From Chitinophagales bacterium (GTDB taxonomy: Bacteria; Bacteroidota; Bacteroidia; Chitinophagales; JADIYW01): a stretch of 64,000 bases of DNA. Position numbers and translations under genes: made by a program. Numbering within the stretch: the first letter of the stretch is position 1; each line of letters opens with the position of its first letter. The stretch covers positions 1 through 64,000 of the forward strand of contig JAIBAX010000016.1 of the NCBI GenBank assembly GCA_019694955.1, written 5' to 3'. Below the pieces are notes generated by a model. That model did not search any database and had not been told where the DNA came from. It worked only from the letters and a program-made list of their open reading frames with translations. Below, in pieces: positions 1 through 64,000 of the stretch.

Positions 1-300
1 AAAGATGTTTTGCCTGGATAGATTCTTTTAGAACATTACTTATTCGTTTTGACACCCTTGATGATTCTTGGTTAAATTGGCATTATTTAGCATTCGCTTT
101 AATACTTCTTAAAGTTTAAACCAGTTCATCGTTAAAATTCAAATCTAAAATTACGAAATACTGTTTATCTTTTTCGCAGAAAGACAAGACAATCCAAAAT
201 CAACCATAAATTTATACCAGCTCTGGTAATCTAGACAAATTAAAGCCTTCTGACATTCCATCGCATCATATTTTCTTCCAATGTGAATTTCGGGGTTTAA
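1..300. other. intergenic / no gene recognised
   Basis: AT-rich stretch ahead of the 3' end of the minus-strand amidohydrolase gene. I found no convincing reading frame on either strand, no clear terminator hairpin and no repeat shared with the rest of the window. It could hold the 3' flank of a gene outside the window. Confidence 0.4.
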
Positions 301-1557
301 TTAAAACCCATATTTCTCTTGATACTTGTGATATAATTCCGTTTGGAAGTTTTCCGGATTTATTTCCTCCCCTTGCATAAATATTTTAAGAATTTTCGAG
401 GTTTTCATATTCAATACATCCCCTTCACTTACAAAAAGCGTAGCCTCTTTTCCTTGTTCAAGTGTGCCAACAGTAGCGTCTATTCCTAAAATTTTAGCCA
501 TGTCTCCAGTGATCGCTTGTAAGGCTTCTTCTTTTGTCAATCCGTAAGCAGCAGCAGTACCCGCAAAGAAAGGCAAATTTCTTGTTTGCCAGAAACCCTC
601 ACAACTCAACCCAAACAGCACGCCTTTTTCTTTCAATATCTTGGGCATCTTATACGGCAAATCTACATCCGCACCTGGGCGTGGTGGTAAATCATGTACA
701 TTGCTCAATACCACAGGTATATTATGTGTCTTTAACAAATCTGCTACCAAATAAGCTTCTGCTCCACCATAAATAATCGGTTTTAAGTCCTGTTTATCAC
801 AGAATGCAACCATATCGATAATTTCCTTGGCATTGTTAACATGTACATATAATTTAGCAACATCCGAAAATATAGGCTTCATCGCTTCAAAACCTAAGTT
901 CATATTTGCCATATTCGCAGTCAAATATGCTTTTGCATCCACCATGTACTTCTCTATCTTGCTAACAGCTGCCTCATAATCTTTAAAACTTCCGTCACTG
1001 CCGGCTACTTTTCCCGGCCACCATAGGTGTATGCCGTCGTCTGCCTTTAGCTGTGCATCCTCCCAATTCCAGCCATTTAAATGCATGATAGAAGAAGATC
1101 CGGAAATATACCCTCCTTGCGGTGTGGTTTGCGCCACCAATATGCCATTGGTTGTCAATGTTGGCAGCACTTTGCTGTCTGTATTAAACGCAATTAAAGC
1201 ACGAACACTTGGATGAAACTCGCCAACTTCATAATAATCTTCTGTAGCCCTGACAGCCTCCACTTCATCCAAACCAATAGTAGTATTGGCAGCAATGATT
1301 CCGGGATAAACATGCTTCCCATAAATATCTATGACTTTTTTCCCTTGAAGATTGATTTTTATTAAGGTAGCATCTGCTACCATGGTAATTGCTCCTTTCT
1401 CCAGACAAATCAATGTGTTTTCTATCACTTTGCCATTGCCTAAATGGGCATACCCTCCCATCAGGTAAATAGCCGTGTCCTGCCCGTAAGAACTGGTAAC
1501 TATTACTAATAATACGTTGAAAATGAACGATTTTATAAATGTGCTATTTGCTTTCAT
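301..1557 (-). CDS. exported amidohydrolase-like protein, metal site degenerate
   Basis: About 418 residues. An in-frame ATG lies further upstream, but the one at 1557 puts a good signal peptide first (Lys, hydrophobic core, then SYGQ) and leaves 10 nt after the previous gene's stop, so I prefer it. The fold is recognisable as imidazolonepropionase-like amidohydrolase: an N-terminal beta region, VYPGII at the barrel entry, and a C-terminal ILGIDATVGTLEQGKEATL segment. The usual HxH after the entry strand is replaced by AANTT, and I see neither the later conserved His at the PIIYGG strand nor the terminal Asp. It probably binds no canonical metal pair and may be a structural partner of the larger protein encoded just upstream in the same operon. 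The family is clear; the activity is doubtful. Confidence 0.75.
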   Translation of the reverse strand: MKANSTFIKSFIFNVLLVIVTSSYGQDTAIYLMGGYAHLGNGKVIENTLICLEKGAITMVADATLIKINLQGKKVIDIYGKHVYPGIIAANTTIGLDEVEAVRATEDYYEVGEFHPSVRALIAFNTDSKVLPTLTTNGILVAQTTPQGGYISGSSSIMHLNGWNWEDAQLKADDGIHLWWPGKVAGSDGSFKDYEAAVSKIEKYMVDAKAYLTANMANMNLGFEAMKPIFSDVAKLYVHVNNAKEIIDMVAFCDKQDLKPIIYGGAEAYLVADLLKTHNIPVVLSNVHDLPPRPGADVDLPYKMPKILKEKGVLFGLSCEGFWQTRNLPFFAGTAAAYGLTKEEALQAITGDMAKILGIDATVGTLEQGKEATLFVSEGDVLNMKTSKILKIFMQGEEINPENFQTELYHKYQEKYGF

Positions 1558-1567
1558 GTGTTTAGGT

Positions 1568-4540
1568 TTATTGTCCATCATAAATTTCCATATCATCACA
1601 GTGATAATTTTTTTCTTGCTTTACTACCGGGATATCTACAGGTGCGCCGGATTTTTTGTCAGCAATCATCTTTTGGATAATCCTTTCCCTTTCTTGCTGC
1701 ATCCAAGCCTGCATGGCTTTATCTTTTTCTGTATCAAAGTACTTAATACCATCCACGTATGTTTGTTCTGCTTTTGCATAAATAGAAAGTGGATTATCTG
1801 ACCATAGCACTAAATCTGCATCTTTCCCGGGAAGTATGCTTCCTGTGGTCTGATTGATGTGTAAAAGCTTTGCCGGATTTAGCGTTACCATTTTCCAAGC
1901 ATCTTCCTCTGACATCCCACAATACTTGATGCTTTTTGCCGCTTCTTGGTTTAATCTTCTTCCCATTTCGGCATCATCAGAATTAATAGCAGTTATAATA
2001 CCCATTTCATTCAAAATACACGGGTTTTGAGGAATCGCTTCGATTACCTCATATTTATAAGCCCACCAATCAGAAAAGGTAGAAGCACCGACCCCGTGCT
2101 TTTTCATAATATCTGCAACCTTATATCCTTCCAAAATATGCGTAAATGTATTGATATTGAAATGAAAATGCTCTGCTACCTTCATCAACATGTTTATTTC
2201 GGATTGAACGTAAGAATGACAAGTGATAAAGCGTTGTTTATTAAGCACTTCTGCTAAGGCTTGTAACTCCAAGTCTACCCGATGGTTTGGGTTCTTATTA
2301 TATTCCTGTGCTTGCGTAAAATAGTCCATATAAACCTGCTCAACACCCATTCTTGTTTGTGGGAAACGCTCGGTTTGCCTATCACCCCAATTCGATTGCT
2401 TCACATTTTCTCCTAGGGCAAATTTTATAAAACCGGGTGCGCTTTTCATCTTCATTTCCTCTGGACTTAAACCCCATCGAAGCTTAATAATTGCCGACTG
2501 ACCACCTATCGGATTGGCGGAACCATGCAATAATTGTGAAATCACAACTCCTCCCGATAGCTGCCTATAAATATTTATATCTGAACAATTTACGACATCG
2601 CCAATCCTCACTTCTGCAGAACTGGATTGCGTTCCTTCATTTACTCCCCCGGAAACCGCTATATGTGAGTGTTCATCGATAATTCCCGATGTAAGATGTT
2701 TGCCTGTAGCATCAACGATGACAGCATTTCCCGAAGGAAGGTTTTTCCCAATTGAAACAATCTTCCCATTGTCAATCAATACATCTGTTTCCTGTAAAAT
2801 TCCTTGTGATTCATTTGTCCAAACTGTTGCATTCTTAAACAATACTTTTTTTGCCATCGGTTTCTCCGTCCAGCCATATGCTACAAAAGGAAATATTACT
2901 TCACCGATTACCGGAGTTTCCTTTTTCTGTTCTTCTTTACCTTTGTCTGCAGATTTACATGCGCTGGTATCTGTTCCGATATAATTGATGGAAGTCTGTA
3001 TATAATCGCCATTGGAAAATGCAGACCATCCTGCATAATTCGACCCGCTTTTCCACCCATAAAACCTTGTATAGCCTTTTATAGCTGCTGAATCCGGAAA
3101 CCTGAAGGACATTTGAAGATCTTTCGGTGTAACTAAAAGGTCTATATCTATTTCAGTGCTGTCTTGCATCTTTAGCTTACTTCCACCTTTTTCATTTAAA
3201 ATCATCTCTGCGGAATAATCGCTCGACAGGAACATATATTTCCCACAGATAGACTGCTCTTCGAATGGTTGGAGGATATGCTGCTCTCCGGCAATCCAGT
3301 TCTGATAAACTTGAAACGTATCTGTAAACAAAGGTCCCTTACAAATGATGAAATTCGCCAGAAAGTCCTTTTGAATCCTTCCCAGTTGATTATCAACGCC
3401 TAATGCTTTCGCAGGTGTATAGGTAAGCGCCTTGATGGCTTCTGAAACGGGAAGTCCGTTTTTCACTTGCTTGGTAACACTTGACAAAAAGTCATTTGCA
3501 TCCTTCATATCTGAAGAAGTAATGATAAATGGTATTTTTGCCTGAAATAATTTAGATAAATTATACGGTGCCAACTCCCAATGCTTTAGTTCTGACAGGC
3601 TGGCTTTGTCTGCATCTAAAGGATTTTCTACATCCAATGTTTTAGGAAGTTGTACGGGAACAATCAGCGTGGCGTTGGTTTTTTTAATTTCTTCTATGCG
3701 TTGGTATTCATTTCCAGCTCCTTTGATAACATATTGTATGCTAAACTCATCTCCTATCTTGTCTGCGCGTAAGATATTTTCCCAACCACCGGCTTCAAAT
3801 ACTGTTGGCAAAGTCAACAAGTGATTCCATGCTTCCAAAGAAAGGTTTTTTTCTGTGGGATTTTTTGCATACCATTGACCATCATAATACGTTTGACGAA
3901 GCAATGCGACCATACCCATAAGTGAACTGGGATAATCTTGCGTGGAAGCGCCTCTTCTGAATGCAAGTTGATTAGAAGCTTCCGTTTTCAGAATGACTTC
4001 ATGTGGTGATTTGTTGGCTAAAGTTACCAAAACACCACTGCCACGAGATATGCCGTCGTTTACATGGGTTAAAACAACGCCGAAACCGTTAGATATGAAC
4101 GATTTAGACTGATCAGCGTTTGGTATAAAAACGTCTGCTGCCTTTGTTTCGGGCTTTAAGGATTCGTTCCAATGATAGGCGCCTTGCTTTTCTGATAAAA
4201 ATTGTGGCCCTTCAAAGCCGGGTTTGTTCTTTTTTGGAATTTCAATGCCATAGGTAGCATAGGTTTCTATAAAGGATGGATACACATAGCTTCCGAGAAC
4301 ATCCACAATAATAGCATCCTTAACCACCGCATTTCCTGTTTGCACCGATATAATCTTTCCTTTGTCAATTAATATTGAACCATCTATGGGTTGTTGGTCG
4401 AATGCTGTAACAATCTTTGCGTTTATAATCAGGTATTTCTCCTGTCGATGATCAGAAATTCCATTAATAGGAAACGTTTCTTGACTTTTTAATTCGAAGC
4501 AAAAAAGAAGTACAAGAAAAAACAATATGCTTTGTTTCAT
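1568..4540 (-). CDS. exported two-domain amidohydrolase
   Basis: 990 residues with an N-terminal signal peptide (MKQSILFFLVLLFCF, ending near SQE), so it is periplasmic or surface-exposed. It contains two amidohydrolase-like halves. The first, roughly residues 30-430, keeps the fold signature VYPSFIETYATYG but lacks HxH. The second, roughly 560-970, looks competent: HSH near residue 623, a His near 775 (TCHSY), a His near 801 (THILEG), an Asp near 853 (NSDDAE), and a C-terminal GSILPGKDADLVLW. This is the ligand order of metal-dependent imidazolonepropionase/dipeptidase-type enzymes. The substrate cannot be read from sequence. Co-transcribed with the smaller homologue downstream (10 nt gap). 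Confidence 0.85.
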   Translation of the reverse strand: MKQSILFFLVLLFCFELKSQETFPINGISDHRQEKYLIINAKIVTAFDQQPIDGSILIDKGKIISVQTGNAVVKDAIIVDVLGSYVYPSFIETYATYGIEIPKKNKPGFEGPQFLSEKQGAYHWNESLKPETKAADVFIPNADQSKSFISNGFGVVLTHVNDGISRGSGVLVTLANKSPHEVILKTEASNQLAFRRGASTQDYPSSLMGMVALLRQTYYDGQWYAKNPTEKNLSLEAWNHLLTLPTVFEAGGWENILRADKIGDEFSIQYVIKGAGNEYQRIEEIKKTNATLIVPVQLPKTLDVENPLDADKASLSELKHWELAPYNLSKLFQAKIPFIITSSDMKDANDFLSSVTKQVKNGLPVSEAIKALTYTPAKALGVDNQLGRIQKDFLANFIICKGPLFTDTFQVYQNWIAGEQHILQPFEEQSICGKYMFLSSDYSAEMILNEKGGSKLKMQDSTEIDIDLLVTPKDLQMSFRFPDSAAIKGYTRFYGWKSGSNYAGWSAFSNGDYIQTSINYIGTDTSACKSADKGKEEQKKETPVIGEVIFPFVAYGWTEKPMAKKVLFKNATVWTNESQGILQETDVLIDNGKIVSIGKNLPSGNAVIVDATGKHLTSGIIDEHSHIAVSGGVNEGTQSSSAEVRIGDVVNCSDINIYRQLSGGVVISQLLHGSANPIGGQSAIIKLRWGLSPEEMKMKSAPGFIKFALGENVKQSNWGDRQTERFPQTRMGVEQVYMDYFTQAQEYNKNPNHRVDLELQALAEVLNKQRFITCHSYVQSEINMLMKVAEHFHFNINTFTHILEGYKVADIMKKHGVGASTFSDWWAYKYEVIEAIPQNPCILNEMGIITAINSDDAEMGRRLNQEAAKSIKYCGMSEEDAWKMVTLNPAKLLHINQTTGSILPGKDADLVLWSDNPLSIYAKAEQTYVDGIKYFDTEKDKAMQAWMQQERERIIQKMIADKKSGAPVDIPVVKQEKNYHCDDMEIYDGQ

Positions 4541-4560
4541 AGAATTATTTATGATGGTTA

Positions 4561-4568
4561 CAAAGGTA
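4561..4568 (-). promoter_or_regulatory. -7 box for amidohydrolase operon
   Basis: Minus-strand TACCTTTG matches the Bacteroidota -7 consensus TAnnTTTG, 20 nt ahead of the ATG at 4540. A TTTG lies 15 nt upstream, shorter than the usual spacing of about 19. Confidence 0.5.
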
Positions 4569-4604
4569 GCTGTATTTTTAATTCAAACAACATTTCGTAT
4601 TGAA

Positions 4605-4776
4605 CCCAGAAAAAGTGTTAGAAATTTACTGCAAGAAAATTCTACTTCATATCTATTTCTGTACTCATTTTTCTGTCCTCAACGTAGTTATACTACGTCT
4701 GCGGGAGAAAAATTCCGTGCCTCATAGCTATTTTGTATAATTTCCTTTCGTCACAAAGTCCAACGCTTTTTCTGGG
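4605..4776. repeat. MITE-like inverted-repeat element, copy A
   Basis: 172 bp bounded by CCCAGAAAAAGTGTTAGA and its imperfect inverse (16 of 18 positions). It is flanked on both sides by TTGAA (4600-4604 and 4777-4781), a likely 5-bp target-site duplication. The centre carries ACGTAG-TTATA-CTACGT inside a longer imperfect palindrome. There is no open frame of note. A second copy, about 90% identical by eye and in the same orientation, lies at 60097-60269. It sits in the divergent promoter region between the amidohydrolase operon and leuB. Confidence 0.8.
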
Positions 4777-4828
4777 TTGAACATGGAAACACAACATAAT
4801 ATTAAAATGAATATGTGAATAGGTTTGG

Positions 4829-4836
4829 TATTTTTG
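4829..4836 (+). promoter_or_regulatory. -7 box for leuB
   Basis: TATTTTTG fits TAnnTTTG and ends 17 nt before the ATG at 4854. It lies downstream of the alternative GTG start at 4815, which argues that 4854 is the real start. No clear TTTG -33 element was seen. Confidence 0.55.
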
Positions 4837-4853
4837 AATTTCAATTATTGGTT

Positions 4854-5918
4854 ATGAAAAAAATAGCGGTTTTACCTGGTGATGGCATTGGTCCGGAAGT
4901 TATAGATCAGGCATTAAAGGTGTTAGAAGTTGTAAATCAACGTTTAGAGTGCGGTTTTGAGTATGAAAGGGCTTTAGTGGGTGCTGCTGCTATCGATGCT
5001 GTCGGCAACCCTTATCCGGAAGAAACACATCAAATTTGTATAGCTTGTGATGCTATTTTATTTGGCGCCATTGGTGATCCTAAATATGATAACAATCCAA
5101 AAGCGACTATACGTCCTGAACAAGGGTTGTTGGCTATGCGCAGTGCATTGGGTTTGTATGCCAATATCCGCCCGGTAAAAAGCTATGATGCCTTATTGGA
5201 GAGCTCCCCATTAAAAAATCATATCGTTAAAGACGTTGATTTTGTGGTGGTTAGAGAATTAATAGGTGGAATTTATTTTGGCAAGCCTCGTGGAAGGGCG
5301 GAAGATGGAAAATCTGCTTTTGACACCTGTACTTATTCTTATGATGAAATCTTACGGGTAACAAAGAAAGCTTTTGAACTGGCAAAAATGCGCAGAAAAA
5401 AAGTTACCCTCCTAGATAAAGCAAATGTATTAGCGACATCGCGGTTGTGGAGAGAGGTTGTGGCAGAATATGCTGGTATGCATCCCGAAATTGAAGTGGA
5501 TTATCAATTTATTGATAGTGGTGCTATGCATGTCATCCAAAAACCGCGCACATTCGATGTAATTCTTACGGAAAACCTTTTTGGAGATATCATTTCTGAT
5601 GAGGCTTCCGTAATTGCAGGTTCTTTAGGTATCTTACCCTCGGCTTCCATTGGAGATACCGCAGCACTATATGAACCCATACACGGTTCTTACCCACAAG
5701 CCGCCGGACAAAATAGGGCCAACCCTTTGGCAACCATCTTGTCTGCAGCAATGATGTTGGATTATTCTTTTAAAATGCCGGATGCGGCTAAAGCCATTGA
5801 AAAAGCGGTAGACAAAGCCATCAACGAAGGCTTCGTAACTGAAGACATCAATAATGGCAAATATGGCACAAAAGAAGTCGGAGACAAAGTGGCAGAATTT
5901 ACAGGGCTCTATCTATAA
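4854..5918 (+). CDS. leuB: 3-isopropylmalate dehydrogenase
   Basis: 354 residues. Cytosolic enzyme of leucine biosynthesis that oxidatively decarboxylates 3-isopropylmalate with NAD+. Family signatures are complete: MKKIAVLPGDGIGPEV at the N-terminus, IRPEQGLLAMR, the ELIGGIYFG loop, LLDKANVLATSRLWR, and ENLFGDIISDEAS followed by HGSYPQAAG for metal and NAD binding. The length is typical. The start was chosen because it begins exactly at the conserved beta strand and sits 17 nt after a -7 box; a GTG-initiated version from 4815 would begin upstream of that box. No other leu/ilv genes are nearby. An acetyltransferase follows after 9 nt. Confidence 0.97.
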   Translation: MKKIAVLPGDGIGPEVIDQALKVLEVVNQRLECGFEYERALVGAAAIDAVGNPYPEETHQICIACDAILFGAIGDPKYDNNPKATIRPEQGLLAMRSALGLYANIRPVKSYDALLESSPLKNHIVKDVDFVVVRELIGGIYFGKPRGRAEDGKSAFDTCTYSYDEILRVTKKAFELAKMRRKKVTLLDKANVLATSRLWREVVAEYAGMHPEIEVDYQFIDSGAMHVIQKPRTFDVILTENLFGDIISDEASVIAGSLGILPSASIGDTAALYEPIHGSYPQAAGQNRANPLATILSAAMMLDYSFKMPDAAKAIEKAVDKAINEGFVTEDINNGKYGTKEVGDKVAEFTGLYL

Positions 5919-5927
5919 ATACCGATA

Positions 5928-6548
5928 ATGAGTTTGCATCGGGTTTATAAGATTGAAACAGAAAGGCTCTTGATTCGTTGTTATGATCCGGAAGATGCAT
6001 CACAGTTTCATTCTGCCATTACACAAAGCCTTGAACACCTCTTACCATGGATGCCTTGGGCAAAAGATGAACCAACTGATATTGAAACAAAAATAAATTT
6101 GCTGCGTACTTTTCGAGGAAATTTTGATCTTGGAAAGGATTATCCACTTGGAATTTTTACTAAGGAAACGCAAAAATTTATTGGCTCTACCGGATTTCAT
6201 ATTCGCTCTGATGAAGAAAAAACAAGAGAAATAGGATATTGGTTACATGTAGATTATATTAATTGTGGGTTTGCGATGGAAGCAGTTTCTGCATTGATTC
6301 AAGTGGGATTTTTGTTGGAAGGTTTGGAAAATATCGATATCTTCTGCCATATAGAAAATACCAGAAGTCAAGGGATACCTAAAAAATTGGGATTTACCTT
6401 AAATAGTATAAAAGAGAAAAAAGATGTCTCCGAGAATATACAAAGCATAATGCAATGGAGAATGGATAAGACATCATTTTTTGAGCATCAAAAAAGATAT
6501 CTTAAAATACATGCTTTCGATATCGTAGGAAGACCAATCCCTTTATAA
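5928..6548 (+). CDS. GNAT-family N-acetyltransferase (RimJ/RimL type)
   Basis: 206 residues, 9 nt after leuB and therefore probably co-transcribed. It resembles the Acetyltransf_3 branch: ETERLLIRCYDPEDA at the N-terminus, LGIFTKETQKFIGSTGFH, the REIGYWLHVDYINCGFAMEA acetyl-CoA strand and loop, and IENTRSQGIPKKLGF in place of the usual NxxSxxVxEKLGF helix. Family members acetylate ribosomal-protein N-termini, antibiotics or small amines; the substrate here is unknown. A C-terminal tail of about 25 residues follows the core domain and shows no recognisable motif. Nothing suggests a link to leucine synthesis beyond position. Confidence 0.85.
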   Translation: MSLHRVYKIETERLLIRCYDPEDASQFHSAITQSLEHLLPWMPWAKDEPTDIETKINLLRTFRGNFDLGKDYPLGIFTKETQKFIGSTGFHIRSDEEKTREIGYWLHVDYINCGFAMEAVSALIQVGFLLEGLENIDIFCHIENTRSQGIPKKLGFTLNSIKEKKDVSENIQSIMQWRMDKTSFFEHQKRYLKIHAFDIVGRPIPL

Positions 6549-6578
6549 ATATGGAACTATTGACTTTTGCATTAGAAA

Positions 6579-6704
6579 AATAATTATTTTTAAAAAATCG
6601 CCTTCAATATCTACAACTGTATAACAACTTTGCATCCTTAGTGCCTTCTTTGGGAAACTTGTGATACAATGCTATATCACAAAGCTCCACAGAGAAGCAC
6701 GAAG
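6579..6704. repeat. dispersed-type intergenic repeat, unit 1 of tandem pair
   Basis: First of two direct repeats offset by 145 bp. Each holds ATCGCCTTCAATATCTACAA, a TTAGTGCCTTCTTTGG tract, and a hairpin TTGTGATA-(8 nt)-TATCACAA (6659-6682 here). Similar CACTAAG/CACAGAG-type sequences are, as I recall, scattered in intergenic DNA of this phylum. It lies between the acetyltransferase gene and guaB, which converge here. Confidence 0.75.
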
Positions 6705-6723
6705 AAATATGCCAATTCATCTG

Positions 6724-6848
6724 AATAAATTATTTTTAAAAATCGCCTTCAATATCTACAACTGTATAACAGCTTTGCGTTCTTAGTGCCTTCTTTGGAA
6801 AACTTGTGATACAATGCTATATCACAATGCACACAGAGAAGCTCGAAG
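6724..6848. repeat. dispersed-type intergenic repeat, unit 2 of tandem pair
   Basis: Second copy of the unit at 6579. The hairpin TTGTGATA/TATCACAA is unchanged at 6804-6827, while scattered substitutions lie outside it. The two units diverge after the CGAAG near their ends. Confidence 0.75.
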
Positions 6849-6925
6849 TTACACGAAGAATAATGCTGAAACTAAAACGGTCATTGGTGAGAATATACAA
6901 AAATCGCTGTATGCAATACGTACTA

Positions 6926-8440
<1,515 letters not shown>

Positions 8441-8456
8441 TCAAAAATATATAGAT

Positions 8457-8486
8457 AAAAAAAGGGCTATGTATTGCACATAGCCC
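8457..8486 (-). terminator. intrinsic terminator after bcp
   Basis: On the minus strand a 9-bp perfect stem (GGGCTATGT with ACATAGCCC, loop of 5) is followed by a run of T. It lies 25 nt past the bcp stop and upstream of the guaB promoter. Confidence 0.85.
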
Positions 8487-8510
8487 CAAAATAAAAAAAC
8501 CCCTCTATCT

Positions 8511-8972
8511 TTAAACACTCAATTCTTCGAGAATCTGTTGTGTACTATTGTCTACCGATACTTTTGTAATCTTATGCAATATTAAACCTTTTTCATCAAT
8601 AATAAAAGTGGTTCTTAAAATTCCTTCGTACTCTTTACCCATAAACTTTTTCTTTCCCCAAACAAAATACTTGTTTGCTATACTTTTATCGGTATCTGCC
8701 AATAATGTAAATGGCAAAGAAAATTTTTCAATAAATTTTTGATGTTTCTTTTCTGCGTCCGGACTAACTCCTAAAACGACAAAACCCTTGTCTTCCAGCT
8801 CTGTGTGATGGTCTCTGAAATTGCAAGCTTCCTTCGTACATCCGGGGGTGTCATCCTTGGGATAAAAATATAAAATGACTTTCTTTCCCAAAAAATCGGA
8901 GAGCCTTACTGTTTTTCCATTCTGATCCGTAGTAGTAAAATCCGGAGCAATCATTCCTTTTTCTAGTGACAT
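8511..8972 (-). CDS. bcp: thioredoxin-dependent peroxiredoxin, BCP/PrxQ type
   Basis: 153 residues. Reduces hydrogen peroxide and organic hydroperoxides in the cytosol using thioredoxin. The peroxidatic Cys45 sits in the DTPGCTKEACNF motif, with the putative resolving Cys50 five residues later, the classic PrxQ arrangement. APDF near residue 10 and the LLADTDKSIANKYFVWG segment complete the family pattern. Length is standard. Last gene of a minus-strand run (symporter, LOG protein, M23 peptidase, bcp) and followed by a strong terminator. One nucleotide separates it from the M23 gene, which implies co-transcription. Confidence 0.95.
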   Translation of the reverse strand: MSLEKGMIAPDFTTTDQNGKTVRLSDFLGKKVILYFYPKDDTPGCTKEACNFRDHHTELEDKGFVVLGVSPDAEKKHQKFIEKFSLPFTLLADTDKSIANKYFVWGKKKFMGKEYEGILRTTFIIDEKGLILHKITKVSVDNSTQQILEELSV

Positions 8973-8973
8973 A

Positions 8974-10704
8974 TTATACTTTAAATACTTGTTTTAATCT
9001 CTTTTCGTTCTTCCTTTCATCTGTAACAACAATTTCTAATTTATGTTCTCCTTTTGTGCAATTTTCATCAAAAAAATATTTTAACAGATCTTTCTTAGCA
9101 TCATACTCCATCAATACCCATTTTCCATCAATAAATCCATTGAAGGAAGCGATTCCAGAGAGGATGTCTTTTGCCTCAATTGCGATATAGTTTCCCTTAA
9201 ATCGTTGATTTTTAACGTCTAAATTTATGAACTTTACTGTTGGCGCCAATGTATCCAGAGCAACATAATACTTGCCGACGTTTCTAAATTTTGCCTTTAA
9301 TCTGCTGCCTTCCCAAACGGTGGGTAGCCCTCTATCATTTCCTTCAAAGTTTCTGTAAACAATTAGAGCCTTATCGCGGTACTTATCTGCTACCTGAAAT
9401 GGTTCTACATACATATAATTATATATGTGCAAAGGCAAGTATGTGTGGTGGATCTGATGTATATTTGAATATGCTCCCTTTATCAAGGAGATATCTAAAT
9501 TGGAATAGATTAAATTGACATTATCATAAAAAGTACCTGGTTCGAAATCAATTTCTATTCCCGGTCTTTTTAGTAAAGTGGATTTTTCAGGACCGTAATT
9601 AAACACCAACGGCTTTCGAAGATAAGGAACGGCTTTAACTGAAGCTACTAATGTACTTTTATTGCCATTAACATCTGCAACAGATATGGTGATTTTTGCG
9701 GAATCGTTTTTTTGAAGATATATGTAGCCGTTGTCTTTCAACGATATATAATTAAGCAAGCGGTTTCCGGGGAGTTTAAACAGGTGATAAAAATTACCTT
9801 TGTTTTTTTCCTTCTCCCGATAATCCATAAATGCATTGATATAGCGTGTTTGGTCAAAATCCAGTTCTTCTGCATTCCATTTAAACATTAAAATGCTGTC
9901 TTTATACATTTCAATGCTATAGACTCCGTTTACACCATTAGAACCATTCGTTTGATCGGTAGTGTTCACGGATATACCAAAAAAGCCTTCTCCTACTATG
10001 GTTCCGGAAAGACGATAATCACCGGTACTCTTCAAAACCGGAACATATGCCTTTCCTTCCTCTGCGTAGTATGAATCGTTGAGGTTATAAAATTTAACTG
10101 TTTTAATAATCGGTTTTATATTATCATGCATTTTTATCCCAAATAGCAAGGGATTTAAAGCATGCTCGGTTTTTGTGTCCCTAATTTCAAAATGGAGATG
10201 CGGTCCACCGGAAGAACCGGTATTTCCGGAATATGCAATTATTTCGCCTTTCTTTACCGGAAGCATGCCATTGTTGGGATAGATTTCTATTTCAAATTTC
10301 TTTTGTTTGTACTGCTCGGCTCTAATATATTTTTCGAGTGTTGGATTAAACTTTTCCAGATGCGCATATACCGTGGTATAACCATTAGGATGGGAAATGT
10401 ACAATGCTTTTCCATAGCCGACAGCACTTATTTTTATTCTAGAAATAAAACCATCTGCACATGCTAGTACATGCTGACCTGTTTTTTCATTTGTGCCAAT
10501 ATCTAAACCGGAATGAAAATGGTCAGACCGGAGTTCACAGAACGTGCCGGCCGGTGAAATTGGAATCGCTAACGGTGAGGAAAAATAGTTCTGTGGGTAA
10601 CTGTTTTTTTCCTTCCCGAAGGAGTCTTTCCCGTAAAAATACAATAAAGAAAAGAAGAAAAGTATTTTAGAAGTTTGGCTTAAACTCATGTGAAGTATCT
10701 TCAT
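8974..10704 (-). CDS. M23-family (LytM-type) metallopeptidase, exported
   Basis: About 576 residues. The first part contains a hydrophobic signal segment (KILFFFSLLYFYG). The peptidase domain follows within the first 200 residues: HSGLDIGT supplies the first His and Asp zinc ligands and HLHFEIRD the HxH. The remaining 370 residues look like beta-rich, Ig-like modules with no motif I can name. Likely a cell-wall hydrolase or a regulator of one, in the periplasm. Start is uncertain: ATGs at 10743, 10704 and 10689 are in frame. 10704 gives a Lys near the N-terminus and modest overlap with the LOG gene. Confidence 0.85.
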   Translation of the reverse strand: MKILHMSLSQTSKILFFFSLLYFYGKDSFGKEKNSYPQNYFSSPLAIPISPAGTFCELRSDHFHSGLDIGTNEKTGQHVLACADGFISRIKISAVGYGKALYISHPNGYTTVYAHLEKFNPTLEKYIRAEQYKQKKFEIEIYPNNGMLPVKKGEIIAYSGNTGSSGGPHLHFEIRDTKTEHALNPLLFGIKMHDNIKPIIKTVKFYNLNDSYYAEEGKAYVPVLKSTGDYRLSGTIVGEGFFGISVNTTDQTNGSNGVNGVYSIEMYKDSILMFKWNAEELDFDQTRYINAFMDYREKEKNKGNFYHLFKLPGNRLLNYISLKDNGYIYLQKNDSAKITISVADVNGNKSTLVASVKAVPYLRKPLVFNYGPEKSTLLKRPGIEIDFEPGTFYDNVNLIYSNLDISLIKGAYSNIHQIHHTYLPLHIYNYMYVEPFQVADKYRDKALIVYRNFEGNDRGLPTVWEGSRLKAKFRNVGKYYVALDTLAPTVKFINLDVKNQRFKGNYIAIEAKDILSGIASFNGFIDGKWVLMEYDAKKDLLKYFFDENCTKGEHKLEIVVTDERKNEKRLKQVFKV

Positions 10705-11383
10705 AGAAACTATCAATATAAGCAATGGCTTCCTCGACATCATCGGTAACTAAATACAATTTCAAATCCTCTTCACTGATATTTCTTTGTTTTACTAAAA
10801 GTTCTTTTTCAAACCATTGTATTAATCCTTTCCAGTAACTTTTACCCATTAAAACGATAGGAATTCTGTCGATTTTTCTTGTTTGTACCAAGGTGAGAAT
10901 TTCAAATAATTCATCCATTGTGCCAAATCCTCCCGGCATATACACAAAACCTTGGGCATATTTTACGAAGGCAACTTTTCTAACAAAGAAATAATTGAAG
11001 TTAATGAGTTTATCCTGATCGATGTATTTATTATTGTACTGCTCATGCGGTAAGTCTATGTTTAACCCTACAGATTTTCCTTTCTTCTGAAAGGCGCCTT
11101 TATTTCCTGCTTCCATGATGCCCGGTCCTCCACCTGTAATAACACCATAGCCTTCTTCTGCCAGTCTTTCAGCTAGCTGAACGGTCAATTTATAATATTT
11201 ATTGGTTGGTTTTGTTCTTGCAGAACCAAATATGGAAATACAGGGACCGATTCTGTTCATGGTTTCATAGGCATCTACAAATTCGCCCATGATTCTGAAT
11301 ATACTCCAACTATTGGAAGCATTGATTTGTGTCCACGTTTTATCGCGGTACGGTTTTTTCTTTTTAAACTCTTCTAATGCCAT
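10667..11383 (-). CDS. LOG-family protein (nucleotide phosphoribohydrolase-like)
   Basis: About 238 residues. The LOG/lysine-decarboxylase-like Rossmann domain is evident from GGGPGIMEAGNKGA and the diagnostic MPGGFGTMDELFE. Characterised relatives release the base from cytokinin or purine nucleoside 5'-monophosphates. A role in nucleotide turnover is the best inference; the old lysine decarboxylase label is not supported. The start at 11383 overlaps the symporter stop by about 20 nt, indicating translational coupling; an ATG two codons upstream is equally in frame. The 3' end overlaps the M23 gene. Confidence 0.88.
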   Translation of the reverse strand: MALEEFKKKKPYRDKTWTQINASNSWSIFRIMGEFVDAYETMNRIGPCISIFGSARTKPTNKYYKLTVQLAERLAEEGYGVITGGGPGIMEAGNKGAFQKKGKSVGLNIDLPHEQYNNKYIDQDKLINFNYFFVRKVAFVKYAQGFVYMPGGFGTMDELFEILTLVQTRKIDRIPIVLMGKSYWKGLIQWFEKELLVKQRNISEEDLKLYLVTDDVEEAIAYIDSFYEDTSHEFKPNF

Positions 11384-12836
11384 AATCACTTTTTTTACTG
11401 GTCAATAATAAAATAAAAAATGTAATGAAGCCGTTGATAATCAACAATTCAGCTCCAATTACATATCCTCCGAGCCATGCGGCTTTTTGCTTGGATGCCC
11501 AATACAATCCGGTACATAAAAGGGCGCTAAAGATACAAATAATCGGCACAATTGTATCATTCGCTTTTCTATTCGTTAAAATTCCAAAGGTAAACAAACC
11601 CAATAGTGGCCCATATGTTATGCCTGCAATATCCAAAACCGTAAATACCAACGACTGATCTCTTGATAAGGAAAATAACATCACTACAATATAAAGGATT
11701 GCCGCAAAACCTGCATGAATACTCAATCTTAACCGTCTATTTTGTTCTGCCTCATCCTGACTCTTATGTAAAAAATCAATATAAAAAGATGTCGTCAGCG
11801 TGGTTAAAACGGAGTCGGCACTGTTAAAGGTTGCTGCTGTTAACCCAATTACAAAAATTAGTCCGGCAGCCATCCCTAAGTGTCCGAATGCAAGCGTTGG
11901 GAACAATTCATCTGCAATTTCGGGAGCAGGAATATGCATTTCCGCAATGTAAATGTATAATAATGCACCCAAAACCAAAAAGAACAAATTAACAACCAAT
12001 ACGATAATGCTGAACATATTTATATTTTTCTGTGCCTCTCCCAACGAGCGGCAACTCAGGTTTTTTTGCATCATGTTTTGGTCTAAACCTGTCATGCATA
12101 TCGCAATAAATGCTCCTCCTATGAATTGTTTAAAAAAGAAATTCTTCGGTTTCCAATCCCAGAAGAAAATTTGATTGTTTTGATAATCAACGATTTTGTG
12201 ATACATATCCCCGACAGAAAGATGCAGTGATTTGCCAATAAACAATATGGTACAAATGACGCCCATCAGTAAAAAGAAGGACTGAAAAGCATCCGTCCAT
12301 ACCAGTGTTTTAATGCCACCTTTAAGGGTATATACCAATATGAGTGCGATGATGATAAAAACAGTTACCGGAAAGGGAATGTTAAAAGCATCAAAAACGA
12401 ATTTCTGTAAAACGATGGCAGCAAGAAATAAACGCCCTCCGGCACCGATTAATCTGGAAAGAATAAAAAAGAATGAACCCGTTACTTGTGAAACCTTACC
12501 AATTCTCTCTTCTAAATATGCATAAATTGAAGTGAGATTCAGCCTATAATACAAAGGAAGCAAGACATAAGAAATTGCCCAATACCCCACTACATACCCT
12601 AAAACAATTTGAAGATAGTTGAACTGCGCCTTTTCTACAGATCCCGGCACAGAGAGATAGGTAAGCCCGGAAAGAGAATCCCCAATCATACCAAATGCCA
12701 CCAAATACCAGATGGAAGCTTTGTTTCCGGTAAAATAGGCATTATTGCTGGCATTTCTGGAAGTGAAATATGCTATCAGCAACAGCATAACAAAATACAA
12801 TGCTATACAACTCAATATTAGGTAAGGACTCAGCAT
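11364..12836 (-). CDS. sodium:solute symporter (SSS family)
   Basis: 490 residues with about 13 predicted membrane helices. The N-terminal helix starts directly at MLSPYLILSCIALYFVMLLL, as in SSS proteins. GDSLSGLTYLSVPGS in the first discontinuous helix region and GLTAATFNSADSVLTTLTTS in the eighth carry the Ser/Thr-rich sodium-site pattern of the family. Length is typical. The substrate is not readable; relatives carry sugars, sialic acid, proline or pantothenate. It is the first gene of the minus-strand run that continues with the LOG protein, so the two are probably co-expressed. Confidence 0.9.
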   Translation of the reverse strand: MLSPYLILSCIALYFVMLLLIAYFTSRNASNNAYFTGNKASIWYLVAFGMIGDSLSGLTYLSVPGSVEKAQFNYLQIVLGYVVGYWAISYVLLPLYYRLNLTSIYAYLEERIGKVSQVTGSFFFILSRLIGAGGRLFLAAIVLQKFVFDAFNIPFPVTVFIIIALILVYTLKGGIKTLVWTDAFQSFFLLMGVICTILFIGKSLHLSVGDMYHKIVDYQNNQIFFWDWKPKNFFFKQFIGGAFIAICMTGLDQNMMQKNLSCRSLGEAQKNINMFSIIVLVVNLFFLVLGALLYIYIAEMHIPAPEIADELFPTLAFGHLGMAAGLIFVIGLTAATFNSADSVLTTLTTSFYIDFLHKSQDEAEQNRRLRLSIHAGFAAILYIVVMLFSLSRDQSLVFTVLDIAGITYGPLLGLFTFGILTNRKANDTIVPIICIFSALLCTGLYWASKQKAAWLGGYVIGAELLIINGFITFFILLLTSKKSDYGIRRV

Positions 12837-12949
12837 TTCTTGCGATAAAAATGGTCAAAACATCAAAAATACATGCTTTATAGTTTGATAGGCAGATTTG
12901 TTGATTATATTTATCAACCATTTATTGTGTAAAACTTAAAAATAGACTT

Positions 12950-12957
12950 TAACTTTG
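12950..12957 (+). promoter_or_regulatory. -7 box for recR
   Basis: TAACTTTG matches TAnnTTTG and ends 22 nt before the recR ATG. The -33 element is weak (ATTG at 12924). Confidence 0.5.
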
Positions 12958-12979
12958 CCAACGCATTAATTTAAATCTA

Positions 12980-13603
12980 ATGGAATTTCCTTCTTTGCTC
13001 ATACAAGATGCCGTCAATGCTTTTGCATCACTGCCCGGAATTGGGAAAAAGACAGCACTGCGTATGGTCATCCATTTTTTGCAAACAGAACCTTCCAAAG
13101 TGGAACAATTTGCGGAGGCTATTGTTAAAATGAGGAAAGAGATTAAACACTGTAAGGTTTGCCATAATATTGCCGATACGGACGTTTGCTCCATTTGCGC
13201 CAATCCACGTCGCGACCATGGTATTGTTTGTATCGTTGAGAATTTTCGCGATATCATCTCTATTGAAAACACCCGTCATTTCCAAGGTGTTTACCATGTT
13301 TTAGAGGGGTTGATTTCTCCTATCGATGGTGTCGGTCCGGAAAAACTCAATATTGCCAGTCTGGAGGATAGGCTGCTGCAGGGAAATGTACAAGAAGTCA
13401 TTATGGCACTTAATCCGACTATTGATGGCGATACCACTATCTTTTATCTATCAAAAATCATTGGAAAATACCCTATAAAAATTACCACCATCGCCAGAGG
13501 CATTGCTTTTGGTGGCGAATTGGAGTTTGTAGATGATATTACTTTGGCAAGATCTATCGCCGCTCGCCTACCTTATGAAAAATACCTGAACGGAAACTCA
13601 TGA
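12980..13603 (+). CDS. recR: recombination mediator RecR
   Basis: 207 residues. Works with RecF/RecO to load RecA on single-stranded gaps. The N-terminal helix-hairpin-helix reads LPGIGKKTALRM. A four-cysteine zinc finger follows at C58, C61, C70 and C73. The Toprim domain begins at GIVCIVEN and runs to about residue 175, with the C-terminal Walker-B-like helix after it. Length is at the upper end of normal. Its last codons overlap the downstream glycosyltransferase start (ATGA), so translation is coupled although the functions are unrelated. Confidence 0.96.
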   Translation: MEFPSLLIQDAVNAFASLPGIGKKTALRMVIHFLQTEPSKVEQFAEAIVKMRKEIKHCKVCHNIADTDVCSICANPRRDHGIVCIVENFRDIISIENTRHFQGVYHVLEGLISPIDGVGPEKLNIASLEDRLLQGNVQEVIMALNPTIDGDTTIFYLSKIIGKYPIKITTIARGIAFGGELEFVDDITLARSIAARLPYEKYLNGNS

Positions 13604-15564
13604 TGCTTTCTGTCATCATAGTGAATTACAACGTAAAGCATTTCCTTGAACAAGCTTTAACAGCTGTTTTTCATTCCAAAGTAAATTTTAATTTTGATGT
13701 GTTTGTCGTTGACAATAACAGCGCTGATGGCTCAGTAGAAATGGTGAAGACACATTTCCCTCAAGTGCATTTGATGGCAGAAAGAGAAAATCATGGGTTT
13801 TCAAAAGCCAATAATTTGGCCATAAAAACATCGATGGCGAAATACGTATTGCTACTAAATCCTGATACTGTCATTGAAACGGATACACTCCAAAAATCGG
13901 TTGACTTCATGGAAAGAACCCCCGATGCAGGTGGGCTTGGCGTTAAAATGATTGACGGTCGCGGCAATTTTTTACCGGAGTCCAAACGAGGATTCCCTTC
14001 GCCAATGGTTGCTTTTTACAAAATGACAGGTCTCTCCACCATCTTTCCTCACTCAACAACTTTTGGGAAATACCACCTTAGTTACTTAGATAAAAATACC
14101 ATACACGAAGTAGAAGTATTGTCCGGTGCATTTATGTTGTTAAGAAAATCGGTATTAGACGATATAGGCCTGTTAGATGAAGCCTTTTTTATGTATGGAG
14201 AAGATATTGACTTGTCTTATCGCATCGTTCAGGCAGGTTATAAAAACTATTATTTTCCTACAACGAAAATTATCCATTTCAAAGGTGAAAGCACCCGAAA
14301 AGGTAGTTTGAACTACGTAAAAGTGTTCTATCAGGCCATGATTATCTTTTTAGAAAAACACTTTCATGGCACAGGAAAGGGTGCCTTGGTATATTTTCTA
14401 AAAATCGGCATTTATTTGAGGGCAATGATGGCGGTCGGCAATCGCATTATCAGTCGCTTGGGTTGGACGCTTTTGGATGCCTTGTTTATTTTTATCGGGT
14501 TGTTTTTTATCAAGGAATTTTGGGAAAATGTAGTAAAGATTAAAGATAAGGTTACCTATCCCCCGGAGTTCTTATATGTAAATGTTCCGCTTTATATTTC
14601 TATTTGGCTTTTATCTATTTTCTTTTCCGGTGGTTATGACAAAAACATTAAATATTGGAAGATATTCCGAGGACTCACCATTGGTACAATACTGATTGCA
14701 GCAGTATATGGATTTCTCAGCATGAAATTCCGGTTCAGCAGGGGTATGATTTTAGTAGGTTTTGTATGGGCATCTCTGTTTACATTTTTTAGCAGGTTAT
14801 TATATTTTTCCTTAAAAGGCAAGTCTAAATCGTTATTTACCGATGTTAAGCGGTTAATGGTGGCCGGTTCTCGTGAAGAAGCTGAGCGCATAGTTGATTT
14901 ATTGAAAAAGGTTGGTGTAAAAAAGGAGTTTTTAGGTTTTGTGAGCACACACCCAGAAGATGAACAAGCAGAGGCGTTTCTTGGTAAGCCTGAAAAAATC
15001 ACAGAAATTGCCGGTATCATGAAGCCCGATGAGATTATTTTCTGTAGTAGCCATCTGAGCAGTAACCAAATCATTTCCTACATGACTGTTTTAGAAGGTA
15101 TTGACTTTAAAATTGCCCCACAAGAAGGTGCCGGAATTATTGGGAGTAACTCTAAAAATACAGCCGGAGATTTATATACAATCGATATAAGTTTCAAAAT
15201 AAATAATGACTTTGGAAAGAGAAATAAACGATTGATAGACATATTATTGTCTCTATTATTCCTGGCTACCTCGCCTATATTCATTTTGATAAATCGCAGA
15301 AAATCAACGTTTTTGTCTAACATTTTTTATGTATTAATAGGTAAAAAAAGTTGGGTGGGTTATGATAAAAGATTAGGCGAAGAACATAAAAACAATCTCC
15401 CAAAAATTAAAATGGGCGTGCTTTCTCCTTTAGATATATTACGAAATTCCGACTTGGAGGAAGAAATTATCAGGAGGGCACATTTGATTTATGCCAAGGA
15501 ATATTCAGGATTGACGGATTTAATGATAGTATTTAAAAATCTCACTCATTTAGATAAGCAATAG
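13600..15564 (+). CDS. family 2 glycosyltransferase fused to a reduced sugar-phosphotransferase-like region
   Basis: 654 residues. Residues 1 to about 230 form a rhamnosyltransferase-type GT2 domain: MLSVIIVNYNVKHFL, VVDNNSADGS, LLLNPDTVIE (the DxD-like site) and the acceptor helix GEDIDLSYRI. Several membrane helices follow (about 265-400). Next comes a CoA-binding-like Rossmann segment (RLMVAGSREEAERIV) like that before bacterial sugar transferases, then KRLIDILLSLLFLATSP, the characteristic transferase membrane anchor. The catalytic part is shortened: no KFRSM and no DELPQ equivalent, and the usual VGPRP is VGYD. Probably a membrane glycosyltransferase in cell-surface glycan synthesis whose second domain is inactive. 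Alternative start three nucleotides downstream. Confidence 0.82.
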   Translation: MMLSVIIVNYNVKHFLEQALTAVFHSKVNFNFDVFVVDNNSADGSVEMVKTHFPQVHLMAERENHGFSKANNLAIKTSMAKYVLLLNPDTVIETDTLQKSVDFMERTPDAGGLGVKMIDGRGNFLPESKRGFPSPMVAFYKMTGLSTIFPHSTTFGKYHLSYLDKNTIHEVEVLSGAFMLLRKSVLDDIGLLDEAFFMYGEDIDLSYRIVQAGYKNYYFPTTKIIHFKGESTRKGSLNYVKVFYQAMIIFLEKHFHGTGKGALVYFLKIGIYLRAMMAVGNRIISRLGWTLLDALFIFIGLFFIKEFWENVVKIKDKVTYPPEFLYVNVPLYISIWLLSIFFSGGYDKNIKYWKIFRGLTIGTILIAAVYGFLSMKFRFSRGMILVGFVWASLFTFFSRLLYFSLKGKSKSLFTDVKRLMVAGSREEAERIVDLLKKVGVKKEFLGFVSTHPEDEQAEAFLGKPEKITEIAGIMKPDEIIFCSSHLSSNQIISYMTVLEGIDFKIAPQEGAGIIGSNSKNTAGDLYTIDISFKINNDFGKRNKRLIDILLSLLFLATSPIFILINRRKSTFLSNIFYVLIGKKSWVGYDKRLGEEHKNNLPKIKMGVLSPLDILRNSDLEEEIIRRAHLIYAKEYSGLTDLMIVFKNLTHLDKQ

Positions 15565-15661
15565 TTGCTGTTGGGTTGTTGCTCATTGAAAACGGCTCAA
15601 CCTTCGCTACTTTGAATCGAACTTCACAGAAACTTTACGCACTTGATTGCCAGATAAAGCG

Positions 15662-15669
15662 TAATTTTG
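15662..15669 (+). promoter_or_regulatory. -7 box for mqnC
   Basis: TAATTTTG fits TAnnTTTG and ends 17 nt before the ATG at 15687. It lies inside the longer frame that starts at 15576, which argues against that upstream start. Confidence 0.5.
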
Positions 15670-15686
15670 TCATACATAGCAATGAT

Positions 15687-16811
15687 ATGATGCAACTCAA
15701 AAACTTATATGAAAAAGCACTACATGGCGAGTTTCTTTCTCCTGAAGAAGGCGTCTTCCTATTTGAACAAGCACCTACTACGGAATTGATGACGATAGGA
15801 AATGCCATGCGCTGGCAGCGGAAAAAAGAAAAAGTAGTCACATGGATGATCGATAGAAATGTCAACACAACGAATGTTTGTGTAGCAAATTGCAAGTTTT
15901 GTAATTTTTATAGAAAACCCGGACATGAACAATCGTATATTACCGATATAGAAACATATAAATGGAAGATTGAAGAAACCATTCGATATGGTGGAGACCA
16001 ACTTTTACTACAAGGCGGCCATCACCCGGAGCTCGGCTTGCGATTTTATACAGATATTTTCAAACAAATAAAACAGTTATATCCCGATATTAAACTCCAT
16101 GCTTTGGGTCCACCGGAAATAGCACATATTTGTAAATTGGAGGGACTTAGCCACAAGGAAGTTCTTTCGGCATTAAAAGAAGCCGGACTTGATTCTTTGC
16201 CGGGTGCCGGTGCTGAAATCCTCAATGATAGGGTAAGGCGTTTACTGGCAAAAGGGAAATGTAGCGGTGGGGAATGGTTGGATGTGATGCGCGCCGCCCA
16301 TCAGATTGGGCTGACAACTTCTGCAACTATGATGTTCGGACATATTGAAACTATTTATGAGCGAATGGAACATTTGGCTTGGATTCGTCAGGTGCAATCT
16401 GAAAAACCAATAAATGCAAAAGGATTTTTGGCTTTTATTCCATGGCCATTTCAAGATGAAGATACGCTATTAACTAGGCTTCGAAATATTCGCAATCAGG
16501 TAACTGGAGATGAGTATATCCGAATGATTGCACTATCGAGAATGATGTTGCCAAATATCGACAATATTCAAGCATCTTGGTTAACAGTAGGAAAGGATGT
16601 TGCGCAGATTTGCCTCCACGCTGGCGCCAATGATTTTGGCTCAATAATGATAGAAGAAAATGTAGTTTCTGCCGCAGGTGCTCCACATCGATTCACTGCA
16701 AAGGGCATCCAAGAATCTATTCGCCTAGCGGGCTTCGAACCACGGCTTCGCAACCAACAATATGAATACCGTATCATGCCGGAAATGGTCGAACAGGTGA
16801 TCAATTATTAG
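15687..16811 (+). CDS. mqnC: cyclic dehypoxanthinyl futalosine synthase (radical SAM)
   Basis: 374 residues from 15687. Radical SAM enzyme of the futalosine route to menaquinone; it cyclises dehypoxanthine futalosine. The cluster motif is CVANCKFCNF (CxxxCxxC) about 65 residues in. LLQGGHHPELGL, the GAGAEILNDRVR segment and the C-terminal MIEENVVSAAGAPHR are typical of MqnC and separate it from the related MqnE. The frame is open from 15576, but a -7 box lies inside that extension, and the chosen ATG gives the normal family length. Followed by a dyad repeat that may terminate transcription, then an aminofutalosine deaminase-like gene. Confidence 0.92.
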   Translation: MMQLKNLYEKALHGEFLSPEEGVFLFEQAPTTELMTIGNAMRWQRKKEKVVTWMIDRNVNTTNVCVANCKFCNFYRKPGHEQSYITDIETYKWKIEETIRYGGDQLLLQGGHHPELGLRFYTDIFKQIKQLYPDIKLHALGPPEIAHICKLEGLSHKEVLSALKEAGLDSLPGAGAEILNDRVRRLLAKGKCSGGEWLDVMRAAHQIGLTTSATMMFGHIETIYERMEHLAWIRQVQSEKPINAKGFLAFIPWPFQDEDTLLTRLRNIRNQVTGDEYIRMIALSRMMLPNIDNIQASWLTVGKDVAQICLHAGANDFGSIMIEENVVSAAGAPHRFTAKGIQESIRLAGFEPRLRNQQYEYRIMPEMVEQVINY

Positions 16812-16818
16812 TTTCAAT

Positions 16819-16851
16819 AAACCTGACAGGTTTTGAAAACCTGTTAGGTTT
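16819..16851. repeat. 33-bp dyad repeat (AACCTGACAGGTT type)
   Basis: AAACCTGACAGGTTTT and its inverse with one mismatch, separated by 2 nt. Sequences of this type are, to my knowledge, common between genes in Bacteroidota. Eight nucleotides after the mqnC stop; it may act as a transcription terminator or mRNA 3' protector. Confidence 0.75.
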
Positions 16852-16892
16852 ACGGAAACAGAATATTTCAAAAATTATCCATTTATTTGTAC

Positions 16893-18065
16893 ATGCAAAA
16901 ATTCAGTGCAGATATTATTTATCCAGTAAGTTCTGAACCTTTGAAAAACCATGTCATTGTCACGGATGATTCTGGGATCATTCTGGATATTACAGATGCT
17001 GCCCAACATGATGCCGGTACTGTTCAAAAATTTAGCGGTGCTATTGTTCCCGGATTTGTAAATACACACTGTCATCTGGAGTTATCGCACATGTTAGGGA
17101 AAGTAGATACTGGAACGGGTTTGTTAGAATTTATCAGACAAGTGATTACCAGAAGAGATGCCTCACAAGATGTTATTTATGAAGCCATTCGTTTGGCGGA
17201 GGAAGAAATGTTGAAAAACGGTATTGTTGCTGTTGGAGATATTTCTAATACTACAGATTCGTTTTTACAGAAACGGCAAGGTCGTCTTTTCTACTATACT
17301 TTTGTGGAATTCTTCGACCTGATGAAAAGTAGTGATGCGCAGGTGAATTTCGACAAATACATTTCTGTATTTACCCAATTGGAAGAGAATTCTTTCAATA
17401 AAAAGAGCTGTGTTCCGCATGCTCCATATTCGGTTTCTGAAAAATTGTTTTCCATGCTTAACGTTGAAAATCAACGAGAAGCAACCATTTCAATCCACAA
17501 TCAAGAGACACCTGCTGAAGATGCACTTTTCCGGAATGGCCATAGTGACTTTTCTGATTTCTTTAATCAGTTCGGCACTCATATGGATATGGTTCCAATA
17601 AAAAATGCTTCTATTGAATATGCCATTCAACAAATCCCTCCTCAACACCGTGTTTTGTTTGTTCACAATACCCTTACGAGAAAACAAGATATACTTGTAG
17701 CACAAGAGGTATTCGAAAAATGCTTCTGGGCAACATGTCCCAACGCCAATTTATATATAGAAAACCGACTTCCGAATTATAAGCATTTTGTTGAAACAGG
17801 TGCGAAGGTGACGATTGGTACGGATAGCCTGACCAGCAACTGGCAGCTATGTATTTGGGAAGAGATGAAAACGATATTTAAGTATCAATCTTGGTTGTCT
17901 TTTGAAACTGTTTTAGGTTGGGCAACCAAAAATGGCGCTGAATCGTTGAATTTCAACGATTTACTTGGAACGATTGAGCAAAACAAAAAACCGGGATTGG
18001 TATTATTGGAAGGCTTCTTTCCGGAAAGGAAATCTTATCATTGTAAACCCAAAAGACTGATATAA
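16893..18065 (+). CDS. mqnF: amidohydrolase, probable aminofutalosine deaminase
   Basis: About 390 residues. Amidohydrolase of the cytosolic ATZ/TRZ/SsnA type: VPGFVNTHCHLELSH gives HxH, VPHAPYSVS and SIHNQET supply the middle His ligands, and TIGTDSLTSN the final Asp. Position right after mqnC suggests aminodeoxyfutalosine deaminase (MqnF), the step that makes futalosine; this is inference from context. The TTG at 16887 is in frame, but the ATG at 16893 is preferred. TTTATTTG, one base off the -7 consensus, ends 3 nt before that ATG, so a leaderless message is possible. Its stop overlaps coaX by one base (TAATG). Confidence 0.78.
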   Translation: MQKFSADIIYPVSSEPLKNHVIVTDDSGIILDITDAAQHDAGTVQKFSGAIVPGFVNTHCHLELSHMLGKVDTGTGLLEFIRQVITRRDASQDVIYEAIRLAEEEMLKNGIVAVGDISNTTDSFLQKRQGRLFYYTFVEFFDLMKSSDAQVNFDKYISVFTQLEENSFNKKSCVPHAPYSVSEKLFSMLNVENQREATISIHNQETPAEDALFRNGHSDFSDFFNQFGTHMDMVPIKNASIEYAIQQIPPQHRVLFVHNTLTRKQDILVAQEVFEKCFWATCPNANLYIENRLPNYKHFVETGAKVTIGTDSLTSNWQLCIWEEMKTIFKYQSWLSFETVLGWATKNGAESLNFNDLLGTIEQNKKPGLVLLEGFFPERKSYHCKPKRLI

Positions 18066-18796
18066 TGAATTTATGTATTGACCGAGGAAATACGCGCACT
18101 AAAATCGCAGTCTTTCATCAGAATGATTTGATTTTTGAATATGCCGCAAAAACGGTGTCTATATATCAGCTAAAAAGATGGGCGAGTCAGTATGCAGTAA
18201 AAAATGTCATTTTCTCGTCTGTAAAGGACTATCCTGTAACGTGGGAGTCTTTTTTTCGTGGTTTTGATAATTCCATTATTCTTTCTCCCGAGACAAACCT
18301 TCCTTTTGTCAATGCGTATTCTACGCCGCATACGCTCGGTATGGACAGGATTGCTTTGATTTGTGCTGCGGGATCTTTGTTTCCAAAAAAACCAGTTCTT
18401 GTTATTGGTGCCGGAACTTGTATCACCCTTAATTTTATCAATGAAGAAGGCGTTTTTTTAGGGGGAAGTATTCATCCCGGTCTCCAGATGCGATTCTGGG
18501 CGATGCATACTTATACCAAAAAATTGCCACTAATACCTTTTCAGCAGGAGAATCCACTCATCGGAAATTCAACCCAAACCAGTATGTTATCAGGTGTGGT
18601 GAACGGTGCTGTTCATGAAATAGATGGGATGATAGATGAATATAAAGTTAAAAATCCCAAATTAGCCGTAATAATTTCTGGTGGAGATGCACAAATATTT
18701 GAATCTAAACTAAAAAACAAGATATTTGCGATTCCTAATTGTGTTTTATTGGGATTAAACCAAATTTTAAATTATAATGTTCAGTATCAATCTTAG
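18065..18796 (+). CDS. coaX: type III pantothenate kinase
   Basis: 243 residues. Phosphorylates pantothenate, first step of coenzyme A synthesis, in the cytosol. ASKHA-fold motifs are visible: MNLCIDRGNTRTKIAVF (phosphate 1), HTLGMDRIALICAA, GAGTCITLNFI (phosphate 2 region), GGSIHPGLQMR and VIISGGDAQIF (adenosine). Length is typical. It starts on the last base of the previous gene and overlaps the following outer-membrane protein gene by 20 nt, so the three are translated as a unit. Confidence 0.95.
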   Translation: MNLCIDRGNTRTKIAVFHQNDLIFEYAAKTVSIYQLKRWASQYAVKNVIFSSVKDYPVTWESFFRGFDNSIILSPETNLPFVNAYSTPHTLGMDRIALICAAGSLFPKKPVLVIGAGTCITLNFINEEGVFLGGSIHPGLQMRFWAMHTYTKKLPLIPFQQENPLIGNSTQTSMLSGVVNGAVHEIDGMIDEYKVKNPKLAVIISGGDAQIFESKLKNKIFAIPNCVLLGLNQILNYNVQYQS

Positions 18797-20177
18797 GCTA
18801 TACTTCAGCATCATACTTCTTGTTTTAGTTTCAAAAGGATTTTCTCAGGAAAGCACACCCTACTCCAGATATGGATTAGGATATATTGGTGATTATAATT
18901 TCATTCAAAGTTCCTCGATGGGTGGCTTGGGAACGGCGTATCGTTCTTGGGAAAGTGTAAGTTTTATCAATCCGGCTTCCTATTCTGAGCTCTATTTTAC
19001 TTCTTTTGAAGCGGCCGTAAGTGCGGCCGTAGAGCGACTTAAAACGACCACACTTAAAGATTCTAGAGGAAATGGTGGGTTAAACTATTTAGCATTATCT
19101 TTTCCTGCCGGGAAACATGTGGGTATAAGTGCCGGAATGGTGCCTTTTAGCAAAAAAGATTATTTATTAACGGACACTTCTACGTTTATTGGTACTGATG
19201 GCGAAAAATTAGTAAAAGAGTTCGAAGGGGATGGTGGAATTTACAACCTGTATTTTGGTTCCGGTGTAAAGATTAAAGGATTTTCTTTGGGTGCTAATTT
19301 CGGATACATGTTTGGAAAACTCATCAACAACTCTTTTGCTTATCCATTAGATGAAGATTTACTTCCCGATGCAAACTCCTCCACCACTTGGAAATACAAT
19401 AACTTAAGGGTGAAGGGTATTTATTATAATTTTGGTGCGCAATATTCTGATACCGTTAAAACAAAAAAAGAACCGCTTAGAATTACGGTGGGAATAAGCG
19501 GAAATCCGGGTATTAAATTGGGTAAACTCAGTCAATTGGATGAAGGAACTTATACATTTAATACCGAACAATTTTATGGTCCTGTGCCTCGTGCAGAAAA
19601 TCAAGGAATTGAAGACTTTATTCAGGAGAACTTAATTACTGATTATGTTGATACGCTGAAGGAAAGTTTGAATCAAAAAACTCAGGTGAAGATTCCCGGA
19701 ACATTGAATATGGGCATTATGTTTGACCAAGGCTTACAATGGAAAGCCGGTGTCGATTTTAGGTACCAACCTTGGAAAAATTATCAAGGGTATGAAAGCA
19801 ACGGCGCTTCAGTTTTACAAAGCAGTTGGAGAATAGGCGTAGGTGGGGAATATCTTCCGAACCCAGATTTGACCGGAAAATATTCAAAAAAAATAAAATA
19901 TCGTGCCGGATTTAATTATACCAAGTCAAATATTATTGCCAACAGCACTTCTATCAATGAATATGGCTTTAGCTTAGGCTTTGGTTTGCCTATTTTAAAC
20001 ACTATTGCAAATGATGAAGGTTTCTTAAATAAAAGTGCCAACTATTCTTTCAATTTTGGTGTTGAAGCGGGGGCAAGAGGCACAACTAAAAACAACCTTT
20101 TGCAAGAGAGTTTTGTCCGCTTTAAGTTTGGATTTAGTTTCAATGACAGGTGGTTTGTTAAGCGGAAATTCAATTAA
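18777..20177 (+). CDS. outer-membrane beta-barrel protein, function unknown
   Basis: 466 residues with a signal peptide (RLYFSIILLVLVSKGFSQ). The mature start ESTPYSRYGLGYIGDY and the alternating aromatic/glycine strands (LGANFGYMFG, YRAGFNYTKSN, FSLGFGLPIL) point to an outer-membrane barrel, ending in the aromatic WFVKRKFN rather than a classic terminal Phe. I recall this protein type between coaX and lptC in many Bacteroidota, which hints at a role in envelope biogenesis, but I know of no assigned function. It overlaps both neighbours. Confidence 0.75.
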   Translation: MFSINLRLYFSIILLVLVSKGFSQESTPYSRYGLGYIGDYNFIQSSSMGGLGTAYRSWESVSFINPASYSELYFTSFEAAVSAAVERLKTTTLKDSRGNGGLNYLALSFPAGKHVGISAGMVPFSKKDYLLTDTSTFIGTDGEKLVKEFEGDGGIYNLYFGSGVKIKGFSLGANFGYMFGKLINNSFAYPLDEDLLPDANSSTTWKYNNLRVKGIYYNFGAQYSDTVKTKKEPLRITVGISGNPGIKLGKLSQLDEGTYTFNTEQFYGPVPRAENQGIEDFIQENLITDYVDTLKESLNQKTQVKIPGTLNMGIMFDQGLQWKAGVDFRYQPWKNYQGYESNGASVLQSSWRIGVGGEYLPNPDLTGKYSKKIKYRAGFNYTKSNIIANSTSINEYGFSLGFGLPILNTIANDEGFLNKSANYSFNFGVEAGARGTTKNNLLQESFVRFKFGFSFNDRWFVKRKFN

Positions 20178-20724
20178 ATATTTAAAGGCAGGATATTTTC
20201 TGTTGCTTGCATGTGTGTTTGCATGCGAGAAGAATGACATCTCCAAAGTAAAGGCACTTACTAAAAAAGAAGAAGTTTCTTATGATGTAGCCGACAGCCC
20301 AAAAATCACCTATTCAGAAAATGGTTGGAAAAGAGCCGTTATGACGGCACCGGAAATGAAAAAGTACAATCAGGCAAACAATGCGTTAGAATTTAATAAA
20401 GGGATTAATGTTGTTTTTTATGATAATGGAAAACAAACGGCAACCTTGGTAGCAGACTACGCTTATAATGATGAGCAAACCAAAATCACAAAGATGAGGG
20501 GTCATGTGAAAATGGTCAATTATAGAAAAGAAACCCTCCTTGCAGAAGAGATAGAGTGGGATATCCGCAACAAAAGAATAAAAGCACCCGGTTGGATAAA
20601 AATTAAAAATAAAGAAGAAATGATTGTTGGCGAAGGCTTAGAATCTGATGAAGAATTTAAAAACTATACCATCAAACGTGTGAAAGGCAATTTTAATGTA
20701 TATGAAAATGAGGGGTTTCGGTAA
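20143..20724 (+). CDS. lptC: LptC-like lipoprotein (LPS export, YrbK family)
   Basis: About 193 residues from the ATG at 20143. The N-terminus has a hydrophobic stretch with a candidate lipobox around LLLACVFAC, so it is likely membrane-anchored or a lipoprotein. The body shows the LptC/OstA-like beta-jellyroll pattern: SENGWKRAVMTAPEMKKY, INVVFYDNGKQTATLVADYA, ITKMRGHVKMVNY and LLAEEIEWD. LptC relays lipopolysaccharide from the inner-membrane transporter to LptA. The frame is open 108 nt further upstream, but that region lies wholly inside the preceding gene. Followed by a hairpin terminator and a convergent gene. Confidence 0.82.
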   Translation: MTGGLLSGNSIKYLKAGYFLLLACVFACEKNDISKVKALTKKEEVSYDVADSPKITYSENGWKRAVMTAPEMKKYNQANNALEFNKGINVVFYDNGKQTATLVADYAYNDEQTKITKMRGHVKMVNYRKETLLAEEIEWDIRNKRIKAPGWIKIKNKEEMIVGEGLESDEEFKNYTIKRVKGNFNVYENEGFR

Positions 20725-20734
20725 GACATTTATA

Positions 20735-20772
20735 AAAAGCGACATTCGAGAATAATCCCCAATGCCGCTTTT
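20735..20772. terminator. bidirectional hairpin terminator
   Basis: AAAAGCGACATT pairs with AATGCCGCTTTT (one mismatch), loop of 14 nt. It sits between the convergent ends of the lptC-like gene and the LamG lipoprotein gene, with A and T runs on either side. Confidence 0.7.
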
Positions 20773-20790
20773 GAAAGATTCTTTTAAATG

Positions 20791-21531
20791 TTACTGCTCA
20801 TGAAAAAGTTCATTTACTTCTGAAGCAGATATTGCTCTTGCATAAATTTTTATATCGTCAAGCTTGCCTTTCAAATGTCCGACATTCCCAGTACCTGTGC
20901 CTAAATTGAGTACTTGATTATAATCATCCAATGTTATTACGGTTCCTATTTTATTTATTACCAACTCATTGTTTCTAAATACCCTCATATAGTTATGACG
21001 TTTTGAACAAATAAAAACATAGTGCTCCCATTCTGTAATTAAAGGAACACCGATAAGTTCCGCCCTTCCGGATGAATAATTGCCATGATCCCAAAAAATA
21101 GAATTTACGCCTCTATGTCCATAGTTTACGAATGCTCCCATTCTCTTGGAATCTGGTTGAACATAAAAAACGGTACCCCATCCCATTTCATCCATTTTTG
21201 TCCAAACACTAAAAGACATTTCATTAAAACTCATATCAAACGCTTTGAGTTTTGGTAGAAGAATGGCACTTGTTGTTCCATCAAATTCATACGCACTATT
21301 TTCATTGCCAAAACGATCTGTTGTTAAAACAGCATCATTTACGATTCCATGTAAATGATTTCTGCTTTCATCCTTCGCATTCCCATTAAATGGATAACAT
21401 GCTACAGGATTTATACAATTATCATTTGGAAAGTTATCATTTCCATTTGGAAAAGGAAAGTTATTACAACTTTGAATCAAGGGCATAAGAGTAAAAAACA
21501 GCAATACTCTAACAATAGATAATCTTTTCAT
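20791..21531 (-). CDS. LamG-domain lipoprotein
   Basis: 246 residues. Signal peptide with lipobox LIQSC, so a lipoprotein. A low-complexity Asn/Pro-rich linker follows, then a LamG/concanavalin-like domain starting at ACYPFNGNAKDES and ending with GKLDDIKIYARAISASEVNELF, the standard LamG closing signature. The domain usually binds glycans or proteins at the surface. It lies on the opposite strand between lptC and the CNNM/CBS gene, which are otherwise commonly close together, so it looks like an insertion into that cluster. Confidence 0.85.
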   Translation of the reverse strand: MKRLSIVRVLLFFTLMPLIQSCNNFPFPNGNDNFPNDNCINPVACYPFNGNAKDESRNHLHGIVNDAVLTTDRFGNENSAYEFDGTTSAILLPKLKAFDMSFNEMSFSVWTKMDEMGWGTVFYVQPDSKRMGAFVNYGHRGVNSIFWDHGNYSSGRAELIGVPLITEWEHYVFICSKRHNYMRVFRNNELVINKIGTVITLDDYNQVLNLGTGTGNVGHLKGKLDDIKIYARAISASEVNELFHEQ

Positions 21532-21664
21532 TTTTTAAATTTTTGCATAAAAATACTGCACTATTATTAAACCTGTAAAGACAATTTTGCGTTAAAATCG
21601 GAAATAAATGCCATGTCTGTTCTTTTGTGAAGATATGGAATTAGATAAAACTACAACTTATCAC

Positions 21665-21672
21665 TATCTTTG
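21665..21672 (+). promoter_or_regulatory. -7 box for the CNNM/CBS gene, abutting the start
   Basis: TATCTTTG followed by AATC and then GTG, the only start that preserves the first membrane helix. Transcription would begin at or next to the GTG. Confidence 0.55.
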
Positions 21673-21676
21673 AATC

Positions 21677-22930
21677 GTGGAAATAGGAATCATCGTTGCT
21701 TGTTTGATTACTGCCGGATTTTTTTCTGGTATGGAGATTGCTTTTTTCTCTGCCAACCGTTTAAAAATTGAGCTCAGTCAGAAGCGAGGTTCTAGTTCAG
21801 GAAAGTTGATGTATAAGTTCCTTAAAAATCCATCTGACTTTATCATCACCAACCTCATCGGTATCAATATCGCTGTTGTTACACTTTCTCTTACCATGTC
21901 AAAAATTCTGGAACCGGTGGTAGCGCGATTGGGATTGCCGGAATTTGGTGCTGTTATTTTTGAAACATTGATTTCTACCTTTCTTATTTTGGTATTGAGT
22001 GAATTTATTCCGAAAATTTTATTCCGGGTATATGCTGACACCCTATTGCCGCTGTTAATCTTTCCATTTTATATACTTTATCTCTTGCTTAAAGTGGTCG
22101 TGCTATTTTTAAGCAGTATTTCTAAACTCACATTAAGGCTTTTCGGTGTAAAAGTTGATGAAAATAAAGTGCAATATACCGTAGTAGATTTAGAGAAATT
22201 CATCAAAGACCATAGCCCAGAGGAAGATGAAGAACAACAAGTGGACACCGAAATGTTTGAAAATGCACTTTATCTGGAAAATATAAAGGTGAGGGAGTGC
22301 ATGGTGCCAAGGAAAGAAATTGTAGCCGTAGAAGTAGGTGAAACCATTGACCAATTGCTGGCAGTAATTATTGAGTCTAACCATTCAAGGATTTTGGTAT
22401 ATAAAGAAACTATCGACAATATTTTAGGTTATGTACACCATTTTGATATGCATAATGCGCCGAAAGATATTGCATCTATTATAATGCCAATCGGTATAGT
22501 TCCTGAAACGATGGCCTTACAACATCTTTTAAATCACTTTATAAAAGAAAATAAAAGCATTTCTTGGGTAGTAGATGAATATGGCGGTACTGCAGGCATT
22601 ATTACTTTAGAGGATATTTTGGAAGAAATCTTCGGAGAAATTAAGGATGAATATGATAATGACGAATTGATAGAGAGTCAGCTATCGCAAAATGATTTTA
22701 TTTTGTCCGGAAGGTTAGAAGTTGAACACATTAATGAGCAGTATCATCTCCGTATTCCCGAAGGTGACTATGAAACCTTGTCAGGTTTTATCATTTCGCA
22801 CGCCGAATCCATTCCAGAAAAAGATGAAATCATCACCATTGAACAGTATGAATTTAAAATTTTAGATGTCTCTGACACAAAAATTGAAACGGTAAAACTC
22901 ACCATTTTAGAGAATAATGCCAAAGAATAG
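21677..22930 (+). CDS. CNNM/CBS-domain transporter-like protein (TlyC/CorC/GldE relatives)
   Basis: 417 residues. The N-terminal CNNM (DUF21) membrane domain, about residues 1-185, starts with IGIIVACLITAGFFSGMEIAFFSANRLKIEL; Gly and Ser here are conserved in magnesium-linked CNNM transporters. A CBS pair (VRECMVPRKEIVAVEV; SISWVVDEYGGTAGIITLEDILEEIFGEI) spans about 205-330, and the CorC_HlyC domain (DFILSGRLEVEHINEQYHL) closes the protein. Old hemolysin labels are misleading; divalent-cation efflux is the likelier role. The gldE gliding gene of flavobacteria belongs to this family, but I cannot tell orthology. GTG start, because the next ATG would remove half of the first helix. Confidence 0.88.
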   Translation: MEIGIIVACLITAGFFSGMEIAFFSANRLKIELSQKRGSSSGKLMYKFLKNPSDFIITNLIGINIAVVTLSLTMSKILEPVVARLGLPEFGAVIFETLISTFLILVLSEFIPKILFRVYADTLLPLLIFPFYILYLLLKVVVLFLSSISKLTLRLFGVKVDENKVQYTVVDLEKFIKDHSPEEDEEQQVDTEMFENALYLENIKVRECMVPRKEIVAVEVGETIDQLLAVIIESNHSRILVYKETIDNILGYVHHFDMHNAPKDIASIIMPIGIVPETMALQHLLNHFIKENKSISWVVDEYGGTAGIITLEDILEEIFGEIKDEYDNDELIESQLSQNDFILSGRLEVEHINEQYHLRIPEGDYETLSGFIISHAESIPEKDEIITIEQYEFKILDVSDTKIETVKLTILENNAKE

Positions 22931-22992
22931 CATTTTTCTTTGTTTTTTATTGATTTTTATGGGTTTCCCACAGTTATTAACAATAAACTCAT

Positions 22993-23023
22993 TTTGAGAA
23001 TAATTTCAATCCCTTTATCTTTG
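22993..23023 (+). promoter_or_regulatory. promoter for the PpiD-like gene
   Basis: TTTG (22993-22996) and TATCTTTG (23016-23023) with exactly 19 nt between them, the textbook -33/-7 arrangement of the phylum. The leader would be about 30 nt. Confidence 0.75.
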
Positions 23024-23057
23024 CACATTCTTTTTAAAAATAAAATAATATAATAAA

Positions 23058-25163
23058 ATGGCCGTAATAGGTAAAATCAGACAGAGAACCGGATTGTTGT
23101 TAGGAATAATTGGGGTTTCACTTGTAATGTTCTTATTAATGGATGCATTACAAAATGGAATTAGAATGGGTAGTGCCGGAAAACAAAATGTTGGAAAAAT
23201 TAACGGCAAAAAAATCTCTCAAAAGGATTTTGCACTTCGTGTGGAAGAATATGTAAACAGATTGAAAATCATGAGACCCGATATCGAGTTGAATGATCAA
23301 ACATATGCTGCCATTAGGGAAGAAGTATGGAATAATATCGCCATGGACAATATCATGGGTAGATCTATTGATGATTTGGGATTGGTGGTTTCAAATGCTG
23401 AAATTGCGGATGCAGAGGCAGGCAATAATCCCCATCCTTTTGCCAGACAAATCTTCGTAAATCCACAAACCAGGCAGTACGATAAAAATTTGGCCTCCCA
23501 AACGTTGCTAAATATTGCACAGCAACCTCAAGAGGTGAAAGATGCAATTAAGGTGCTGGAAGATGTTATTATCGAGGACAGGCTAAAAACAAAATATGCT
23601 GCTTTAATTTCTAAAAGTTATAATATCCCTACCTTTTATGCTAAAGAAGCCCTACGCGCCAATACAGAAAGTTTAAAAGCGACCATCTATGCACTTCCTT
23701 ACGCTTCTATCGCTGATAATACAATAAAAATTGAAGAAAACGATCTCAAAAAATATATGGATGCACATGCTAAAGACTTCGAACTGAAAGAAGAAACGCG
23801 TGACATCGAGTTTGTAACATTCCCTATCATCCCTACAAAAGGAGATTCTGCAGAAGCTTATAAAGCCATCAGTGACAGATTTACTGAGTTTTCCGGTCTT
23901 TCAAACGATACGGTGTTCCGTAAAAGTAGAACGACAAGAGGTTTGGATGATGCTTACTATACACAAGAAGATTTTGAAAAATCACAACTCACCAATTTTG
24001 ACCAATTAATGTCTACTAATGAAGGAACAGTTATTGCCCCTTATATTAGAAATGGAAGCTATGTCATTACAAAAGTAATGGGTAAAAGAATGTTGTCTGA
24101 CTCAGTAAGAGCGAGCCATATTCTTTTAAAAGTAGATCCTAACAGCAAAGATTCTTATGATAGAATGAATAAATTGGCAGACGCACTCATAGATTCTGCT
24201 AAAACCGGTAAAGAAAGTTTTCCAAACTTAGCCTATAAACACTCTACTGACGAAGGTAGTAGGGTACAAGGTGGAAACTTGGGATTCTTTCCTAGAGGCG
24301 CAATGGTGAAGCCTTTTAACGACAAAGTCTTCTATGAAATGAATTTGGGCGATATCGTGAAAGTGGAGTCTCAATTTGGTATTCACGTAATTTGGCTTAC
24401 CGGTATCAATCCAAAAACACCTGCAGTGAAATTTGCTGATGTAGAAATTCCTATTCAAGCCAGTAAAGAAACCGAAGATGCCGCTTACAGTGCTGCGATG
24501 AACTTCATGCAAAAAAGTTCAACTTCAGAAACTTTCGCAAAAAATGCAAAGACGAAGAATCTTAAAACATCTTACGGTCTTGAGAAAAATCAAGCAGCGG
24601 TAAATGTACTTGGAGAAGCCAGAGAAATCGTCAACTGGGTATTCAATCAAAAAAAACCGGGTGCTGTTACCAATTTCGATTTAGGGGATAAGATTGCTAT
24701 TGTTCATTTCTCTAAAATCAATCCAAAAGGAATGCAGCCTTTAGAAAATGTTAAAGGCGAGGTAGAGGATTTGGTAAGAAAGGAGAAAAAAGGTGCTTTA
24801 TTGGTAGAAAAACTCCAAAAAGCCGGTGGAAATTTTGAAACCATCCCCAATATCATCAAACTCGATAGCGCACAGTTGTTATTTGCCAGCGATGAAGTTG
24901 ACTCACTTGGAGAAGAACCAAAATTAGTGGCATTGGCTTTTGCTACAAAACCCGGTGCAACGTCCAAACCTATGGCCGGAGAGAGAAATGCCTTCGTTGT
25001 TAAAACAGGTTCTATCAATAAAGATCAAGGAATGGACTTGCCTTTGGATTTTATCAAGCAACAGCTGGGCATGCAAGCCGCTCAAAATTTCCAGTTCCAA
25101 AACATCATCAGCAGCGTCATCAAAAATGCTAAAGTTGAAGACACGAGATATAAGTTCTATTGA
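23058..25163 (+). CDS. membrane-anchored peptidylprolyl isomerase, PpiD/SurA-like
   Basis: 701 residues. One N-terminal transmembrane helix (GLLLGIIGVSLVMFLLMDAL) anchors a periplasmic chaperone. A SurA-N-like helical domain follows (about 45-220, with VGKINGKKISQKDFALRV). A parvulin rotamase domain lies near residues 345-455: VRASHILLKV, GSRVQGGNLGFFPRGAMVKPF and VKVESQFGIHVIWL. The C-terminal region resembles the PpiD second domain. It assists folding of outer-membrane and exported proteins, in keeping with the envelope genes nearby. It has its own strong promoter and an intrinsic terminator. Confidence 0.9.
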   Translation: MAVIGKIRQRTGLLLGIIGVSLVMFLLMDALQNGIRMGSAGKQNVGKINGKKISQKDFALRVEEYVNRLKIMRPDIELNDQTYAAIREEVWNNIAMDNIMGRSIDDLGLVVSNAEIADAEAGNNPHPFARQIFVNPQTRQYDKNLASQTLLNIAQQPQEVKDAIKVLEDVIIEDRLKTKYAALISKSYNIPTFYAKEALRANTESLKATIYALPYASIADNTIKIEENDLKKYMDAHAKDFELKEETRDIEFVTFPIIPTKGDSAEAYKAISDRFTEFSGLSNDTVFRKSRTTRGLDDAYYTQEDFEKSQLTNFDQLMSTNEGTVIAPYIRNGSYVITKVMGKRMLSDSVRASHILLKVDPNSKDSYDRMNKLADALIDSAKTGKESFPNLAYKHSTDEGSRVQGGNLGFFPRGAMVKPFNDKVFYEMNLGDIVKVESQFGIHVIWLTGINPKTPAVKFADVEIPIQASKETEDAAYSAAMNFMQKSSTSETFAKNAKTKNLKTSYGLEKNQAAVNVLGEAREIVNWVFNQKKPGAVTNFDLGDKIAIVHFSKINPKGMQPLENVKGEVEDLVRKEKKGALLVEKLQKAGGNFETIPNIIKLDSAQLLFASDEVDSLGEEPKLVALAFATKPGATSKPMAGERNAFVVKTGSINKDQGMDLPLDFIKQQLGMQAAQNFQFQNIISSVIKNAKVEDTRYKFY

Positions 25164-25182
25164 TTAAAAAATCTTAATAAAT

Positions 25183-25213
25183 AAAAAAGCGGGTGTAATT
25201 GCCCGCTTTTTTT
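25183..25213. terminator. intrinsic terminator
   Basis: AAAAAAGCGGG-(8 nt)-CCCGCTTTTTTT, immediately after the PpiD-like gene. The U-rich tail favours plus-strand termination. Confidence 0.88.
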
Positions 25214-25249
25214 ATTTTTGAGAATAATTTTTGCTGTACTTTGCACAAA

Positions 25250-25759
25250 ATGGATATTTTAGTAAATAAAGTTGCGGAGAGTGGTATCATCACTTTAAAT
25301 TTGGAGGACTTTCTTCCAAAACAAGAGATTGTTGAACTGGATATCAGTGATTTTTTATTTAGAAAATTGATTCTAAAGGAAAAAGAATTCCGCCAACACT
25401 TAAAAGACCTAGATATTTCTCCTTTCCACCAAAAAATAGCCACTGTGTTTTGCAGTACTGATGCCATTATACCGCAATGGGCATATATGTTGGCAACAAG
25501 TACGCTCCTTCCTGCTACAGGAAAGATTTATTTCGGAACTAAAGAACAAACCACCGCAGAAATACTTTTGGAAAATATCCGGAACATTGACACAGAAAAA
25601 TATAAGCAAGAAAGAGTCGTCATCAAAGGGTGCGGGACAATTCCAATTCCGGACAGTGCTTACCTCGAAGTGACCAAAAAACTCATTCCCGTCGTTAAAA
25701 GTCTTATGTTTGGTGAGCCATGTTCTACAGTACCTGTTTATAAAAATAAACAGCTGTAA
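25250..25759 (+). CDS. DUF2480-family protein
   Basis: 169 residues from the ATG at 25250, which begins MDILVNKVAESGIITLNLEDF. I recognise the DUF2480 family, restricted as far as I know to Bacteroidota: EIVELDISDFLFR, KEKEFRQHLK, VFCSTDAIIPQWAYMLA, VVIKGCGTIPIPDSAYLEV and a C-terminal SLMFGEPCSTVP. No signal peptide or membrane helix. Function is unknown; the conserved cysteines (CSTD, KGCG, EPCS) might bind metal. An upstream in-frame start at 25199 lies within the preceding terminator and is unlikely. Confidence 0.82.
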   Translation: MDILVNKVAESGIITLNLEDFLPKQEIVELDISDFLFRKLILKEKEFRQHLKDLDISPFHQKIATVFCSTDAIIPQWAYMLATSTLLPATGKIYFGTKEQTTAEILLENIRNIDTEKYKQERVVIKGCGTIPIPDSAYLEVTKKLIPVVKSLMFGEPCSTVPVYKNKQL

Positions 25760-25802
25760 CATTCGTTTTTATAATCTTTATACATTGAATAAAATATATA
25801 TC

Positions 25803-26771
25803 ATGAAAAATATCTTTCAATTCTTTAAAAAACCCTTTTTCGGCGGTGCTTTGGTAATGGCACTATTGTTCGTGATGTTGCTATTTATCAATGCGAATGT
25901 TGCGCCTAAATATGCCTATCTCCCTTTTTTAAAAATTGGCAAGCAGGAATCCCCCACTTTTGGTTCTGCTGTAGATGCTGTTGCCCCACAGATATATCCT
26001 GTTAAACTTCCAACTAAATTGGATTTTGGCGGAGAAGAAGTTCCTCTTGATGATATAGAAGTAAGAGAAAGACTTGATAGAGAACTGCTGGTCAATACTT
26101 ATTGGCAATCCAATACTGTTTTGGTATTGAAGCGCGCCAACAGGTGGTTTCCACTTATTGAAGAGCGATTGAGGGCGAATGGTGTACCGGAAGATTTTAA
26201 ATATTTGGCGGCTATTGAGAGCAACCTCACAGATGTGGTTTCTCCCGCTGGGGCGGCCGGATTTTGGCAGTTCATGAAAGGTACTGCCCCTTCTTATGGT
26301 CTTTTAGTGAATGAAGAAGTAGATGAACGCTACAATGTGGAAAAAGCTACTGATGCCGCCTGCAAATACCTCATCGATGCGAAAAATAAACTTGGCAGCT
26401 GGACAAATGCCGCCGCCAGTTACAATATGGGCGTTGCCGGATTTGAAAAACAAAAAGGCAGACAAACGGAAACCAACTATTATGATATGTCTTTAAGTTC
26501 TGAAACCAGCAGGTATGTTTTCAGAATATTGGCCATGAAAATGATTCATCAAAACCCTAAAGATTTTGGTTATAATTTTACCCCCGATGATATGTACCAA
26601 CCGTATGAATATACAGAAGAACAACTTTCGGGTTCGGTAAGTTCTTTCGGGAATTATGCAGAAGAACACGGCATGAGTTATAAAGAATTAAAGATGCTGA
26701 ATCCATGGTTGCGTGATAATAAACTTACCAATACTTCCGGTAGAACTTATACGGTGAAGATCTTGAAGTAG
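25803..26771 (+). CDS. membrane-bound lytic transglycosylase (SLT domain)
   Basis: 322 residues. A hydrophobic N-terminal anchor (ALVMALLFVMLLFINANV) places it at the inner membrane facing the periplasm. The SLT domain, about residues 100-235, has the catalytic Glu139 in YLAAIESNL, then SPAGAAGFWQFMKGTAPSYGL and AAASYNMGVAGF, the sequence of MltD/Slt-type muramidases. It cleaves peptidoglycan glycan strands to form 1,6-anhydromuramic ends. The C-terminus, about 265-322, resembles a LysM-type module (SYKELKMLNPWLRDNKL, YTVKIL). The longer frame starting at 25710 overlaps the previous gene and adds no domain. Confidence 0.92.
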   Translation: MKNIFQFFKKPFFGGALVMALLFVMLLFINANVAPKYAYLPFLKIGKQESPTFGSAVDAVAPQIYPVKLPTKLDFGGEEVPLDDIEVRERLDRELLVNTYWQSNTVLVLKRANRWFPLIEERLRANGVPEDFKYLAAIESNLTDVVSPAGAAGFWQFMKGTAPSYGLLVNEEVDERYNVEKATDAACKYLIDAKNKLGSWTNAAASYNMGVAGFEKQKGRQTETNYYDMSLSSETSRYVFRILAMKMIHQNPKDFGYNFTPDDMYQPYEYTEEQLSGSVSSFGNYAEEHGMSYKELKMLNPWLRDNKLTNTSGRTYTVKILK

Positions 26772-26845
26772 TTTATAAAAACCACCCTTTGGGGTGAAGA
26801 TTTTCAAGAATAACTATAGTAATTTTACTTCAGAAAATTACTTTT

Positions 26846-27888
26846 ATGAAAATCTTTTGTATCTTCTTCTGTATTGCTTTATTGTCTTGTAAAAAAGAGA
26901 CGCCATTATTAGAAAATAAAGCGAGTATAACCAATAAGCAAAGTAACCTCACAATTTACTATGATAAAAGTAGTAAAGCGCAGGTAGTTTATCAGGTTTT
27001 TAAATATGACGGTGTTAATGAGACAAATCTTACGAATGATTTATCCCATAATTATTGGTGGACAAGAGTTTCTCCTGATAAAACAAAATTTTTATGCTAT
27101 CGTTCTCCAAGAATCGGTAATGTTCAATCAAAAAACCCGGGATTAAACTATTATGCAAATGCAGATTTGATGATATATAATATCGATGGTAGTTCCCCAA
27201 AAATAATTAACCTAAAGGTAGTTATGGATGGAAGGAACAAGGTGTTGCAAAATGGCATCCTGATGGAAACTACCTCTTAATGGCAGCAAATTGTACAGAT
27301 GTCCCAAGAGGTTTTAACACATATAATTGGCGGTTAATTATTACCGATACAGAAGGTCTGAGTCCTAAAATTATCTCTACAAGAAATAGCGTTTTTGCAG
27401 ATCCGGCTTGGTCTCCGAATGGAAATAAAATAGTTTATGTTTCTTTACCTCCAGGATTGAGTGCCAGTTCCTCACAAAACTTATATGAAATCTATGTGGC
27501 TGATTATAATGAGTCTACCAATACTATTTCAAATGAAGTAAGACTCACTAATGATAAATTATATTGTTTCGACCCTTGTTGGAGTCCTGATGGTCAATAT
27601 ATTGCATTTACCACTTGTAGATATGTCAATACCCCATTTAATTCAGAAATTATTCGGATAAAACCGGATGGCTCCGATAAAATGACTATTATGAATGATA
27701 ATTTGTCCAACGCCGTTCCATATTGGACAGAAGATAGTAAACGTGTATATTTCCACACCCTTGGCATCGGCACAAGTTATTCTATAGCTAGTTGTGACGC
27801 CGTAAATGGTGGAGATAAACAAATTCACTTGTTAGGTGGTGGCAATACAATTACGTATTACACAACTCCGCAGCCTGTAAATCATTAA
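26846..27888 (+). pseudogene. TolB/PD40-like beta-propeller lipoprotein, single-base frameshift
   Basis: Frame one (26846-27280) opens with a lipoprotein signal (IALLSCKKE) and a PD40 repeat (WWTRVSPDKTKFLCY). Frame two carries further repeats (ADPAWSPNGNKIVYVS, FDPCWSPDGQYIAFTT, AVPYWTEDSKRVYF). Frame two is open upstream of its first ATG and reads YGWKEQGVAKWHPDGNYLL, an obvious PD40 repeat that frame one misreads. Adding one A to the AAA run at 27214-27216 joins both frames as INLKGSYGW and gives one protein of about 347 residues. This is either an inactivating deletion or a homopolymer sequencing error. The intact product would be a surface or periplasmic lipoprotein. Confidence 0.85.
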
Positions 27889-29234
27889 TTGGATAATACT
27901 TCTTTCGCTGCGCGGTATCCGGATTCTAAGGCGCCTTCCATGTAGCCGTTTCCTTTCATGGCTGTTTCCGTTCCCGCCCAGTGAATGTTTCCGCACGGTG
28001 TTCTCAGGTATTCTCCAAAACTCGTCAACGTTCCCGGGGTAGGGTTTCCTGCGTAGCAACCTCCTGACCACGTTTCTTCTGCCCAACTTTTGTCCAAATA
28101 ATAATCGGGTTCTAATGCTTCTTTTCCAAAATACTGCGATAATCTTTGCAATACCAACTCTTTCCTTTTTTCTTCTGATAAAGTTATCATAAATCGTTCA
28201 TTTTCAGCTTCTATAAACGATAAGATGATGCCGCAGGAAGCGTCTGCCGGAGAACAGTCAAATGTTACCTGTACAGGATTCAAATCTGATACCACCTGAC
28301 CACTGAAGCCCTTTTCTCTCCAAAAGGGTTTTTTATACACGGCGAAACTCTTCATTGCCGAACCCATAGGTATACGCTGTTGCAATTGCACTCGATTTGC
28401 CGGTAGTGATTGTAAAAAGGAGATTTTTTCTACCAATGCCGGCGGAACGGTAATGATTACCTTATTAGCGGTTATGATAGATTTTTTAGTGTAAACCTTA
28501 ACACCCTTTTCCGATTGTTCTATCGCATTTACGGGATTATCCAAGAGAATCTTATCCTGAAAAGGTTGTGCCATACATTGTAACAGGTGCTGCGATCCTT
28601 TTTCGAATCTTGTTTGCTGTGCGCCGTTTTGTATGGAAATGAGTTTTTCAAAATCCTCTCCCGAGTGCGCATAAAACAATGCCTGCAGCATAGAAATTTC
28701 TGATGGTGGGCAAGCAAATACTGTTTCCACACCTACTTTAAACAAAAAACGGGCTTTTGGAAAGCGAATATGTTGGTTCATCCAATTTTGTACGGTAATA
28801 GCGTCAAGTTTTTTCGCATCCGGCGCTTCCCACGGTTTATCTAACGGTATTTTTTTGCACCATTTATTGATTTTATCTAAGGATAGCCCTAAGCTTATTA
28901 ATGAGAAAGGGTCTATTTTTGGAATTGTACCTTTGTAGTACGTCATTTTTTTGTTGTAATACAAAATATTCTTCCCTTCGTCATAGGTATCAAAAGTTTT
29001 CACCCGATGTTTTAAAGCCTGTTCCCACATCAGCTTTTGATCCGGACCTATCCATTGCGCACCTAAATCTATCGTAGTATTATTGGGCAATGTTTTAGAC
29101 CACACCCGCCCACCGATTCTATCTCTTGCTTCCACCACTAAAAAATTCTTTCCTGCCATTTGTAATTGTGTAGCTGCTCCAATTCCGGCGTAGCCTGCAC
29201 CGATGATTAGAAATTCTGTTTGTATCGTTTCCAT
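27885..29234 (-). CDS. flavin-containing amine oxidase
   Basis: 449 residues from the ATG at 29234, which puts the FAD-binding GAGYAGIGAATQL near residue 15. VVEARDRIGGRVWS follows as the second FAD contact of the monoamine oxidase/phytoene desaturase clan, and the C-terminal GGCYAGNPTPGTLTSFGEYLR ... IHWAGTETA is the classic closing FAD motif. No signal peptide, so cytosolic. It probably oxidises a primary or secondary amine; the substrate is unknown. It follows the secernin-like gene by one base, so the two form a two-gene unit. Its stop overlaps that of the convergent beta-propeller pseudogene by 4 nt. Confidence 0.9.
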   Translation of the reverse strand: METIQTEFLIIGAGYAGIGAATQLQMAGKNFLVVEARDRIGGRVWSKTLPNNTTIDLGAQWIGPDQKLMWEQALKHRVKTFDTYDEGKNILYYNKKMTYYKGTIPKIDPFSLISLGLSLDKINKWCKKIPLDKPWEAPDAKKLDAITVQNWMNQHIRFPKARFLFKVGVETVFACPPSEISMLQALFYAHSGEDFEKLISIQNGAQQTRFEKGSQHLLQCMAQPFQDKILLDNPVNAIEQSEKGVKVYTKKSIITANKVIITVPPALVEKISFLQSLPANRVQLQQRIPMGSAMKSFAVYKKPFWREKGFSGQVVSDLNPVQVTFDCSPADASCGIILSFIEAENERFMITLSEEKRKELVLQRLSQYFGKEALEPDYYLDKSWAEETWSGGCYAGNPTPGTLTSFGEYLRTPCGNIHWAGTETAMKGNGYMEGALESGYRAAKEVLSN

Positions 29235-29235
29235 T

Positions 29236-30531
29236 TTAGATGATTTTTGCTTGCTTGTTCCACTTTTTCCAGTGATAATTATAAGAGAAAGGCATTTTCT
29301 TAGGCGCAATTTTCTCCACTATGTTTGTCCATTTTTGTAAAAAATCCATGGAAATCTTTACTGCTTTATCGCTAACATTTTCTGAATATTGAGTCTCCGT
29401 CAAGTGAAATATCTCTTGCTGCACCTGATTTCTTTCTAATGTAAATGCTTGTATGAATTCTTGATACACCGGTAACGCACGTCTGTGGAATTTCTCCCAT
29501 TGCCACCAATACGATTCATCATAAACATTCGTAGAAGTAAATAAAACATTATTCGCTAGATAGGAAGAATCAAAATAGAAAGGTTTATAAATAGATAAAC
29601 AGGATGCTGCAGTACCTGTAAACCACACGGGAAATTTTTTTTGCCCCAGCATCGCCACCATTGACCCGGTAGTTTGGGAAGGCGTAAACAGTCCTGAGGC
29701 GTGGAGGCATAAATTGTTCATTCCGGCATGTTGTGGCTCGAATTTTTCTTCATGATGTGTTCTTAAAATTTCAAAAATATCCGTTGTGTCGAGTTTGTGT
29801 TTCGGATAGTCTATTTTTGTATGGCAAAGATATTGTCTTTCTGCTCCTTTGGCAAGTCGACTCATAAAAGGTGCTGCAAAGGCGTCTGCAAAGGAAAAAT
29901 CTTTTTGTTTTGTCCATCCTTTTTTGGTGGCGTAATCAACGGTATCTTTCGAAATTCCGTCATATGCCGTAGTTATGGAGAGTCGGTTAGAAATTGCGCT
30001 TCTCTGTGTTACTTGTCGGTATACCCAATGTTGTCCGGCGGTTTCCAGAATAAAAGCCTTTTCCCTATCGGCGATTAAAAAGCTATTATGGTAATAAAAG
30101 TTTTTGTCTGTATATCCTCCGCAGGCATCTTGTCCGTATTGCTCTAATAACGAAACAATTTTTTCCAACGCCATTTCTGCATTGGTGCAACTTTCCAAAG
30201 CTAGTCGCAACATATCCATGCCCGTCAGCCCTGAATTGTCTTTTTTAAATTTCATTTTGGTAAATACAGCTTCATTGCCGATGGCTAATCCGTGTTCATT
30301 TACACCCATTTCTGCTCCCCACATTTGGAAAGGTTTGCTGAGCATTACACTATATCTGTGTTGTGGGTGTTCTACCTCAATAAACGTGCAACGCTGTTTA
30401 CTATTTTTGGCTTCATGTGCCGGAAACAGGTCAATGTTTTGTGCTTCATTGGGTTCACGGTCTGAATTTTTTGCTAACACAGGGAAACCCGATACAGACA
30501 TATGCGCCGGAATATAAAAAGTATCACACAT
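29236..30531 (-). CDS. secernin-like Ntn hydrolase (peptidase C69 clan)
   Basis: 431 residues. Begins MCDTFYIPA: Cys2 becomes the N-terminal nucleophile once Met is removed, as in secernins and C69 dipeptidases. KNSDREPNEAQ, QMWGAEMGVNEHGLAIGNEAVF and the later SLLEQYGQ, FLIADREKAFILETAGQHW and SNRLSI segments match secernin organisation. No signal peptide. Activity is probably amide or peptide hydrolysis. Pairing with the amine oxidase suggests joint catabolism of an amine-containing compound, which is inference. The start is fixed by the nucleophile position. Confidence 0.85.
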   Translation of the reverse strand: MCDTFYIPAHMSVSGFPVLAKNSDREPNEAQNIDLFPAHEAKNSKQRCTFIEVEHPQHRYSVMLSKPFQMWGAEMGVNEHGLAIGNEAVFTKMKFKKDNSGLTGMDMLRLALESCTNAEMALEKIVSLLEQYGQDACGGYTDKNFYYHNSFLIADREKAFILETAGQHWVYRQVTQRSAISNRLSITTAYDGISKDTVDYATKKGWTKQKDFSFADAFAAPFMSRLAKGAERQYLCHTKIDYPKHKLDTTDIFEILRTHHEEKFEPQHAGMNNLCLHASGLFTPSQTTGSMVAMLGQKKFPVWFTGTAASCLSIYKPFYFDSSYLANNVLFTSTNVYDESYWWQWEKFHRRALPVYQEFIQAFTLERNQVQQEIFHLTETQYSENVSDKAVKISMDFLQKWTNIVEKIAPKKMPFSYNYHWKKWNKQAKII

Positions 30532-30733
30532 GTAATAAAGTTATAAACTTTTTAACCGAAATTCATCATTAGAGGAAAATATGTTAGAATTGAAAGTTGG
30601 AAGGCTGTTATTTGTTGACATCCCGTTGTGTCGGGAGAACACCGATTATGCATTTTGTTGAAGAAATTTAGCGTTTTGTTGAATATTTTATTTTCTTAAA
30701 TCACATGCCTTTATTTTTGTCAGAAAAGATAAT

Positions 30734-31135
30734 ATGAAAAAGTGTATAGTTCTTGCCCTAGCTTTATTTTGGTTGCAATCTTTTAGCCAGCCATCATGCA
30801 TTTATTATTCTAAAATAAATCAGAATACTAATTTTATAAATAATACTGCACTTAATGTTTGCAAACTCAATACAGACAAGGAATTATTAAGGTATAGAAA
30901 ATTGAAAGTTTCTGGAATCACATTTACAACTATTGGTGGCGTTGGATTGATTGCGACAGGAATCGTTGCTTCATTTTATAATAATGTTGGAAACTTATTT
31001 CATCCACTATTAAGCAATTCAATAGGTTCTTATGTGATAATGGTTGGTGGGAGTGTATCTATACCGTTTTTGGCAATAGGACTTCCACAATTGGGCATAG
31101 GTATAAAAAGGAGTCGTACCATTAGAACATTTTAA
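30734..31135 (+). CDS. small exported or membrane protein, unknown
   Basis: 133 residues. N-terminal signal-like segment (CIVLALALFWLQSFSQ) followed by a polar stretch with two Cys, then two hydrophobic segments (FTTIGGVGLIATGIVASFY and IVMVGG-type glycine-rich region). A -7 box TATTTTTG at 30712-30719 precedes the ATG. I do not recognise the family. Glycine-rich paired helices after a short periplasmic region occur in many uncharacterised Bacteroidota proteins. It faces the aminopeptidase P gene tail to tail. Confidence 0.65.
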   Translation: MKKCIVLALALFWLQSFSQPSCIYYSKINQNTNFINNTALNVCKLNTDKELLRYRKLKVSGITFTTIGGVGLIATGIVASFYNNVGNLFHPLLSNSIGSYVIMVGGSVSIPFLAIGLPQLGIGIKRSRTIRTF

Positions 31136-31139
31136 TAAC

Positions 31140-32438
31140 CTAATGCGCATTCATCAAATCCTCAATTTCTTCTACTTCTAGTGGAATGTCTGCCATTAAA
31201 TCGAGTTGCCCGTTTTCTGTAATGAGTATATCGTTCTCAATTCTTATTCCAATGCCTTCTTGCGGAATATAAATACCTGGTTCACAGGTGAAGAGGTTTC
31301 CAACTTGCATTGGTTGGTATCTTGGACCTAAATCATGAACATCTAAGCCAAGGTGATGCGAGGTGCCGTGCATGAAGTACTTTTTATATAATGGATTTTC
31401 AGGGTCTTGCTTGGCGACATCGTTTTTATCCAATAATCCTAAGCCTATTAATTCTGATTCCATTATTTTACCGACTTCTTTATTATACTCCATCAATGTA
31501 TTTCCCGGTATTAACATGGTTATAGCTGTTTTCATCACACGTAGTACGGCATTATAAACGTCCTTTTGTCTGGGAGAAAAACGTCCATTTACGGGTATGG
31601 TACGCGTGAGGTCTGCATTATAATTGGCGTACTCCGCTCCGAAATCCATCAACAAAATATCGCCGTCTAAGCATGTTTTATTATTTTCTATATAGTGTAA
31701 AACACAGGAATTTTTTCCAGAACCAATGATAGGTGTATAAGCATGTCCCGTAGCCCTTTGTCTGATAAATTCATGGATAATCTCGGCTTCAATTTCATAT
31801 TCCTGAACGCCGGGTTTTACAAATTTCAATACCCTCAAAAATGCATCACGTGTAATATTGCAGGCATTTTGTGTTAAATCAACTTCTATCTGAGATTTTA
31901 TACTTCTCAAGGAAGACATTATGGGACCTAACCTATGTATGGGGTGTCCCGGATATTGATAGCGCAACTCATTGGCAAAACGGATATCTTTGTATGGAAC
32001 AAAGGATTCGAAGCGGTCATTCTCATTAAAATTCAAATATACAGATTCGCAGTATGTCATTAATGCCGGCAATACCATCTCAAAAGAATCGTTCCAAAAT
32101 ATCTTATTGATTCCGGATGTTGCTCTGGCTTCTTCCATCGTATATTTATGTCCTTCCCAAACGGCAATGACTTCGTTTGTTTTTCTAAGAAATAGGGCTT
32201 CTCTATACAAAGGATTGGGGCAATCAGGGTAGAGTATTAGAATGGTTTTTTCCTGGTCAATTCCTGTTAACCAAAATAAATCCGGATTTTGCCGAAATAC
32301 AAAGGATTGGTCGCCACTGCGGGGCATTTCATCGCTTGCAAATAAAATCGCCATGCTGTTTTTTGGCAATTTTGCAATCAGCTTTTTTCTGTTTTCAATA
32401 AAGAGGTTTTGGTCGATTGTCGTGTACTTCATACTCAT
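31140..32438 (-). CDS. Xaa-Pro aminopeptidase (aminopeptidase P)
   Basis: 432 residues. Removes N-terminal residues that precede proline. The AMP_N domain (about residues 8-130) contains FLWLTGIDQEKTILILYP. The M24 pita-bread domain follows with all five dinuclear-metal ligands visible: the two Asp in LLMDFGAEYANYNADLTRT, His in MHGTSHHLGLDVHD, Glu in CEPGIYI and Glu in GIRIENDIL. No signal peptide, so cytosolic. Start at 32438 or two codons later; both are equally plausible. It lies 37 nt after nadA on the same strand, so co-transcription is possible. Confidence 0.93.
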   Translation of the reverse strand: MSMKYTTIDQNLFIENRKKLIAKLPKNSMAILFASDEMPRSGDQSFVFRQNPDLFWLTGIDQEKTILILYPDCPNPLYREALFLRKTNEVIAVWEGHKYTMEEARATSGINKIFWNDSFEMVLPALMTYCESVYLNFNENDRFESFVPYKDIRFANELRYQYPGHPIHRLGPIMSSLRSIKSQIEVDLTQNACNITRDAFLRVLKFVKPGVQEYEIEAEIIHEFIRQRATGHAYTPIIGSGKNSCVLHYIENNKTCLDGDILLMDFGAEYANYNADLTRTIPVNGRFSPRQKDVYNAVLRVMKTAITMLIPGNTLMEYNKEVGKIMESELIGLGLLDKNDVAKQDPENPLYKKYFMHGTSHHLGLDVHDLGPRYQPMQVGNLFTCEPGIYIPQEGIGIRIENDILITENGQLDLMADIPLEVEEIEDLMNAH

Positions 32439-32475
32439 TTATTTATGCCGACCTCTGGTCGGCGCGATTTTTTTT

Positions 32476-33474
32476 TTACAAGCCTGCTTTTGCAGATATC
32501 TCTAACATTCTGTCTATTGGAAGTCTTGATTTTTCAATCAATAAAGGATCCATTAATATTTCTGGTTGTTCGTATTGCATACAGAGATAAATTTTTTCCA
32601 ATGTATTGCGTTTCATGTGTGGACAGTCGTTGCAAGCACAAGAATTATCCGGTGGTGCCGGAATAAATGTTTTTTCTGGACTGGATAATTGCATTTTGTG
32701 TAAAATACCTGTTTCTGTTGCAACGATAAATTCTTTAGCGGTACTTTGTTGTGTAAATTTTAGCAATGCCGTCGTAGAACCGATAAAATCTGATATTTCC
32801 AATAATGGCGCTTCGCATTCCGGGTGTGAAATCAACAGGGCTTCGGGATGTTTTAATTTTAACTTGGCAATTTTCTCTAAAGAAAATATCTCATGTACCA
32901 TGCAAGCACCGTCCCATAATATCATATCTCTCCCGGTTTTTTTAACGAGATAGGCACCTAAGTTTTTGTCCGGGGCAAAAATGATTCCTTTTTCTTTTGG
33001 TATGCTATTCACAATCACTTCGGCATTACTGGAGGTGACAATATAATCACTGAGGGCTTTTATGTCTGCGGTACAGTTGATATAAGAAACAACTACATGA
33101 TTCGGATGCTGTGCTTTGAATGCTGAAAATTCTTCTGCCGGACAACTATCTGCAAGTGAGCAACCTGCTTTCATATCCGGTAAAACGACTTTTTTATGGG
33201 GATTCAATATTTTTGCCGTTTCTGCCATGAAATGCACACCGGCAAAAACAATCAGGTCTGCAGTAGTTTTTTCTGCCTGTTGTGCCAATCCCAAACTATC
33301 GCCAATATAATCGGCAATATCCTGAATATCGGCATCCTGATAATAATGCGCCAACAAAATGGCATTCTTTTCCTTTTTCAATCGTTGAATTTCAGCAAAT
33401 ATATCTAATGTCGGATCAATATCAATGCTTAAATATCCGTTCTTGTCTATGTCTTGCTTTGCTTGATTAATCAT
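32476..33474 (-). CDS. nadA: quinolinate synthase
   Basis: 332 residues. Condenses iminoaspartate with dihydroxyacetone phosphate to quinolinate in de novo NAD synthesis, using a 4Fe-4S cluster. Likely ligands are C105 ([11 protein letters not shown]), C191 (WDGACMVHE) and C284 in the [13 protein letters not shown] motif. [20 protein letters not shown] at the N-terminus and [14 protein letters not shown] are diagnostic. Length is normal for the short NadA type. nadD lies one intergenic gap upstream on the same strand, but nadB and nadC are absent here. Confidence 0.96.
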
Positions 33475-33922
33475 AATTATATTATTTATATAAAATATTA
33501 TTATTGTTTATTAGCGACGTGGATTTGTTGAAACTTTATATTTTAAATGCTTTGTTTTATCTAATCTAAAAAGTTATTCAAAAGTTTCCACATCTTATTA
33601 ACGTGTCAAAATTAAGAAAATCAATGGTTTTTTTACTTTTCCCACATATATACTATAACTTTTTCCGCACGTTTTTGTGGAGAATATTTTTTGCTTTTTC
33701 TGTTCACCTGAGATTGTTTCCATGTGTATAATTGACTAATAATTTTGTTTGTTTATTTGTTTCTTTTTACACTTAAAAAAGGAGAAAACTTATGAACTTT
33801 TGCAAGTACACCATGCACATAAAATGTGTACGTTTTGTGTTTGCAATGTGTATATCTTTTAATTGATTAATAATTAAATACATATATTATTAATTATAAT
33901 GTTTAAAACTTTTTTTGAGCAT
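33475..33922. other. AT-rich 448-bp intergenic region with DnaA-box-like sites
   Basis: The longest very AT-rich gap in the window, between two minus-strand NAD genes. It holds one match to the relaxed DnaA box TTWTNCACA (TGTGTATAA inverse at 33723) and several one-base misses (TTTCCCACA, TTTTCCGCA, TGTGGAGAA, GTTTCCACA), with nearly pure A/T at both ends. It also contains a plus-strand -7 box (TAATTTTG, 33740-33747) and a short ORF. A replication origin is possible but unproven: no dnaA or dnaN is nearby. Confidence 0.3.
33792..33866 (+). CDS. possible 24-residue peptide with strong Shine-Dalgarno
   Basis: ATG at 33792 preceded by AAAAAAGGAGAAAACTT, an unusually good ribosome-binding site for this phylum. 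A -7 box (TAATTTTG) lies 44 nt upstream, with TTTC 19 nt before that. The peptide has four Cys in 24 residues and no known family. With such a short ORF in AT-rich DNA, chance is a serious alternative. Confidence 0.2.
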   Translation: MNFCKYTMHIKCVRFVFAMCISFN

Positions 33923-34498
33923 TTACTGATACAAATGATGTTCATTTATATACTTTTCGACACTTTCAAGTACCATATATTTAATAACTAATTGACCTTC
34001 AATACGAGATCTTATTTCAGTTGAAGAGATATCTAAAAATGGTAGTTTTATATAATGAAAATGTGGATGTTGCCATTTATCTGTGTAATCGTGTGCTGTT
34101 TTTCTATTATATATGTAGATGTGGTTGTTTTTTATAATTTCTTCATAGTTTTTCCATTTGTGTAGTTTTTTAAGGTTATCTTCTCCAAGTATCAATGAAA
34201 AGGTATGTTCTTTAAATGTGTTTCTTAGTTCACTTAAGGTATCTATAGTGTAGGAAGGTTTAGGTAAGTGAAATTCTATATCTGATACTTTAAAATACGG
34301 ATGCTGAGAAATGGCCATTTCTACCATTTTATATCTATGTTCTTCTTTTGCTAATGTTTTGACATCTTTTAAAGGATTTTGCGGTGAAACGATGAACCAA
34401 ACTTCATCAAAGTTTGCTTTCTCTTTCATATATGTTGCCAAGAGCAGATGCCCGATATGTATTGGATTGAATGAACCCGGAAAAAGACCAATTTTCAT
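33923..34498 (-). CDS. nadD: nicotinate-nucleotide adenylyltransferase
   Basis: 191 residues. Adenylates nicotinate mononucleotide to form deamido-NAD. The nucleotidyltransferase signature GLFPGSFNPIHIGHLLLA is at the N-terminus, followed by the EVWFIVSPQNPLK substrate loop, the LILGEDNLKKLHKW segment and the C-terminal LDISSTEIRSRI (the ISSTxIR motif). Length is typical. The gene overlaps the upstream glycosyltransferase stop by 4 nt, so it is translationally coupled to a glycan operon despite belonging to NAD synthesis with the downstream nadA. Confidence 0.95.
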   Translation of the reverse strand: MKIGLFPGSFNPIHIGHLLLATYMKEKANFDEVWFIVSPQNPLKDVKTLAKEEHRYKMVEMAISQHPYFKVSDIEFHLPKPSYTIDTLSELRNTFKEHTFSLILGEDNLKKLHKWKNYEEIIKNNHIYIYNRKTAHDYTDKWQHPHFHYIKLPFLDISSTEIRSRIEGQLVIKYMVLESVEKYINEHHLYQ

Positions 34499-35583
34499 GT
34501 TTTGGAAATTTGTTTATAGAGTTGAAGATATTTTTCGCCTGTTTGTTGATAGGAAAAATTTTGTACAGTAATTTTTCCATTAACAGCAAATTTGTCCCTT
34601 AACTCTTTACTTTTTAAGAGATATATTGTACTTTCTGCCAAATGTTTCACGTCTTTTGGTGGATGGATAAATCCATTAAAATTATGGGTAATAATTTCCG
34701 GTATGCCACTTACATTTGTACTTACAATGGGAACATTTGCAGCAATTGCATCTAATAAGGTGGTTCCTATACCTTCAAAAATGGATGTGAATAGAAATAT
34801 ATCAAAAGCGTTTAATAGATCAGGAATATCATTTCTAAAACCTAATAGGAACACGTGATCTTTTAGATTTTCTTGTGTGATTTGATTTAAAAGAATTTCT
34901 TTCAGCTCACCTTCTCCGGCTATAAAGAAATATGTATGGGGAATTTGTCTAATAATTTCTTTAGCGGTTTTTATAAATGTTTGATGATCCTTCTGATCAG
35001 TAAGGGCACCAATATTTCCTATTATAAAGGAATCTTCTGGTAATGAAAACTCTTTTCTTAAAATATTTACTGCCTTATTTTGTTTAAATTTATCAATATC
35101 TATCCCAGAATGAATAGTAAGTAATGTAGATGATGATTTAATAGATGGTTGCAACATTCGTTTAACTGCTTCTGAAACGCAAGCAATTTTTTCTATTCGT
35201 GGGTAATTGTATTTATATTTTGAAATGATAGACGTTATGGGTCTTTCAATTCTTCGTGTGATAACGGCAGGAGTTTTAAGTCCAAAGATCAATGATGAAA
35301 GCAAATAAATATTATGGGCATGAGAATCATGACAATGTATAATATTAGAAGGCGTTCGTTGCTCATTTTTATAGAGTTTTTTGGCAGCTTTTATTGAAAG
35401 ACTGCTATTTTTTGTAAAGTGTACTATCTGAATATTATCTTCAACTTTGGTATTTAATATCGCATTTTCCGGACAGTATAATATTTGGATAGTTTTTCCA
35501 TTCAAATATTTTGTAAGATAGGCAATCTGTTGTTCCCCACCGCGCCATGTTTCAGCTGTCGATATATGTGTTATGCGAAGCAT
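34495..35583 (-). CDS. family-4-type glycosyltransferase
   Basis: About 362 residues starting at MLRITHISTAETWRGGEQQ; an in-frame ATG 42 nt upstream adds an unlikely hydrophobic tail and deeper overlap with the ligase gene. GT-B fold: N-terminal WRGGEQQ acceptor domain, IHCHDSHAHNIYL, then the donor-domain pattern FIIGNIGALTDQKDHQTFIKTA and the E-x7-E motif FTSIFEGIGTTLLDAIA. Retaining transferases of this type add hexoses to lipid-linked or LPS glycans. Together with the O-antigen ligase-like gene upstream it points to surface polysaccharide or lipooligosaccharide assembly on the cytoplasmic side. Confidence 0.88.
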   Translation of the reverse strand: MLRITHISTAETWRGGEQQIAYLTKYLNGKTIQILYCPENAILNTKVEDNIQIVHFTKNSSLSIKAAKKLYKNEQRTPSNIIHCHDSHAHNIYLLSSLIFGLKTPAVITRRIERPITSIISKYKYNYPRIEKIACVSEAVKRMLQPSIKSSSTLLTIHSGIDIDKFKQNKAVNILRKEFSLPEDSFIIGNIGALTDQKDHQTFIKTAKEIIRQIPHTYFFIAGEGELKEILLNQITQENLKDHVFLLGFRNDIPDLLNAFDIFLFTSIFEGIGTTLLDAIAANVPIVSTNVSGIPEIITHNFNGFIHPPKDVKHLAESTIYLLKSKELRDKFAVNGKITVQNFSYQQTGEKYLQLYKQISKT

Positions 35584-36841
35584 ACTTAATTTCAGAAAGT
35601 AAAAATACTGAAAAGAAAAATGCAAATGTCATACAATCTGTTTGTTTTAATAAAACGGCATCAGGAATGAATGTGATGAGATAGAACGATAGGAAAGATA
35701 CGCCAATGATAAACCATTTTTTTAGCTTATACATATAAATGACTGCTATTAGCAAAGACAATATAAAAACGGAAAAGCCAATTAAACCACCAACACCCCA
35801 AATATATAAGTATTGTGAATGGTGGTTAATAGTTAGTTGGTACTTTCCTGACGCATATGCTTTTTTGAGTTCAGTATCGAAATCCCCTATTCCTGTACCC
35901 ATCCAAAAGTTCGCTTGTATTACTTTCCAATTATTGATCCAAGAAACATATCTGCGGATGGAAGTTAGGTATTGCATTTCTTCCGGAGGAATGGCACGTT
36001 TTTTAAACTCATTTATTTCATAGAAATGTTGTTCGTATCTGTCTTGTAGTGCAGGAATATTTTTAAATGCGATATACGTACTTCCACCAATTATTAATAA
36101 TGAAATTATGAATCCCGATAGTATTCCAAAGAACTTTAGGTGTAGTTTTTTTTGTAGAAGTGTAGCTATTGTGAACATACTAAAAATAAGTAATCCACCT
36201 ACTAAAGCGATTTGTCCGCCTCTCCCACCTAATAAAATTGAAGCAATAATACATAAAACAGCAAGTATTACACAAAAGTATTTTTTTCTAAAAATAGCTA
36301 AAAACAAGGCTAGTAAGGTGGAAATACCCAATTGATTGCTCAATTGAATCCTGTCAACAAAAGCACATATCATTCCGTAAAAATCTATGCGATGGTTTGG
36401 ATGTGGAAGAAATATTTTGTCGTAGGAAGATAATTTAGATGTTATATCATCTGAACCATAAGTATATAATAAAGTAACTGAGAAGGAAAATAAAGTGGCA
36501 CCAATAAACGTGTAACTGAGTGTATTAAAATGTCGTGAAACAATTTCTTTTTGTATGGAAATAATTATAGGAATGATCAATAATGGTGAGAAACCGATTA
36601 AGTTTTTTATGCCTTCATTTAATTGCGTAGAATTCAATAAGGAAAAAAGAAGTATAATAAATGTGGTAGAAACAAGCATAATCGGCGACCGTTCCCATTT
36701 CCTTTCTTTTGTAAACAGCTGATAAAAGGAAAAAACAAGTAGCGATAATTCAGTAATATTTCCAATGGCTTTGGATAATGGCAAAGCTGCACAAAAGAGG
36801 TATAACAAAAATATAACGATATTGTTGGTGCTGATTTTCAT
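35552..36841 (-). CDS. O-antigen ligase/polymerase-like membrane protein (Wzy_C)
   Basis: 429 residues with about eleven membrane helices. The large periplasmic loop before the last helices carries the Wzy_C signature region: RRYVSWINNWKVIQANFWMGTGIGDFDTELKKAY followed by NHHSQYLYIWGVGGLIGF, where His and the Gly-rich helix are conserved in WaaL/Wzy enzymes. It probably transfers or polymerises a lipid-linked glycan in the periplasm. First gene of a minus-strand unit with the glycosyltransferase and nadD (overlapping frames). Ligase and polymerase cannot be distinguished from sequence. Confidence 0.85.
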   Translation of the reverse strand: MKISTNNIVIFLLYLFCAALPLSKAIGNITELSLLVFSFYQLFTKERKWERSPIMLVSTTFIILLFSLLNSTQLNEGIKNLIGFSPLLIIPIIISIQKEIVSRHFNTLSYTFIGATLFSFSVTLLYTYGSDDITSKLSSYDKIFLPHPNHRIDFYGMICAFVDRIQLSNQLGISTLLALFLAIFRKKYFCVILAVLCIIASILLGGRGGQIALVGGLLIFSMFTIATLLQKKLHLKFFGILSGFIISLLIIGGSTYIAFKNIPALQDRYEQHFYEINEFKKRAIPPEEMQYLTSIRRYVSWINNWKVIQANFWMGTGIGDFDTELKKAYASGKYQLTINHHSQYLYIWGVGGLIGFSVFILSLLIAVIYMYKLKKWFIIGVSFLSFYLITFIPDAVLLKQTDCMTFAFFFSVFLLSEIKYASHNTYIDS

Positions 36842-36923
36842 AATGGTTTGCCAAAAATAATGATATATAAGGAACTCTACCTAGAAAAAAATCGTTATAT
36901 CGTTATTCAAAATTTATACCTTT

Positions 36924-37505
36924 ATGGTGTTGGCGATGGAACCGAATATTAGCATAGACAAAGAAGTTGTTTTTGAAAAGGATTTTTTTCCTTTTGCAGA
37001 TGCTTTATACAACTTTGCATATCATCTTACATATAATGAAGAAGATGCGAATGACTTGGTTCAAGATACTTTTTTAAAAGCATACAGATATATTAATTCT
37101 TTCCAGAAGGGAACTAATGCAAAGGCTTGGTTGTTTAAGATATTGAAGAATGGTTTTATTAACCACTATCGAAAGAAGTCAAAAGGACCCAGTCAGATTG
37201 ATTATGAAGAAATCATCGCTTATCAGGATGCTGATGATGATAATGTTCGAAATAGTCATCTGGATTTAAGAGAAGAGATTTTTGATAACTTACTCGGAGA
37301 TGAGGTAAGTATCGCTATTAACTCTTTACCTATTGACTTTAAAACGGTGATTTTGTTGTGTGATGTTGAAGGGTTTTCTTATGAGGAAATAGCAAAAATT
37401 ATCAATATACCTGTTGGAACGGTCAGATCCCGTTTACATAGAGGAAGAAATTTATTAAAGGAACGATTGGAAAAATATGCCATTAGCATGGGTTATAAAA
37501 AATAG
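36924..37505 (+). CDS. ECF-type RNA polymerase sigma factor
   Basis: 193 residues. Region 2 spans about 20-90: FFPFADALYNFAYHLTYNEEDANDLVQDTFLKAYRYI is the core-binding and -10 recognition helix set. Region 4 at about 130-185 contains VILLCDVEGFSYEEIAKIINIPVGTVRSRLHRGRNLLKERL, a standard helix-turn-helix. SigH/SigE-like. A second in-frame ATG four codons downstream is also possible. Immediately followed by a small zinc-binding protein that looks like its anti-sigma factor, so the pair probably forms a stress-responsive switch. Confidence 0.93.
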   Translation: MVLAMEPNISIDKEVVFEKDFFPFADALYNFAYHLTYNEEDANDLVQDTFLKAYRYINSFQKGTNAKAWLFKILKNGFINHYRKKSKGPSQIDYEEIIAYQDADDDNVRNSHLDLREEIFDNLLGDEVSIAINSLPIDFKTVILLCDVEGFSYEEIAKIINIPVGTVRSRLHRGRNLLKERLEKYAISMGYKK

Positions 37506-37508
37506 GGT

Positions 37509-37760
37509 ATGGAAGCAAAACCGTCAACCAGGCATAATTGTAAAGAAGTAATGGAAAGAATACATTCCATTATCGATGGAGAAATGACACGTCATGATAG
37601 GCAGCAGCTATTGGCAGAAATAGAAAATTGCACACATTGTACGGAGCATTTCGTTAAATCTTCAAAGATTAAAACACTCCTTCACTTAAAATTGGAACGA
37701 AAGTCTTGCGGGGAAGCACTATTGGTTTCTATTCGCAATAAAATTAGTAATCAGCATTAG
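37509..37760 (+). CDS. putative zinc-binding anti-sigma factor (ZAS type)
   Basis: 83 residues, starting 3 nt after the sigma factor stop. It contains HNCKEVMERIHSIIDGEMT and ENCTHCTEHF; the second Cys pair with an upstream His/Cys fits the HxxxCxxC-type zinc site of RsrA/ChrR-like anti-sigma domains. There is no membrane helix, so it is a soluble, possibly redox-sensing regulator that would bind the sigma factor in the cytosol. Assignment rests on motif and position. Its stop overlaps the convergent OMP gene by 4 nt. Confidence 0.78.
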   Translation: MEAKPSTRHNCKEVMERIHSIIDGEMTRHDRQQLLAEIENCTHCTEHFVKSSKIKTLLHLKLERKSCGEALLVSIRNKISNQH

Positions 37761-38236
37761 AAATAGTATCTAAAAGCAAAAGCGGCATCCCTAGGTTCTA
37801 CACGTGTACCGGGAACATTGTTTTTGAATATATACAACCGTGGTTTGAAATCGAAGGACATATTCAGGTTGAATCTCCTTACAGAATATTCTAAACCGAT
37901 AATGGGATCTACAGACATATTGAAGAATTGTGCCCCAAAAGCAAATCCTCCGCCTCCACCAATGTACCAGTTTAATCCATCAAAAGAATGGGGCATTTCA
38001 AAATGCCTTTCGTATAATGCAGTAAGTGCAACACCTGTATAACGTCCATAAACGCCGGGAATAAGATCAAAATTAGCAAGACCTTCCAGAAAATTTAGGT
38101 TTTGATTGGGACTCCATTTCCCTGTTAAACCAAATCCAAACCCAAGTCTGGTACCTATTGCAGCAGAATAATTTTGCGCAGAAGAAGTTTTATATATTGA
38201 TAGGAGTAGGCAAAATGCAAAGATTACTTTTTTCAT
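37757..38236 (-). CDS. small outer-membrane beta-barrel protein
   Basis: 159 residues. Signal peptide (KKVIFAFCLLLSIYKTSSAQ) then amphipathic strands rich in Gly and aromatics (IGTRLGFGFGLTGKW, WYIGGGGGFAFGAQFF, NLNMSFDFKPRLYIF) and a C-terminal FAFRYYF with the terminal Phe expected of barrel proteins. It resembles the small OmpA/porin-like eight-strand barrels of the phylum. Function is unknown. Confidence 0.75.
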   Translation of the reverse strand: MKKVIFAFCLLLSIYKTSSAQNYSAAIGTRLGFGFGLTGKWSPNQNLNFLEGLANFDLIPGVYGRYTGVALTALYERHFEMPHSFDGLNWYIGGGGGFAFGAQFFNMSVDPIIGLEYSVRRFNLNMSFDFKPRLYIFKNNVPGTRVEPRDAAFAFRYYF

Positions 38237-38283
38237 AAATGCTATATGTTGGTTGACAATAGAACGAAAGTAATCAAATCAAA

Positions 38284-39021
38284 TTATATTTCAGATAGGT
38301 AAAAATTATTAATTCCTTCACCAATGTTAATGGTTATTTGCCCTAAGCTGACCATTTCCAAAATAGCTAAGAAATTAAAAACTGCATGTATTTTGTTCTC
38401 ACATACTTTAAATATATCCATGAAACTACCCTTCTTATAGGTTTGTAGAAAATCACGGATATATGTTTTTTGACCTTCTAATGTATAATTGTAGCGAACA
38501 ATCGTATGTTGAACTTTTGTGTTTTGATCTTTATAGCGATCCATTACCTTTTTAAATACTTTCATGAGTTTAAAAAGGGTGACATTTTCTAGTTCTGCCT
38601 CACCACTGGTGGCAATATTTTGTGCGATGTATTTTAATTCTAATTCAGTATTACCCCTATTTTCTCTGCAAGATCTATCTCCTTCCAAACGCTTCAGCAC
38701 TTCTACTACTTCTTTATATTTTTTGTACTCCAGCAATCTGTTGACGAGTTCCTCTCTCGGGTCGATTTCATTTCCTAAAGCATCTAATTCTTTTCTTGGA
38801 AGGAGTGTTTTCGCTTTTATGCGCATCAATGTAGCGGCAACCAAGATAAACTCAGATGCTAATTCAATATTCAACCTTTCCATTTGTTGAACATAAGTGA
38901 GGAAATCTTTTGTGAGTACATGAATGGGAATATCATAAATATCTAACTCATCTCTTTCTATGAAGAATAATAACAGGTCGAAAGGCCCTTCAAATTTTGG
39001 TAAGACAATATTATATGACAA
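38284..39021 (-). CDS. scpA: segregation and condensation protein A
   Basis: 245 residues. The kleisin subunit of the SMC-ScpAB condensin that compacts and segregates the chromosome. The N-terminal motif FEGPFDLLLFFIERDELDIYDIPI is diagnostic, followed by FLTYVQQMERLNIELASEFILVAATLMRIKAKTLLP; the C-terminal winged helix ends with VSLGQITINIGEGINNFYL. Length is typical. Divergent from the deacetylase-like gene with 34 nt between starts. Partner genes smc and scpB are not in the window. Confidence 0.93.
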   Translation of the reverse strand: MSYNIVLPKFEGPFDLLLFFIERDELDIYDIPIHVLTKDFLTYVQQMERLNIELASEFILVAATLMRIKAKTLLPRKELDALGNEIDPREELVNRLLEYKKYKEVVEVLKRLEGDRSCRENRGNTELELKYIAQNIATSGEAELENVTLFKLMKVFKKVMDRYKDQNTKVQHTIVRYNYTLEGQKTYIRDFLQTYKKGSFMDIFKVCENKIHAVFNFLAILEMVSLGQITINIGEGINNFYLSEI

Positions 39022-39055
39022 AATCCTGAACTTTATGCTAAATTAGCTATTCTAT

Positions 39056-40336
39056 ATGGAAACAACGGCGATAGTTATCTACATTTCCCAACTTACTAAC
39101 AGGGCAAAATACGTGTTGGATTTTGTATTTACCGAATATTTTGGTATTGATTATAAGGTCGTTCATCCTAATGACTTTGATGGTACTGCTGGTATTTCTT
39201 ATGGTGTTTCTTTAGAGGATTGTATTGCCATACCAAATGCTGAAATATTATTTGAATCTGGTATCCGTAAGATTGATTATACTGCTGGATTATGGGAAGA
39301 TTTGGAGACGATATTACCTTCGGACGGTTATACGATTCCGTTTGATATATTTTCGTCAATATTTCTATGCTTATCAAGATATGAAGAGTACGAAACGAAC
39401 GAAAGAGATATTCACGGAAGGTTTAAAAGCCCCAACTCTTTTTTAGTGAAAAATGGTTGGATAAATCGACCCGTCGTTGATAAGTGGTTAGTAAAGTTTA
39501 AAAAGGTTCTCAGAGAAAAGTTTCCGGAATTAATCTTTGTGGAAAAGAAGTTTGCTTATATTCCTACCATGGACGTAGATCATGCTTTTGCTTACAAAGG
39601 CAGGCGATTTAGTAAAATGATTTTAGGTATGATGGCGCACCCTACTTCCATTTACCAACGTTTAAAAGTTATGACAGGTCACTCAAAAGATCCTTTTAAT
39701 ACGTTTGAGTGGTGGTTGGAATTACATGAGCGGTATGCTATAAAGACGTTGTTTTTTTTCCTGATGAATGATAATGGCAAACATAATGCAAACGTATCTC
39801 CCGATGCTTTTATACTTAAAAAGTTAATTGCCCATTTATCTGTAAAGCATGCTATTGGAATACATCCGTCATATAATGCATATACCGAAAACCTGCTTTC
39901 AGATGAGCAAACAAAATTAGGCGTAAAAACAAATTTATCCAGACAGCATTTCCTTCGGGTTCATTTTCCGGCGTATTTTAACTGGTTGATAGAAAATAAT
40001 ATCGAGCAAGATTATTCTATTGGCTATGCGGATAGAAATGGATTTCGTGCGGGTACTACGCAATCTTTTTATTTTTTTGACGTTTTAAAGAATCAGCAGA
40101 CTGGCTTACGTTTGTTTCCATTTTGTTTTACGGATGCGGTAGCAAGTTTTTATAGGCCTTCTACAGACGAGGAAATACAAGAGGAAATAAATAATCTTAT
40201 ACATGAGGTGAAATCTGTGGATGGATGTTTTACTGTTTTAATGCACAATGATAGCTTTTCAGATGTACTAAAAAAGAACAATTGGAGAGAGATTTATAAT
40301 AATATTTTATGTTCATTATTTGGAAGTTGTGCGTAG
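39056..40336 (+). CDS. polysaccharide-deacetylase-like protein
   Basis: 426 residues. The N-terminal 120 residues (IYISQLTNRAKYVLDFVFTEYF, ISYG) match the DUF7033-like domain common in Bacteroidota. The rest resembles a NodB-type carbohydrate esterase barrel: TMDVDHAFAYKGR provides the Asp pair near residue 172, GIHPSYNAY a conserved His, and NGFRAGTTQSFYFFDV the later barrel strands. Probably removes acetyl groups from a surface glycan, though the full metal triad is not obvious. No signal peptide is visible. Confidence 0.75.
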   Translation: METTAIVIYISQLTNRAKYVLDFVFTEYFGIDYKVVHPNDFDGTAGISYGVSLEDCIAIPNAEILFESGIRKIDYTAGLWEDLETILPSDGYTIPFDIFSSIFLCLSRYEEYETNERDIHGRFKSPNSFLVKNGWINRPVVDKWLVKFKKVLREKFPELIFVEKKFAYIPTMDVDHAFAYKGRRFSKMILGMMAHPTSIYQRLKVMTGHSKDPFNTFEWWLELHERYAIKTLFFFLMNDNGKHNANVSPDAFILKKLIAHLSVKHAIGIHPSYNAYTENLLSDEQTKLGVKTNLSRQHFLRVHFPAYFNWLIENNIEQDYSIGYADRNGFRAGTTQSFYFFDVLKNQQTGLRLFPFCFTDAVASFYRPSTDEEIQEEINNLIHEVKSVDGCFTVLMHNDSFSDVLKKNNWREIYNNILCSLFGSCA

Positions 40337-40435
40337 GCGTTGCTTAAAATTATTTTTTTTGAGCAACTTTAATTTGGAAAATTTATCAACAATTAAATCA
40401 ATTAATTATATTTACCTCTTCTATTAAAAGTGGAC

Positions 40436-41461
40436 ATGATGAAAAAGATATTTTTAGGTGTTTTTTGCTTAATTTTTATGGGTAATTTAAAGGCCCAAGA
40501 CATAAAGTTCTCACAGTTTTATAATTCTCCTTTGAATTTAAATCCTGCTTTAACCGGTAAGATTCCAGGGTTGATGCGTTTTGTGGCAAACTATAGAAAC
40601 CAAGATAATCCCGTTGTTGCTGCTTCAGCATATAGTACGCTTGGTGCTTCCGCTGATTTCGGTTTACTAAGGGATCGAATGAATGATAATGTACTGGGCG
40701 TTGGTTTATTGGTGAATTCAGATAACCAAGGTGCTGGTGCTTTAAAAACTATCCAAGTATATACTTCTGCGGCCTATCATTTAGGAATGGGTTATGATAA
40801 AAAGCATTGGATAAGCGCCGGGTTTCAGTTTGGAATCGTTCAAAGAAGAATTGATGTGAATAGCTTTTACTGGCAATCTCAATACGTACCCAACCAAGGT
40901 TTCGATCAAACATTACCTAGCTTAGAGAATATTCAGGACAATTCTATTATATATCCTAATTTAAATGCAGGGTTGTTTTGGAATTCTAATTTCAATAAAG
41001 TATTGAGTGCTTTTGGTGGAATGGGTTTGTTTAACGTTCTAAAACCGAAGGAATCTTTTGAAGGAGATGTTGCAGAGAGAGATTTAAGGGTGAATGGACA
41101 TGCAGGTGTTGCGATTAATATTAACAACATTGTTATGCTTACACCTAATGCAATTTATAAGCAGCAATCAAAAGCAACAGATTGGATTGCTGGAATGCAA
41201 GCAGGATTTAACCTAAGTGGAAAGAGAAACCCTTATGAAATGGTGGTATATGTTGGTGGTTGGTATGATGGAAGTAAGAGTTTTATCGCTTCCACTGGTT
41301 TCCAATATCAAGGAATTCAAATCGGTATCAGTTATGACGCAACCATGAATGAGTTGAAAATGGCTAATAAGGGATATGGAGGTTTGGAGTTGAGTTTAAT
41401 ATATCAATCTAAAGGAGAAGAGAAGAAAAAGTATCCATTAATGCACTGCCCTGCGTTCTAA
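40436..41461 (+). CDS. PorP/SprF-family type IX secretion outer-membrane protein
   Basis: 341 residues. A signal peptide (KKIFLGVFCLIFMGNLKAQ) precedes the hallmark DIKFSQFYNSPLNLNPALTGKIPG. The barrel strands that follow (VGLLVNSDNQGAG, YHLGMGYDKKHWISAGFQFG, FNKVLSAFGGMGLFN) match the PorP/SprF family. Members are linked to the type IX secretion system or gliding and usually sit beside a large surface adhesin; none is adjacent here. The GTG at 40430 is in frame, but the ATG at 40436 begins the signal peptide properly. Followed by a parS-like palindrome that may also terminate it. Confidence 0.9.
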   Translation: MMKKIFLGVFCLIFMGNLKAQDIKFSQFYNSPLNLNPALTGKIPGLMRFVANYRNQDNPVVAASAYSTLGASADFGLLRDRMNDNVLGVGLLVNSDNQGAGALKTIQVYTSAAYHLGMGYDKKHWISAGFQFGIVQRRIDVNSFYWQSQYVPNQGFDQTLPSLENIQDNSIIYPNLNAGLFWNSNFNKVLSAFGGMGLFNVLKPKESFEGDVAERDLRVNGHAGVAININNIVMLTPNAIYKQQSKATDWIAGMQAGFNLSGKRNPYEMVVYVGGWYDGSKSFIASTGFQYQGIQIGISYDATMNELKMANKGYGGLELSLIYQSKGEEKKKYPLMHCPAF

Positions 41462-41494
41462 TTATCAGTTAATCAATTAATTGTGTTAAATTAT

Positions 41495-41528
41495 AACGGA
41501 TTGTTCCACGTGGAACAATCCGTTTTTT
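41495..41528. promoter_or_regulatory. 30-bp perfect palindrome with parS-like core and T tail
   Basis: AACGGATTGTTCCAC and its exact inverse, then a T run. The core TGTTCCACGTGGAACA (41502-41517) resembles the chromosomal ParB site (TGTTNCACGTGAAACA). The extended arms plus T-tract also form a hairpin suited to terminate the PorP/SprF transcript. A second core follows 10 nt later. Confidence 0.7.
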
Positions 41529-41543
41529 GTTCCACGTGGAACT
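41528..41543. promoter_or_regulatory. second parS-like site
   Basis: TGTTCCACGTGGAACT, differing from the first core only in the last base. Two sites in tandem just upstream of mnmG, a frequent neighbour of origin-proximal parABS genes in other bacteria, support ParB binding. Confidence 0.65.
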
Positions 41544-41588
41544 TTTATGCGTTAAGATTTAATAAAGAAAAAGTGACGAAAAATCATG

Positions 41589-41596
41589 TAATTTTG
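41589..41596 (+). promoter_or_regulatory. -7 box for mnmG
   Basis: TAATTTTG fits TAnnTTTG, 23 nt before the mnmG ATG. No TTTG -33 element is evident. Confidence 0.5.
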
Positions 41597-41619
41597 CAAC
41601 CTCAAAATCGGGAAATCTA

Positions 41620-43485
41620 ATGTTTGGAAAGGAATATGATGTTATTGTTGTTGGAGCCGGCCACGCAGGTTGCGAGGCAGCAGTAGCTGCAGCTAAAATG
41701 GGATCCAGCGTAATGCTGATTACCATGAATATGCAAACCATCGCTCAAATGTCTTGCAACCCGGCAATGGGCGGTGTTGCAAAAGGACAAATCCTTAGAG
41801 AGATAGACGCCATGGGTGGATACTCTGGTATCGTTTCAGATAAAACCATGATCCAGTTTAGGATGTTGAATAAATCAAAAGGTCCTGCCGTTTGGAGTCC
41901 AAGGACACAAAACGATAGAATGATGTTTGCACTGGAATGGAGAACAATGCTGGAACAAACACCCAACATAGATTTTTTTCAAGATATGGTAGGAAGCCTA
42001 TTGGTGAAAGACCAAAGGGTCTCCGGAGTAGTAACGGGTATGGGGATAGAAATTAAAGGAAAATCCGTAGTGCTCACGAATGGTACATTTTTGAACGGAA
42101 TCATCCATATCGGATCAAAACAATTTGGCGGAGGTCGTGCCGGAGAAAAAGCTGCATACGGCATAACTGAACAATTGGTGCAGTTGGGTTTTGAAAGCGG
42201 CAGAATGAAAACAGGAACACCTCCAAGAATAGATGGACGCTCTTTAGATTATTCTAAAATGGAAGTACAAGACGGCGATGATGATATTGTGGGCTTCTCC
42301 TACAAAAACATAGAAAAGCCAATTAAACAAAGACCATGTCATATTACCTATACTTCACAGGCGGTGCACGATATTCTAAAAACAGGTTTTGAAGAATCAC
42401 CCATGTTTACGGGTCGAATTAAAGGACTTGGTCCAAGATATTGCCCATCCATAGAAGATAAAATTAATAGGTTTGCTGATAAAGACAGACATCAACTTTT
42501 TGTAGAACCAGAAGGATGGAATACCGTTGAAATATATGTAAACGGCTTTTCTACTTCTCTCCCGGAAGATGTACAGTATAAAGCCATAACAAAAGTGCCA
42601 GGCTTTGAACACTGTAAGATGTTTCGACCTGGATATGCTATCGAATATGATTACTTCCCTCCTACCCAATTGGATTTAACGCTGGAAACAAAATTGGTGA
42701 AGAATTTGTTTTTTGCAGGACAAATAAATGGAACCACAGGATATGAAGAAGCCGCATGTCAGGGAATGATGGCAGGAATAAATGCACATTTAGCCGTAAA
42801 AGAAGCAGAACCACTCATTCTAAAGCGCTCAGAAGCTTATATTGGCGTTCTAATAGACGATTTAATCAATAAAGGCACCGAAGAACCTTATAGAATGTTT
42901 ACTTCAAGAGCGGAGTTTAGAATTTTACTCAGGCAGGATAATGCCGATATTCGTTTGACGGAATTGTCATATAAATTGGGTTTTGCAGAGCAGGAAAGAC
43001 TCGATGCTGTTCAAAAGAAAATACAAGCCATAGAAGAAATTAAACAATTCCTCCTTAGTGAAAGCATAGAACCACAAGAAATTAATACTGCTCTGGAAAA
43101 TACCGGAACATCTATGCTAACACAAAAGGTAAAATTGATTAATCTGGTTTCTAGACCGCAAATAGACCTACAATTGATAAAAGAGGCATGCCCAAGGTTA
43201 GAAACATTTTTCTCTAAATATTCAAAGGAAGAACGTGAACAAGCAGAAATAGGCGTTAAATATGAGGGTTATATCGCCAAAGAAGGTGAACTCGTTGATA
43301 AGATCAATAGATTGGAGAATGTAAAACTCAATCCTGAATTCGATTATAAGTCCATTAACGCCCTTTCCTTTGAAGGTAGAGAAAAATTAGCAAAAGCAAA
43401 ACCCAGAACGCTCGGTCAAGCAAGTAGAATCAGCGGCGTAACGCCTTCAGATATTTCTGTATTAATGGTATATCTCGGAAGATGA
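41620..43485 (+). CDS. mnmG: tRNA uridine-5-carboxymethylaminomethyl modification enzyme, FAD subunit
   Basis: 621 residues. With MnmE it installs the cmnm5 group on wobble uridine of certain tRNAs. FAD-binding GAGHAGCEAA at residues 12-21, then SCNPAMGGVAKGQILREIDAMGG, LTNGTFLNGIIHIG, FESGRMKTGTPPRIDGRS and GQINGTTGYEEAACQGM, all strictly GidA/MnmG. The C-terminal MnmE- and tRNA-binding helices end in RISGVTPSDISVLMVYLGR. Full length. It overlaps the downstream lipoprotein by 4 nt (ATGA), so the two are coupled. Confidence 0.97.
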   Translation: MFGKEYDVIVVGAGHAGCEAAVAAAKMGSSVMLITMNMQTIAQMSCNPAMGGVAKGQILREIDAMGGYSGIVSDKTMIQFRMLNKSKGPAVWSPRTQNDRMMFALEWRTMLEQTPNIDFFQDMVGSLLVKDQRVSGVVTGMGIEIKGKSVVLTNGTFLNGIIHIGSKQFGGGRAGEKAAYGITEQLVQLGFESGRMKTGTPPRIDGRSLDYSKMEVQDGDDDIVGFSYKNIEKPIKQRPCHITYTSQAVHDILKTGFEESPMFTGRIKGLGPRYCPSIEDKINRFADKDRHQLFVEPEGWNTVEIYVNGFSTSLPEDVQYKAITKVPGFEHCKMFRPGYAIEYDYFPPTQLDLTLETKLVKNLFFAGQINGTTGYEEAACQGMMAGINAHLAVKEAEPLILKRSEAYIGVLIDDLINKGTEEPYRMFTSRAEFRILLRQDNADIRLTELSYKLGFAEQERLDAVQKKIQAIEEIKQFLLSESIEPQEINTALENTGTSMLTQKVKLINLVSRPQIDLQLIKEACPRLETFFSKYSKEEREQAEIGVKYEGYIAKEGELVDKINRLENVKLNPEFDYKSINALSFEGREKLAKAKPRTLGQASRISGVTPSDISVLMVYLGR

Positions 43486-45203
43486 AAAAGGGATTCTTAT
43501 ATATAGGCATGCTCAGCGCTATTTTTTTGCTTTTGCATAGTTGCGCCAACCCAACTTATCCTACCGGTGGCGAAAAGGATGCGCTTCCACCAAAACTTCT
43601 TTCAGTAGTACCAAAGGATAGTACCGTTTTATTTGAAAACAATGAAGTTGTCTTTACTTTCGATGAATTTGTGCAAATACAGAATCCCATACAGAATGTT
43701 ATTATAACACCGAACCCAAAGGAATTTCCAGATATCACCGCAAGAAGAAATAATCTCATCGTAAAGTTTAAAGAGCCCCTCTTAGAAAACACTACCTATA
43801 CCGTTTCTTTCGGCGCTGCCTTAAAAGATAATAACGAAGGAAATGCATATAATAACCTTCAATACGTGTTTTCCACCGGATCAGTTTTAGATTCTTTATC
43901 TCTAAAGGGGAATATTTCCTTTATCGGTGACAAATTCCCACAGAATGTGTTTGTGGTAATGTATAAGGATGCATCAGACTCCGCTTTCTTGTCTAAACGA
44001 CCTGATTATATTTATAGAGCAGATGAAAAGGGAACATTTGATTTCAAAAACTTACAAGCTGGAAAGTATACCTTATATGCTATTGGCGACAAAAACTATA
44101 ACTACTATTATGATAATCCCACTGAAGAAATAGGATTTATGGATAGCAGCATTATACTATCACCAGACGCCATCAAGAATGTAAGTTTTAATTTTTTTCT
44201 ACCAGAACAAGAACAACTGCTCTTTACAGAGTTTCCTCGGGTATTATCGCTACCATTGCTAACAGCAAAATTAAACAAGGAATTAGACCGCCTTTCTATC
44301 TATCGATTGACATGCTTGAATCAACCAAGTTTGGTTCCGGATGGAGTATTATCGGTCGATAGAAAAGTATTTACTATTTGGTTTCCGGAAACAGCAGCTA
44401 AAGGGAATTATTTATTCGGTTTTTTTAAAAATGATGCATTACTGGATTCAGTAAATGTTAGTTATGAACCAGATTTTACAAAGCTTACACCTATCAAATT
44501 GACACCAACATACACGAATAAACAGAATCAAATTGTGCTAACACCGAACGATAGCTTCATAACCTTTCAAGCAAATTTGCCTCTAACAGATAATGAGGAC
44601 AGCGCTTATTTATACCTGAAAATAGATTCACTTAATTTTACAAAATTGGCGTATTCTGTTGATAATCAACAAATTACTACATATAAAACACCCAACGGTC
44701 TTCAATTTGATACGGTGATTTTCTATCCGGGAACGATACATGCTGTTTTCGGGACGACTAATAAGGATACCCTTTATTTTCCTGTGAAACACTATTCAGA
44801 ACAAGATTTGGGCGTTTTAAATATTCAATATAATTTTCCGGACAGTAGTTTACAATACCTGATCAAAGTTTTTAATTCAAGCAATGCTATCGTTCTGGAT
44901 ACCATTATTTCAGGAGTATCTACAATGAAATGGCATTCCGGGTTCCTACTTCCCGGTAATTATTCTACGCAAGTGATATTTGATGAAGACCGGAATGGAA
45001 TACGTTCCTTTGGCTCCTTTTTTACAAAGTCACTACCAGAACCTTTATATATTTATGACAAACCCATAAATTTAAAAAATAACTGGGAGTTTGACGTAGA
45101 TATCGAAGTCAAGAAAGTAAATACAAAAGCGCAAAAGCAAACTGATGAAAAAACAAATACTTCATTGCCAAAGGACGATGAAGATGTTTTTCAAAAAAGA
45201 TAA
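43482..45203 (+). CDS. Ig-like (Big_5) lipoprotein
   Basis: 573 residues. Lipobox in FLLLHSCANPTYPTGG, so a lipoprotein. An N-terminal Big_5/SbsA-like Ig domain (about 35-130: LPPKLLSVVPKDSTVLF, NEVVFTFDEFVQIQNP, TYTVSFGAALKDNNEGN) is followed by a carboxypeptidase-regulatory-like beta sandwich (GTFDFKNLQAGKYTLYAIGDKN). I recall this architecture after mnmG or elsewhere in many Bacteroidota, with no assigned function. The C-terminal 30 residues are charged and probably disordered. Terminated by a strong hairpin. Confidence 0.82.
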   Translation: MKKGFLYIGMLSAIFLLLHSCANPTYPTGGEKDALPPKLLSVVPKDSTVLFENNEVVFTFDEFVQIQNPIQNVIITPNPKEFPDITARRNNLIVKFKEPLLENTTYTVSFGAALKDNNEGNAYNNLQYVFSTGSVLDSLSLKGNISFIGDKFPQNVFVVMYKDASDSAFLSKRPDYIYRADEKGTFDFKNLQAGKYTLYAIGDKNYNYYYDNPTEEIGFMDSSIILSPDAIKNVSFNFFLPEQEQLLFTEFPRVLSLPLLTAKLNKELDRLSIYRLTCLNQPSLVPDGVLSVDRKVFTIWFPETAAKGNYLFGFFKNDALLDSVNVSYEPDFTKLTPIKLTPTYTNKQNQIVLTPNDSFITFQANLPLTDNEDSAYLYLKIDSLNFTKLAYSVDNQQITTYKTPNGLQFDTVIFYPGTIHAVFGTTNKDTLYFPVKHYSEQDLGVLNIQYNFPDSSLQYLIKVFNSSNAIVLDTIISGVSTMKWHSGFLLPGNYSTQVIFDEDRNGIRSFGSFFTKSLPEPLYIYDKPINLKNNWEFDVDIEVKKVNTKAQKQTDEKTNTSLPKDDEDVFQKR

Positions 45204-45224
45204 AAGTGCTACTAATATGTGAAT

Positions 45225-45252
45225 AAAAAAGGCGACCAATAGTCGCCTTTTT
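45225..45252. terminator. bidirectional intrinsic terminator
   Basis: AAAAAAGGCGAC-(5 nt)-GTCGCCTTTTT between the convergent Big_5 lipoprotein and acyl-CoA synthetase genes; functional in both directions. Confidence 0.9.
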
Positions 45253-45263
45253 CGTTTGTCTAT

Positions 45264-46916
45264 TTATAACCAAATCACTGGCTCTTTATTATCATACCAT
45301 TTTTGATACGATGATTCATGCTTCTTTTCTAAGATATTTCTCTTTACTTTCAGCGTTGGCGTCATAAGATTGTTTTCTACCGTCCATTCTTCATCCATAA
45401 CAACCATTTTTTTCATCTTCTCATGCTTCTCCAGTTTTTTATTAATATCCTGCATGGTTTCTATTAAGCTTTTTTCTATGTGTTCTTTGTCTTCTTTTTT
45501 AGCTTCAGCGGAAAGCACCACTAATGCCATGGTTTGCGGTAAATTGGCTCCTACTACACATACTTGCTCGATAAACGTATTTTTTGAAAGCTCCAATTCA
45601 ATAGGTGCCGGAGCAACATATTTTCCTTTATCTGTTTTAAAAATATCCTTGACACGTCCGGTGATTTTCAAAAATCCTTGATTATCAACCTCTCCCTGGT
45701 CTCCGGTACATAAATATCCATCTTCGGTAATGGTTTCACGTGTTTTTTCAGGTTCTTTATAATAGGCTACCATGATACACTCGTTTTTCACCTGAATTTC
45801 TCCTTCTTCCGAAAGTCGGCAAATAGAATTTGGTAGCCCTTGGCCAACATAGCCCGGTTTTCTATTTTCCTTACGTGTAAGATGAGAATAGGCACAATTT
45901 TCTGTCATGGCATAGGCCTCACAGATAAAGAAATCAAGCTGCTCAAACCATTTAAAGGTTGCCAAAGGCAAGGGAGCGGCACCTGTAAGCAAATATTTGG
46001 TTTGGTCTAAACCCAAACCTTCTTTAATTTTCTTTTTAATCAGCGTGCTGACAAAGGGAATCTTTAACAGTAAATCTAACCTTTTCTGCGGCATTTTTGC
46101 CAGAATACCTTGCTGGAATTTTGTCCAAATTCTGGGAACAGCTAAGAAAACAGTAGGTTTTGTGTCGCGGAGATTTTGTGGAAAGGTGTCTAAAGATTCT
46201 GCGAAGGAAATAGACCCACCGGTATAGATACTACCCATTTCAACGAGCATTCTTTCAGCAATGTGAGAAAGTGGCAAGTAAGAGAAAAATCTATCATCCC
46301 CAACCAACTCTTTCATTTCATTCATGGCATAGGTGGGGGCATATGAAAATGCATGGAAATTATGCATTACTCCTTTTGGAAGTCCTGTAGTGCCGGAAGT
46401 ATATATGATCGTTATAATGTCTTGAGGATCAGCAATATAATTCTCTTCCAAACGTGCTACTCCACTGGTAAATTCGTCCCATGTTGTATATCCGGGTTCT
46501 GTCCACCAAGGAAATGTTATACATTTTACATTGTCAGGTACGCCCGAGCGTTGTGCGCTCCAATGATCCATTTTGCCAACGAAGAGTACTTTCGCTTCAC
46601 TATGCTCTAAAACATATGTCAGCGTATCCGCTGTGATGGTTGGATAGAGTGGCACAGAAATATGACCTGACATCATAATGGCCAAATCTGCCATAATCCA
46701 ATGGCCACAATTTTTAGAAATTAAAGCAATTTTGCTTTGCGGGGGAAGATTCAATGCACGCAAGGCTGCTGCCATTTTTCGAATCTCTTCTCCTGCCTTC
46801 TTCCAGGTAGTATGGTGCCACTGACCTTTATATGCTTGTCTTAAGAAAGTTTTATTCGGAATCTTTTGTTCCCATTCATAAAATTTTTCTAATGGGGAAA
46901 CGATTTTTAAAGTCAT
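45264..46916 (-). CDS. long-chain-fatty-acid--CoA ligase (AMP-forming)
   Basis: 550 residues. Activates fatty acids through an acyl-adenylate to acyl-CoA at the cytoplasmic face. The AMP-binding P-loop IIYTSGTTGLPKGVM, the A5-type EAYAMTENCAYS, and GYLCTGDQGEVDNQGFLKITGRVKDIFKTDKGKYVAPAPIE (hinge and lysine-containing C-terminal domain) are present. It belongs to the FAA1-like branch common in Bacteroidota, with a C-terminal tail shorter than 600-residue relatives. Monocistronic. Chain-length preference is not readable. Confidence 0.93.
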   Translation of the reverse strand: MTLKIVSPLEKFYEWEQKIPNKTFLRQAYKGQWHHTTWKKAGEEIRKMAAALRALNLPPQSKIALISKNCGHWIMADLAIMMSGHISVPLYPTITADTLTYVLEHSEAKVLFVGKMDHWSAQRSGVPDNVKCITFPWWTEPGYTTWDEFTSGVARLEENYIADPQDIITIIYTSGTTGLPKGVMHNFHAFSYAPTYAMNEMKELVGDDRFFSYLPLSHIAERMLVEMGSIYTGGSISFAESLDTFPQNLRDTKPTVFLAVPRIWTKFQQGILAKMPQKRLDLLLKIPFVSTLIKKKIKEGLGLDQTKYLLTGAAPLPLATFKWFEQLDFFICEAYAMTENCAYSHLTRKENRKPGYVGQGLPNSICRLSEEGEIQVKNECIMVAYYKEPEKTRETITEDGYLCTGDQGEVDNQGFLKITGRVKDIFKTDKGKYVAPAPIELELSKNTFIEQVCVVGANLPQTMALVVLSAEAKKEDKEHIEKSLIETMQDINKKLEKHEKMKKMVVMDEEWTVENNLMTPTLKVKRNILEKKHESSYQKWYDNKEPVIWL

Positions 46917-47046
46917 TTGTATGATTTTATATAACTGTTATAAATATTTCTGTTAAATCTAAGGATAAAACCTAAATTTTAGAATGTCTGATTACTAAAG
47001 TTGTACAAATAGAGCAATTTTTATAGAAGATCTATCTCGAAACCGC

Positions 47047-47054
47047 TATTTTTG
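47047..47054 (+). promoter_or_regulatory. -7 box for trmB
   Basis: TATTTTTG ends 12 nt before the ATG at 47067. It shows the TTG at 47052 is not the start, and the leader would be only about 7 nt. Confidence 0.55.
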
Positions 47055-47066
47055 CCGAAAAAATGT

Positions 47067-47735
47067 ATGGGAAAAGGAAAATTGGTAAAGTTTGAAGCCA
47101 TCAAGTCTTTTGCCAATATTGTAGAACTTGATACACAGTACAAGGGTGTTTGGAAAAACGACTTTTTTAAAAACGACCATCCTTTAATCGTTGAACTGGC
47201 ATGTGGTAAAGGCGATTACGCCATCGGAATGGCAAAAATTTTTCCGGAGAAGAACTTTATAGGTATCGATATTAAAGGAAATAGGCTGTATACCGCAGCG
47301 AATACAGCAAGAGCGGAGGGTGTTGAAAACGTTGCCTTTCTTCGAACACAAATAGACCATTTAGATCAGTATTTTGAAAAAGGAGAAATTACAGAAGTAT
47401 GGATTACTTTTCCTGATCCTTTTCTTAGAAAAGGTGACGCCAAAAGGCGGCTTACTTCTCCCAAATTTTTAGATGTATATCGCAAAATCCTCCTTCCCGG
47501 AACAAAAATTAACCTTAAAACGGATAGCGATGAATTATACGCTTACACACAGGAAATAGTTGAAAGTCAACGACTAACGATAGTGGAAAACATTAATGAT
47601 GTATATGCTGTTAATAAAAACCATCTTTTATACGACATTCAAACGTATTACGAAAAAATGCACCTAAAGGATGGGAGAACGATACATTTTATTTCTTTCT
47701 TAATCGATGAAACATGCCAAAAAACGATTATTTAA
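47067..47735 (+). CDS. trmB: tRNA (guanine-N7-)-methyltransferase
   Basis: 222 residues. Makes m7G46 in the variable loop of tRNAs using SAM. VELACGKGDYAIGMAKIFPEKNFIGIDIKGNRLY is the SAM-binding region; ITFPDPFLRKGDAKRRLTSPKFLDVY is the diagnostic TrmB segment (PDPxxKxxHxKRR-like), and the LKTDSDELYAYTQE helix follows. Start chosen at the ATG that gives the conserved N-terminus; the frame itself is open 15 nt upstream from a TTG. A 44-codon ORF overlaps its 3' end. Confidence 0.95.
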   Translation: MGKGKLVKFEAIKSFANIVELDTQYKGVWKNDFFKNDHPLIVELACGKGDYAIGMAKIFPEKNFIGIDIKGNRLYTAANTARAEGVENVAFLRTQIDHLDQYFEKGEITEVWITFPDPFLRKGDAKRRLTSPKFLDVYRKILLPGTKINLKTDSDELYAYTQEIVESQRLTIVENINDVYAVNKNHLLYDIQTYYEKMHLKDGRTIHFISFLIDETCQKTII

Positions 47736-47848
47736 TTCCGTTTATCTTACCCATTGTTGTTTTCCTCATTATAGGAGCAGTGGTGTACGCCATTCGCGAT
47801 TTTAATAAAATGAACAAAAAGGATAAGGATAAATTTAACCTTCCTTGA
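47714..47848 (+). CDS. small single-helix membrane protein (44 residues)
   Basis: ATG inside the last codons of trmB in another frame, 44 codons, ending 14 nt inside the tail of the convergent carbonic-anhydrase gene. The product has one hydrophobic helix (YLIPFILPIVVFLIIGAVVY) followed by a basic, Lys-rich tail (FNKMNKKDKDKFNLP). That is a typical small single-pass membrane protein, inside-positive at the C-terminus. Overlap with trmB implies translational coupling. Family unknown. Hydrophobic organisation and position make it more credible than a random ORF. Confidence 0.55.
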   Translation: MPKNDYLIPFILPIVVFLIIGAVVYAIRDFNKMNKKDKDKFNLP

Positions 47849-48353
47849 ACCATCCCGCATACATCACATAATTATTGGCGATGCGTTCGTTTTGGTCGGC
47901 AAAAGTTTCCGGTGAAATCGTTTTAACTTTCTTAGCAGGAATACCGGCATATATACTACCAGACTCCACACGTGTATTTTCCAGCACTACGGCACCAGCG
48001 GCAATAAGCGCATTTTTTTCTACATAAACATTGTCCATAACAATTGCACCCATGCCTACTAAAACGTTGTCTTCCAACGTACAACCATGTACCAAAGCAT
48101 TGTGACCGATAGAAACATTATTGCCGATGACGGTTTTTGTTTTTTGATAGGTGCAGTGTATCACGGCTCCATCCTGAACATTTACTTTGTTGCCCATTCG
48201 AATGCTGTTCACATCACCCCTGATTACCGTATTGAACCAAATACTACAATCATCGCCCATTACAACATCGCCAACAATGGTAGCATTTTCTGCTAGGTAG
48301 CAGTTTGAGCCGAAACTAGGCGTATTTCCGTTCACTGATTTTATTAATGCCAT
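47835..48353 (-). CDS. gamma-carbonic-anhydrase-like hexapeptide protein
   Basis: 172 residues. Left-handed beta-helix of hexapeptide repeats (ATIVGDVVMGDDCSIWFNTVIRGD). Three zinc-binding His are in place at about 66, 84 and 89 (AVIHCT, SIGHNALVHGC), as in Cam/YrdA-type trimers. The C-terminal helix closes with YAGWFKEG. YrdA/PaaY relatives bind zinc, but many show weak or no carbonic anhydrase activity, so the reaction is uncertain. Cytosolic. Followed downstream by the convergent small membrane-protein gene. Confidence 0.9.
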   Translation of the reverse strand: MALIKSVNGNTPSFGSNCYLAENATIVGDVVMGDDCSIWFNTVIRGDVNSIRMGNKVNVQDGAVIHCTYQKTKTVIGNNVSIGHNALVHGCTLEDNVLVGMGAIVMDNVYVEKNALIAAGAVVLENTRVESGSIYAGIPAKKVKTISPETFADQNERIANNYVMYAGWFKEG

Positions 48354-48367
48354 AAACTTGTTTTATA

Positions 48368-48964
48368 TTATGATTGCTTTTTATTGTATTTATTATCTTT
48401 CCATTTGTTCGTTCCCTTTTCACTATCTGCAATGAGTTCATGTAAGCGTTTCAATTGCGTTGCTTCTTGCTTTGCACTCATTACCCAATTAGAAGAAGGT
48501 TTTCTATAGGATGGTGCAAGCGATTGGAAATATTCCCAGGCGACTTTATTTGCTTTAAATAATTGCTCATATGCCGATGAAAATTTGACTTCTTCCTTTT
48601 CAAAAGAATATATTTTTGATTTATGTTCTGTCCTATGATTAAAAGCATCTAATCCCGACTTCGTCATGAGTCCGGCTTTTATTAAATGTTCAACTTTTTT
48701 TATGTTTACGGCACTCCAAATGCTTGTTTTCTTTCGAGGCGTAAAGCGTATCATATAACTTTCATTATCAATGGAGTATTTAACACCATCTATCCAACCA
48801 AAACAAAGTGCCATATCAACCGACTGAGACCAATTCATGGAAGGTTTGCCGGATTTCACTTTATAAAAACCAATATATACTTCGGATTCTTTATTATGGT
48901 TATATTCCAGCCACTTTCTAAATGCTTCCGGTGTTTCAAAAAATATGGGTATCATAAAAATCAC
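48368..48964 (-). CDS. YdeI/OmpD-associated-type protein
   Basis: 198 residues. Matches the bacteriocin-protection YdeI/OmpD-associated family: EAFRKWLEYNHNKESEVYIGFYK at the N-terminus, SVDMALCFGWIDGVKYSID, YMIRFTPRKKTSIWSAVNIKKVEHLIKAGLMT and a C-terminal helical PSSNWVMSAKQEATQLKRL. Soluble, no signal peptide. The function in this phylum is not established. Start at 48964, or three codons later at a second Met. It directly follows the glycosidase gene by 6 nt and could be co-transcribed. Confidence 0.85.
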   Translation of the reverse strand: MIFMIPIFFETPEAFRKWLEYNHNKESEVYIGFYKVKSGKPSMNWSQSVDMALCFGWIDGVKYSIDNESYMIRFTPRKKTSIWSAVNIKKVEHLIKAGLMTKSGLDAFNHRTEHKSKIYSFEKEEVKFSSAYEQLFKANKVAWEYFQSLAPSYRKPSSNWVMSAKQEATQLKRLHELIADSEKGTNKWKDNKYNKKQS

Positions 48965-48970
48965 TCAACA

Positions 48971-50164
48971 CTAATAAGTATCATTCACTTCTAAAGTACC
49001 TGTTTTAGTGAATGTATGCATGAAATGCCCGGCTTCAGTCATCGTTCTTTCCATCGTCTCAAAATTTACACGAACTAACCCAAACCGATAGGCGGTACCT
49101 AAGTTCCATTCATGGTTATCAAAAGTTGACCAATGAAAATAACCCCTAATATCAACGCCATCTTGTATGGCCTTATGCATCCAATAAAGATATTCTTTGA
49201 TGCTTTCAATTCTAAAAGCAGGGTCGTTTGTACATACACCACTTTCTGTAATGATAATAGGTTTCTTATACCGCTTCCAAAATCGGTGAATGATGTGATA
49301 AAACTCTTCCGGTTTATATTCCCACATGTCATCATGTCGGCGACCTAACTTTGCCAATACACCGGGGTTATCGATTTCTGTAACTGGCAATGGTCGGAAA
49401 GGCATGCGTGCATAATAGCTAATTCCTTGAAAATCAACGCGTTTGAAATGATCTCCACCGTATGTCATAAACCAGTAATCGAAAATTTTCGCCAAGATAT
49501 GTCCCGGAAAAACTTCTCCGACAAATTTAACCGTATTCTTACTGATGCCGACAGGTGTCTCCGGAAAACGAGACTTGATGATATCATATGCTTCTTTATG
49601 TGCGGCACTTACATTTTTTAATACACGTCTGGCGAGCCATATTTTTCCCTTCTTAAAAGGTGGAAAATTGCCCATGATCCATCCATTGCTGATATATACC
49701 ATGGGTTCATTAAACGTATTCCAGATATCTGCATGATGCCCGAAGGTCGTCACCAATTTCTTCACGAAATCCAAGAACATGGGAATATTTTCCTTTTTCT
49801 CAAAACCACCTGCTTTGGCAAACCAATTGGGATTGGTAAAATGATGTATCACCAGCATAATTTTTTCACCACGAGCTTTCAGCTTCTCAAAAAAATCATG
49901 GTAACCTTCAACGGCTAATGGATCAAACTCACCATACGGACTGTGTTGTAGTTTTGCCCAATCCAAAGACATCCGATACCAAGGCGCGAGATAGCAGATG
50001 TTTTCCAAATCTATGTCCCTGTATTGCTCATGCATGCTGCACTTATCGAAAATAGTGCCGTCTTTACACTTTACCCCTTTCCATTCATGGTCGGATGCTG
50101 TTTCGATTTGGTAGGCGGCAGTGGAAGTACCCCAAATAAAATCGGCAGGAAATTGAATCTTCAT
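48971..50164 (-). CDS. glycoside hydrolase family 1 (beta-glycosidase)
   Basis: 397 residues, about 50 shorter than typical GH1. FPADFIWGTSTAAYQIE at the N-terminus is diagnostic. The acid/base Glu153 lies in WNTFNEPMVY and the nucleophile Glu307 in IIITESGV. RMSLDWAKLQ and GYFHWSTFDNHEWNLGTAYRFGLV complete the barrel. The segment after the first strand is short (EWKGVKCKDGTIFDKCSMH) and the usual 6-phosphate-binding residues are not obvious, so a plain beta-glucosidase or beta-galactosidase is more likely than a phospho form. No signal peptide, so intracellular. Confidence 0.92.
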   Translation of the reverse strand: MKIQFPADFIWGTSTAAYQIETASDHEWKGVKCKDGTIFDKCSMHEQYRDIDLENICYLAPWYRMSLDWAKLQHSPYGEFDPLAVEGYHDFFEKLKARGEKIMLVIHHFTNPNWFAKAGGFEKKENIPMFLDFVKKLVTTFGHHADIWNTFNEPMVYISNGWIMGNFPPFKKGKIWLARRVLKNVSAAHKEAYDIIKSRFPETPVGISKNTVKFVGEVFPGHILAKIFDYWFMTYGGDHFKRVDFQGISYYARMPFRPLPVTEIDNPGVLAKLGRRHDDMWEYKPEEFYHIIHRFWKRYKKPIIITESGVCTNDPAFRIESIKEYLYWMHKAIQDGVDIRGYFHWSTFDNHEWNLGTAYRFGLVRVNFETMERTMTEAGHFMHTFTKTGTLEVNDTY

Positions 50165-50256
50165 CTGAAAAATAATTTGTCTTTGTTCATAACAAATATA
50201 AGGCTTTCAAAATTATTGAACGGTATTTAATAGCGTTTCCTTATTTTTGAGCTATC

Positions 50257-50808
50257 ATGGCGGCAAAGATTCAAAAAGGTGCAAATAGCCTACGCATTAG
50301 GATTCCTGTAAAAAAGAACCCTTATGTCATTATCCCGATGATATTGCTATGTTTGTTTTGGGTGCCATCTTTGGCATTTTTTGTTAGCAAGTCGTTGTTA
50401 ATGAACGATTTCCTCATTCGCATTTTTTGGCTTTCGCTATTGGTTATAACCATTGCATCCGGCACAGCCTTGCTCACGATTCTATTTTGGATGTTATTTG
50501 GACACGAAGAAATTTATATTACAGAACAAGATTTTATTACTATGAAGCCCTTGGTTTTTTATGTGAGAAACAATCGCTACCATACCAAGGAAATTAAAGA
50601 CTTCAGAGTAGACAAAGAATCATACAAGAAAATGGTAAATGGAGAATGGAAGGAAGATTTTCGAACCATCATTTCCTTCTCTGTACCTGAAAAACAGGTG
50701 ATTTTTGGACGCGGCATCGATATGCACGATGCAGAATTAATATTAATCAATCTTGCCTCCAGTGGATTCCTGACAGATCAGCAGTTTTATACTGTTCATA
50801 AAAGTTGA
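50257..50808 (+). CDS. two-helix membrane protein, unknown
   Basis: 183 residues. Two membrane segments (VIIPMILLCLFWVPSLAFFV and RIFWLSLLVITIASGTALLTILFWMLFG) followed by a cytoplasmic domain of about 85 residues with alternating strands (IYITEQDFITMKPLVFYV, TIISFSVPEKQVIFGRGI) that could be a PH-like or bPH fold; that is a guess. A -7 box TATTTTTG lies just before the start. The nitrilase-family gene follows after 13 nt, so they likely form one unit. Confidence 0.7.
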   Translation: MAAKIQKGANSLRIRIPVKKNPYVIIPMILLCLFWVPSLAFFVSKSLLMNDFLIRIFWLSLLVITIASGTALLTILFWMLFGHEEIYITEQDFITMKPLVFYVRNNRYHTKEIKDFRVDKESYKKMVNGEWKEDFRTIISFSVPEKQVIFGRGIDMHDAELILINLASSGFLTDQQFYTVHKS

Positions 50809-50821
50809 TAATGAACGTTTT

Positions 50822-51937
50822 ATGAAAAAGGGACTGTGGATTTTTATTGTTTTATTGTTGGTATATAATATTTGGAGTGCTTCGGGTAGAAAGAAAACGT
50901 GGAACAATTTTTTTCATCCTGAAAAGATTGTTTGTTCAAGTTACCAAACAGATAGCTTCCAACACAATATTGTCGGCATACAACCTTACTTGCAGGAAAC
51001 AGATTATCGCAATAAAGAAGTTTTTCTTAAAAAAATGGATGCTTATTTTTCTTTAGCACAAAAGAAAGGATATTTTAAAAGCAAACATACCATTGTAGTT
51101 CTGCCGGAATATATTGGCACATGGCTCGTTGTGCTGGAGGAGAAAAACAGCGTTTTTGATGCGATTTCTATTAAAGATGCCATGAAAAAAATGGTATTTT
51201 CGAATATTTGCTCATTTGGGTTAAATCGAATTTGCCATCAAGGAGATGAACAGGCTTTATTCAATATGAAAGCAAAAAAGATGAAAAGAACATATGTAGA
51301 GGTGTTTTCTTTTCTTGCCAAGCAATACCATGTTCAAATTGTTGCTGGTTCAATTGTTTTGCCGAATCCTTCAGTAAAGGATGGGCAGCTTGTCATAGCA
51401 AAAGGAGCGCTGTATAATACAAGTGTTGTTTTTTCTCCGGAGGGTAAAATTATAGAAATTATTAAAAAACAATATCCCATTGAAGCGGAACAGGGCTTCA
51501 CACAGCGGAATTTAGATAAACATCCCGTTGGTTGCTATAAATTTGGTGGACAAAAAATTGGTGTGATGGTTTGTGCAGACTCTTGGTTTCCATCGGCGTA
51601 TGATGGAGTGAAGGATTGTGCCGTTTTAGCCATTCCATCCTTGGCAGGGGAAAAGTCAGAATGGTTGGCGCCTTGGAAAGGTTATAATGGTGCAAAAGCA
51701 CCTGCGGATGTGGATACAAACGATATTGGCAATATTTCCGAAGAAGCCGCTTGGATTTTATACAGCATGTGTGGACGGGCAAAGTATTATAACATACATT
51801 ACGGCATGAATGTGTTTTTCTCCGGAAATATTTGGGAAATGCAAATAGATGGTAAAATGATTGTTTTAGAAAATGACCAATCTATAATCGTTGATTATCA
51901 ACGCTTCGGACAAATCGTAAACTTGGACTACCCTTGA
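50822..51937 (+). CDS. membrane-anchored carbon-nitrogen hydrolase (nitrilase family)
   Basis: 371 residues. An N-terminal hydrophobic anchor (LWIFIVLLLVYNIW) precedes a CN-hydrolase domain. The catalytic triad is readable: Glu96 in VVLPEYIGTW, Lys215/216 in EIIKKQYPIEAEQGF and Cys251 in GVMVCADSWFP. Substrate is unknown. The anchor would place the domain outside the cytoplasm, unusual outside the Lnt apolipoprotein N-acyltransferases; it lacks Lnt's multi-helix N-terminal domain. Encoded with the preceding two-helix protein. Confidence 0.8.
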   Translation: MKKGLWIFIVLLLVYNIWSASGRKKTWNNFFHPEKIVCSSYQTDSFQHNIVGIQPYLQETDYRNKEVFLKKMDAYFSLAQKKGYFKSKHTIVVLPEYIGTWLVVLEEKNSVFDAISIKDAMKKMVFSNICSFGLNRICHQGDEQALFNMKAKKMKRTYVEVFSFLAKQYHVQIVAGSIVLPNPSVKDGQLVIAKGALYNTSVVFSPEGKIIEIIKKQYPIEAEQGFTQRNLDKHPVGCYKFGGQKIGVMVCADSWFPSAYDGVKDCAVLAIPSLAGEKSEWLAPWKGYNGAKAPADVDTNDIGNISEEAAWILYSMCGRAKYYNIHYGMNVFFSGNIWEMQIDGKMIVLENDQSIIVDYQRFGQIVNLDYP

Positions 51938-51940
51938 AAA

Positions 51941-52642
51941 TCAATATTTTATTTGAAATTGTGAATAATTAATGTTTCCATTAAATACATTAGAAACAAT
52001 ATTATTCATTCTTAATCGCAATCGTGTTTTAAAATCATCTTCATAAATAGGTACCGAAGTGATAACAATTTCTTCTGGTGGTAAAATAACTGATTTCAGC
52101 CCGACACCACAATAAGGAAAAAACACCTCTTCAATTGGCAACCAATTTCCTGTGGAGTCTGTAGCTTCTAAAAACATGGGAAGCTCATCGCCACTACAAA
52201 GAAAAGCGTTTATTGTTCCAATATTCATTATCATCACCGGAAATGCATTATATCCGGTATTATAGAAAATATTATCTATGAGTTGAGTTGTGTCAACTAA
52301 AATACTAAGTCGGGATTTTCTGGAAGAATTGCCTAGAGGATAATATTCTTTTGAATGAAGATCTAGAGAATTAGAGTGCTTTTTTGTTTTTTGAATTGTG
52401 CTATCTTCATTTACTATATTTGGTAAGTTAAGTGCTCTTAAAAAATGATTTACTTGAATAGTATCAGAATATTTTCCAATATATAGAAATCTATAATACC
52501 CATTTGTTTTATATTTTTCAATTTTATTGGCTACTAAAAAGTGAAAATTAGATTGAAGCGTTGGAACAGGGTAATTGAATACACTTGGCCTTGGATTACA
52601 ACTTAATAATAAAAGACATATAATATACAACAACGGTTTCAC
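51941..52642 (-). CDS. lipoprotein of unknown function
   Basis: 233 residues. Lipobox LLLSC after a short signal, so a lipoprotein. The mature part has no motif I recognise; it is mixed alpha/beta with two Cys (FLCSGDE, PYCGVG). It precedes nothing obvious on its own strand and is 5 nt downstream of the acyltransferase gene, so it is probably the last gene of that operon. The stop lies close to the convergent nitrilase gene. Confidence 0.7.
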   Translation of the reverse strand: MKPLLYIICLLLLSCNPRPSVFNYPVPTLQSNFHFLVANKIEKYKTNGYYRFLYIGKYSDTIQVNHFLRALNLPNIVNEDSTIQKTKKHSNSLDLHSKEYYPLGNSSRKSRLSILVDTTQLIDNIFYNTGYNAFPVMIMNIGTINAFLCSGDELPMFLEATDSTGNWLPIEEVFFPYCGVGLKSVILPPEEIVITSVPIYEDDFKTRLRLRMNNIVSNVFNGNINYSQFQIKY

Positions 52643-52647
52643 AAGGC

Positions 52648-53877
52648 TTAGACAAACTTCTTTTTAAACTTGAGAAAGTAAGATTCAAAATATTTATAAG
52701 AAAGTTTTCCTACGCCTATAATCATAATCCAAATAATTATGAAACTGATGATTTGCAAAACAAAACTTTCCCCAATCATCTTCTGTGATAAAATCTGATT
52801 GGCAAAAATGAAGAATAGTAAAATGGTAGAAGTTTGTAAGATATACATGCCATAAGAAATCTTCCCAAGTTCAACAAAAAAGGGACGCTTAAAGATCGAA
52901 AACCTTCTTATATTTTCTAATATCATAATCAAAAATAGGGCAGACAATATATTTATCATCGAGTAAATATATAAGGGTTGTCCATATTCTATCATATAGT
53001 AAGGTTCCATCATAGCCTCCCTGAATGAAAGCCCGTCGCGTTGCATAATTAAAGAGGTGACAAAGAAGGTTACAGCAAAATATAAAACAAAAATCGTCCA
53101 AAAAACTGGCTGTATATATTTCTTATATTTTGACCAATCTACCAAGGGTATTAAGGTGCCTAAGCAAAGCGAATCTAACTGAAAGATCGTATGATGGTGG
53201 ATAATCCACGAAATAATAAATTTTTTCTCATATCCCGGAATGGAACTGTTTTCAGGAAAATATCCATTTAAATAGCTAACGCCGAAAATCCTGAGGAATG
53301 GACTAATAACAATAATGGTTAAAAGGACGCGCTTGAGGTTTTTTTCGGAAAGAAAATATACCAAAAAAGGAATAATCAGGTAAAATTGTTCTTCTAAACT
53401 CAGCGACCACAAAGGCGCAAACATCGGCGAACTCCTAAAGTTTTGACCGAGATTAAAATTTATAATATCCTTTATATTATAAGTATAGGTGAAGAGAAAT
53501 TTTGCATTATGCTTGAATTCCAAATAAATATTATATAAATGCTCGTTTTTGGAATGCGCAAATTTTATTGATAGCAACAACCAAAACAATAGAAATGAAA
53601 AATATAAAGGGAAAATTCTGAATGCGCGCCGTGCGTAAAAATTTTTAATCAACTTTCCAAAGCTATATTGCTTTTCCTTGTCAATTAATAACAACATAGA
53701 AATCAAATACCCAGACATCACAAAAAACATTTGCAACCCTACCCATCCAAATCCATATGGAACACGTACCATGGATAATGGAATGTGATGACTGATAAGA
53801 ATTAAGCTGAAAAACCCCCTAACGCCATCAAACTCCGGAATATAATGTAGCTTTCGCTTTTGTATTGCATTATTCAT
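52648..53877 (-). CDS. acyltransferase-3 (OafA-like) membrane protein
   Basis: 409 residues with about ten membrane helices. ISHHIPLSMVRVPYGFGWVGLQMFFVMSGYLI carries the catalytic-type His and the acyltransferase-3 signature, followed by ARRAFRIFPLYFSFL and LWSLSLEEQFYLIIPFLVYFL. The enzyme transfers acyl groups from cytoplasmic acyl-CoA to sugars of surface glycans. It has no SGNH domain. The start overlaps the preceding paralogue by 4 nt, and the two proteins are clearly related, a tandem duplication. Confidence 0.9.
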   Translation of the reverse strand: MNNAIQKRKLHYIPEFDGVRGFFSLILISHHIPLSMVRVPYGFGWVGLQMFFVMSGYLISMLLLIDKEKQYSFGKLIKNFYARRAFRIFPLYFSFLLFWLLLSIKFAHSKNEHLYNIYLEFKHNAKFLFTYTYNIKDIINFNLGQNFRSSPMFAPLWSLSLEEQFYLIIPFLVYFLSEKNLKRVLLTIIVISPFLRIFGVSYLNGYFPENSSIPGYEKKFIISWIIHHHTIFQLDSLCLGTLIPLVDWSKYKKYIQPVFWTIFVLYFAVTFFVTSLIMQRDGLSFREAMMEPYYMIEYGQPLYIYSMINILSALFLIMILENIRRFSIFKRPFFVELGKISYGMYILQTSTILLFFIFANQILSQKMIGESFVLQIISFIIIWIMIIGVGKLSYKYFESYFLKFKKKFV

Positions 53878-55139
53878 GAGCGCTTGGCTTTATCAATTTT
53901 TGCTTTAAGTTGAAGAAAATATGTCTCAAAATATCGGAAACTCAGCTCAGAAATAAGGATAAGAATGATATAAAATCCTACTACAAAAACAATTTCCCAT
54001 AAAACGTTTCCATATACTCTATTAATGAGGTTTTTGTGAAGTATAATCTTTGGTCCAAACACCCATATGGCTAAATACAACACTAAAACGATATAATGAT
54101 ACACATATAAACCATAAGATATTTGACCCATTCTGATAAAAAACTTGTGTTCAAATATTTTAAAAGGATTGTTCTCTCTGAATGTTACTATGATTAACGC
54201 AGCCATCAATACATTTACCAAGGTATACATGTATAAATATTGGTGGTTGCTTACTAAAACGGTGTGTTCTAGTAGTGCTTCATAGAGATTTGGCTTTATG
54301 CCATTCTGTACATCAGACCATCCATTGAATAGAACCACCGCCAGAAATACAACAAAAATACCCCAAAATACACGAACAGGTTTTTTGATCCAACTAAAGT
54401 CAAACAATGCGAGACATCCCCCAAGGGATAAAGCGTCCAATTGAAACAAGGTATTTCTATGTAAAATCCAACTAATCAATTCCTTTTTGTTGAAATCAGG
54501 GATAGTACTCAATGTTTCGGGAACATGCACGTTCATGTAATTATATCCTAACAAGCGTATAATAGGCGACAAAACAACCACAGCAACTAAAAACCTTTTT
54601 AGGTTCTTCACGGATAAGAAATATACAATTATAGGATAAAAAATATAGAATTGTTCCTCCAAACTTAGCGACCATAGATGTGCAAATACAGGAGAGATAT
54701 TATATGGCAATCCATGCTTAAAGTTAAACCACTCTTTGAGATTATACGTATAAGAAAATAGATAACCCCAATTTTGCGACAGTTCGGGCCAAATCTTTGC
54801 TTTCTCGTTCCAAATGGCAGAGTCTTTTGTGGCAAATCCCAATAAAAGCATTAAAAAGATGAAAAAGAAATACAGTGGAAAAATCCGATATATCCTTTTG
54901 GTATAAAATCTGGAAGCAAATTCCTTGAAAGCATATTTCTTGTCATTCACCAATATCATGGTAATCAGGTATCCGGACATCACAAAGAATAATTGCAAAA
55001 TCTCCCAGCCAAAAGCAAAGGGAACCCGGAAAAACAATACCGGCAGGTGATGGGAGATGATGATGATGCAAAACACCCCCCGAATCCCATCAAATGCCGG
55101 AATATATTTTAATTTTCTCGTACTTGCCTGTTCTGCCAT
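53874..55139 (-). CDS. acyltransferase-3 (OafA-like) membrane protein, paralogue
   Basis: 421 residues, same architecture as its neighbour: IISHHLPVLFFRVPFAFGWEILQLFFVMSGYLI, YTKRIYRIFPLYFFFI, HLWSLSLEEQFYIFYP. The two share the order and identity of the motifs but differ in loop lengths, suggesting an old duplication and possibly different acceptor positions. Likely role: O-acylation of an exported polysaccharide. Sits 9 nt after the sulfotransferase gene on the same strand, so the group reads sulfotransferase, acyltransferase, acyltransferase, lipoprotein. Confidence 0.9.
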   Translation of the reverse strand: MAEQASTRKLKYIPAFDGIRGVFCIIIISHHLPVLFFRVPFAFGWEILQLFFVMSGYLITMILVNDKKYAFKEFASRFYTKRIYRIFPLYFFFIFLMLLLGFATKDSAIWNEKAKIWPELSQNWGYLFSYTYNLKEWFNFKHGLPYNISPVFAHLWSLSLEEQFYIFYPIIVYFLSVKNLKRFLVAVVVLSPIIRLLGYNYMNVHVPETLSTIPDFNKKELISWILHRNTLFQLDALSLGGCLALFDFSWIKKPVRVFWGIFVVFLAVVLFNGWSDVQNGIKPNLYEALLEHTVLVSNHQYLYMYTLVNVLMAALIIVTFRENNPFKIFEHKFFIRMGQISYGLYVYHYIVLVLYLAIWVFGPKIILHKNLINRVYGNVLWEIVFVVGFYIILILISELSFRYFETYFLQLKAKIDKAKRS

Positions 55140-55148
55140 AACTATCGT

Positions 55149-56012
55149 TTAAACAATTTCATTATATCCCAACTGAACCAACAAGGGATCTTTTTTTATT
55201 TGTTCATAATACTTTTTGCAAGCATCATCATTCAAGAAAGCATATCTTCTGCTTTCTTGAATGCCGGAAGCAGTTTGTTTAATTTGCGTCTCACTGACAT
55301 TCAACTGACAAAAATCTGCCAACGCCTTCAAATATGGTTCCGGAGATGCCAAAAATGCCTCATATTGTATTGAAATACAACGACCTTTAAATGCCTCTTC
55401 CACGTGGAGCGCCTTTTCTACGTAAGCTGTCCACACCCGATAACCTTGTTCTAAATTCGTGATAGTAAAATTTTGGTGGTACTTATATGCTACCATGAAA
55501 AACAATTTTAACCGCTTTTTCCAAGTAAGTTTAAAGCGGTTTCGCTTGATAGCATCTCTTTTTATAAAACTTACTGCCGTATCTAAAGGATGGCGATAAA
55601 TATGTATAACCTTTGCTTGTGGAAATATTTCTTTCCAAAGATCTATGGTAAAGGTGTTCTGTGGTTCCTTCCATCCCCAGGGAAAATCTAATTGCTCTAT
55701 GCTTTTATATTTATTAAAATATTTGCCACCCAAAAATTCCTTGCGTTTTCGGGATGAAAGATAATACCTGAATCCGCCCACAACCTCTTGCTTACATCCT
55801 TCCGTCATTAGCAGCATGTTAGTAGGCATATCTACTTTGGACGTACCCACACGAAAAGCCCACTTGTTTATTTTATAAAAGAAAAGAGATTCGTGATTAT
55901 CATCTTTCTTGTCTCCAACAAATAAACCTAATTCCTCCAGCATCTGCGTAACCATAGTGGTTCCGGAACGATGCATGCCAAGTATGATGATTGGTTGCTG
56001 CGGTTGAGACAT
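55149..56012 (-). CDS. sulfotransferase
   Basis: 287 residues from the ATG at 56012. PAPS-dependent sulfotransferase fold: the 5'-phosphosulfate loop ILGMHRSGTTMVTQML lies near the N-terminus and the 3'-phosphate motif VIHIYRHPLDTAVSFIKRD near the middle. Such bacterial enzymes sulfate glycans or lipids. In context, with two O-acyltransferases, a surface polysaccharide substrate is likely. A longer frame from 56063 exists, but a -7 box (56018-56025) ends 5 nt before the chosen ATG, so the message would be nearly leaderless. Confidence 0.88.
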   Translation of the reverse strand: MSQPQQPIIILGMHRSGTTMVTQMLEELGLFVGDKKDDNHESLFFYKINKWAFRVGTSKVDMPTNMLLMTEGCKQEVVGGFRYYLSSRKRKEFLGGKYFNKYKSIEQLDFPWGWKEPQNTFTIDLWKEIFPQAKVIHIYRHPLDTAVSFIKRDAIKRNRFKLTWKKRLKLFFMVAYKYHQNFTITNLEQGYRVWTAYVEKALHVEEAFKGRCISIQYEAFLASPEPYLKALADFCQLNVSETQIKQTASGIQESRRYAFLNDDACKKYYEQIKKDPLLVQLGYNEIV

Positions 56013-56017
56013 AACGG

Positions 56018-56025
56018 CAAATATA
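56018..56025 (-). promoter_or_regulatory. -7 box for the sulfotransferase operon
   Basis: Minus-strand TATATTTG followed by CCGTT and ATG. It places +1 at or within two bases of the start codon. Confidence 0.6.
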
Positions 56026-56105
56026 AAGAATATTTTTGTTGATTTTTGAAGGAACCACAACACTTATAGAATGCATGAAGATGGAACGTTCAATTTTTTG
56101 GAAGT

Positions 56106-56188
56106 GAACGCTGATGACACAGGTTTTTTTGATTTTTCGCAGATGAATAATCCGGTTAAATCAACAGTATCAGCGTATTCAGTGTTCT
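56106..56188. repeat. dispersed intergenic repeat (GAACGCTGAT type)
   Basis: GAACGCTGATGACACAGG at one end and ATCAGCGTATTCAGTG at the other, with CGCTGAT/ATCAGCG perfectly inverted. This matches, from memory, a widespread intergenic palindrome of Bacteroidota. It lies between the metH C-terminal part and the sulfotransferase promoter; it may terminate metH transcription in the other direction. Confidence 0.6.
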
Positions 56189-56192
56189 ATTT

Positions 56193-58886
56193 TCAATCCA
56201 AATCATAGTTTAAATTCGGTGCTAACCACTTTTCTATTACTTCCACTGCCATTCCCTTTCTTTTAGCATAATCTATTACCTGATCTTTGCTGATTTTTCC
56301 GACGCCAAAATACTTGGCTTCAGGGTGTGAAAAATACCAACCACTTACTGCCGCTGTAGGATACATGGCCATGCTTTCTGTTAACGTGATTCCCGTATGC
56401 TCTGCCCCACCTAAAAGGTTGAACAACAACGTCTTTTCTGTATGATCGGGACAGGCAGGATAACCCGGTGCCGGGCGTATCCCAGTATATTTTTCTCGAA
56501 TCAACTCGTCATTAGAGAAGTCTTCCAGCGGGGCATATCCCCACAAATCTTTCCGTACCATCTCATGCATGCATTCCGCAAAAGCCTCCGCCAACCTGTC
56601 CGCCAATGCTTTTAACATAATCGAATTATAATCGTCGTGTTCTGCTTCAAATCTTTGAATATGCGGTTCTATTCCGATTCCTGTAGTGACAGAAAAAGCA
56701 CCTATATAATCCCTTACTCCACTTTCCTTGGGTGCAATAAAATCACTTAAACATAAGTTTGGCAATTGCTGTCCTTTTTTATTTTGTTGTCGTAAGTGGT
56801 GCAGCGTATAGCTGTATTTGCCATCTAAGGTGTGGTCAACAAAAATATCGTCACCTTTGGAATAGGCAGGGAAGAAAGCAATCGTTCCCCGTGCTTGAAT
56901 CCATTTTTCTTGAATGATTCGGTCTAAAAGACGATTGGCATCGTCAAATAATTTCTTCGCTTCGCCACCAACCATTTTATCTTCTAAAATTTGAGGATAC
57001 TTTCCGTGTAACTCCCACGTAGAGAAAAATGGCGTCCAATCAATAAAGGTTCTAAGCTTTGCCAAAGAGAATTCTTTATAAGAACGAACCCCTAAAAATG
57101 AAGGCATTTTTGGTACATGCTTGCTCCAATTCGGCTTAAATCTATTAGCACTTGCTTCGGAATAGTTTAAATAATCCTTTATAAGTGCTTTATTCTTATG
57201 CCTGTTTCTCATTTCATCGTATTCCAACGATAGATTTTTTACAAAGTCGGGTCTTTTTTCTTCATTTAGCAAAGATGCTACTACAGGAACACTTCTGGAT
57301 GCGTCTAACACATGTACAACGGGCTCATCGTATTGCTGATCAATTTTTACTGCTGTATGGATTTTTGAGGTAGTAGCACCACCGATAAGTAGCGGTATTT
57401 TTAAACCTCTTCGTTGCATTTCTTTGGCTACCGAAACCATTTCATCTAAAGAAGGGGTTATCAATCCACTTAAACCGATGATATCGACTTGCTCTTTTTC
57501 CGCAACATCTAAAATTTGATTCGTTGGCACCATCACGCCTAAGTCGATAATCTCGAAATTATTGCAAGCCAATACTACGCCGACAATATTTTTGCCGATG
57601 TCATGAACATCTCCTTTCACCGTGGCGAGCAGAATTTTTCCCTGTTTTCTGGATTCAGCAGTTTTCTCTGCTTCGATAAAAGGCAACAAATATGCAACAG
57701 CTTTTTTCATCACCCGCGCACTTTTTACTACCTGGGGTAAAAACATTTTGCCACTACCAAACAAATCACCAACAACGTTCATCCCATCCATTAAGGGGCC
57801 TTCAATAACTTGAAGGGGATGGGTTGCTTTTTGACGCGCTTCTTCTGTGTCAACGTCAATGTACTCAACAACGCCCTTCACCAAGGCATACTTTAATCGC
57901 TCTTCAACGATATTATCACGCCATGATAAATCTTCTTCTTTTTTCTTTGCAGAGCCCTTCACTTTTTCTGCAAATTCTAAGAGTCTCTCCGTGGCATCCT
58001 CTCTCCTATTTAGGATAACGTCTTCCACATGTTCTAATAAATCTTTTGGCACATTGTCATACACCTCTAACATGCTTGGGTTAACGATACCCATATCCAT
58101 TCCGGCTTTGATGCCATGATATAGAAATGCGGCATGCATGGCCTCTCTAACCCTATTATTTCCTCTAAATGAAAAAGAGACATTGCTTACACCTCCACTG
58201 ATTTTTGCTCCGGGGAGATTATTTTTTATCCATGTCGTTGCCCGGAAAAAGTCTATCGCATTATTGCGATGTTCCTCCATTCCTGTTGCAACCGGGAATA
58301 TATTTGGATCGAATATTATCTCTTCGGGAGGAAATTTTACTTTTTGCACCAATAAATCGTAGGAACGTTTACATATTTCTATTCTACGTTCAAAACTATC
58401 GGCTTGTCCTTTTTCGTCAAAAGCCATTACAACGGTGGCAGCACCGAATTTCCGCAAGATTTTTGCCTGTTGTAAAAATTCTGTTTCACCACCTTTTAAA
58501 GAAATGGAGTTTACAATACACTTTCCTTGAACGCATTTTAACCCCGCTTCGATGATATGCCATTTTGACGAGTCTATCATGATAGGAATTCTGGCAATCT
58601 CCGGTTCAGATGCAATGAGGTTTAAAAATCTCACCATTGCTTTTTCACCGTCTATCATTCCTTCATCCATATTCACATCCAATACCTGAGCACCTCCACG
58701 TACTTGATCCAATGCGATACTCAATGCTTCTTCGTATTGTTCGTTTTTAATGTAATCCAAGAATTTTTTTGAACCCGTTACATTTGTGCGCTCTCCAATA
58801 TTAATGAAATTAGCAGCTTTAGAACATACCAATGGTTCTAATCCGCTTAACTTCAATTCTTTTTTTAATATATTAATCGTTGACAA
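56193..58886 (-). CDS. metH: methionine synthase, folate/B12/activation domains (split MetH, C-terminal part)
   Basis: 897 residues. Contains the methyltetrahydrofolate-binding barrel ([20 protein letters not shown]), the cobalamin-binding cap and Rossmann domain with [18 protein letters not shown] (the axial His), and the SAM-binding reactivation domain ([23 protein letters not shown] at its end). The homocysteine-binding domain is absent and is encoded by the gene just upstream, 16 nt away. The two parts together equal a full MetH. I recall such a split as natural in several Bacteroidota, and clean ends favour a real split over a frameshift. Confidence 0.95.
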
Positions 58887-58902
58887 TGTACTTTTATTAA
58901 TG

Positions 58903-59928
58903 TTATTCGTAAATTTCTGCTACCATAGGAATCTGTCGTGGCGCATATTCTTTGGCGATTTTTGCCATTACTTTAATATGGTCTGGAGTAGTGCCACAAC
59001 ACCCTCCTAAGATGTTTACCAAACCCAATTCAAGGAATTCACGGATTTGCATACCCATTTGTTCGGGAGATTCATCGTATTGTCCAAATTCATTAGGAAG
59101 TCCGGCATTGGGATAAGCGCTCACAAAAAAAGGCGCTTTTTCACTAATTGTTTGAAGATATGGACGCAAATCTTTCGCACCTAAGGCGCAATTGAATCCA
59201 ACGGCAAATAAATCAACATGGCTAACAGAAATCAGGAAGGCTTCCGCTGTTTGTCCGGAAAGTGTTCTGCCACTTTGGTCTGTAATTGTTCCGGAAACAA
59301 TAATTGGCCATTCTTTACCTCTTTCTTCAAAGACATTTAAACAAGCATAAAGCGCCGCTTTCGCATTTAAAGTGTCAAATACTGTTTCTATCAGTAGCAG
59401 GTCTGCCCCACCATCCAACAACCCATTGACTTGCTCTGTATAAGCTGTCACCAATTCATCAAAGGTTACTGCCCTGAACCCGGGGTCATTTACATTAGGC
59501 GACATAGAACAGGTTTTGTTGGTAGGCCCCATTGATCCGGCAACGAACCTAGGTTTTTGTGGTTCTCGAACCGTAAATTCATCTGCCACTTCTCTAGCGA
59601 TTTTTGCACTTTCGTAGTTTAGCCGATATACTTGATTTTCCAGATGATAATCTGCCTGTGCAATGGTGGTGCCACTGAAAGTATTGGTTTCAACGATGTC
59701 TGCGCCTGCTTGAAAGTATTCTGCATGAATGGCCTTAATAATATCGGGTCGGGTGATAGAGAGTAGGTCATTATTGCCCTTAAGTGGATAAGGATGGTTT
59801 TTAAAGTCTTCTCCCCTAAAGTCAGGTTCTTCTAATGGATAACGTTGTATCATCGTCCCCATGGCACCATCAAGAATGAGGATTCTTTTGTTGGCAATTT
59901 CTTTTAATAAGTCATTTTTCATAACCAT
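58903..59928 (-). CDS. homocysteine-binding methyltransferase domain (split MetH, N-terminal part)
   Basis: 341 residues. Homocysteine S-methyltransferase barrel: [23 protein letters not shown] at the N-terminus, the zinc ligand Cys in [12 protein letters not shown] and the Cys pair in [13 protein letters not shown]. This part activates homocysteine with zinc and accepts the methyl from the cobalamin part encoded next. Alternative start at the second Met two codons in. The riboswitch on its leader controls both genes. Confidence 0.95.
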
Positions 59929-59978
59929 CTTATTTTTTTATTCAAAATGACCGTGAAAATCAGGTGCTCCTTCTTTCA

Positions 59979-60079
59979 ACTTATCATCCCCCATTTTACT
60001 GGGTAGGTTTTGGCACCTTTGCGGTAGCTAGGTTGCCAAGATGTCAACGGGCCTAATCCCTCGATCTTTCTGAATAAGT
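59979..60079 (-). promoter_or_regulatory. SAM-I (S-box) riboswitch
   Basis: Read on the minus strand: ACTTAT...ATAAGT closes P1. Core elements are GAGGGATTAGGCCCG, GGCAACC and AAGGTGCCAA...CC, in the order of the S-box consensus. It lies about 50 nt before the split metH start. A downstream AGCACC is complementary to GGTGC in the aptamer and could form the alternative pairing. No U-tract terminator is visible, so regulation is probably at translation initiation. SAM would lower expression of methionine synthase. Confidence 0.95.
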
Positions 60080-60096
60080 TTAACTTAATAATTCAT

Positions 60097-60269
60097 CCCA
60101 GAAAATGCATTAGAAATTTACTGCAAGAAAATTCTACTTCATATCTATTTCTGTCCTCATTTTTCTGTCCTCAACGTAGTTATTACTACGTCTGCGGGAG
60201 AAAAATTCCGTGCCTCATAGCTATTTTGTATAATTTCCTTTCGCTACAAAGTCTAACACATTTTCTGGG
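60097..60269. repeat. MITE-like inverted-repeat element, copy B
   Basis: 173 bp, bounded by CCCAGAAAATGCATTAGA and its imperfect inverse (16 of 18). About 90% identical by eye to copy A at 4605-4776, same orientation. The central hairpin loop is TTATTA instead of TTATA. Flanks do not show an exact duplication. It lies 18 bp upstream of the riboswitch. Confidence 0.8.
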
Positions 60270-60342
60270 TTTAAAGGTATTAATAAGAAACCACAAATTC
60301 AACAGTAAACAATTTTTTAAAAATAAAATCCTGTAAAAACCC

Positions 60343-60350
60343 TAAGTTTG
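60343..60350 (+). promoter_or_regulatory. -7 box for metF
   Basis: TAAGTTTG fits TAnnTTTG and ends 21 nt before the ATG at 60372; the alternative upstream start at 60348 would lie within the box. Confidence 0.55.
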
Positions 60351-60371
60351 TGCATCAATACATATAAATTA

Positions 60372-61325
60372 ATGAAAATTACTGAAATATTGGCTAAGGC
60401 GAAAGAAACGAAAGTTTCCTTTGAAGTACTTCCTCCGCTAAAAGGGAAAAGCATCCAATCATTATATAATATTATCGATCAGTTGATGGAGTTTAAGCCC
60501 CCATTTATAGATGTTACCTATCACAGAGAGGATTTTGAGTACAAACTGATGCCCAGCGGATATTATGAGAAGGTAGCGATCCGAAAAAGACCTGGAACAG
60601 TTGGGATTTGTGCGTCTATAATGGGAAAATATAATGTTGAAGCTGTACCGCACTTAATTTGTGGTGGGTTTAAGGTGGAGGAAACTGAAAATGCGCTGAT
60701 AGAATTGGCATATCTCGGCGTTCAAAATGTCTTAGCGCTGCGTGGCGATGCCAGAAAGTTTGAAAAAACGTTCGTTCCTGAACCGGGTGGACATAAATAT
60801 GCGATTGACATGGTGAAACAAATGCATGACATGAATGAAGGACGTTACCTTGATTCAGACTTGCATGATGCCTATAAAACCAATTTTTGTATCGGCGTTG
60901 CCGGATATCCTGAAAAGCATTTTGAAGCAACGAGTTACAGAAAGGATTTACAACACCTGAAGAATAAGATTGATGCCGGTGGCGACTATATCGTAACACA
61001 GATGTTTTTCGATAACAAAGCTTTCCTAAAGTTTGTAAAAGACTGCCGAGAAATTGGCATTCAGGTGCCTATTATTCCCGGAATAAAACCTTTGACTAAG
61101 AAAAGTCAACTCAAAACAATTCCTTCAACTTTTTATATCGACATTCCGGATGAGTTAGAAAATGAGATGGAAAAATGTAAAACACCGGAAGCGGAAAAGC
61201 AATTAGGTATTGAATGGTGTGTACAACAGTCAAAAGAATTGTTAAAGGCAGGCGTTCCTTGTTTGCATTATTATACGATGGGAGATGTGAAGACATTGGG
61301 CAATGTGGTAAGAGGTGTGTTTTAA
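60372..61325 (+). CDS. metF: methylenetetrahydrofolate reductase
   Basis: 317 residues. FAD enzyme that reduces 5,10-methylene- to 5-methyltetrahydrofolate, the methyl donor for the split MetH encoded divergently. VSFEVLPPLKG at the N-terminus, PFIDVTYHRE, NVLALRGDAR and the KIDAGGDYIVTQMFFDN and PIIPGIKPL motifs are standard. Normal length. The start follows the -7 box by 21 nt. Divergent pairing with metH via riboswitch and MITE copy B makes a one-carbon/methionine locus. Followed by the rhodanese gene after 26 nt. Confidence 0.95.
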   Translation: MKITEILAKAKETKVSFEVLPPLKGKSIQSLYNIIDQLMEFKPPFIDVTYHREDFEYKLMPSGYYEKVAIRKRPGTVGICASIMGKYNVEAVPHLICGGFKVEETENALIELAYLGVQNVLALRGDARKFEKTFVPEPGGHKYAIDMVKQMHDMNEGRYLDSDLHDAYKTNFCIGVAGYPEKHFEATSYRKDLQHLKNKIDAGGDYIVTQMFFDNKAFLKFVKDCREIGIQVPIIPGIKPLTKKSQLKTIPSTFYIDIPDELENEMEKCKTPEAEKQLGIEWCVQQSKELLKAGVPCLHYYTMGDVKTLGNVVRGVF

Positions 61326-61351
61326 AAATTATTCATTATAAAAGAAATATC

Positions 61352-61657
61352 ATGTATCAAGATTTAGAACCGGAAGATTTTAAAGCGGCTTATGAAAACG
61401 CAGAAAACGCCGTTTTAATTGATGTAAGAGCACCACAAGAGGTGGCTCAAAATAGTATAGAAGGTCATGTTCTTATTAATATCATGGATCCATCTTTTCC
61501 CACAAAAATTCAGGAGTTGGATAAAGATAAAAACTATTTCATCTATTGTAGAAGTGGCAACCGCAGTGGGCAGGCATGTAAATACATGGCAGGCTTAGGG
61601 TTTAAACACCTCACTAATCTGAAAGGTGGTATGTTGGCTTGGGAATTAGCGTTTTAA
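61352..61657 (+). CDS. rhodanese-domain sulfurtransferase
   Basis: 101 residues from the ATG at 61352; the frame is open back to 61214 inside metF but that extension is not homologous. A single rhodanese domain: VLIDVRAPQE and the active loop YCRSGNRSG with Cys66. It carries persulfide sulfur from donors such as thiosulfate or glutathione persulfide. Cytosolic. Start of a five-gene sulfur cluster. Confidence 0.9.
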   Translation: MYQDLEPEDFKAAYENAENAVLIDVRAPQEVAQNSIEGHVLINIMDPSFPTKIQELDKDKNYFIYCRSGNRSGQACKYMAGLGFKHLTNLKGGMLAWELAF

Positions 61658-61670
61658 AATATATATATAG

Positions 61671-62051
61671 ATGAGAGTGTTTATTTCTATTTTTCTGTGT
61701 ACGATTTGCACGGTCTTACTTGCTCAGACAGATGTCAAAACGATTGACCCTGTTGCTTTTCAAACCAAAATAAATTCTCTGAAAAACGAGCAACTCATAG
61801 ACGTGAGAACGCCGGAGGAATTTGCATCCGGACACCTTCAAAATGCGGTAAACATTAATTTTTATTCGAGCGATTTTAAGGAACAACTGGAAAAATTAGA
61901 CAAGACCAAACCCGTCATGGTATATTGTAAAAGTGGTGGACGAAGTGGAAAAGCGGCAATTATTTTAAAGGAATTGGGTTTTACCATAGTATATAATTTG
62001 GCAGATGGCGTGGAAGGTTGGAAAAACAAGCAACTTCCTGTTGTAAAATAA
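61671..62051 (+). CDS. exported rhodanese-domain protein
   Basis: 126 residues. Signal peptide (FISIFLCTICTVLLAQ) then a rhodanese domain with QLIDVRTPEEFASGHL and YCKSGGRSGKA, Cys86 in the active loop. A periplasmic counterpart of the cytosolic rhodanese, positioned to handle sulfur compounds before or after transport. 13 nt after the first rhodanese gene and 1 nt before the thioredoxin gene. Confidence 0.9.
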   Translation: MRVFISIFLCTICTVLLAQTDVKTIDPVAFQTKINSLKNEQLIDVRTPEEFASGHLQNAVNINFYSSDFKEQLEKLDKTKPVMVYCKSGGRSGKAAIILKELGFTIVYNLADGVEGWKNKQLPVVK

Positions 62052-62052
62052 A

Positions 62053-62355
62053 ATGAGCAATTTCAACCATATCATCCAAGACGAAACCCCTGTTTTGGTG
62101 GATTGTTGGGCAGTTTGGTGTACACATTGTAAGCCCGTACCTGAGATATTAAAACAAGTAAAAATCGAAATCGGGGATAAGGTGCGCATCATAAAAATCG
62201 ACATTGATAAAAACCCCGCTTTTGCAAACCAATGGCATGTTCAAGGTGTACCGATGCTCATGTTGTTTAAAGAAGGGAAAATGATTTGGCGACATGCCGG
62301 TGCCTTGCCCGCATCTGTACTCATTGAAAAAATAAAACCATATATAAATCGTTGA
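62053..62355 (+). CDS. thioredoxin
   Basis: 100 residues. Active site WCTHC (Cys23, Cys26) instead of the usual WCGPC, followed by the conserved Pro after a beta strand (VQGVPMLMLF) with cis-Pro. No signal peptide. It probably reduces rhodanese persulfides or disulfides inside the cell in this operon. The altered dipeptide TH may shift its redox potential; this is inference. Confidence 0.9.
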   Translation: MSNFNHIIQDETPVLVDCWAVWCTHCKPVPEILKQVKIEIGDKVRIIKIDIDKNPAFANQWHVQGVPMLMLFKEGKMIWRHAGALPASVLIEKIKPYINR

Positions 62356-62357
62356 TT

Positions 62358-62903
62358 ATGAGCTTTTATAACACTTTGCCTTGGTATGTTGCGGGGCCAT
62401 GTATAACACTTGTTATGTTTCTTTTGCTATATCTTGGAAAGAGATTCGGCTTAAGTTCTTCTTTGAAGACCACTTGTTCTGCTTTAGGAGCCGGAAAGAA
62501 ATGGTCTTTTTTTGATTACGATTGGAAAGCGGATATTTGGAATCTTGTTTTTATTGCCGGCACCATGGTTGGCGGTTTTATCGCCTATCATTTTTTCATG
62601 CCTGAAAAAGCAATTGTATTATCCCAAAACACCAATGAAGCCCTTTCGCAATTAGGCATTTCCAATAATGAAAAATATCTTCCAGACTTTCTTTTGTTGA
62701 AAAATATTAGTATAAAAACAATCATTATTTTGTTGGGTGGCGGATTTCTAATTGGGTTTGGAACCCGTTGGGCAAATGGTTGTACATCCGGGCACGCCAT
62801 AAGCGGATTATCAAATTTGCAATTGCCTTCATTGATTGCTGTAATAGGGTTCTTTATCGGTGGTTTACTGATGACACATTTTCTTTTACCGTTAATTTTC
62901 TAA
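62358..62903 (+). CDS. YeeE/YedE-family sulfur transporter subunit
   Basis: About 181 residues with five or so membrane helices. The pattern GFGTRWANGCTSGHAISGLSNLQLPSL contains the Gly-Cys-Thr-Ser-Gly-His motif of YeeE/YedE (DUF395) half proteins that conduct thiosulfate or related sulfur compounds. An ATG two codons upstream (62352) overlaps the thioredoxin stop. Pairs with the next gene to build the full two-part transporter. Confidence 0.88.
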   Translation: MSFYNTLPWYVAGPCITLVMFLLLYLGKRFGLSSSLKTTCSALGAGKKWSFFDYDWKADIWNLVFIAGTMVGGFIAYHFFMPEKAIVLSQNTNEALSQLGISNNEKYLPDFLLLKNISIKTIIILLGGGFLIGFGTRWANGCTSGHAISGLSNLQLPSLIAVIGFFIGGLLMTHFLLPLIF

Positions 62904-62904
62904 G

Positions 62905-63318
62905 ATGCGTTATATAAGTTATTTCTTAGTAGGCTGTTTTTTTGGCATTGTCCTTACAAAAGCGGAAGTAATCTCTTGGTACAGAATTTATGAAATGTTC
63001 CGTTTCGAATCTTTTCACATGTACGGCATTATCGGTTCGGCAGTTTGTTTAGGCGTTGTTGTTGTTCAGCTTATTAAAAAATTTAGCATTCTATCTGTTG
63101 AAAATGTGCCGATTCATATTGAAGAAAAGGAAAAAGGATGGAAGCGGTATCTGTTAGGTGGTAGCTTCTTCGGGTTAGGTTGGGCCTTGGTAGGTGCGTG
63201 CCCCGGTCCAATATATATCCTTATTGGAGCGGGGTTTGGTTCATTTATATTGGTTTTAATAGGGGCGTTATTAGGCACTTTGTGTTATGGAATCGTTAAA
63301 GGCAAACTTCCTCATTAA
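62905..63318 (+). CDS. YeeE/YedE-family sulfur transporter subunit, second half
   Basis: 137 residues, four membrane helices. GGSFFGLGWALVGACPGPIYILIGAGF carries the Gly-Ala-Cys-Pro-Gly-Pro motif of the second half. One nucleotide from the first half, so coupled. The pair with rhodaneses and thioredoxin forms a persulfide/thiosulfate import and use pathway. Confidence 0.88.
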   Translation: MRYISYFLVGCFFGIVLTKAEVISWYRIYEMFRFESFHMYGIIGSAVCLGVVVVQLIKKFSILSVENVPIHIEEKEKGWKRYLLGGSFFGLGWALVGACPGPIYILIGAGFGSFILVLIGALLGTLCYGIVKGKLPH

Positions 63319-63426
63319 AAATTTTTAATTTTGTACCCCGAATTACAAGGGATTATATTTGTAATTGGTAATAAATGGGTCTGTTTATTGGCAATATGTC
63401 AAAAATATCATTTAAAGATTACTTAA

Positions 63427-63458
63427 TTTGCAAAGAATTAGGATGTTTTTTAACTTTG
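63427..63458 (+). promoter_or_regulatory. promoter of the tRNA-like RNA
   Basis: TTTG (63427-63430), 20-nt spacer, TAACTTTG (63451-63458): a near-ideal -33/-7 pair. Predicted start at about 63462-63464, some 12 nt before the tRNA-like acceptor stem. Confidence 0.8.
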
Positions 63459-63475
63459 CGTCAGTTCTTTAATAT

Positions 63476-63631
63476 TGTGGGGTGATGAAAATGGCAGCCA
63501 TGCCCTCTTGTCTCGGGGGTAGGGGGTAACGAAATAAAATCAGAATAGAGCCCTTTAGTGGGCAGGGGTTGACCACCAACTTTTGTTCTGTATCTAATCG
63601 CCCTGTGGAGGTTCGAATCCTTCCCCTACAG
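63476..63631 (+). ncRNA. tRNA-like RNA with enlarged variable region
   Basis: TGTGGGG (63476-63482) pairs with CCCTACA (63624-63630) as a 7-bp acceptor stem. D arm: ATG/CAT with GG in the loop. Anticodon arm: CCCTC and GGGGG around a 7-nt loop TTGTCTC, giving GUC at anticodon positions. T arm: GGAGG-TTCGAAT-CCTTC. Between anticodon and T arms lie 87 nt (63520-63606) that open with AGGG and close with CCCT, and inside which CAGAA/TTCTG, GCCC/GGGC and GTTG/CAAC can pair. The D arm resembles class II (Leu) tRNAs. Bases recalled as AspRS identity set are present: G73, G2:C71, G34-U35-C36, C38; G10 is A instead. No encoded CCA (GCA). Could be a tRNA-like regulatory RNA, an unusual tRNA, or a decayed tRNA; the intact promoter and terminator argue against decay. 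Not tmRNA: it has an anticodon arm and is too short. Confidence 0.7.
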
Positions 63632-63632
63632 C

Positions 63633-63664
63633 AAAAAGGTCGTTGATTATCAACGACCTTTTTT
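63633..63664 (+). terminator. intrinsic terminator of the tRNA-like RNA
   Basis: Thirteen-base-pair perfect stem (GGTCGTTGA with TCAACGACC plus A/T extension), loop TTA, followed by T run. It begins two bases after the discriminator base. Confidence 0.92.
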
Positions 63665-63711
63665 CGTAATGAATATGTCGTCATATTGCAAAAGAACGCA
63701 TTGATTAAATG

Positions 63712-63876
63712 CTACGATTGTTTCGTGCTTTTATCTTTTAATGAACGCTTTTTCCGTTTTGCATTCTTCATTTTAAATTCCTGCATTATCTTTCTAAATT
63801 CTGCAAGTTCTTGTTCTGACCAAGGTTCTGACTTTATATAGAAGTCAACATTTTTCGGTTCTTTAATAAGTCCCAT
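63712..63876 (-). CDS. 54-residue basic protein, unknown
   Basis: ATG at 63876, 54 codons to TAG. Starts MGLIKEPKNVDFYIKSEPWSEQ in sense (first residues shown in part: GLIKEPKNVDFYIKSEPW), then a helix (ELAEFRKIMQEFKMK) and a strongly basic tail (Lys/Arg-rich, NAKRKKRSLKDKS). I recall small Bacteroidota proteins opening with this type of KEPKxVDF sequence, some next to toxin-like genes, but I cannot name a function. Starts 4 nt after the stop of the truncated gene, so co-translated. Confidence 0.65.
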   Translation of the reverse strand: MGLIKEPKNVDFYIKSEPWSEQELAEFRKIMQEFKMKNAKRKKRSLKDKSTKQS

Positions 63877-63880
63877 CGTC

Positions 63881-64000
63881 TTAACTTTTAAAATATTGAG
63901 ATATTAGTTTTAATGCAACATTAGTATTTATATACATTCTTTGTCCACCTAAGTGGGTAGCATGTAATGATTCTTGATAATGTTTTATTAGTGCTGATTT
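63881..64000 (-). CDS. C-terminal 39 residues of an unidentified protein (truncated at window edge)
   Basis: Open frame from the window edge to TAA at 63881. The 39 visible residues include HATHLGGQRMYINTNVALKL and end in SQYFKS. No family can be assigned from so little. The tight link to the 54-residue gene suggests a small two-gene operon; if the unseen part were a toxin, the pair would be a toxin-antitoxin module, but that is only a hypothesis. Confidence 0.6.
   Translation of the reverse strand, partial: KSALIKHYQESLHATHLGGQRMYINTNVALKLISQYFKS

Follow-up and report, generated by a model that had tools for sequence, protein, structure and literature searches.

Allo-tRNAs are class II tRNAs with 8/4 or 9/3 acceptor/T stems and with non-cognate anticodons that include GUC (PMC7609411, reviewing Mukai et al. 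2017), while the tRNA-Other pseudo-tRNA of Bacillus cereus is a tRNA-like RNA reported to act outside translation (PMC3399842). The bacterial identity set for aspartate comprises G73, G10, G34, U35, C36 and C38, and the elements recognised by SerRS include C72 and C11-G24 (PMC9976931).

The locus analysed here lies in a window of 64,000 nucleotides (i.e., the whole stretch of DNA under analysis, positions 1 to 64,000 of contig JAIBAX010000016.1 from a Chitinophagales bacterium), in which an earlier note, made from the letters alone, had proposed an autonomous tRNA-like RNA. Direct reading and covariance models place a class II tRNA-like cloverleaf of 157 nt, running from U1 to C74, at 63476–63632 on the forward strand.

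Architecture of the locus

The promoter, the terminator, all four arms and the 87-nt variable region that had been claimed are each found in place by direct reading (see the features below), as is G73 at 63631; the 3′ end needed correction, however, in that one further C (position 74) is encoded after G73.

63427–63430 (+): –33 promoter element TTTG, from sequence
63451–63458 (+): –7 promoter element TAACTTTG of the Bacteroidota type, from sequence
63463–63471 (+): boxA-like leader motif AGTTCTTTA; GTTCTT is enriched upstream of copies
63476–63632 (+): tRNA-like RNA, U1 to C74, 157 nt; covariance models R1/R2, homologues, covariation
63476–63482 / 63624–63630 (+): acceptor stem of 7 bp; pairing 100% across the 76 copies, with two-sided changes at 4 pairs
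63485–63501 (+): D arm, tRNA-Leu-like by comparison with the genome's own tRNA-Leu; two-sided changes at 2 of its 3 pairs (76 copies)
63503–63519 (+): anticodon arm; 100% paired, CCCUC/GGGGG to CCCGC/GCGGG exchange
63508–63514 (+): anticodon loop UUGUCUC; loop counts across copies
63520–63606 (+): variable region, 87 nt; sequence, both stems covary
63521–63524 / 63601–63604 and 63530–63532 / 63598–63600 (+): variable-region stems, both covarying
63533–63538 (+): internal loop, 5′ side, AAUAAA here and RAYAAA in the family; conserved, far side closed by a covarying pair (CG/GC/UA/AU)
63594–63597 (+): internal loop, 3′ side, CUAA; CUAA in 74/76 copies
63541–63590 (+): inner domain; closing helix 63541–63545 / 63586–63590, all 5 pairs changed on both sides
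63550–63553 / 63560–63563 and 63568–63571 / 63577–63580 (+): inner-domain hairpins
63565–63576 (+): inner-domain motif GGGGUUGACCAC; GACCAC in 99/141 long copies and 0/50 short copies
63607–63623 (+): T arm, loop UUCGAAU; 100% paired in 76 copies
63631–63632 (+): discriminator G73 and encoded C74; G-C in 76/76 copies, following base not conserved
63633–63664 (+): intrinsic terminator hairpin and T run, from sequence; terminators of relatives differ in sequence

Upstream of the RNA, TAnnTTTG was encountered within 100 nt in 114 of 205 copies (vs. 12 in shuffles), and GTTCTT within the same distance in 56 of 205 (vs. 5.4 in shuffles), mostly 10–20 nt before the RNA. This GTTCTT(T) leader motif, recurrent before many copies, resembles boxA antitermination signals, and such a role might be played by, e.g., the stretch at 63463–63471 of the window. 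Since the single-sequence fold of the window RNA was not more stable than its shuffles (z of –0.53), the case for structure rests on comparative evidence.

Conservation and covariation

A DNA search revealed one copy of the RNA in its own genome and homologues at 76–86% identity in six other genomes of the window's family (i.e., seven family sequences in total); five of these six homologues share a comparable chromosomal position close to a rhodanese gene. From these seven sequences covariance model R1 was built, and from 76 copies model R2. Among the seven family sequences, 98.6% of the cells were paired and both sides had changed at 11 pairs; the corresponding values were 97.3% and 27 pairs for the 76 copies, and 98.9% and 15 pairs for a set of 104 further matches, left out of model building. 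None of 500 shuffles reached the observed value in any of the three sets. For 7, 31, 76 and 104 sequences alike, pair counts were higher than in column shuffles by all measures (the observed value was reached in 0 to 2 of 500), and were also far above slid controls.

Across ca. 190 distinct copies, strong covariation was present in nearly every helix, including those of the inner domain. Two-sided changes were seen in the acceptor, variable-arm and inner helices, the anticodon stem was exchanged from CCCUC/GGGGG to CCCGC/GCGGG in one group of copies, and an extra covarying pair closes the conserved RAYAAA/CUAA internal loop of the variable arm. The compensatory changes predicted earlier were thus found for the cloverleaf and the inner domain in the 7-, 76- and 104-sequence sets, and the CAGAA/TTCTG helix suggested for the inner segment was changed on both sides at each of its five pairs. 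Stems are 7/5 (acceptor/T) in the 76-copy alignment, and the elbow nucleotides G18 and G19 and the T-loop UUC are invariant there, so that the RNA has the 7/5/5-stem cloverleaf and the UUC T loop expected of a decoding tRNA.

These data also bear on whether the locus might be a tRNA pseudogene, an intron-split tRNA or an integration scar, as could be imagined from its hybrid of a Leu body with an Asp loop and from the insert in its variable region. Covariation in the 7-, 76- and 104-sequence sets refutes these readings, which are also at odds with the ca. 190 distinct copies covarying throughout and with the kept promoter. An intron would moreover not be expected to vary as widely in length as the arm does between copies (77–211 nt for the whole RNA), making this group of explanations the least credible of all considered. 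The tRNA-like RNA at 63476–63632 is a real conserved RNA, and neither a chance occurrence nor a pseudogene.

The length variation resides in the distal part of the variable arm, beyond the RAYAAA/CUAA loop, and forms of 77–119 nt are devoid of the inner domain. The proposal of a dedicated, autonomous and conserved RNA therefore holds for the RNA as a whole, whereas its inner domain is dispensable for the family.

The inner domain also contains a UUGACC motif, and the window's own genome encodes a TROVE (Ro60-like) protein (G000:C19:30166-30891), which would suit a bacterial Y RNA (YrlA) bound by Ro60/Rsr. Y RNAs mimic tRNA. However, there was no match to YrlA (RF02553) at E<10, the TROVE gene was confined to the window's genome among 13 family genomes and thus missing from the other six that carry the RNA, and the motif is absent from the short forms. 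We therefore rejected membership of the YrlA/Y RNA group, a Y RNA identity being very improbable.

Known-family searches

ARAGORN reported no tRNA and no tmRNA in the window, and Rfam 15, even with permissive settings, returned nothing relevant to the RNA in the window and no RF00023 match, by which tmRNA was dismissed as a candidate. Rfam scans of host and phage copies yielded no family either: RF00005 missed the RNA, while flanking tRNAs were recognised in the same scans and served as positive control. The RNA thus differs from decoding tRNAs in escaping tRNA finders (ARAGORN, Rfam RF00005) that do detect its neighbours. The Rfam search that the earlier note had asked for therefore left the segment without a known family to explain it, and a tRNA pseudogene, tested as well, did not explain it either. 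No published description of the RNA family was found in the part of the literature covered, and cultured phages and plasmids gave no match to the RNA. The family is absent from Rfam 15 and is a genuine and widespread RNA family.

Distribution in bacteria

Among 299 genomes of the order, 200 were matched by model R1 (E≤0.001), although the weak tail of these matches may be ordinary tRNAs. In a scan of 395 genomes of the class with model R2, true members were taken as those at E≤1e-16, nearly all 107–200 nt long, vs. ordinary class II tRNAs of 77–89 nt at E-values of 1e-8 to 1e-15, with few borderline cases in between. Roughly 70 of the 395 genomes held true members (our own count), and a draw from the phylum gave 32 of 296 genomes at E≤1e-16, nearly all from the same class. 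Named contigs belong to Chitinophagales, Saprospirales and Cytophagales, and genera with the RNA include Chitinophaga, Niabella, Dyadobacter, Spirosoma, Algoriphagus, Cyclobacterium, Marivirga and others; tandem copies are common. The covariance search of Bacteroidota genomes advised earlier thus did recover homologues with conserved pairing.

Genomic neighbours

In 74 of 147 loci, spanning Chitinophagales and Cytophagales, the immediate upstream neighbour is an Lrp/AsnC-family gene, always divergent and 112–253 bp away; the next commonest neighbour occurs in 14 of 147. The best NCBIfam model for this neighbour is AsnC, with 155 bits (below the 227-bit cut-off), followed by Lrp with 53 bits. 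In the window's own family, the AsnC regulator is encoded elsewhere in the genome rather than adjacent to the RNA, no diverged RNA copy was found beside the displaced gene, and an orthologue also exists in genomes without the RNA. This displacement, together with the presence of the regulator in genomes lacking the RNA, indicates that the AsnC link is frequent yet not obligatory.

As for the surroundings in the window, a sulfur cluster (61214–63318; two rhodaneses, a thioredoxin and two Sulf_transp proteins of the YeeE/YedE type) lies just upstream of the RNA. A SAM riboswitch (RF00162, 53 bits) at 60000–60080 on the reverse strand precedes two ORFs, presumably the halves of a split MetH. Separately, two odd, low-scoring adjacent tRNAs, one with an undefined anticodon and one for Val, were noticed at G000:C42:82745-82934, possibly borne by a prophage.

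Anticodon loop, 3′ end and identity elements

In a set of 97 copies that were not chosen by anticodon pattern, G34 was present in 92, U35 and C36 in all 97, and C38 in 95, with the five copies lacking G34 being exceptions in divergent Cytophagales. Position 33 is U in the window copy, in 84/97 and in 167/191 copies, and C or G in 13/97, while position 37 is U in 95 and C in 2 of the 97, and a purine in none of the 97 or of the 191 copies. Neither U33 (as a family feature) nor the purine 37 of decoding tRNAs is thus kept. G73 was found in 76/76 copies, and G2:C71 is present in every one of 72 distinct copies. In each of the 76, G73 is followed by an encoded C74, with the next base being free; since almost every tRNA gene of this genome likewise ends in N73-C74, the 3′ end is that of the lineage.

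The window copy therefore shares G73, G34, U35, C36 and C38 with the tRNA-Asp identity set but not G10, for which A10 is found in 70/76 copies of the family. The assignment to the aspartate set in the earlier note stands as far as G73, C38, U35, C36 and G2:C71 are concerned, with G34 (92/97) not being absolute, and U37 and A10, which it had called atypical, are both atypical and conserved across the family. Its Leu-like D arm was confirmed, in that the D arm and the U44/GU linker are arranged as in the genome's own tRNA-Leu genes. LeuRS, however, needs A73. Of the Ser elements, G73 and a large arm are present, yet C72 and C11-G24 are replaced by A72 and U11-A24.

The retention of anticodon and discriminator determinants for Asp next to the loss of decoding features is the main argument for an RNA that might be charged without decoding. 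An Asp isoacceptor reading GAU/GAC despite its odd features, perhaps in special contexts, would account for the GUC triplet in 92/97 copies and for phages carrying the RNA alongside other tRNAs, but sits poorly with the absence of a purine at 37 and a position 33 that is often not U, with canonical tRNA-Asp in the same genomes, and with some N34 variants that would read Glu codons; we consider it unlikely. Moreover, as canonical tRNA-Asp coexists with the RNA in its own genome and in 10 viral loci, the RNA is no replacement for tRNA-Asp.

Against aspartylation itself, A10 replaces the bacterial Asp determinant G10 in most copies, G34 is missing from 5 of the 97 copies, and conservation at U37 matches that at the AspRS positions, for which AspRS alone gives no explanation. 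A long variable arm may also hinder a class II synthetase. The single housekeeping gene was the only AspRS found, the remaining hits being weaker stretches that by their length are probably AsnRS and LysRS. GatB, the marker of tRNA-dependent Asn synthesis, was present in 10 of 13 genomes, both with and without the RNA, and was therefore uninformative.

Phage copies

The anticodon-arm pattern occurs in at least 120 IMG/VR contigs, and the full-length RNA was recovered in 79 of 80 examined viral contigs (E≤1e-19). Representative viral neighbours belong to terminase large subunit, portal, PhoH and exonuclease families, which identifies at least those clusters as phage DNA. Several large viral contigs have the RNA inside tRNA arrays of up to 26 genes, with spacers of 4–11 nt that imply tRNA processing, and in some it lies beside a real tmRNA. 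In 34 of 80 viral loci the RNA stands alone, with no tRNAs in the examined stretch, and canonical tRNA-Asp is present in 10 of 80.

This context suits the main rival explanation, i.e., a translation accessory in which a tRNA-shaped RNA, charged or not, would bind ribosomes, EF-Tu or enzymes acting on tRNA, its variable arm being the working part, in the spirit of tmRNA. While the phage arrays, the tmRNA neighbours, the conserved RAYAAA/CUAA loop in the arm and the kept elbow and T loop all agree with such a role, the 34 solitary phage loci and the strict conservation of G73, GUC and C38, which points to a synthetase, do not, leaving it possible though rather doubtful.

The RNA might alternatively be a decoy or spare target for toxins that cut tRNA or for nucleases of phage defence, with the GUC loop as the feature recognised, as phage tRNAs counter such systems and as copies are found in phage and host and in multi-copy arrays. 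A decoy would nevertheless have no need for the invariant acceptor end, G73-C74 or the covarying variable arm, and C33/G33 variants alter the very loop to be recognised, so that we deem this improbable, if marginally less so than an Asp isoacceptor.

A second phage-borne RNA family on a tRNA scaffold was also observed, with several copies per phage and none in the bacterial loci examined. It has a constant AGUCAGG/CCUGACU-A-C acceptor, a Leu-like D arm, a constant T arm and a hypervariable middle without evident anticodon arm. Its 3′ pattern occurs in at least 120 viral contigs, and some of its copies are scored by Rfam as weak tRNA. Copies are as follows.

Viral locus L296: 5129–5276, 6142–6262, 6477–6616, 7682–7830
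Viral locus L305: 9979–10112, 4587–4706, 4342–4504
Viral locus L309: 4907–5050

Possible function

The conservation, structure, distribution and neighbour of the RNA family are established by the comparisons above. For its function, we tentatively favour a tRNA-like RNA that does not decode, is probably aspartylated by AspRS and acts outside normal decoding, a reading that falls somewhat short of being probable. The RNA belongs to a large undescribed class II tRNA-like family found in Chitinophagales, in Cytophagales and in the phages of both, and it folds with a tRNA elbow. It would be transcribed from its own promoter and presumably cut to size and given its CCA tail by the enzymes of tRNA maturation. 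The cell's single housekeeping AspRS could aspartylate it via G34, U35, C36 and C38 plus G73, and it would likely take no part in normal decoding given that U33 is not kept, that 37 is never a purine, and that its variable arm contains a conserved internal loop together with a large domain. Once charged, the RNA would most likely be an aspartate-charged effector or sensor outside decoding, its transcription in many species possibly being set by the AsnC-type amino-acid regulator. Slightly more tentative still is the notion of a new class of amino-acid-charged, non-decoding RNA that is controlled by AsnC, is included in phage tRNA/tmRNA kits and has a role in translation control or amino-acid transfer.

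The family reveals a sizeable gap in annotation, being a strongly covarying RNA that occurs in many phages and in no fewer than two bacterial orders, yet lies outside Rfam and is missed by the tRNA finder. It further offers a natural test of the charging needs vs. the decoding needs of a tRNA, and its AsnC neighbour provides a concrete way into its regulation. That phages have it in tRNA arrays with tmRNA suggests a benefit to them and bears on why phages carry tRNAs at all, and tRNA-like biology outside decoding may be common in Bacteroidota.

Comparison with known systems

The RNA resembles class II tRNA-Leu, as represented by the genome's own tRNA-Leu genes, in its overall body, its D arm, U44 and the GU linker of two nucleotides that precedes the T arm, and the next-best R2 matches are tRNAs of 77–89 nt. 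It departs from tRNA-Leu in having G73 instead of A73, a GUCUC loop, a U1-A72 end and a much longer structured variable arm, and in being missed by ARAGORN. With canonical tRNA-Asp (GUC) it has G73, G34, U35, C36 and C38 in common, but it differs in its class II body, A10, U37 and long variable arm, and true tRNA-Asp coexists with it.

Allo-tRNAs are likewise class II and count GUC among their anticodons. The RNA, however, has 7/5 rather than 8/4 or 9/3 stems, is Leu-like rather than Ser-like and lacks some SerRS elements, so that an allo-tRNA was rejected on stems and Ser elements; it is also found in Bacteroidota, whereas allo-tRNAs are found in Clostridia, Proteobacteria and Acidobacteria (PMC7609411). 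The tRNA-Other RNA differs in having a Trp anticodon, in being limited to some bacilli and in being part of a longer transcript, and the part of its description at hand mentions no long variable arm (PMC3399842). Finally, tmRNA and the YrlA Y RNA similarly join a tRNA-like domain to an extra domain, but the RNA described here differs from both in its intact anticodon arm and in having neither a tmRNA call nor an Rfam match.
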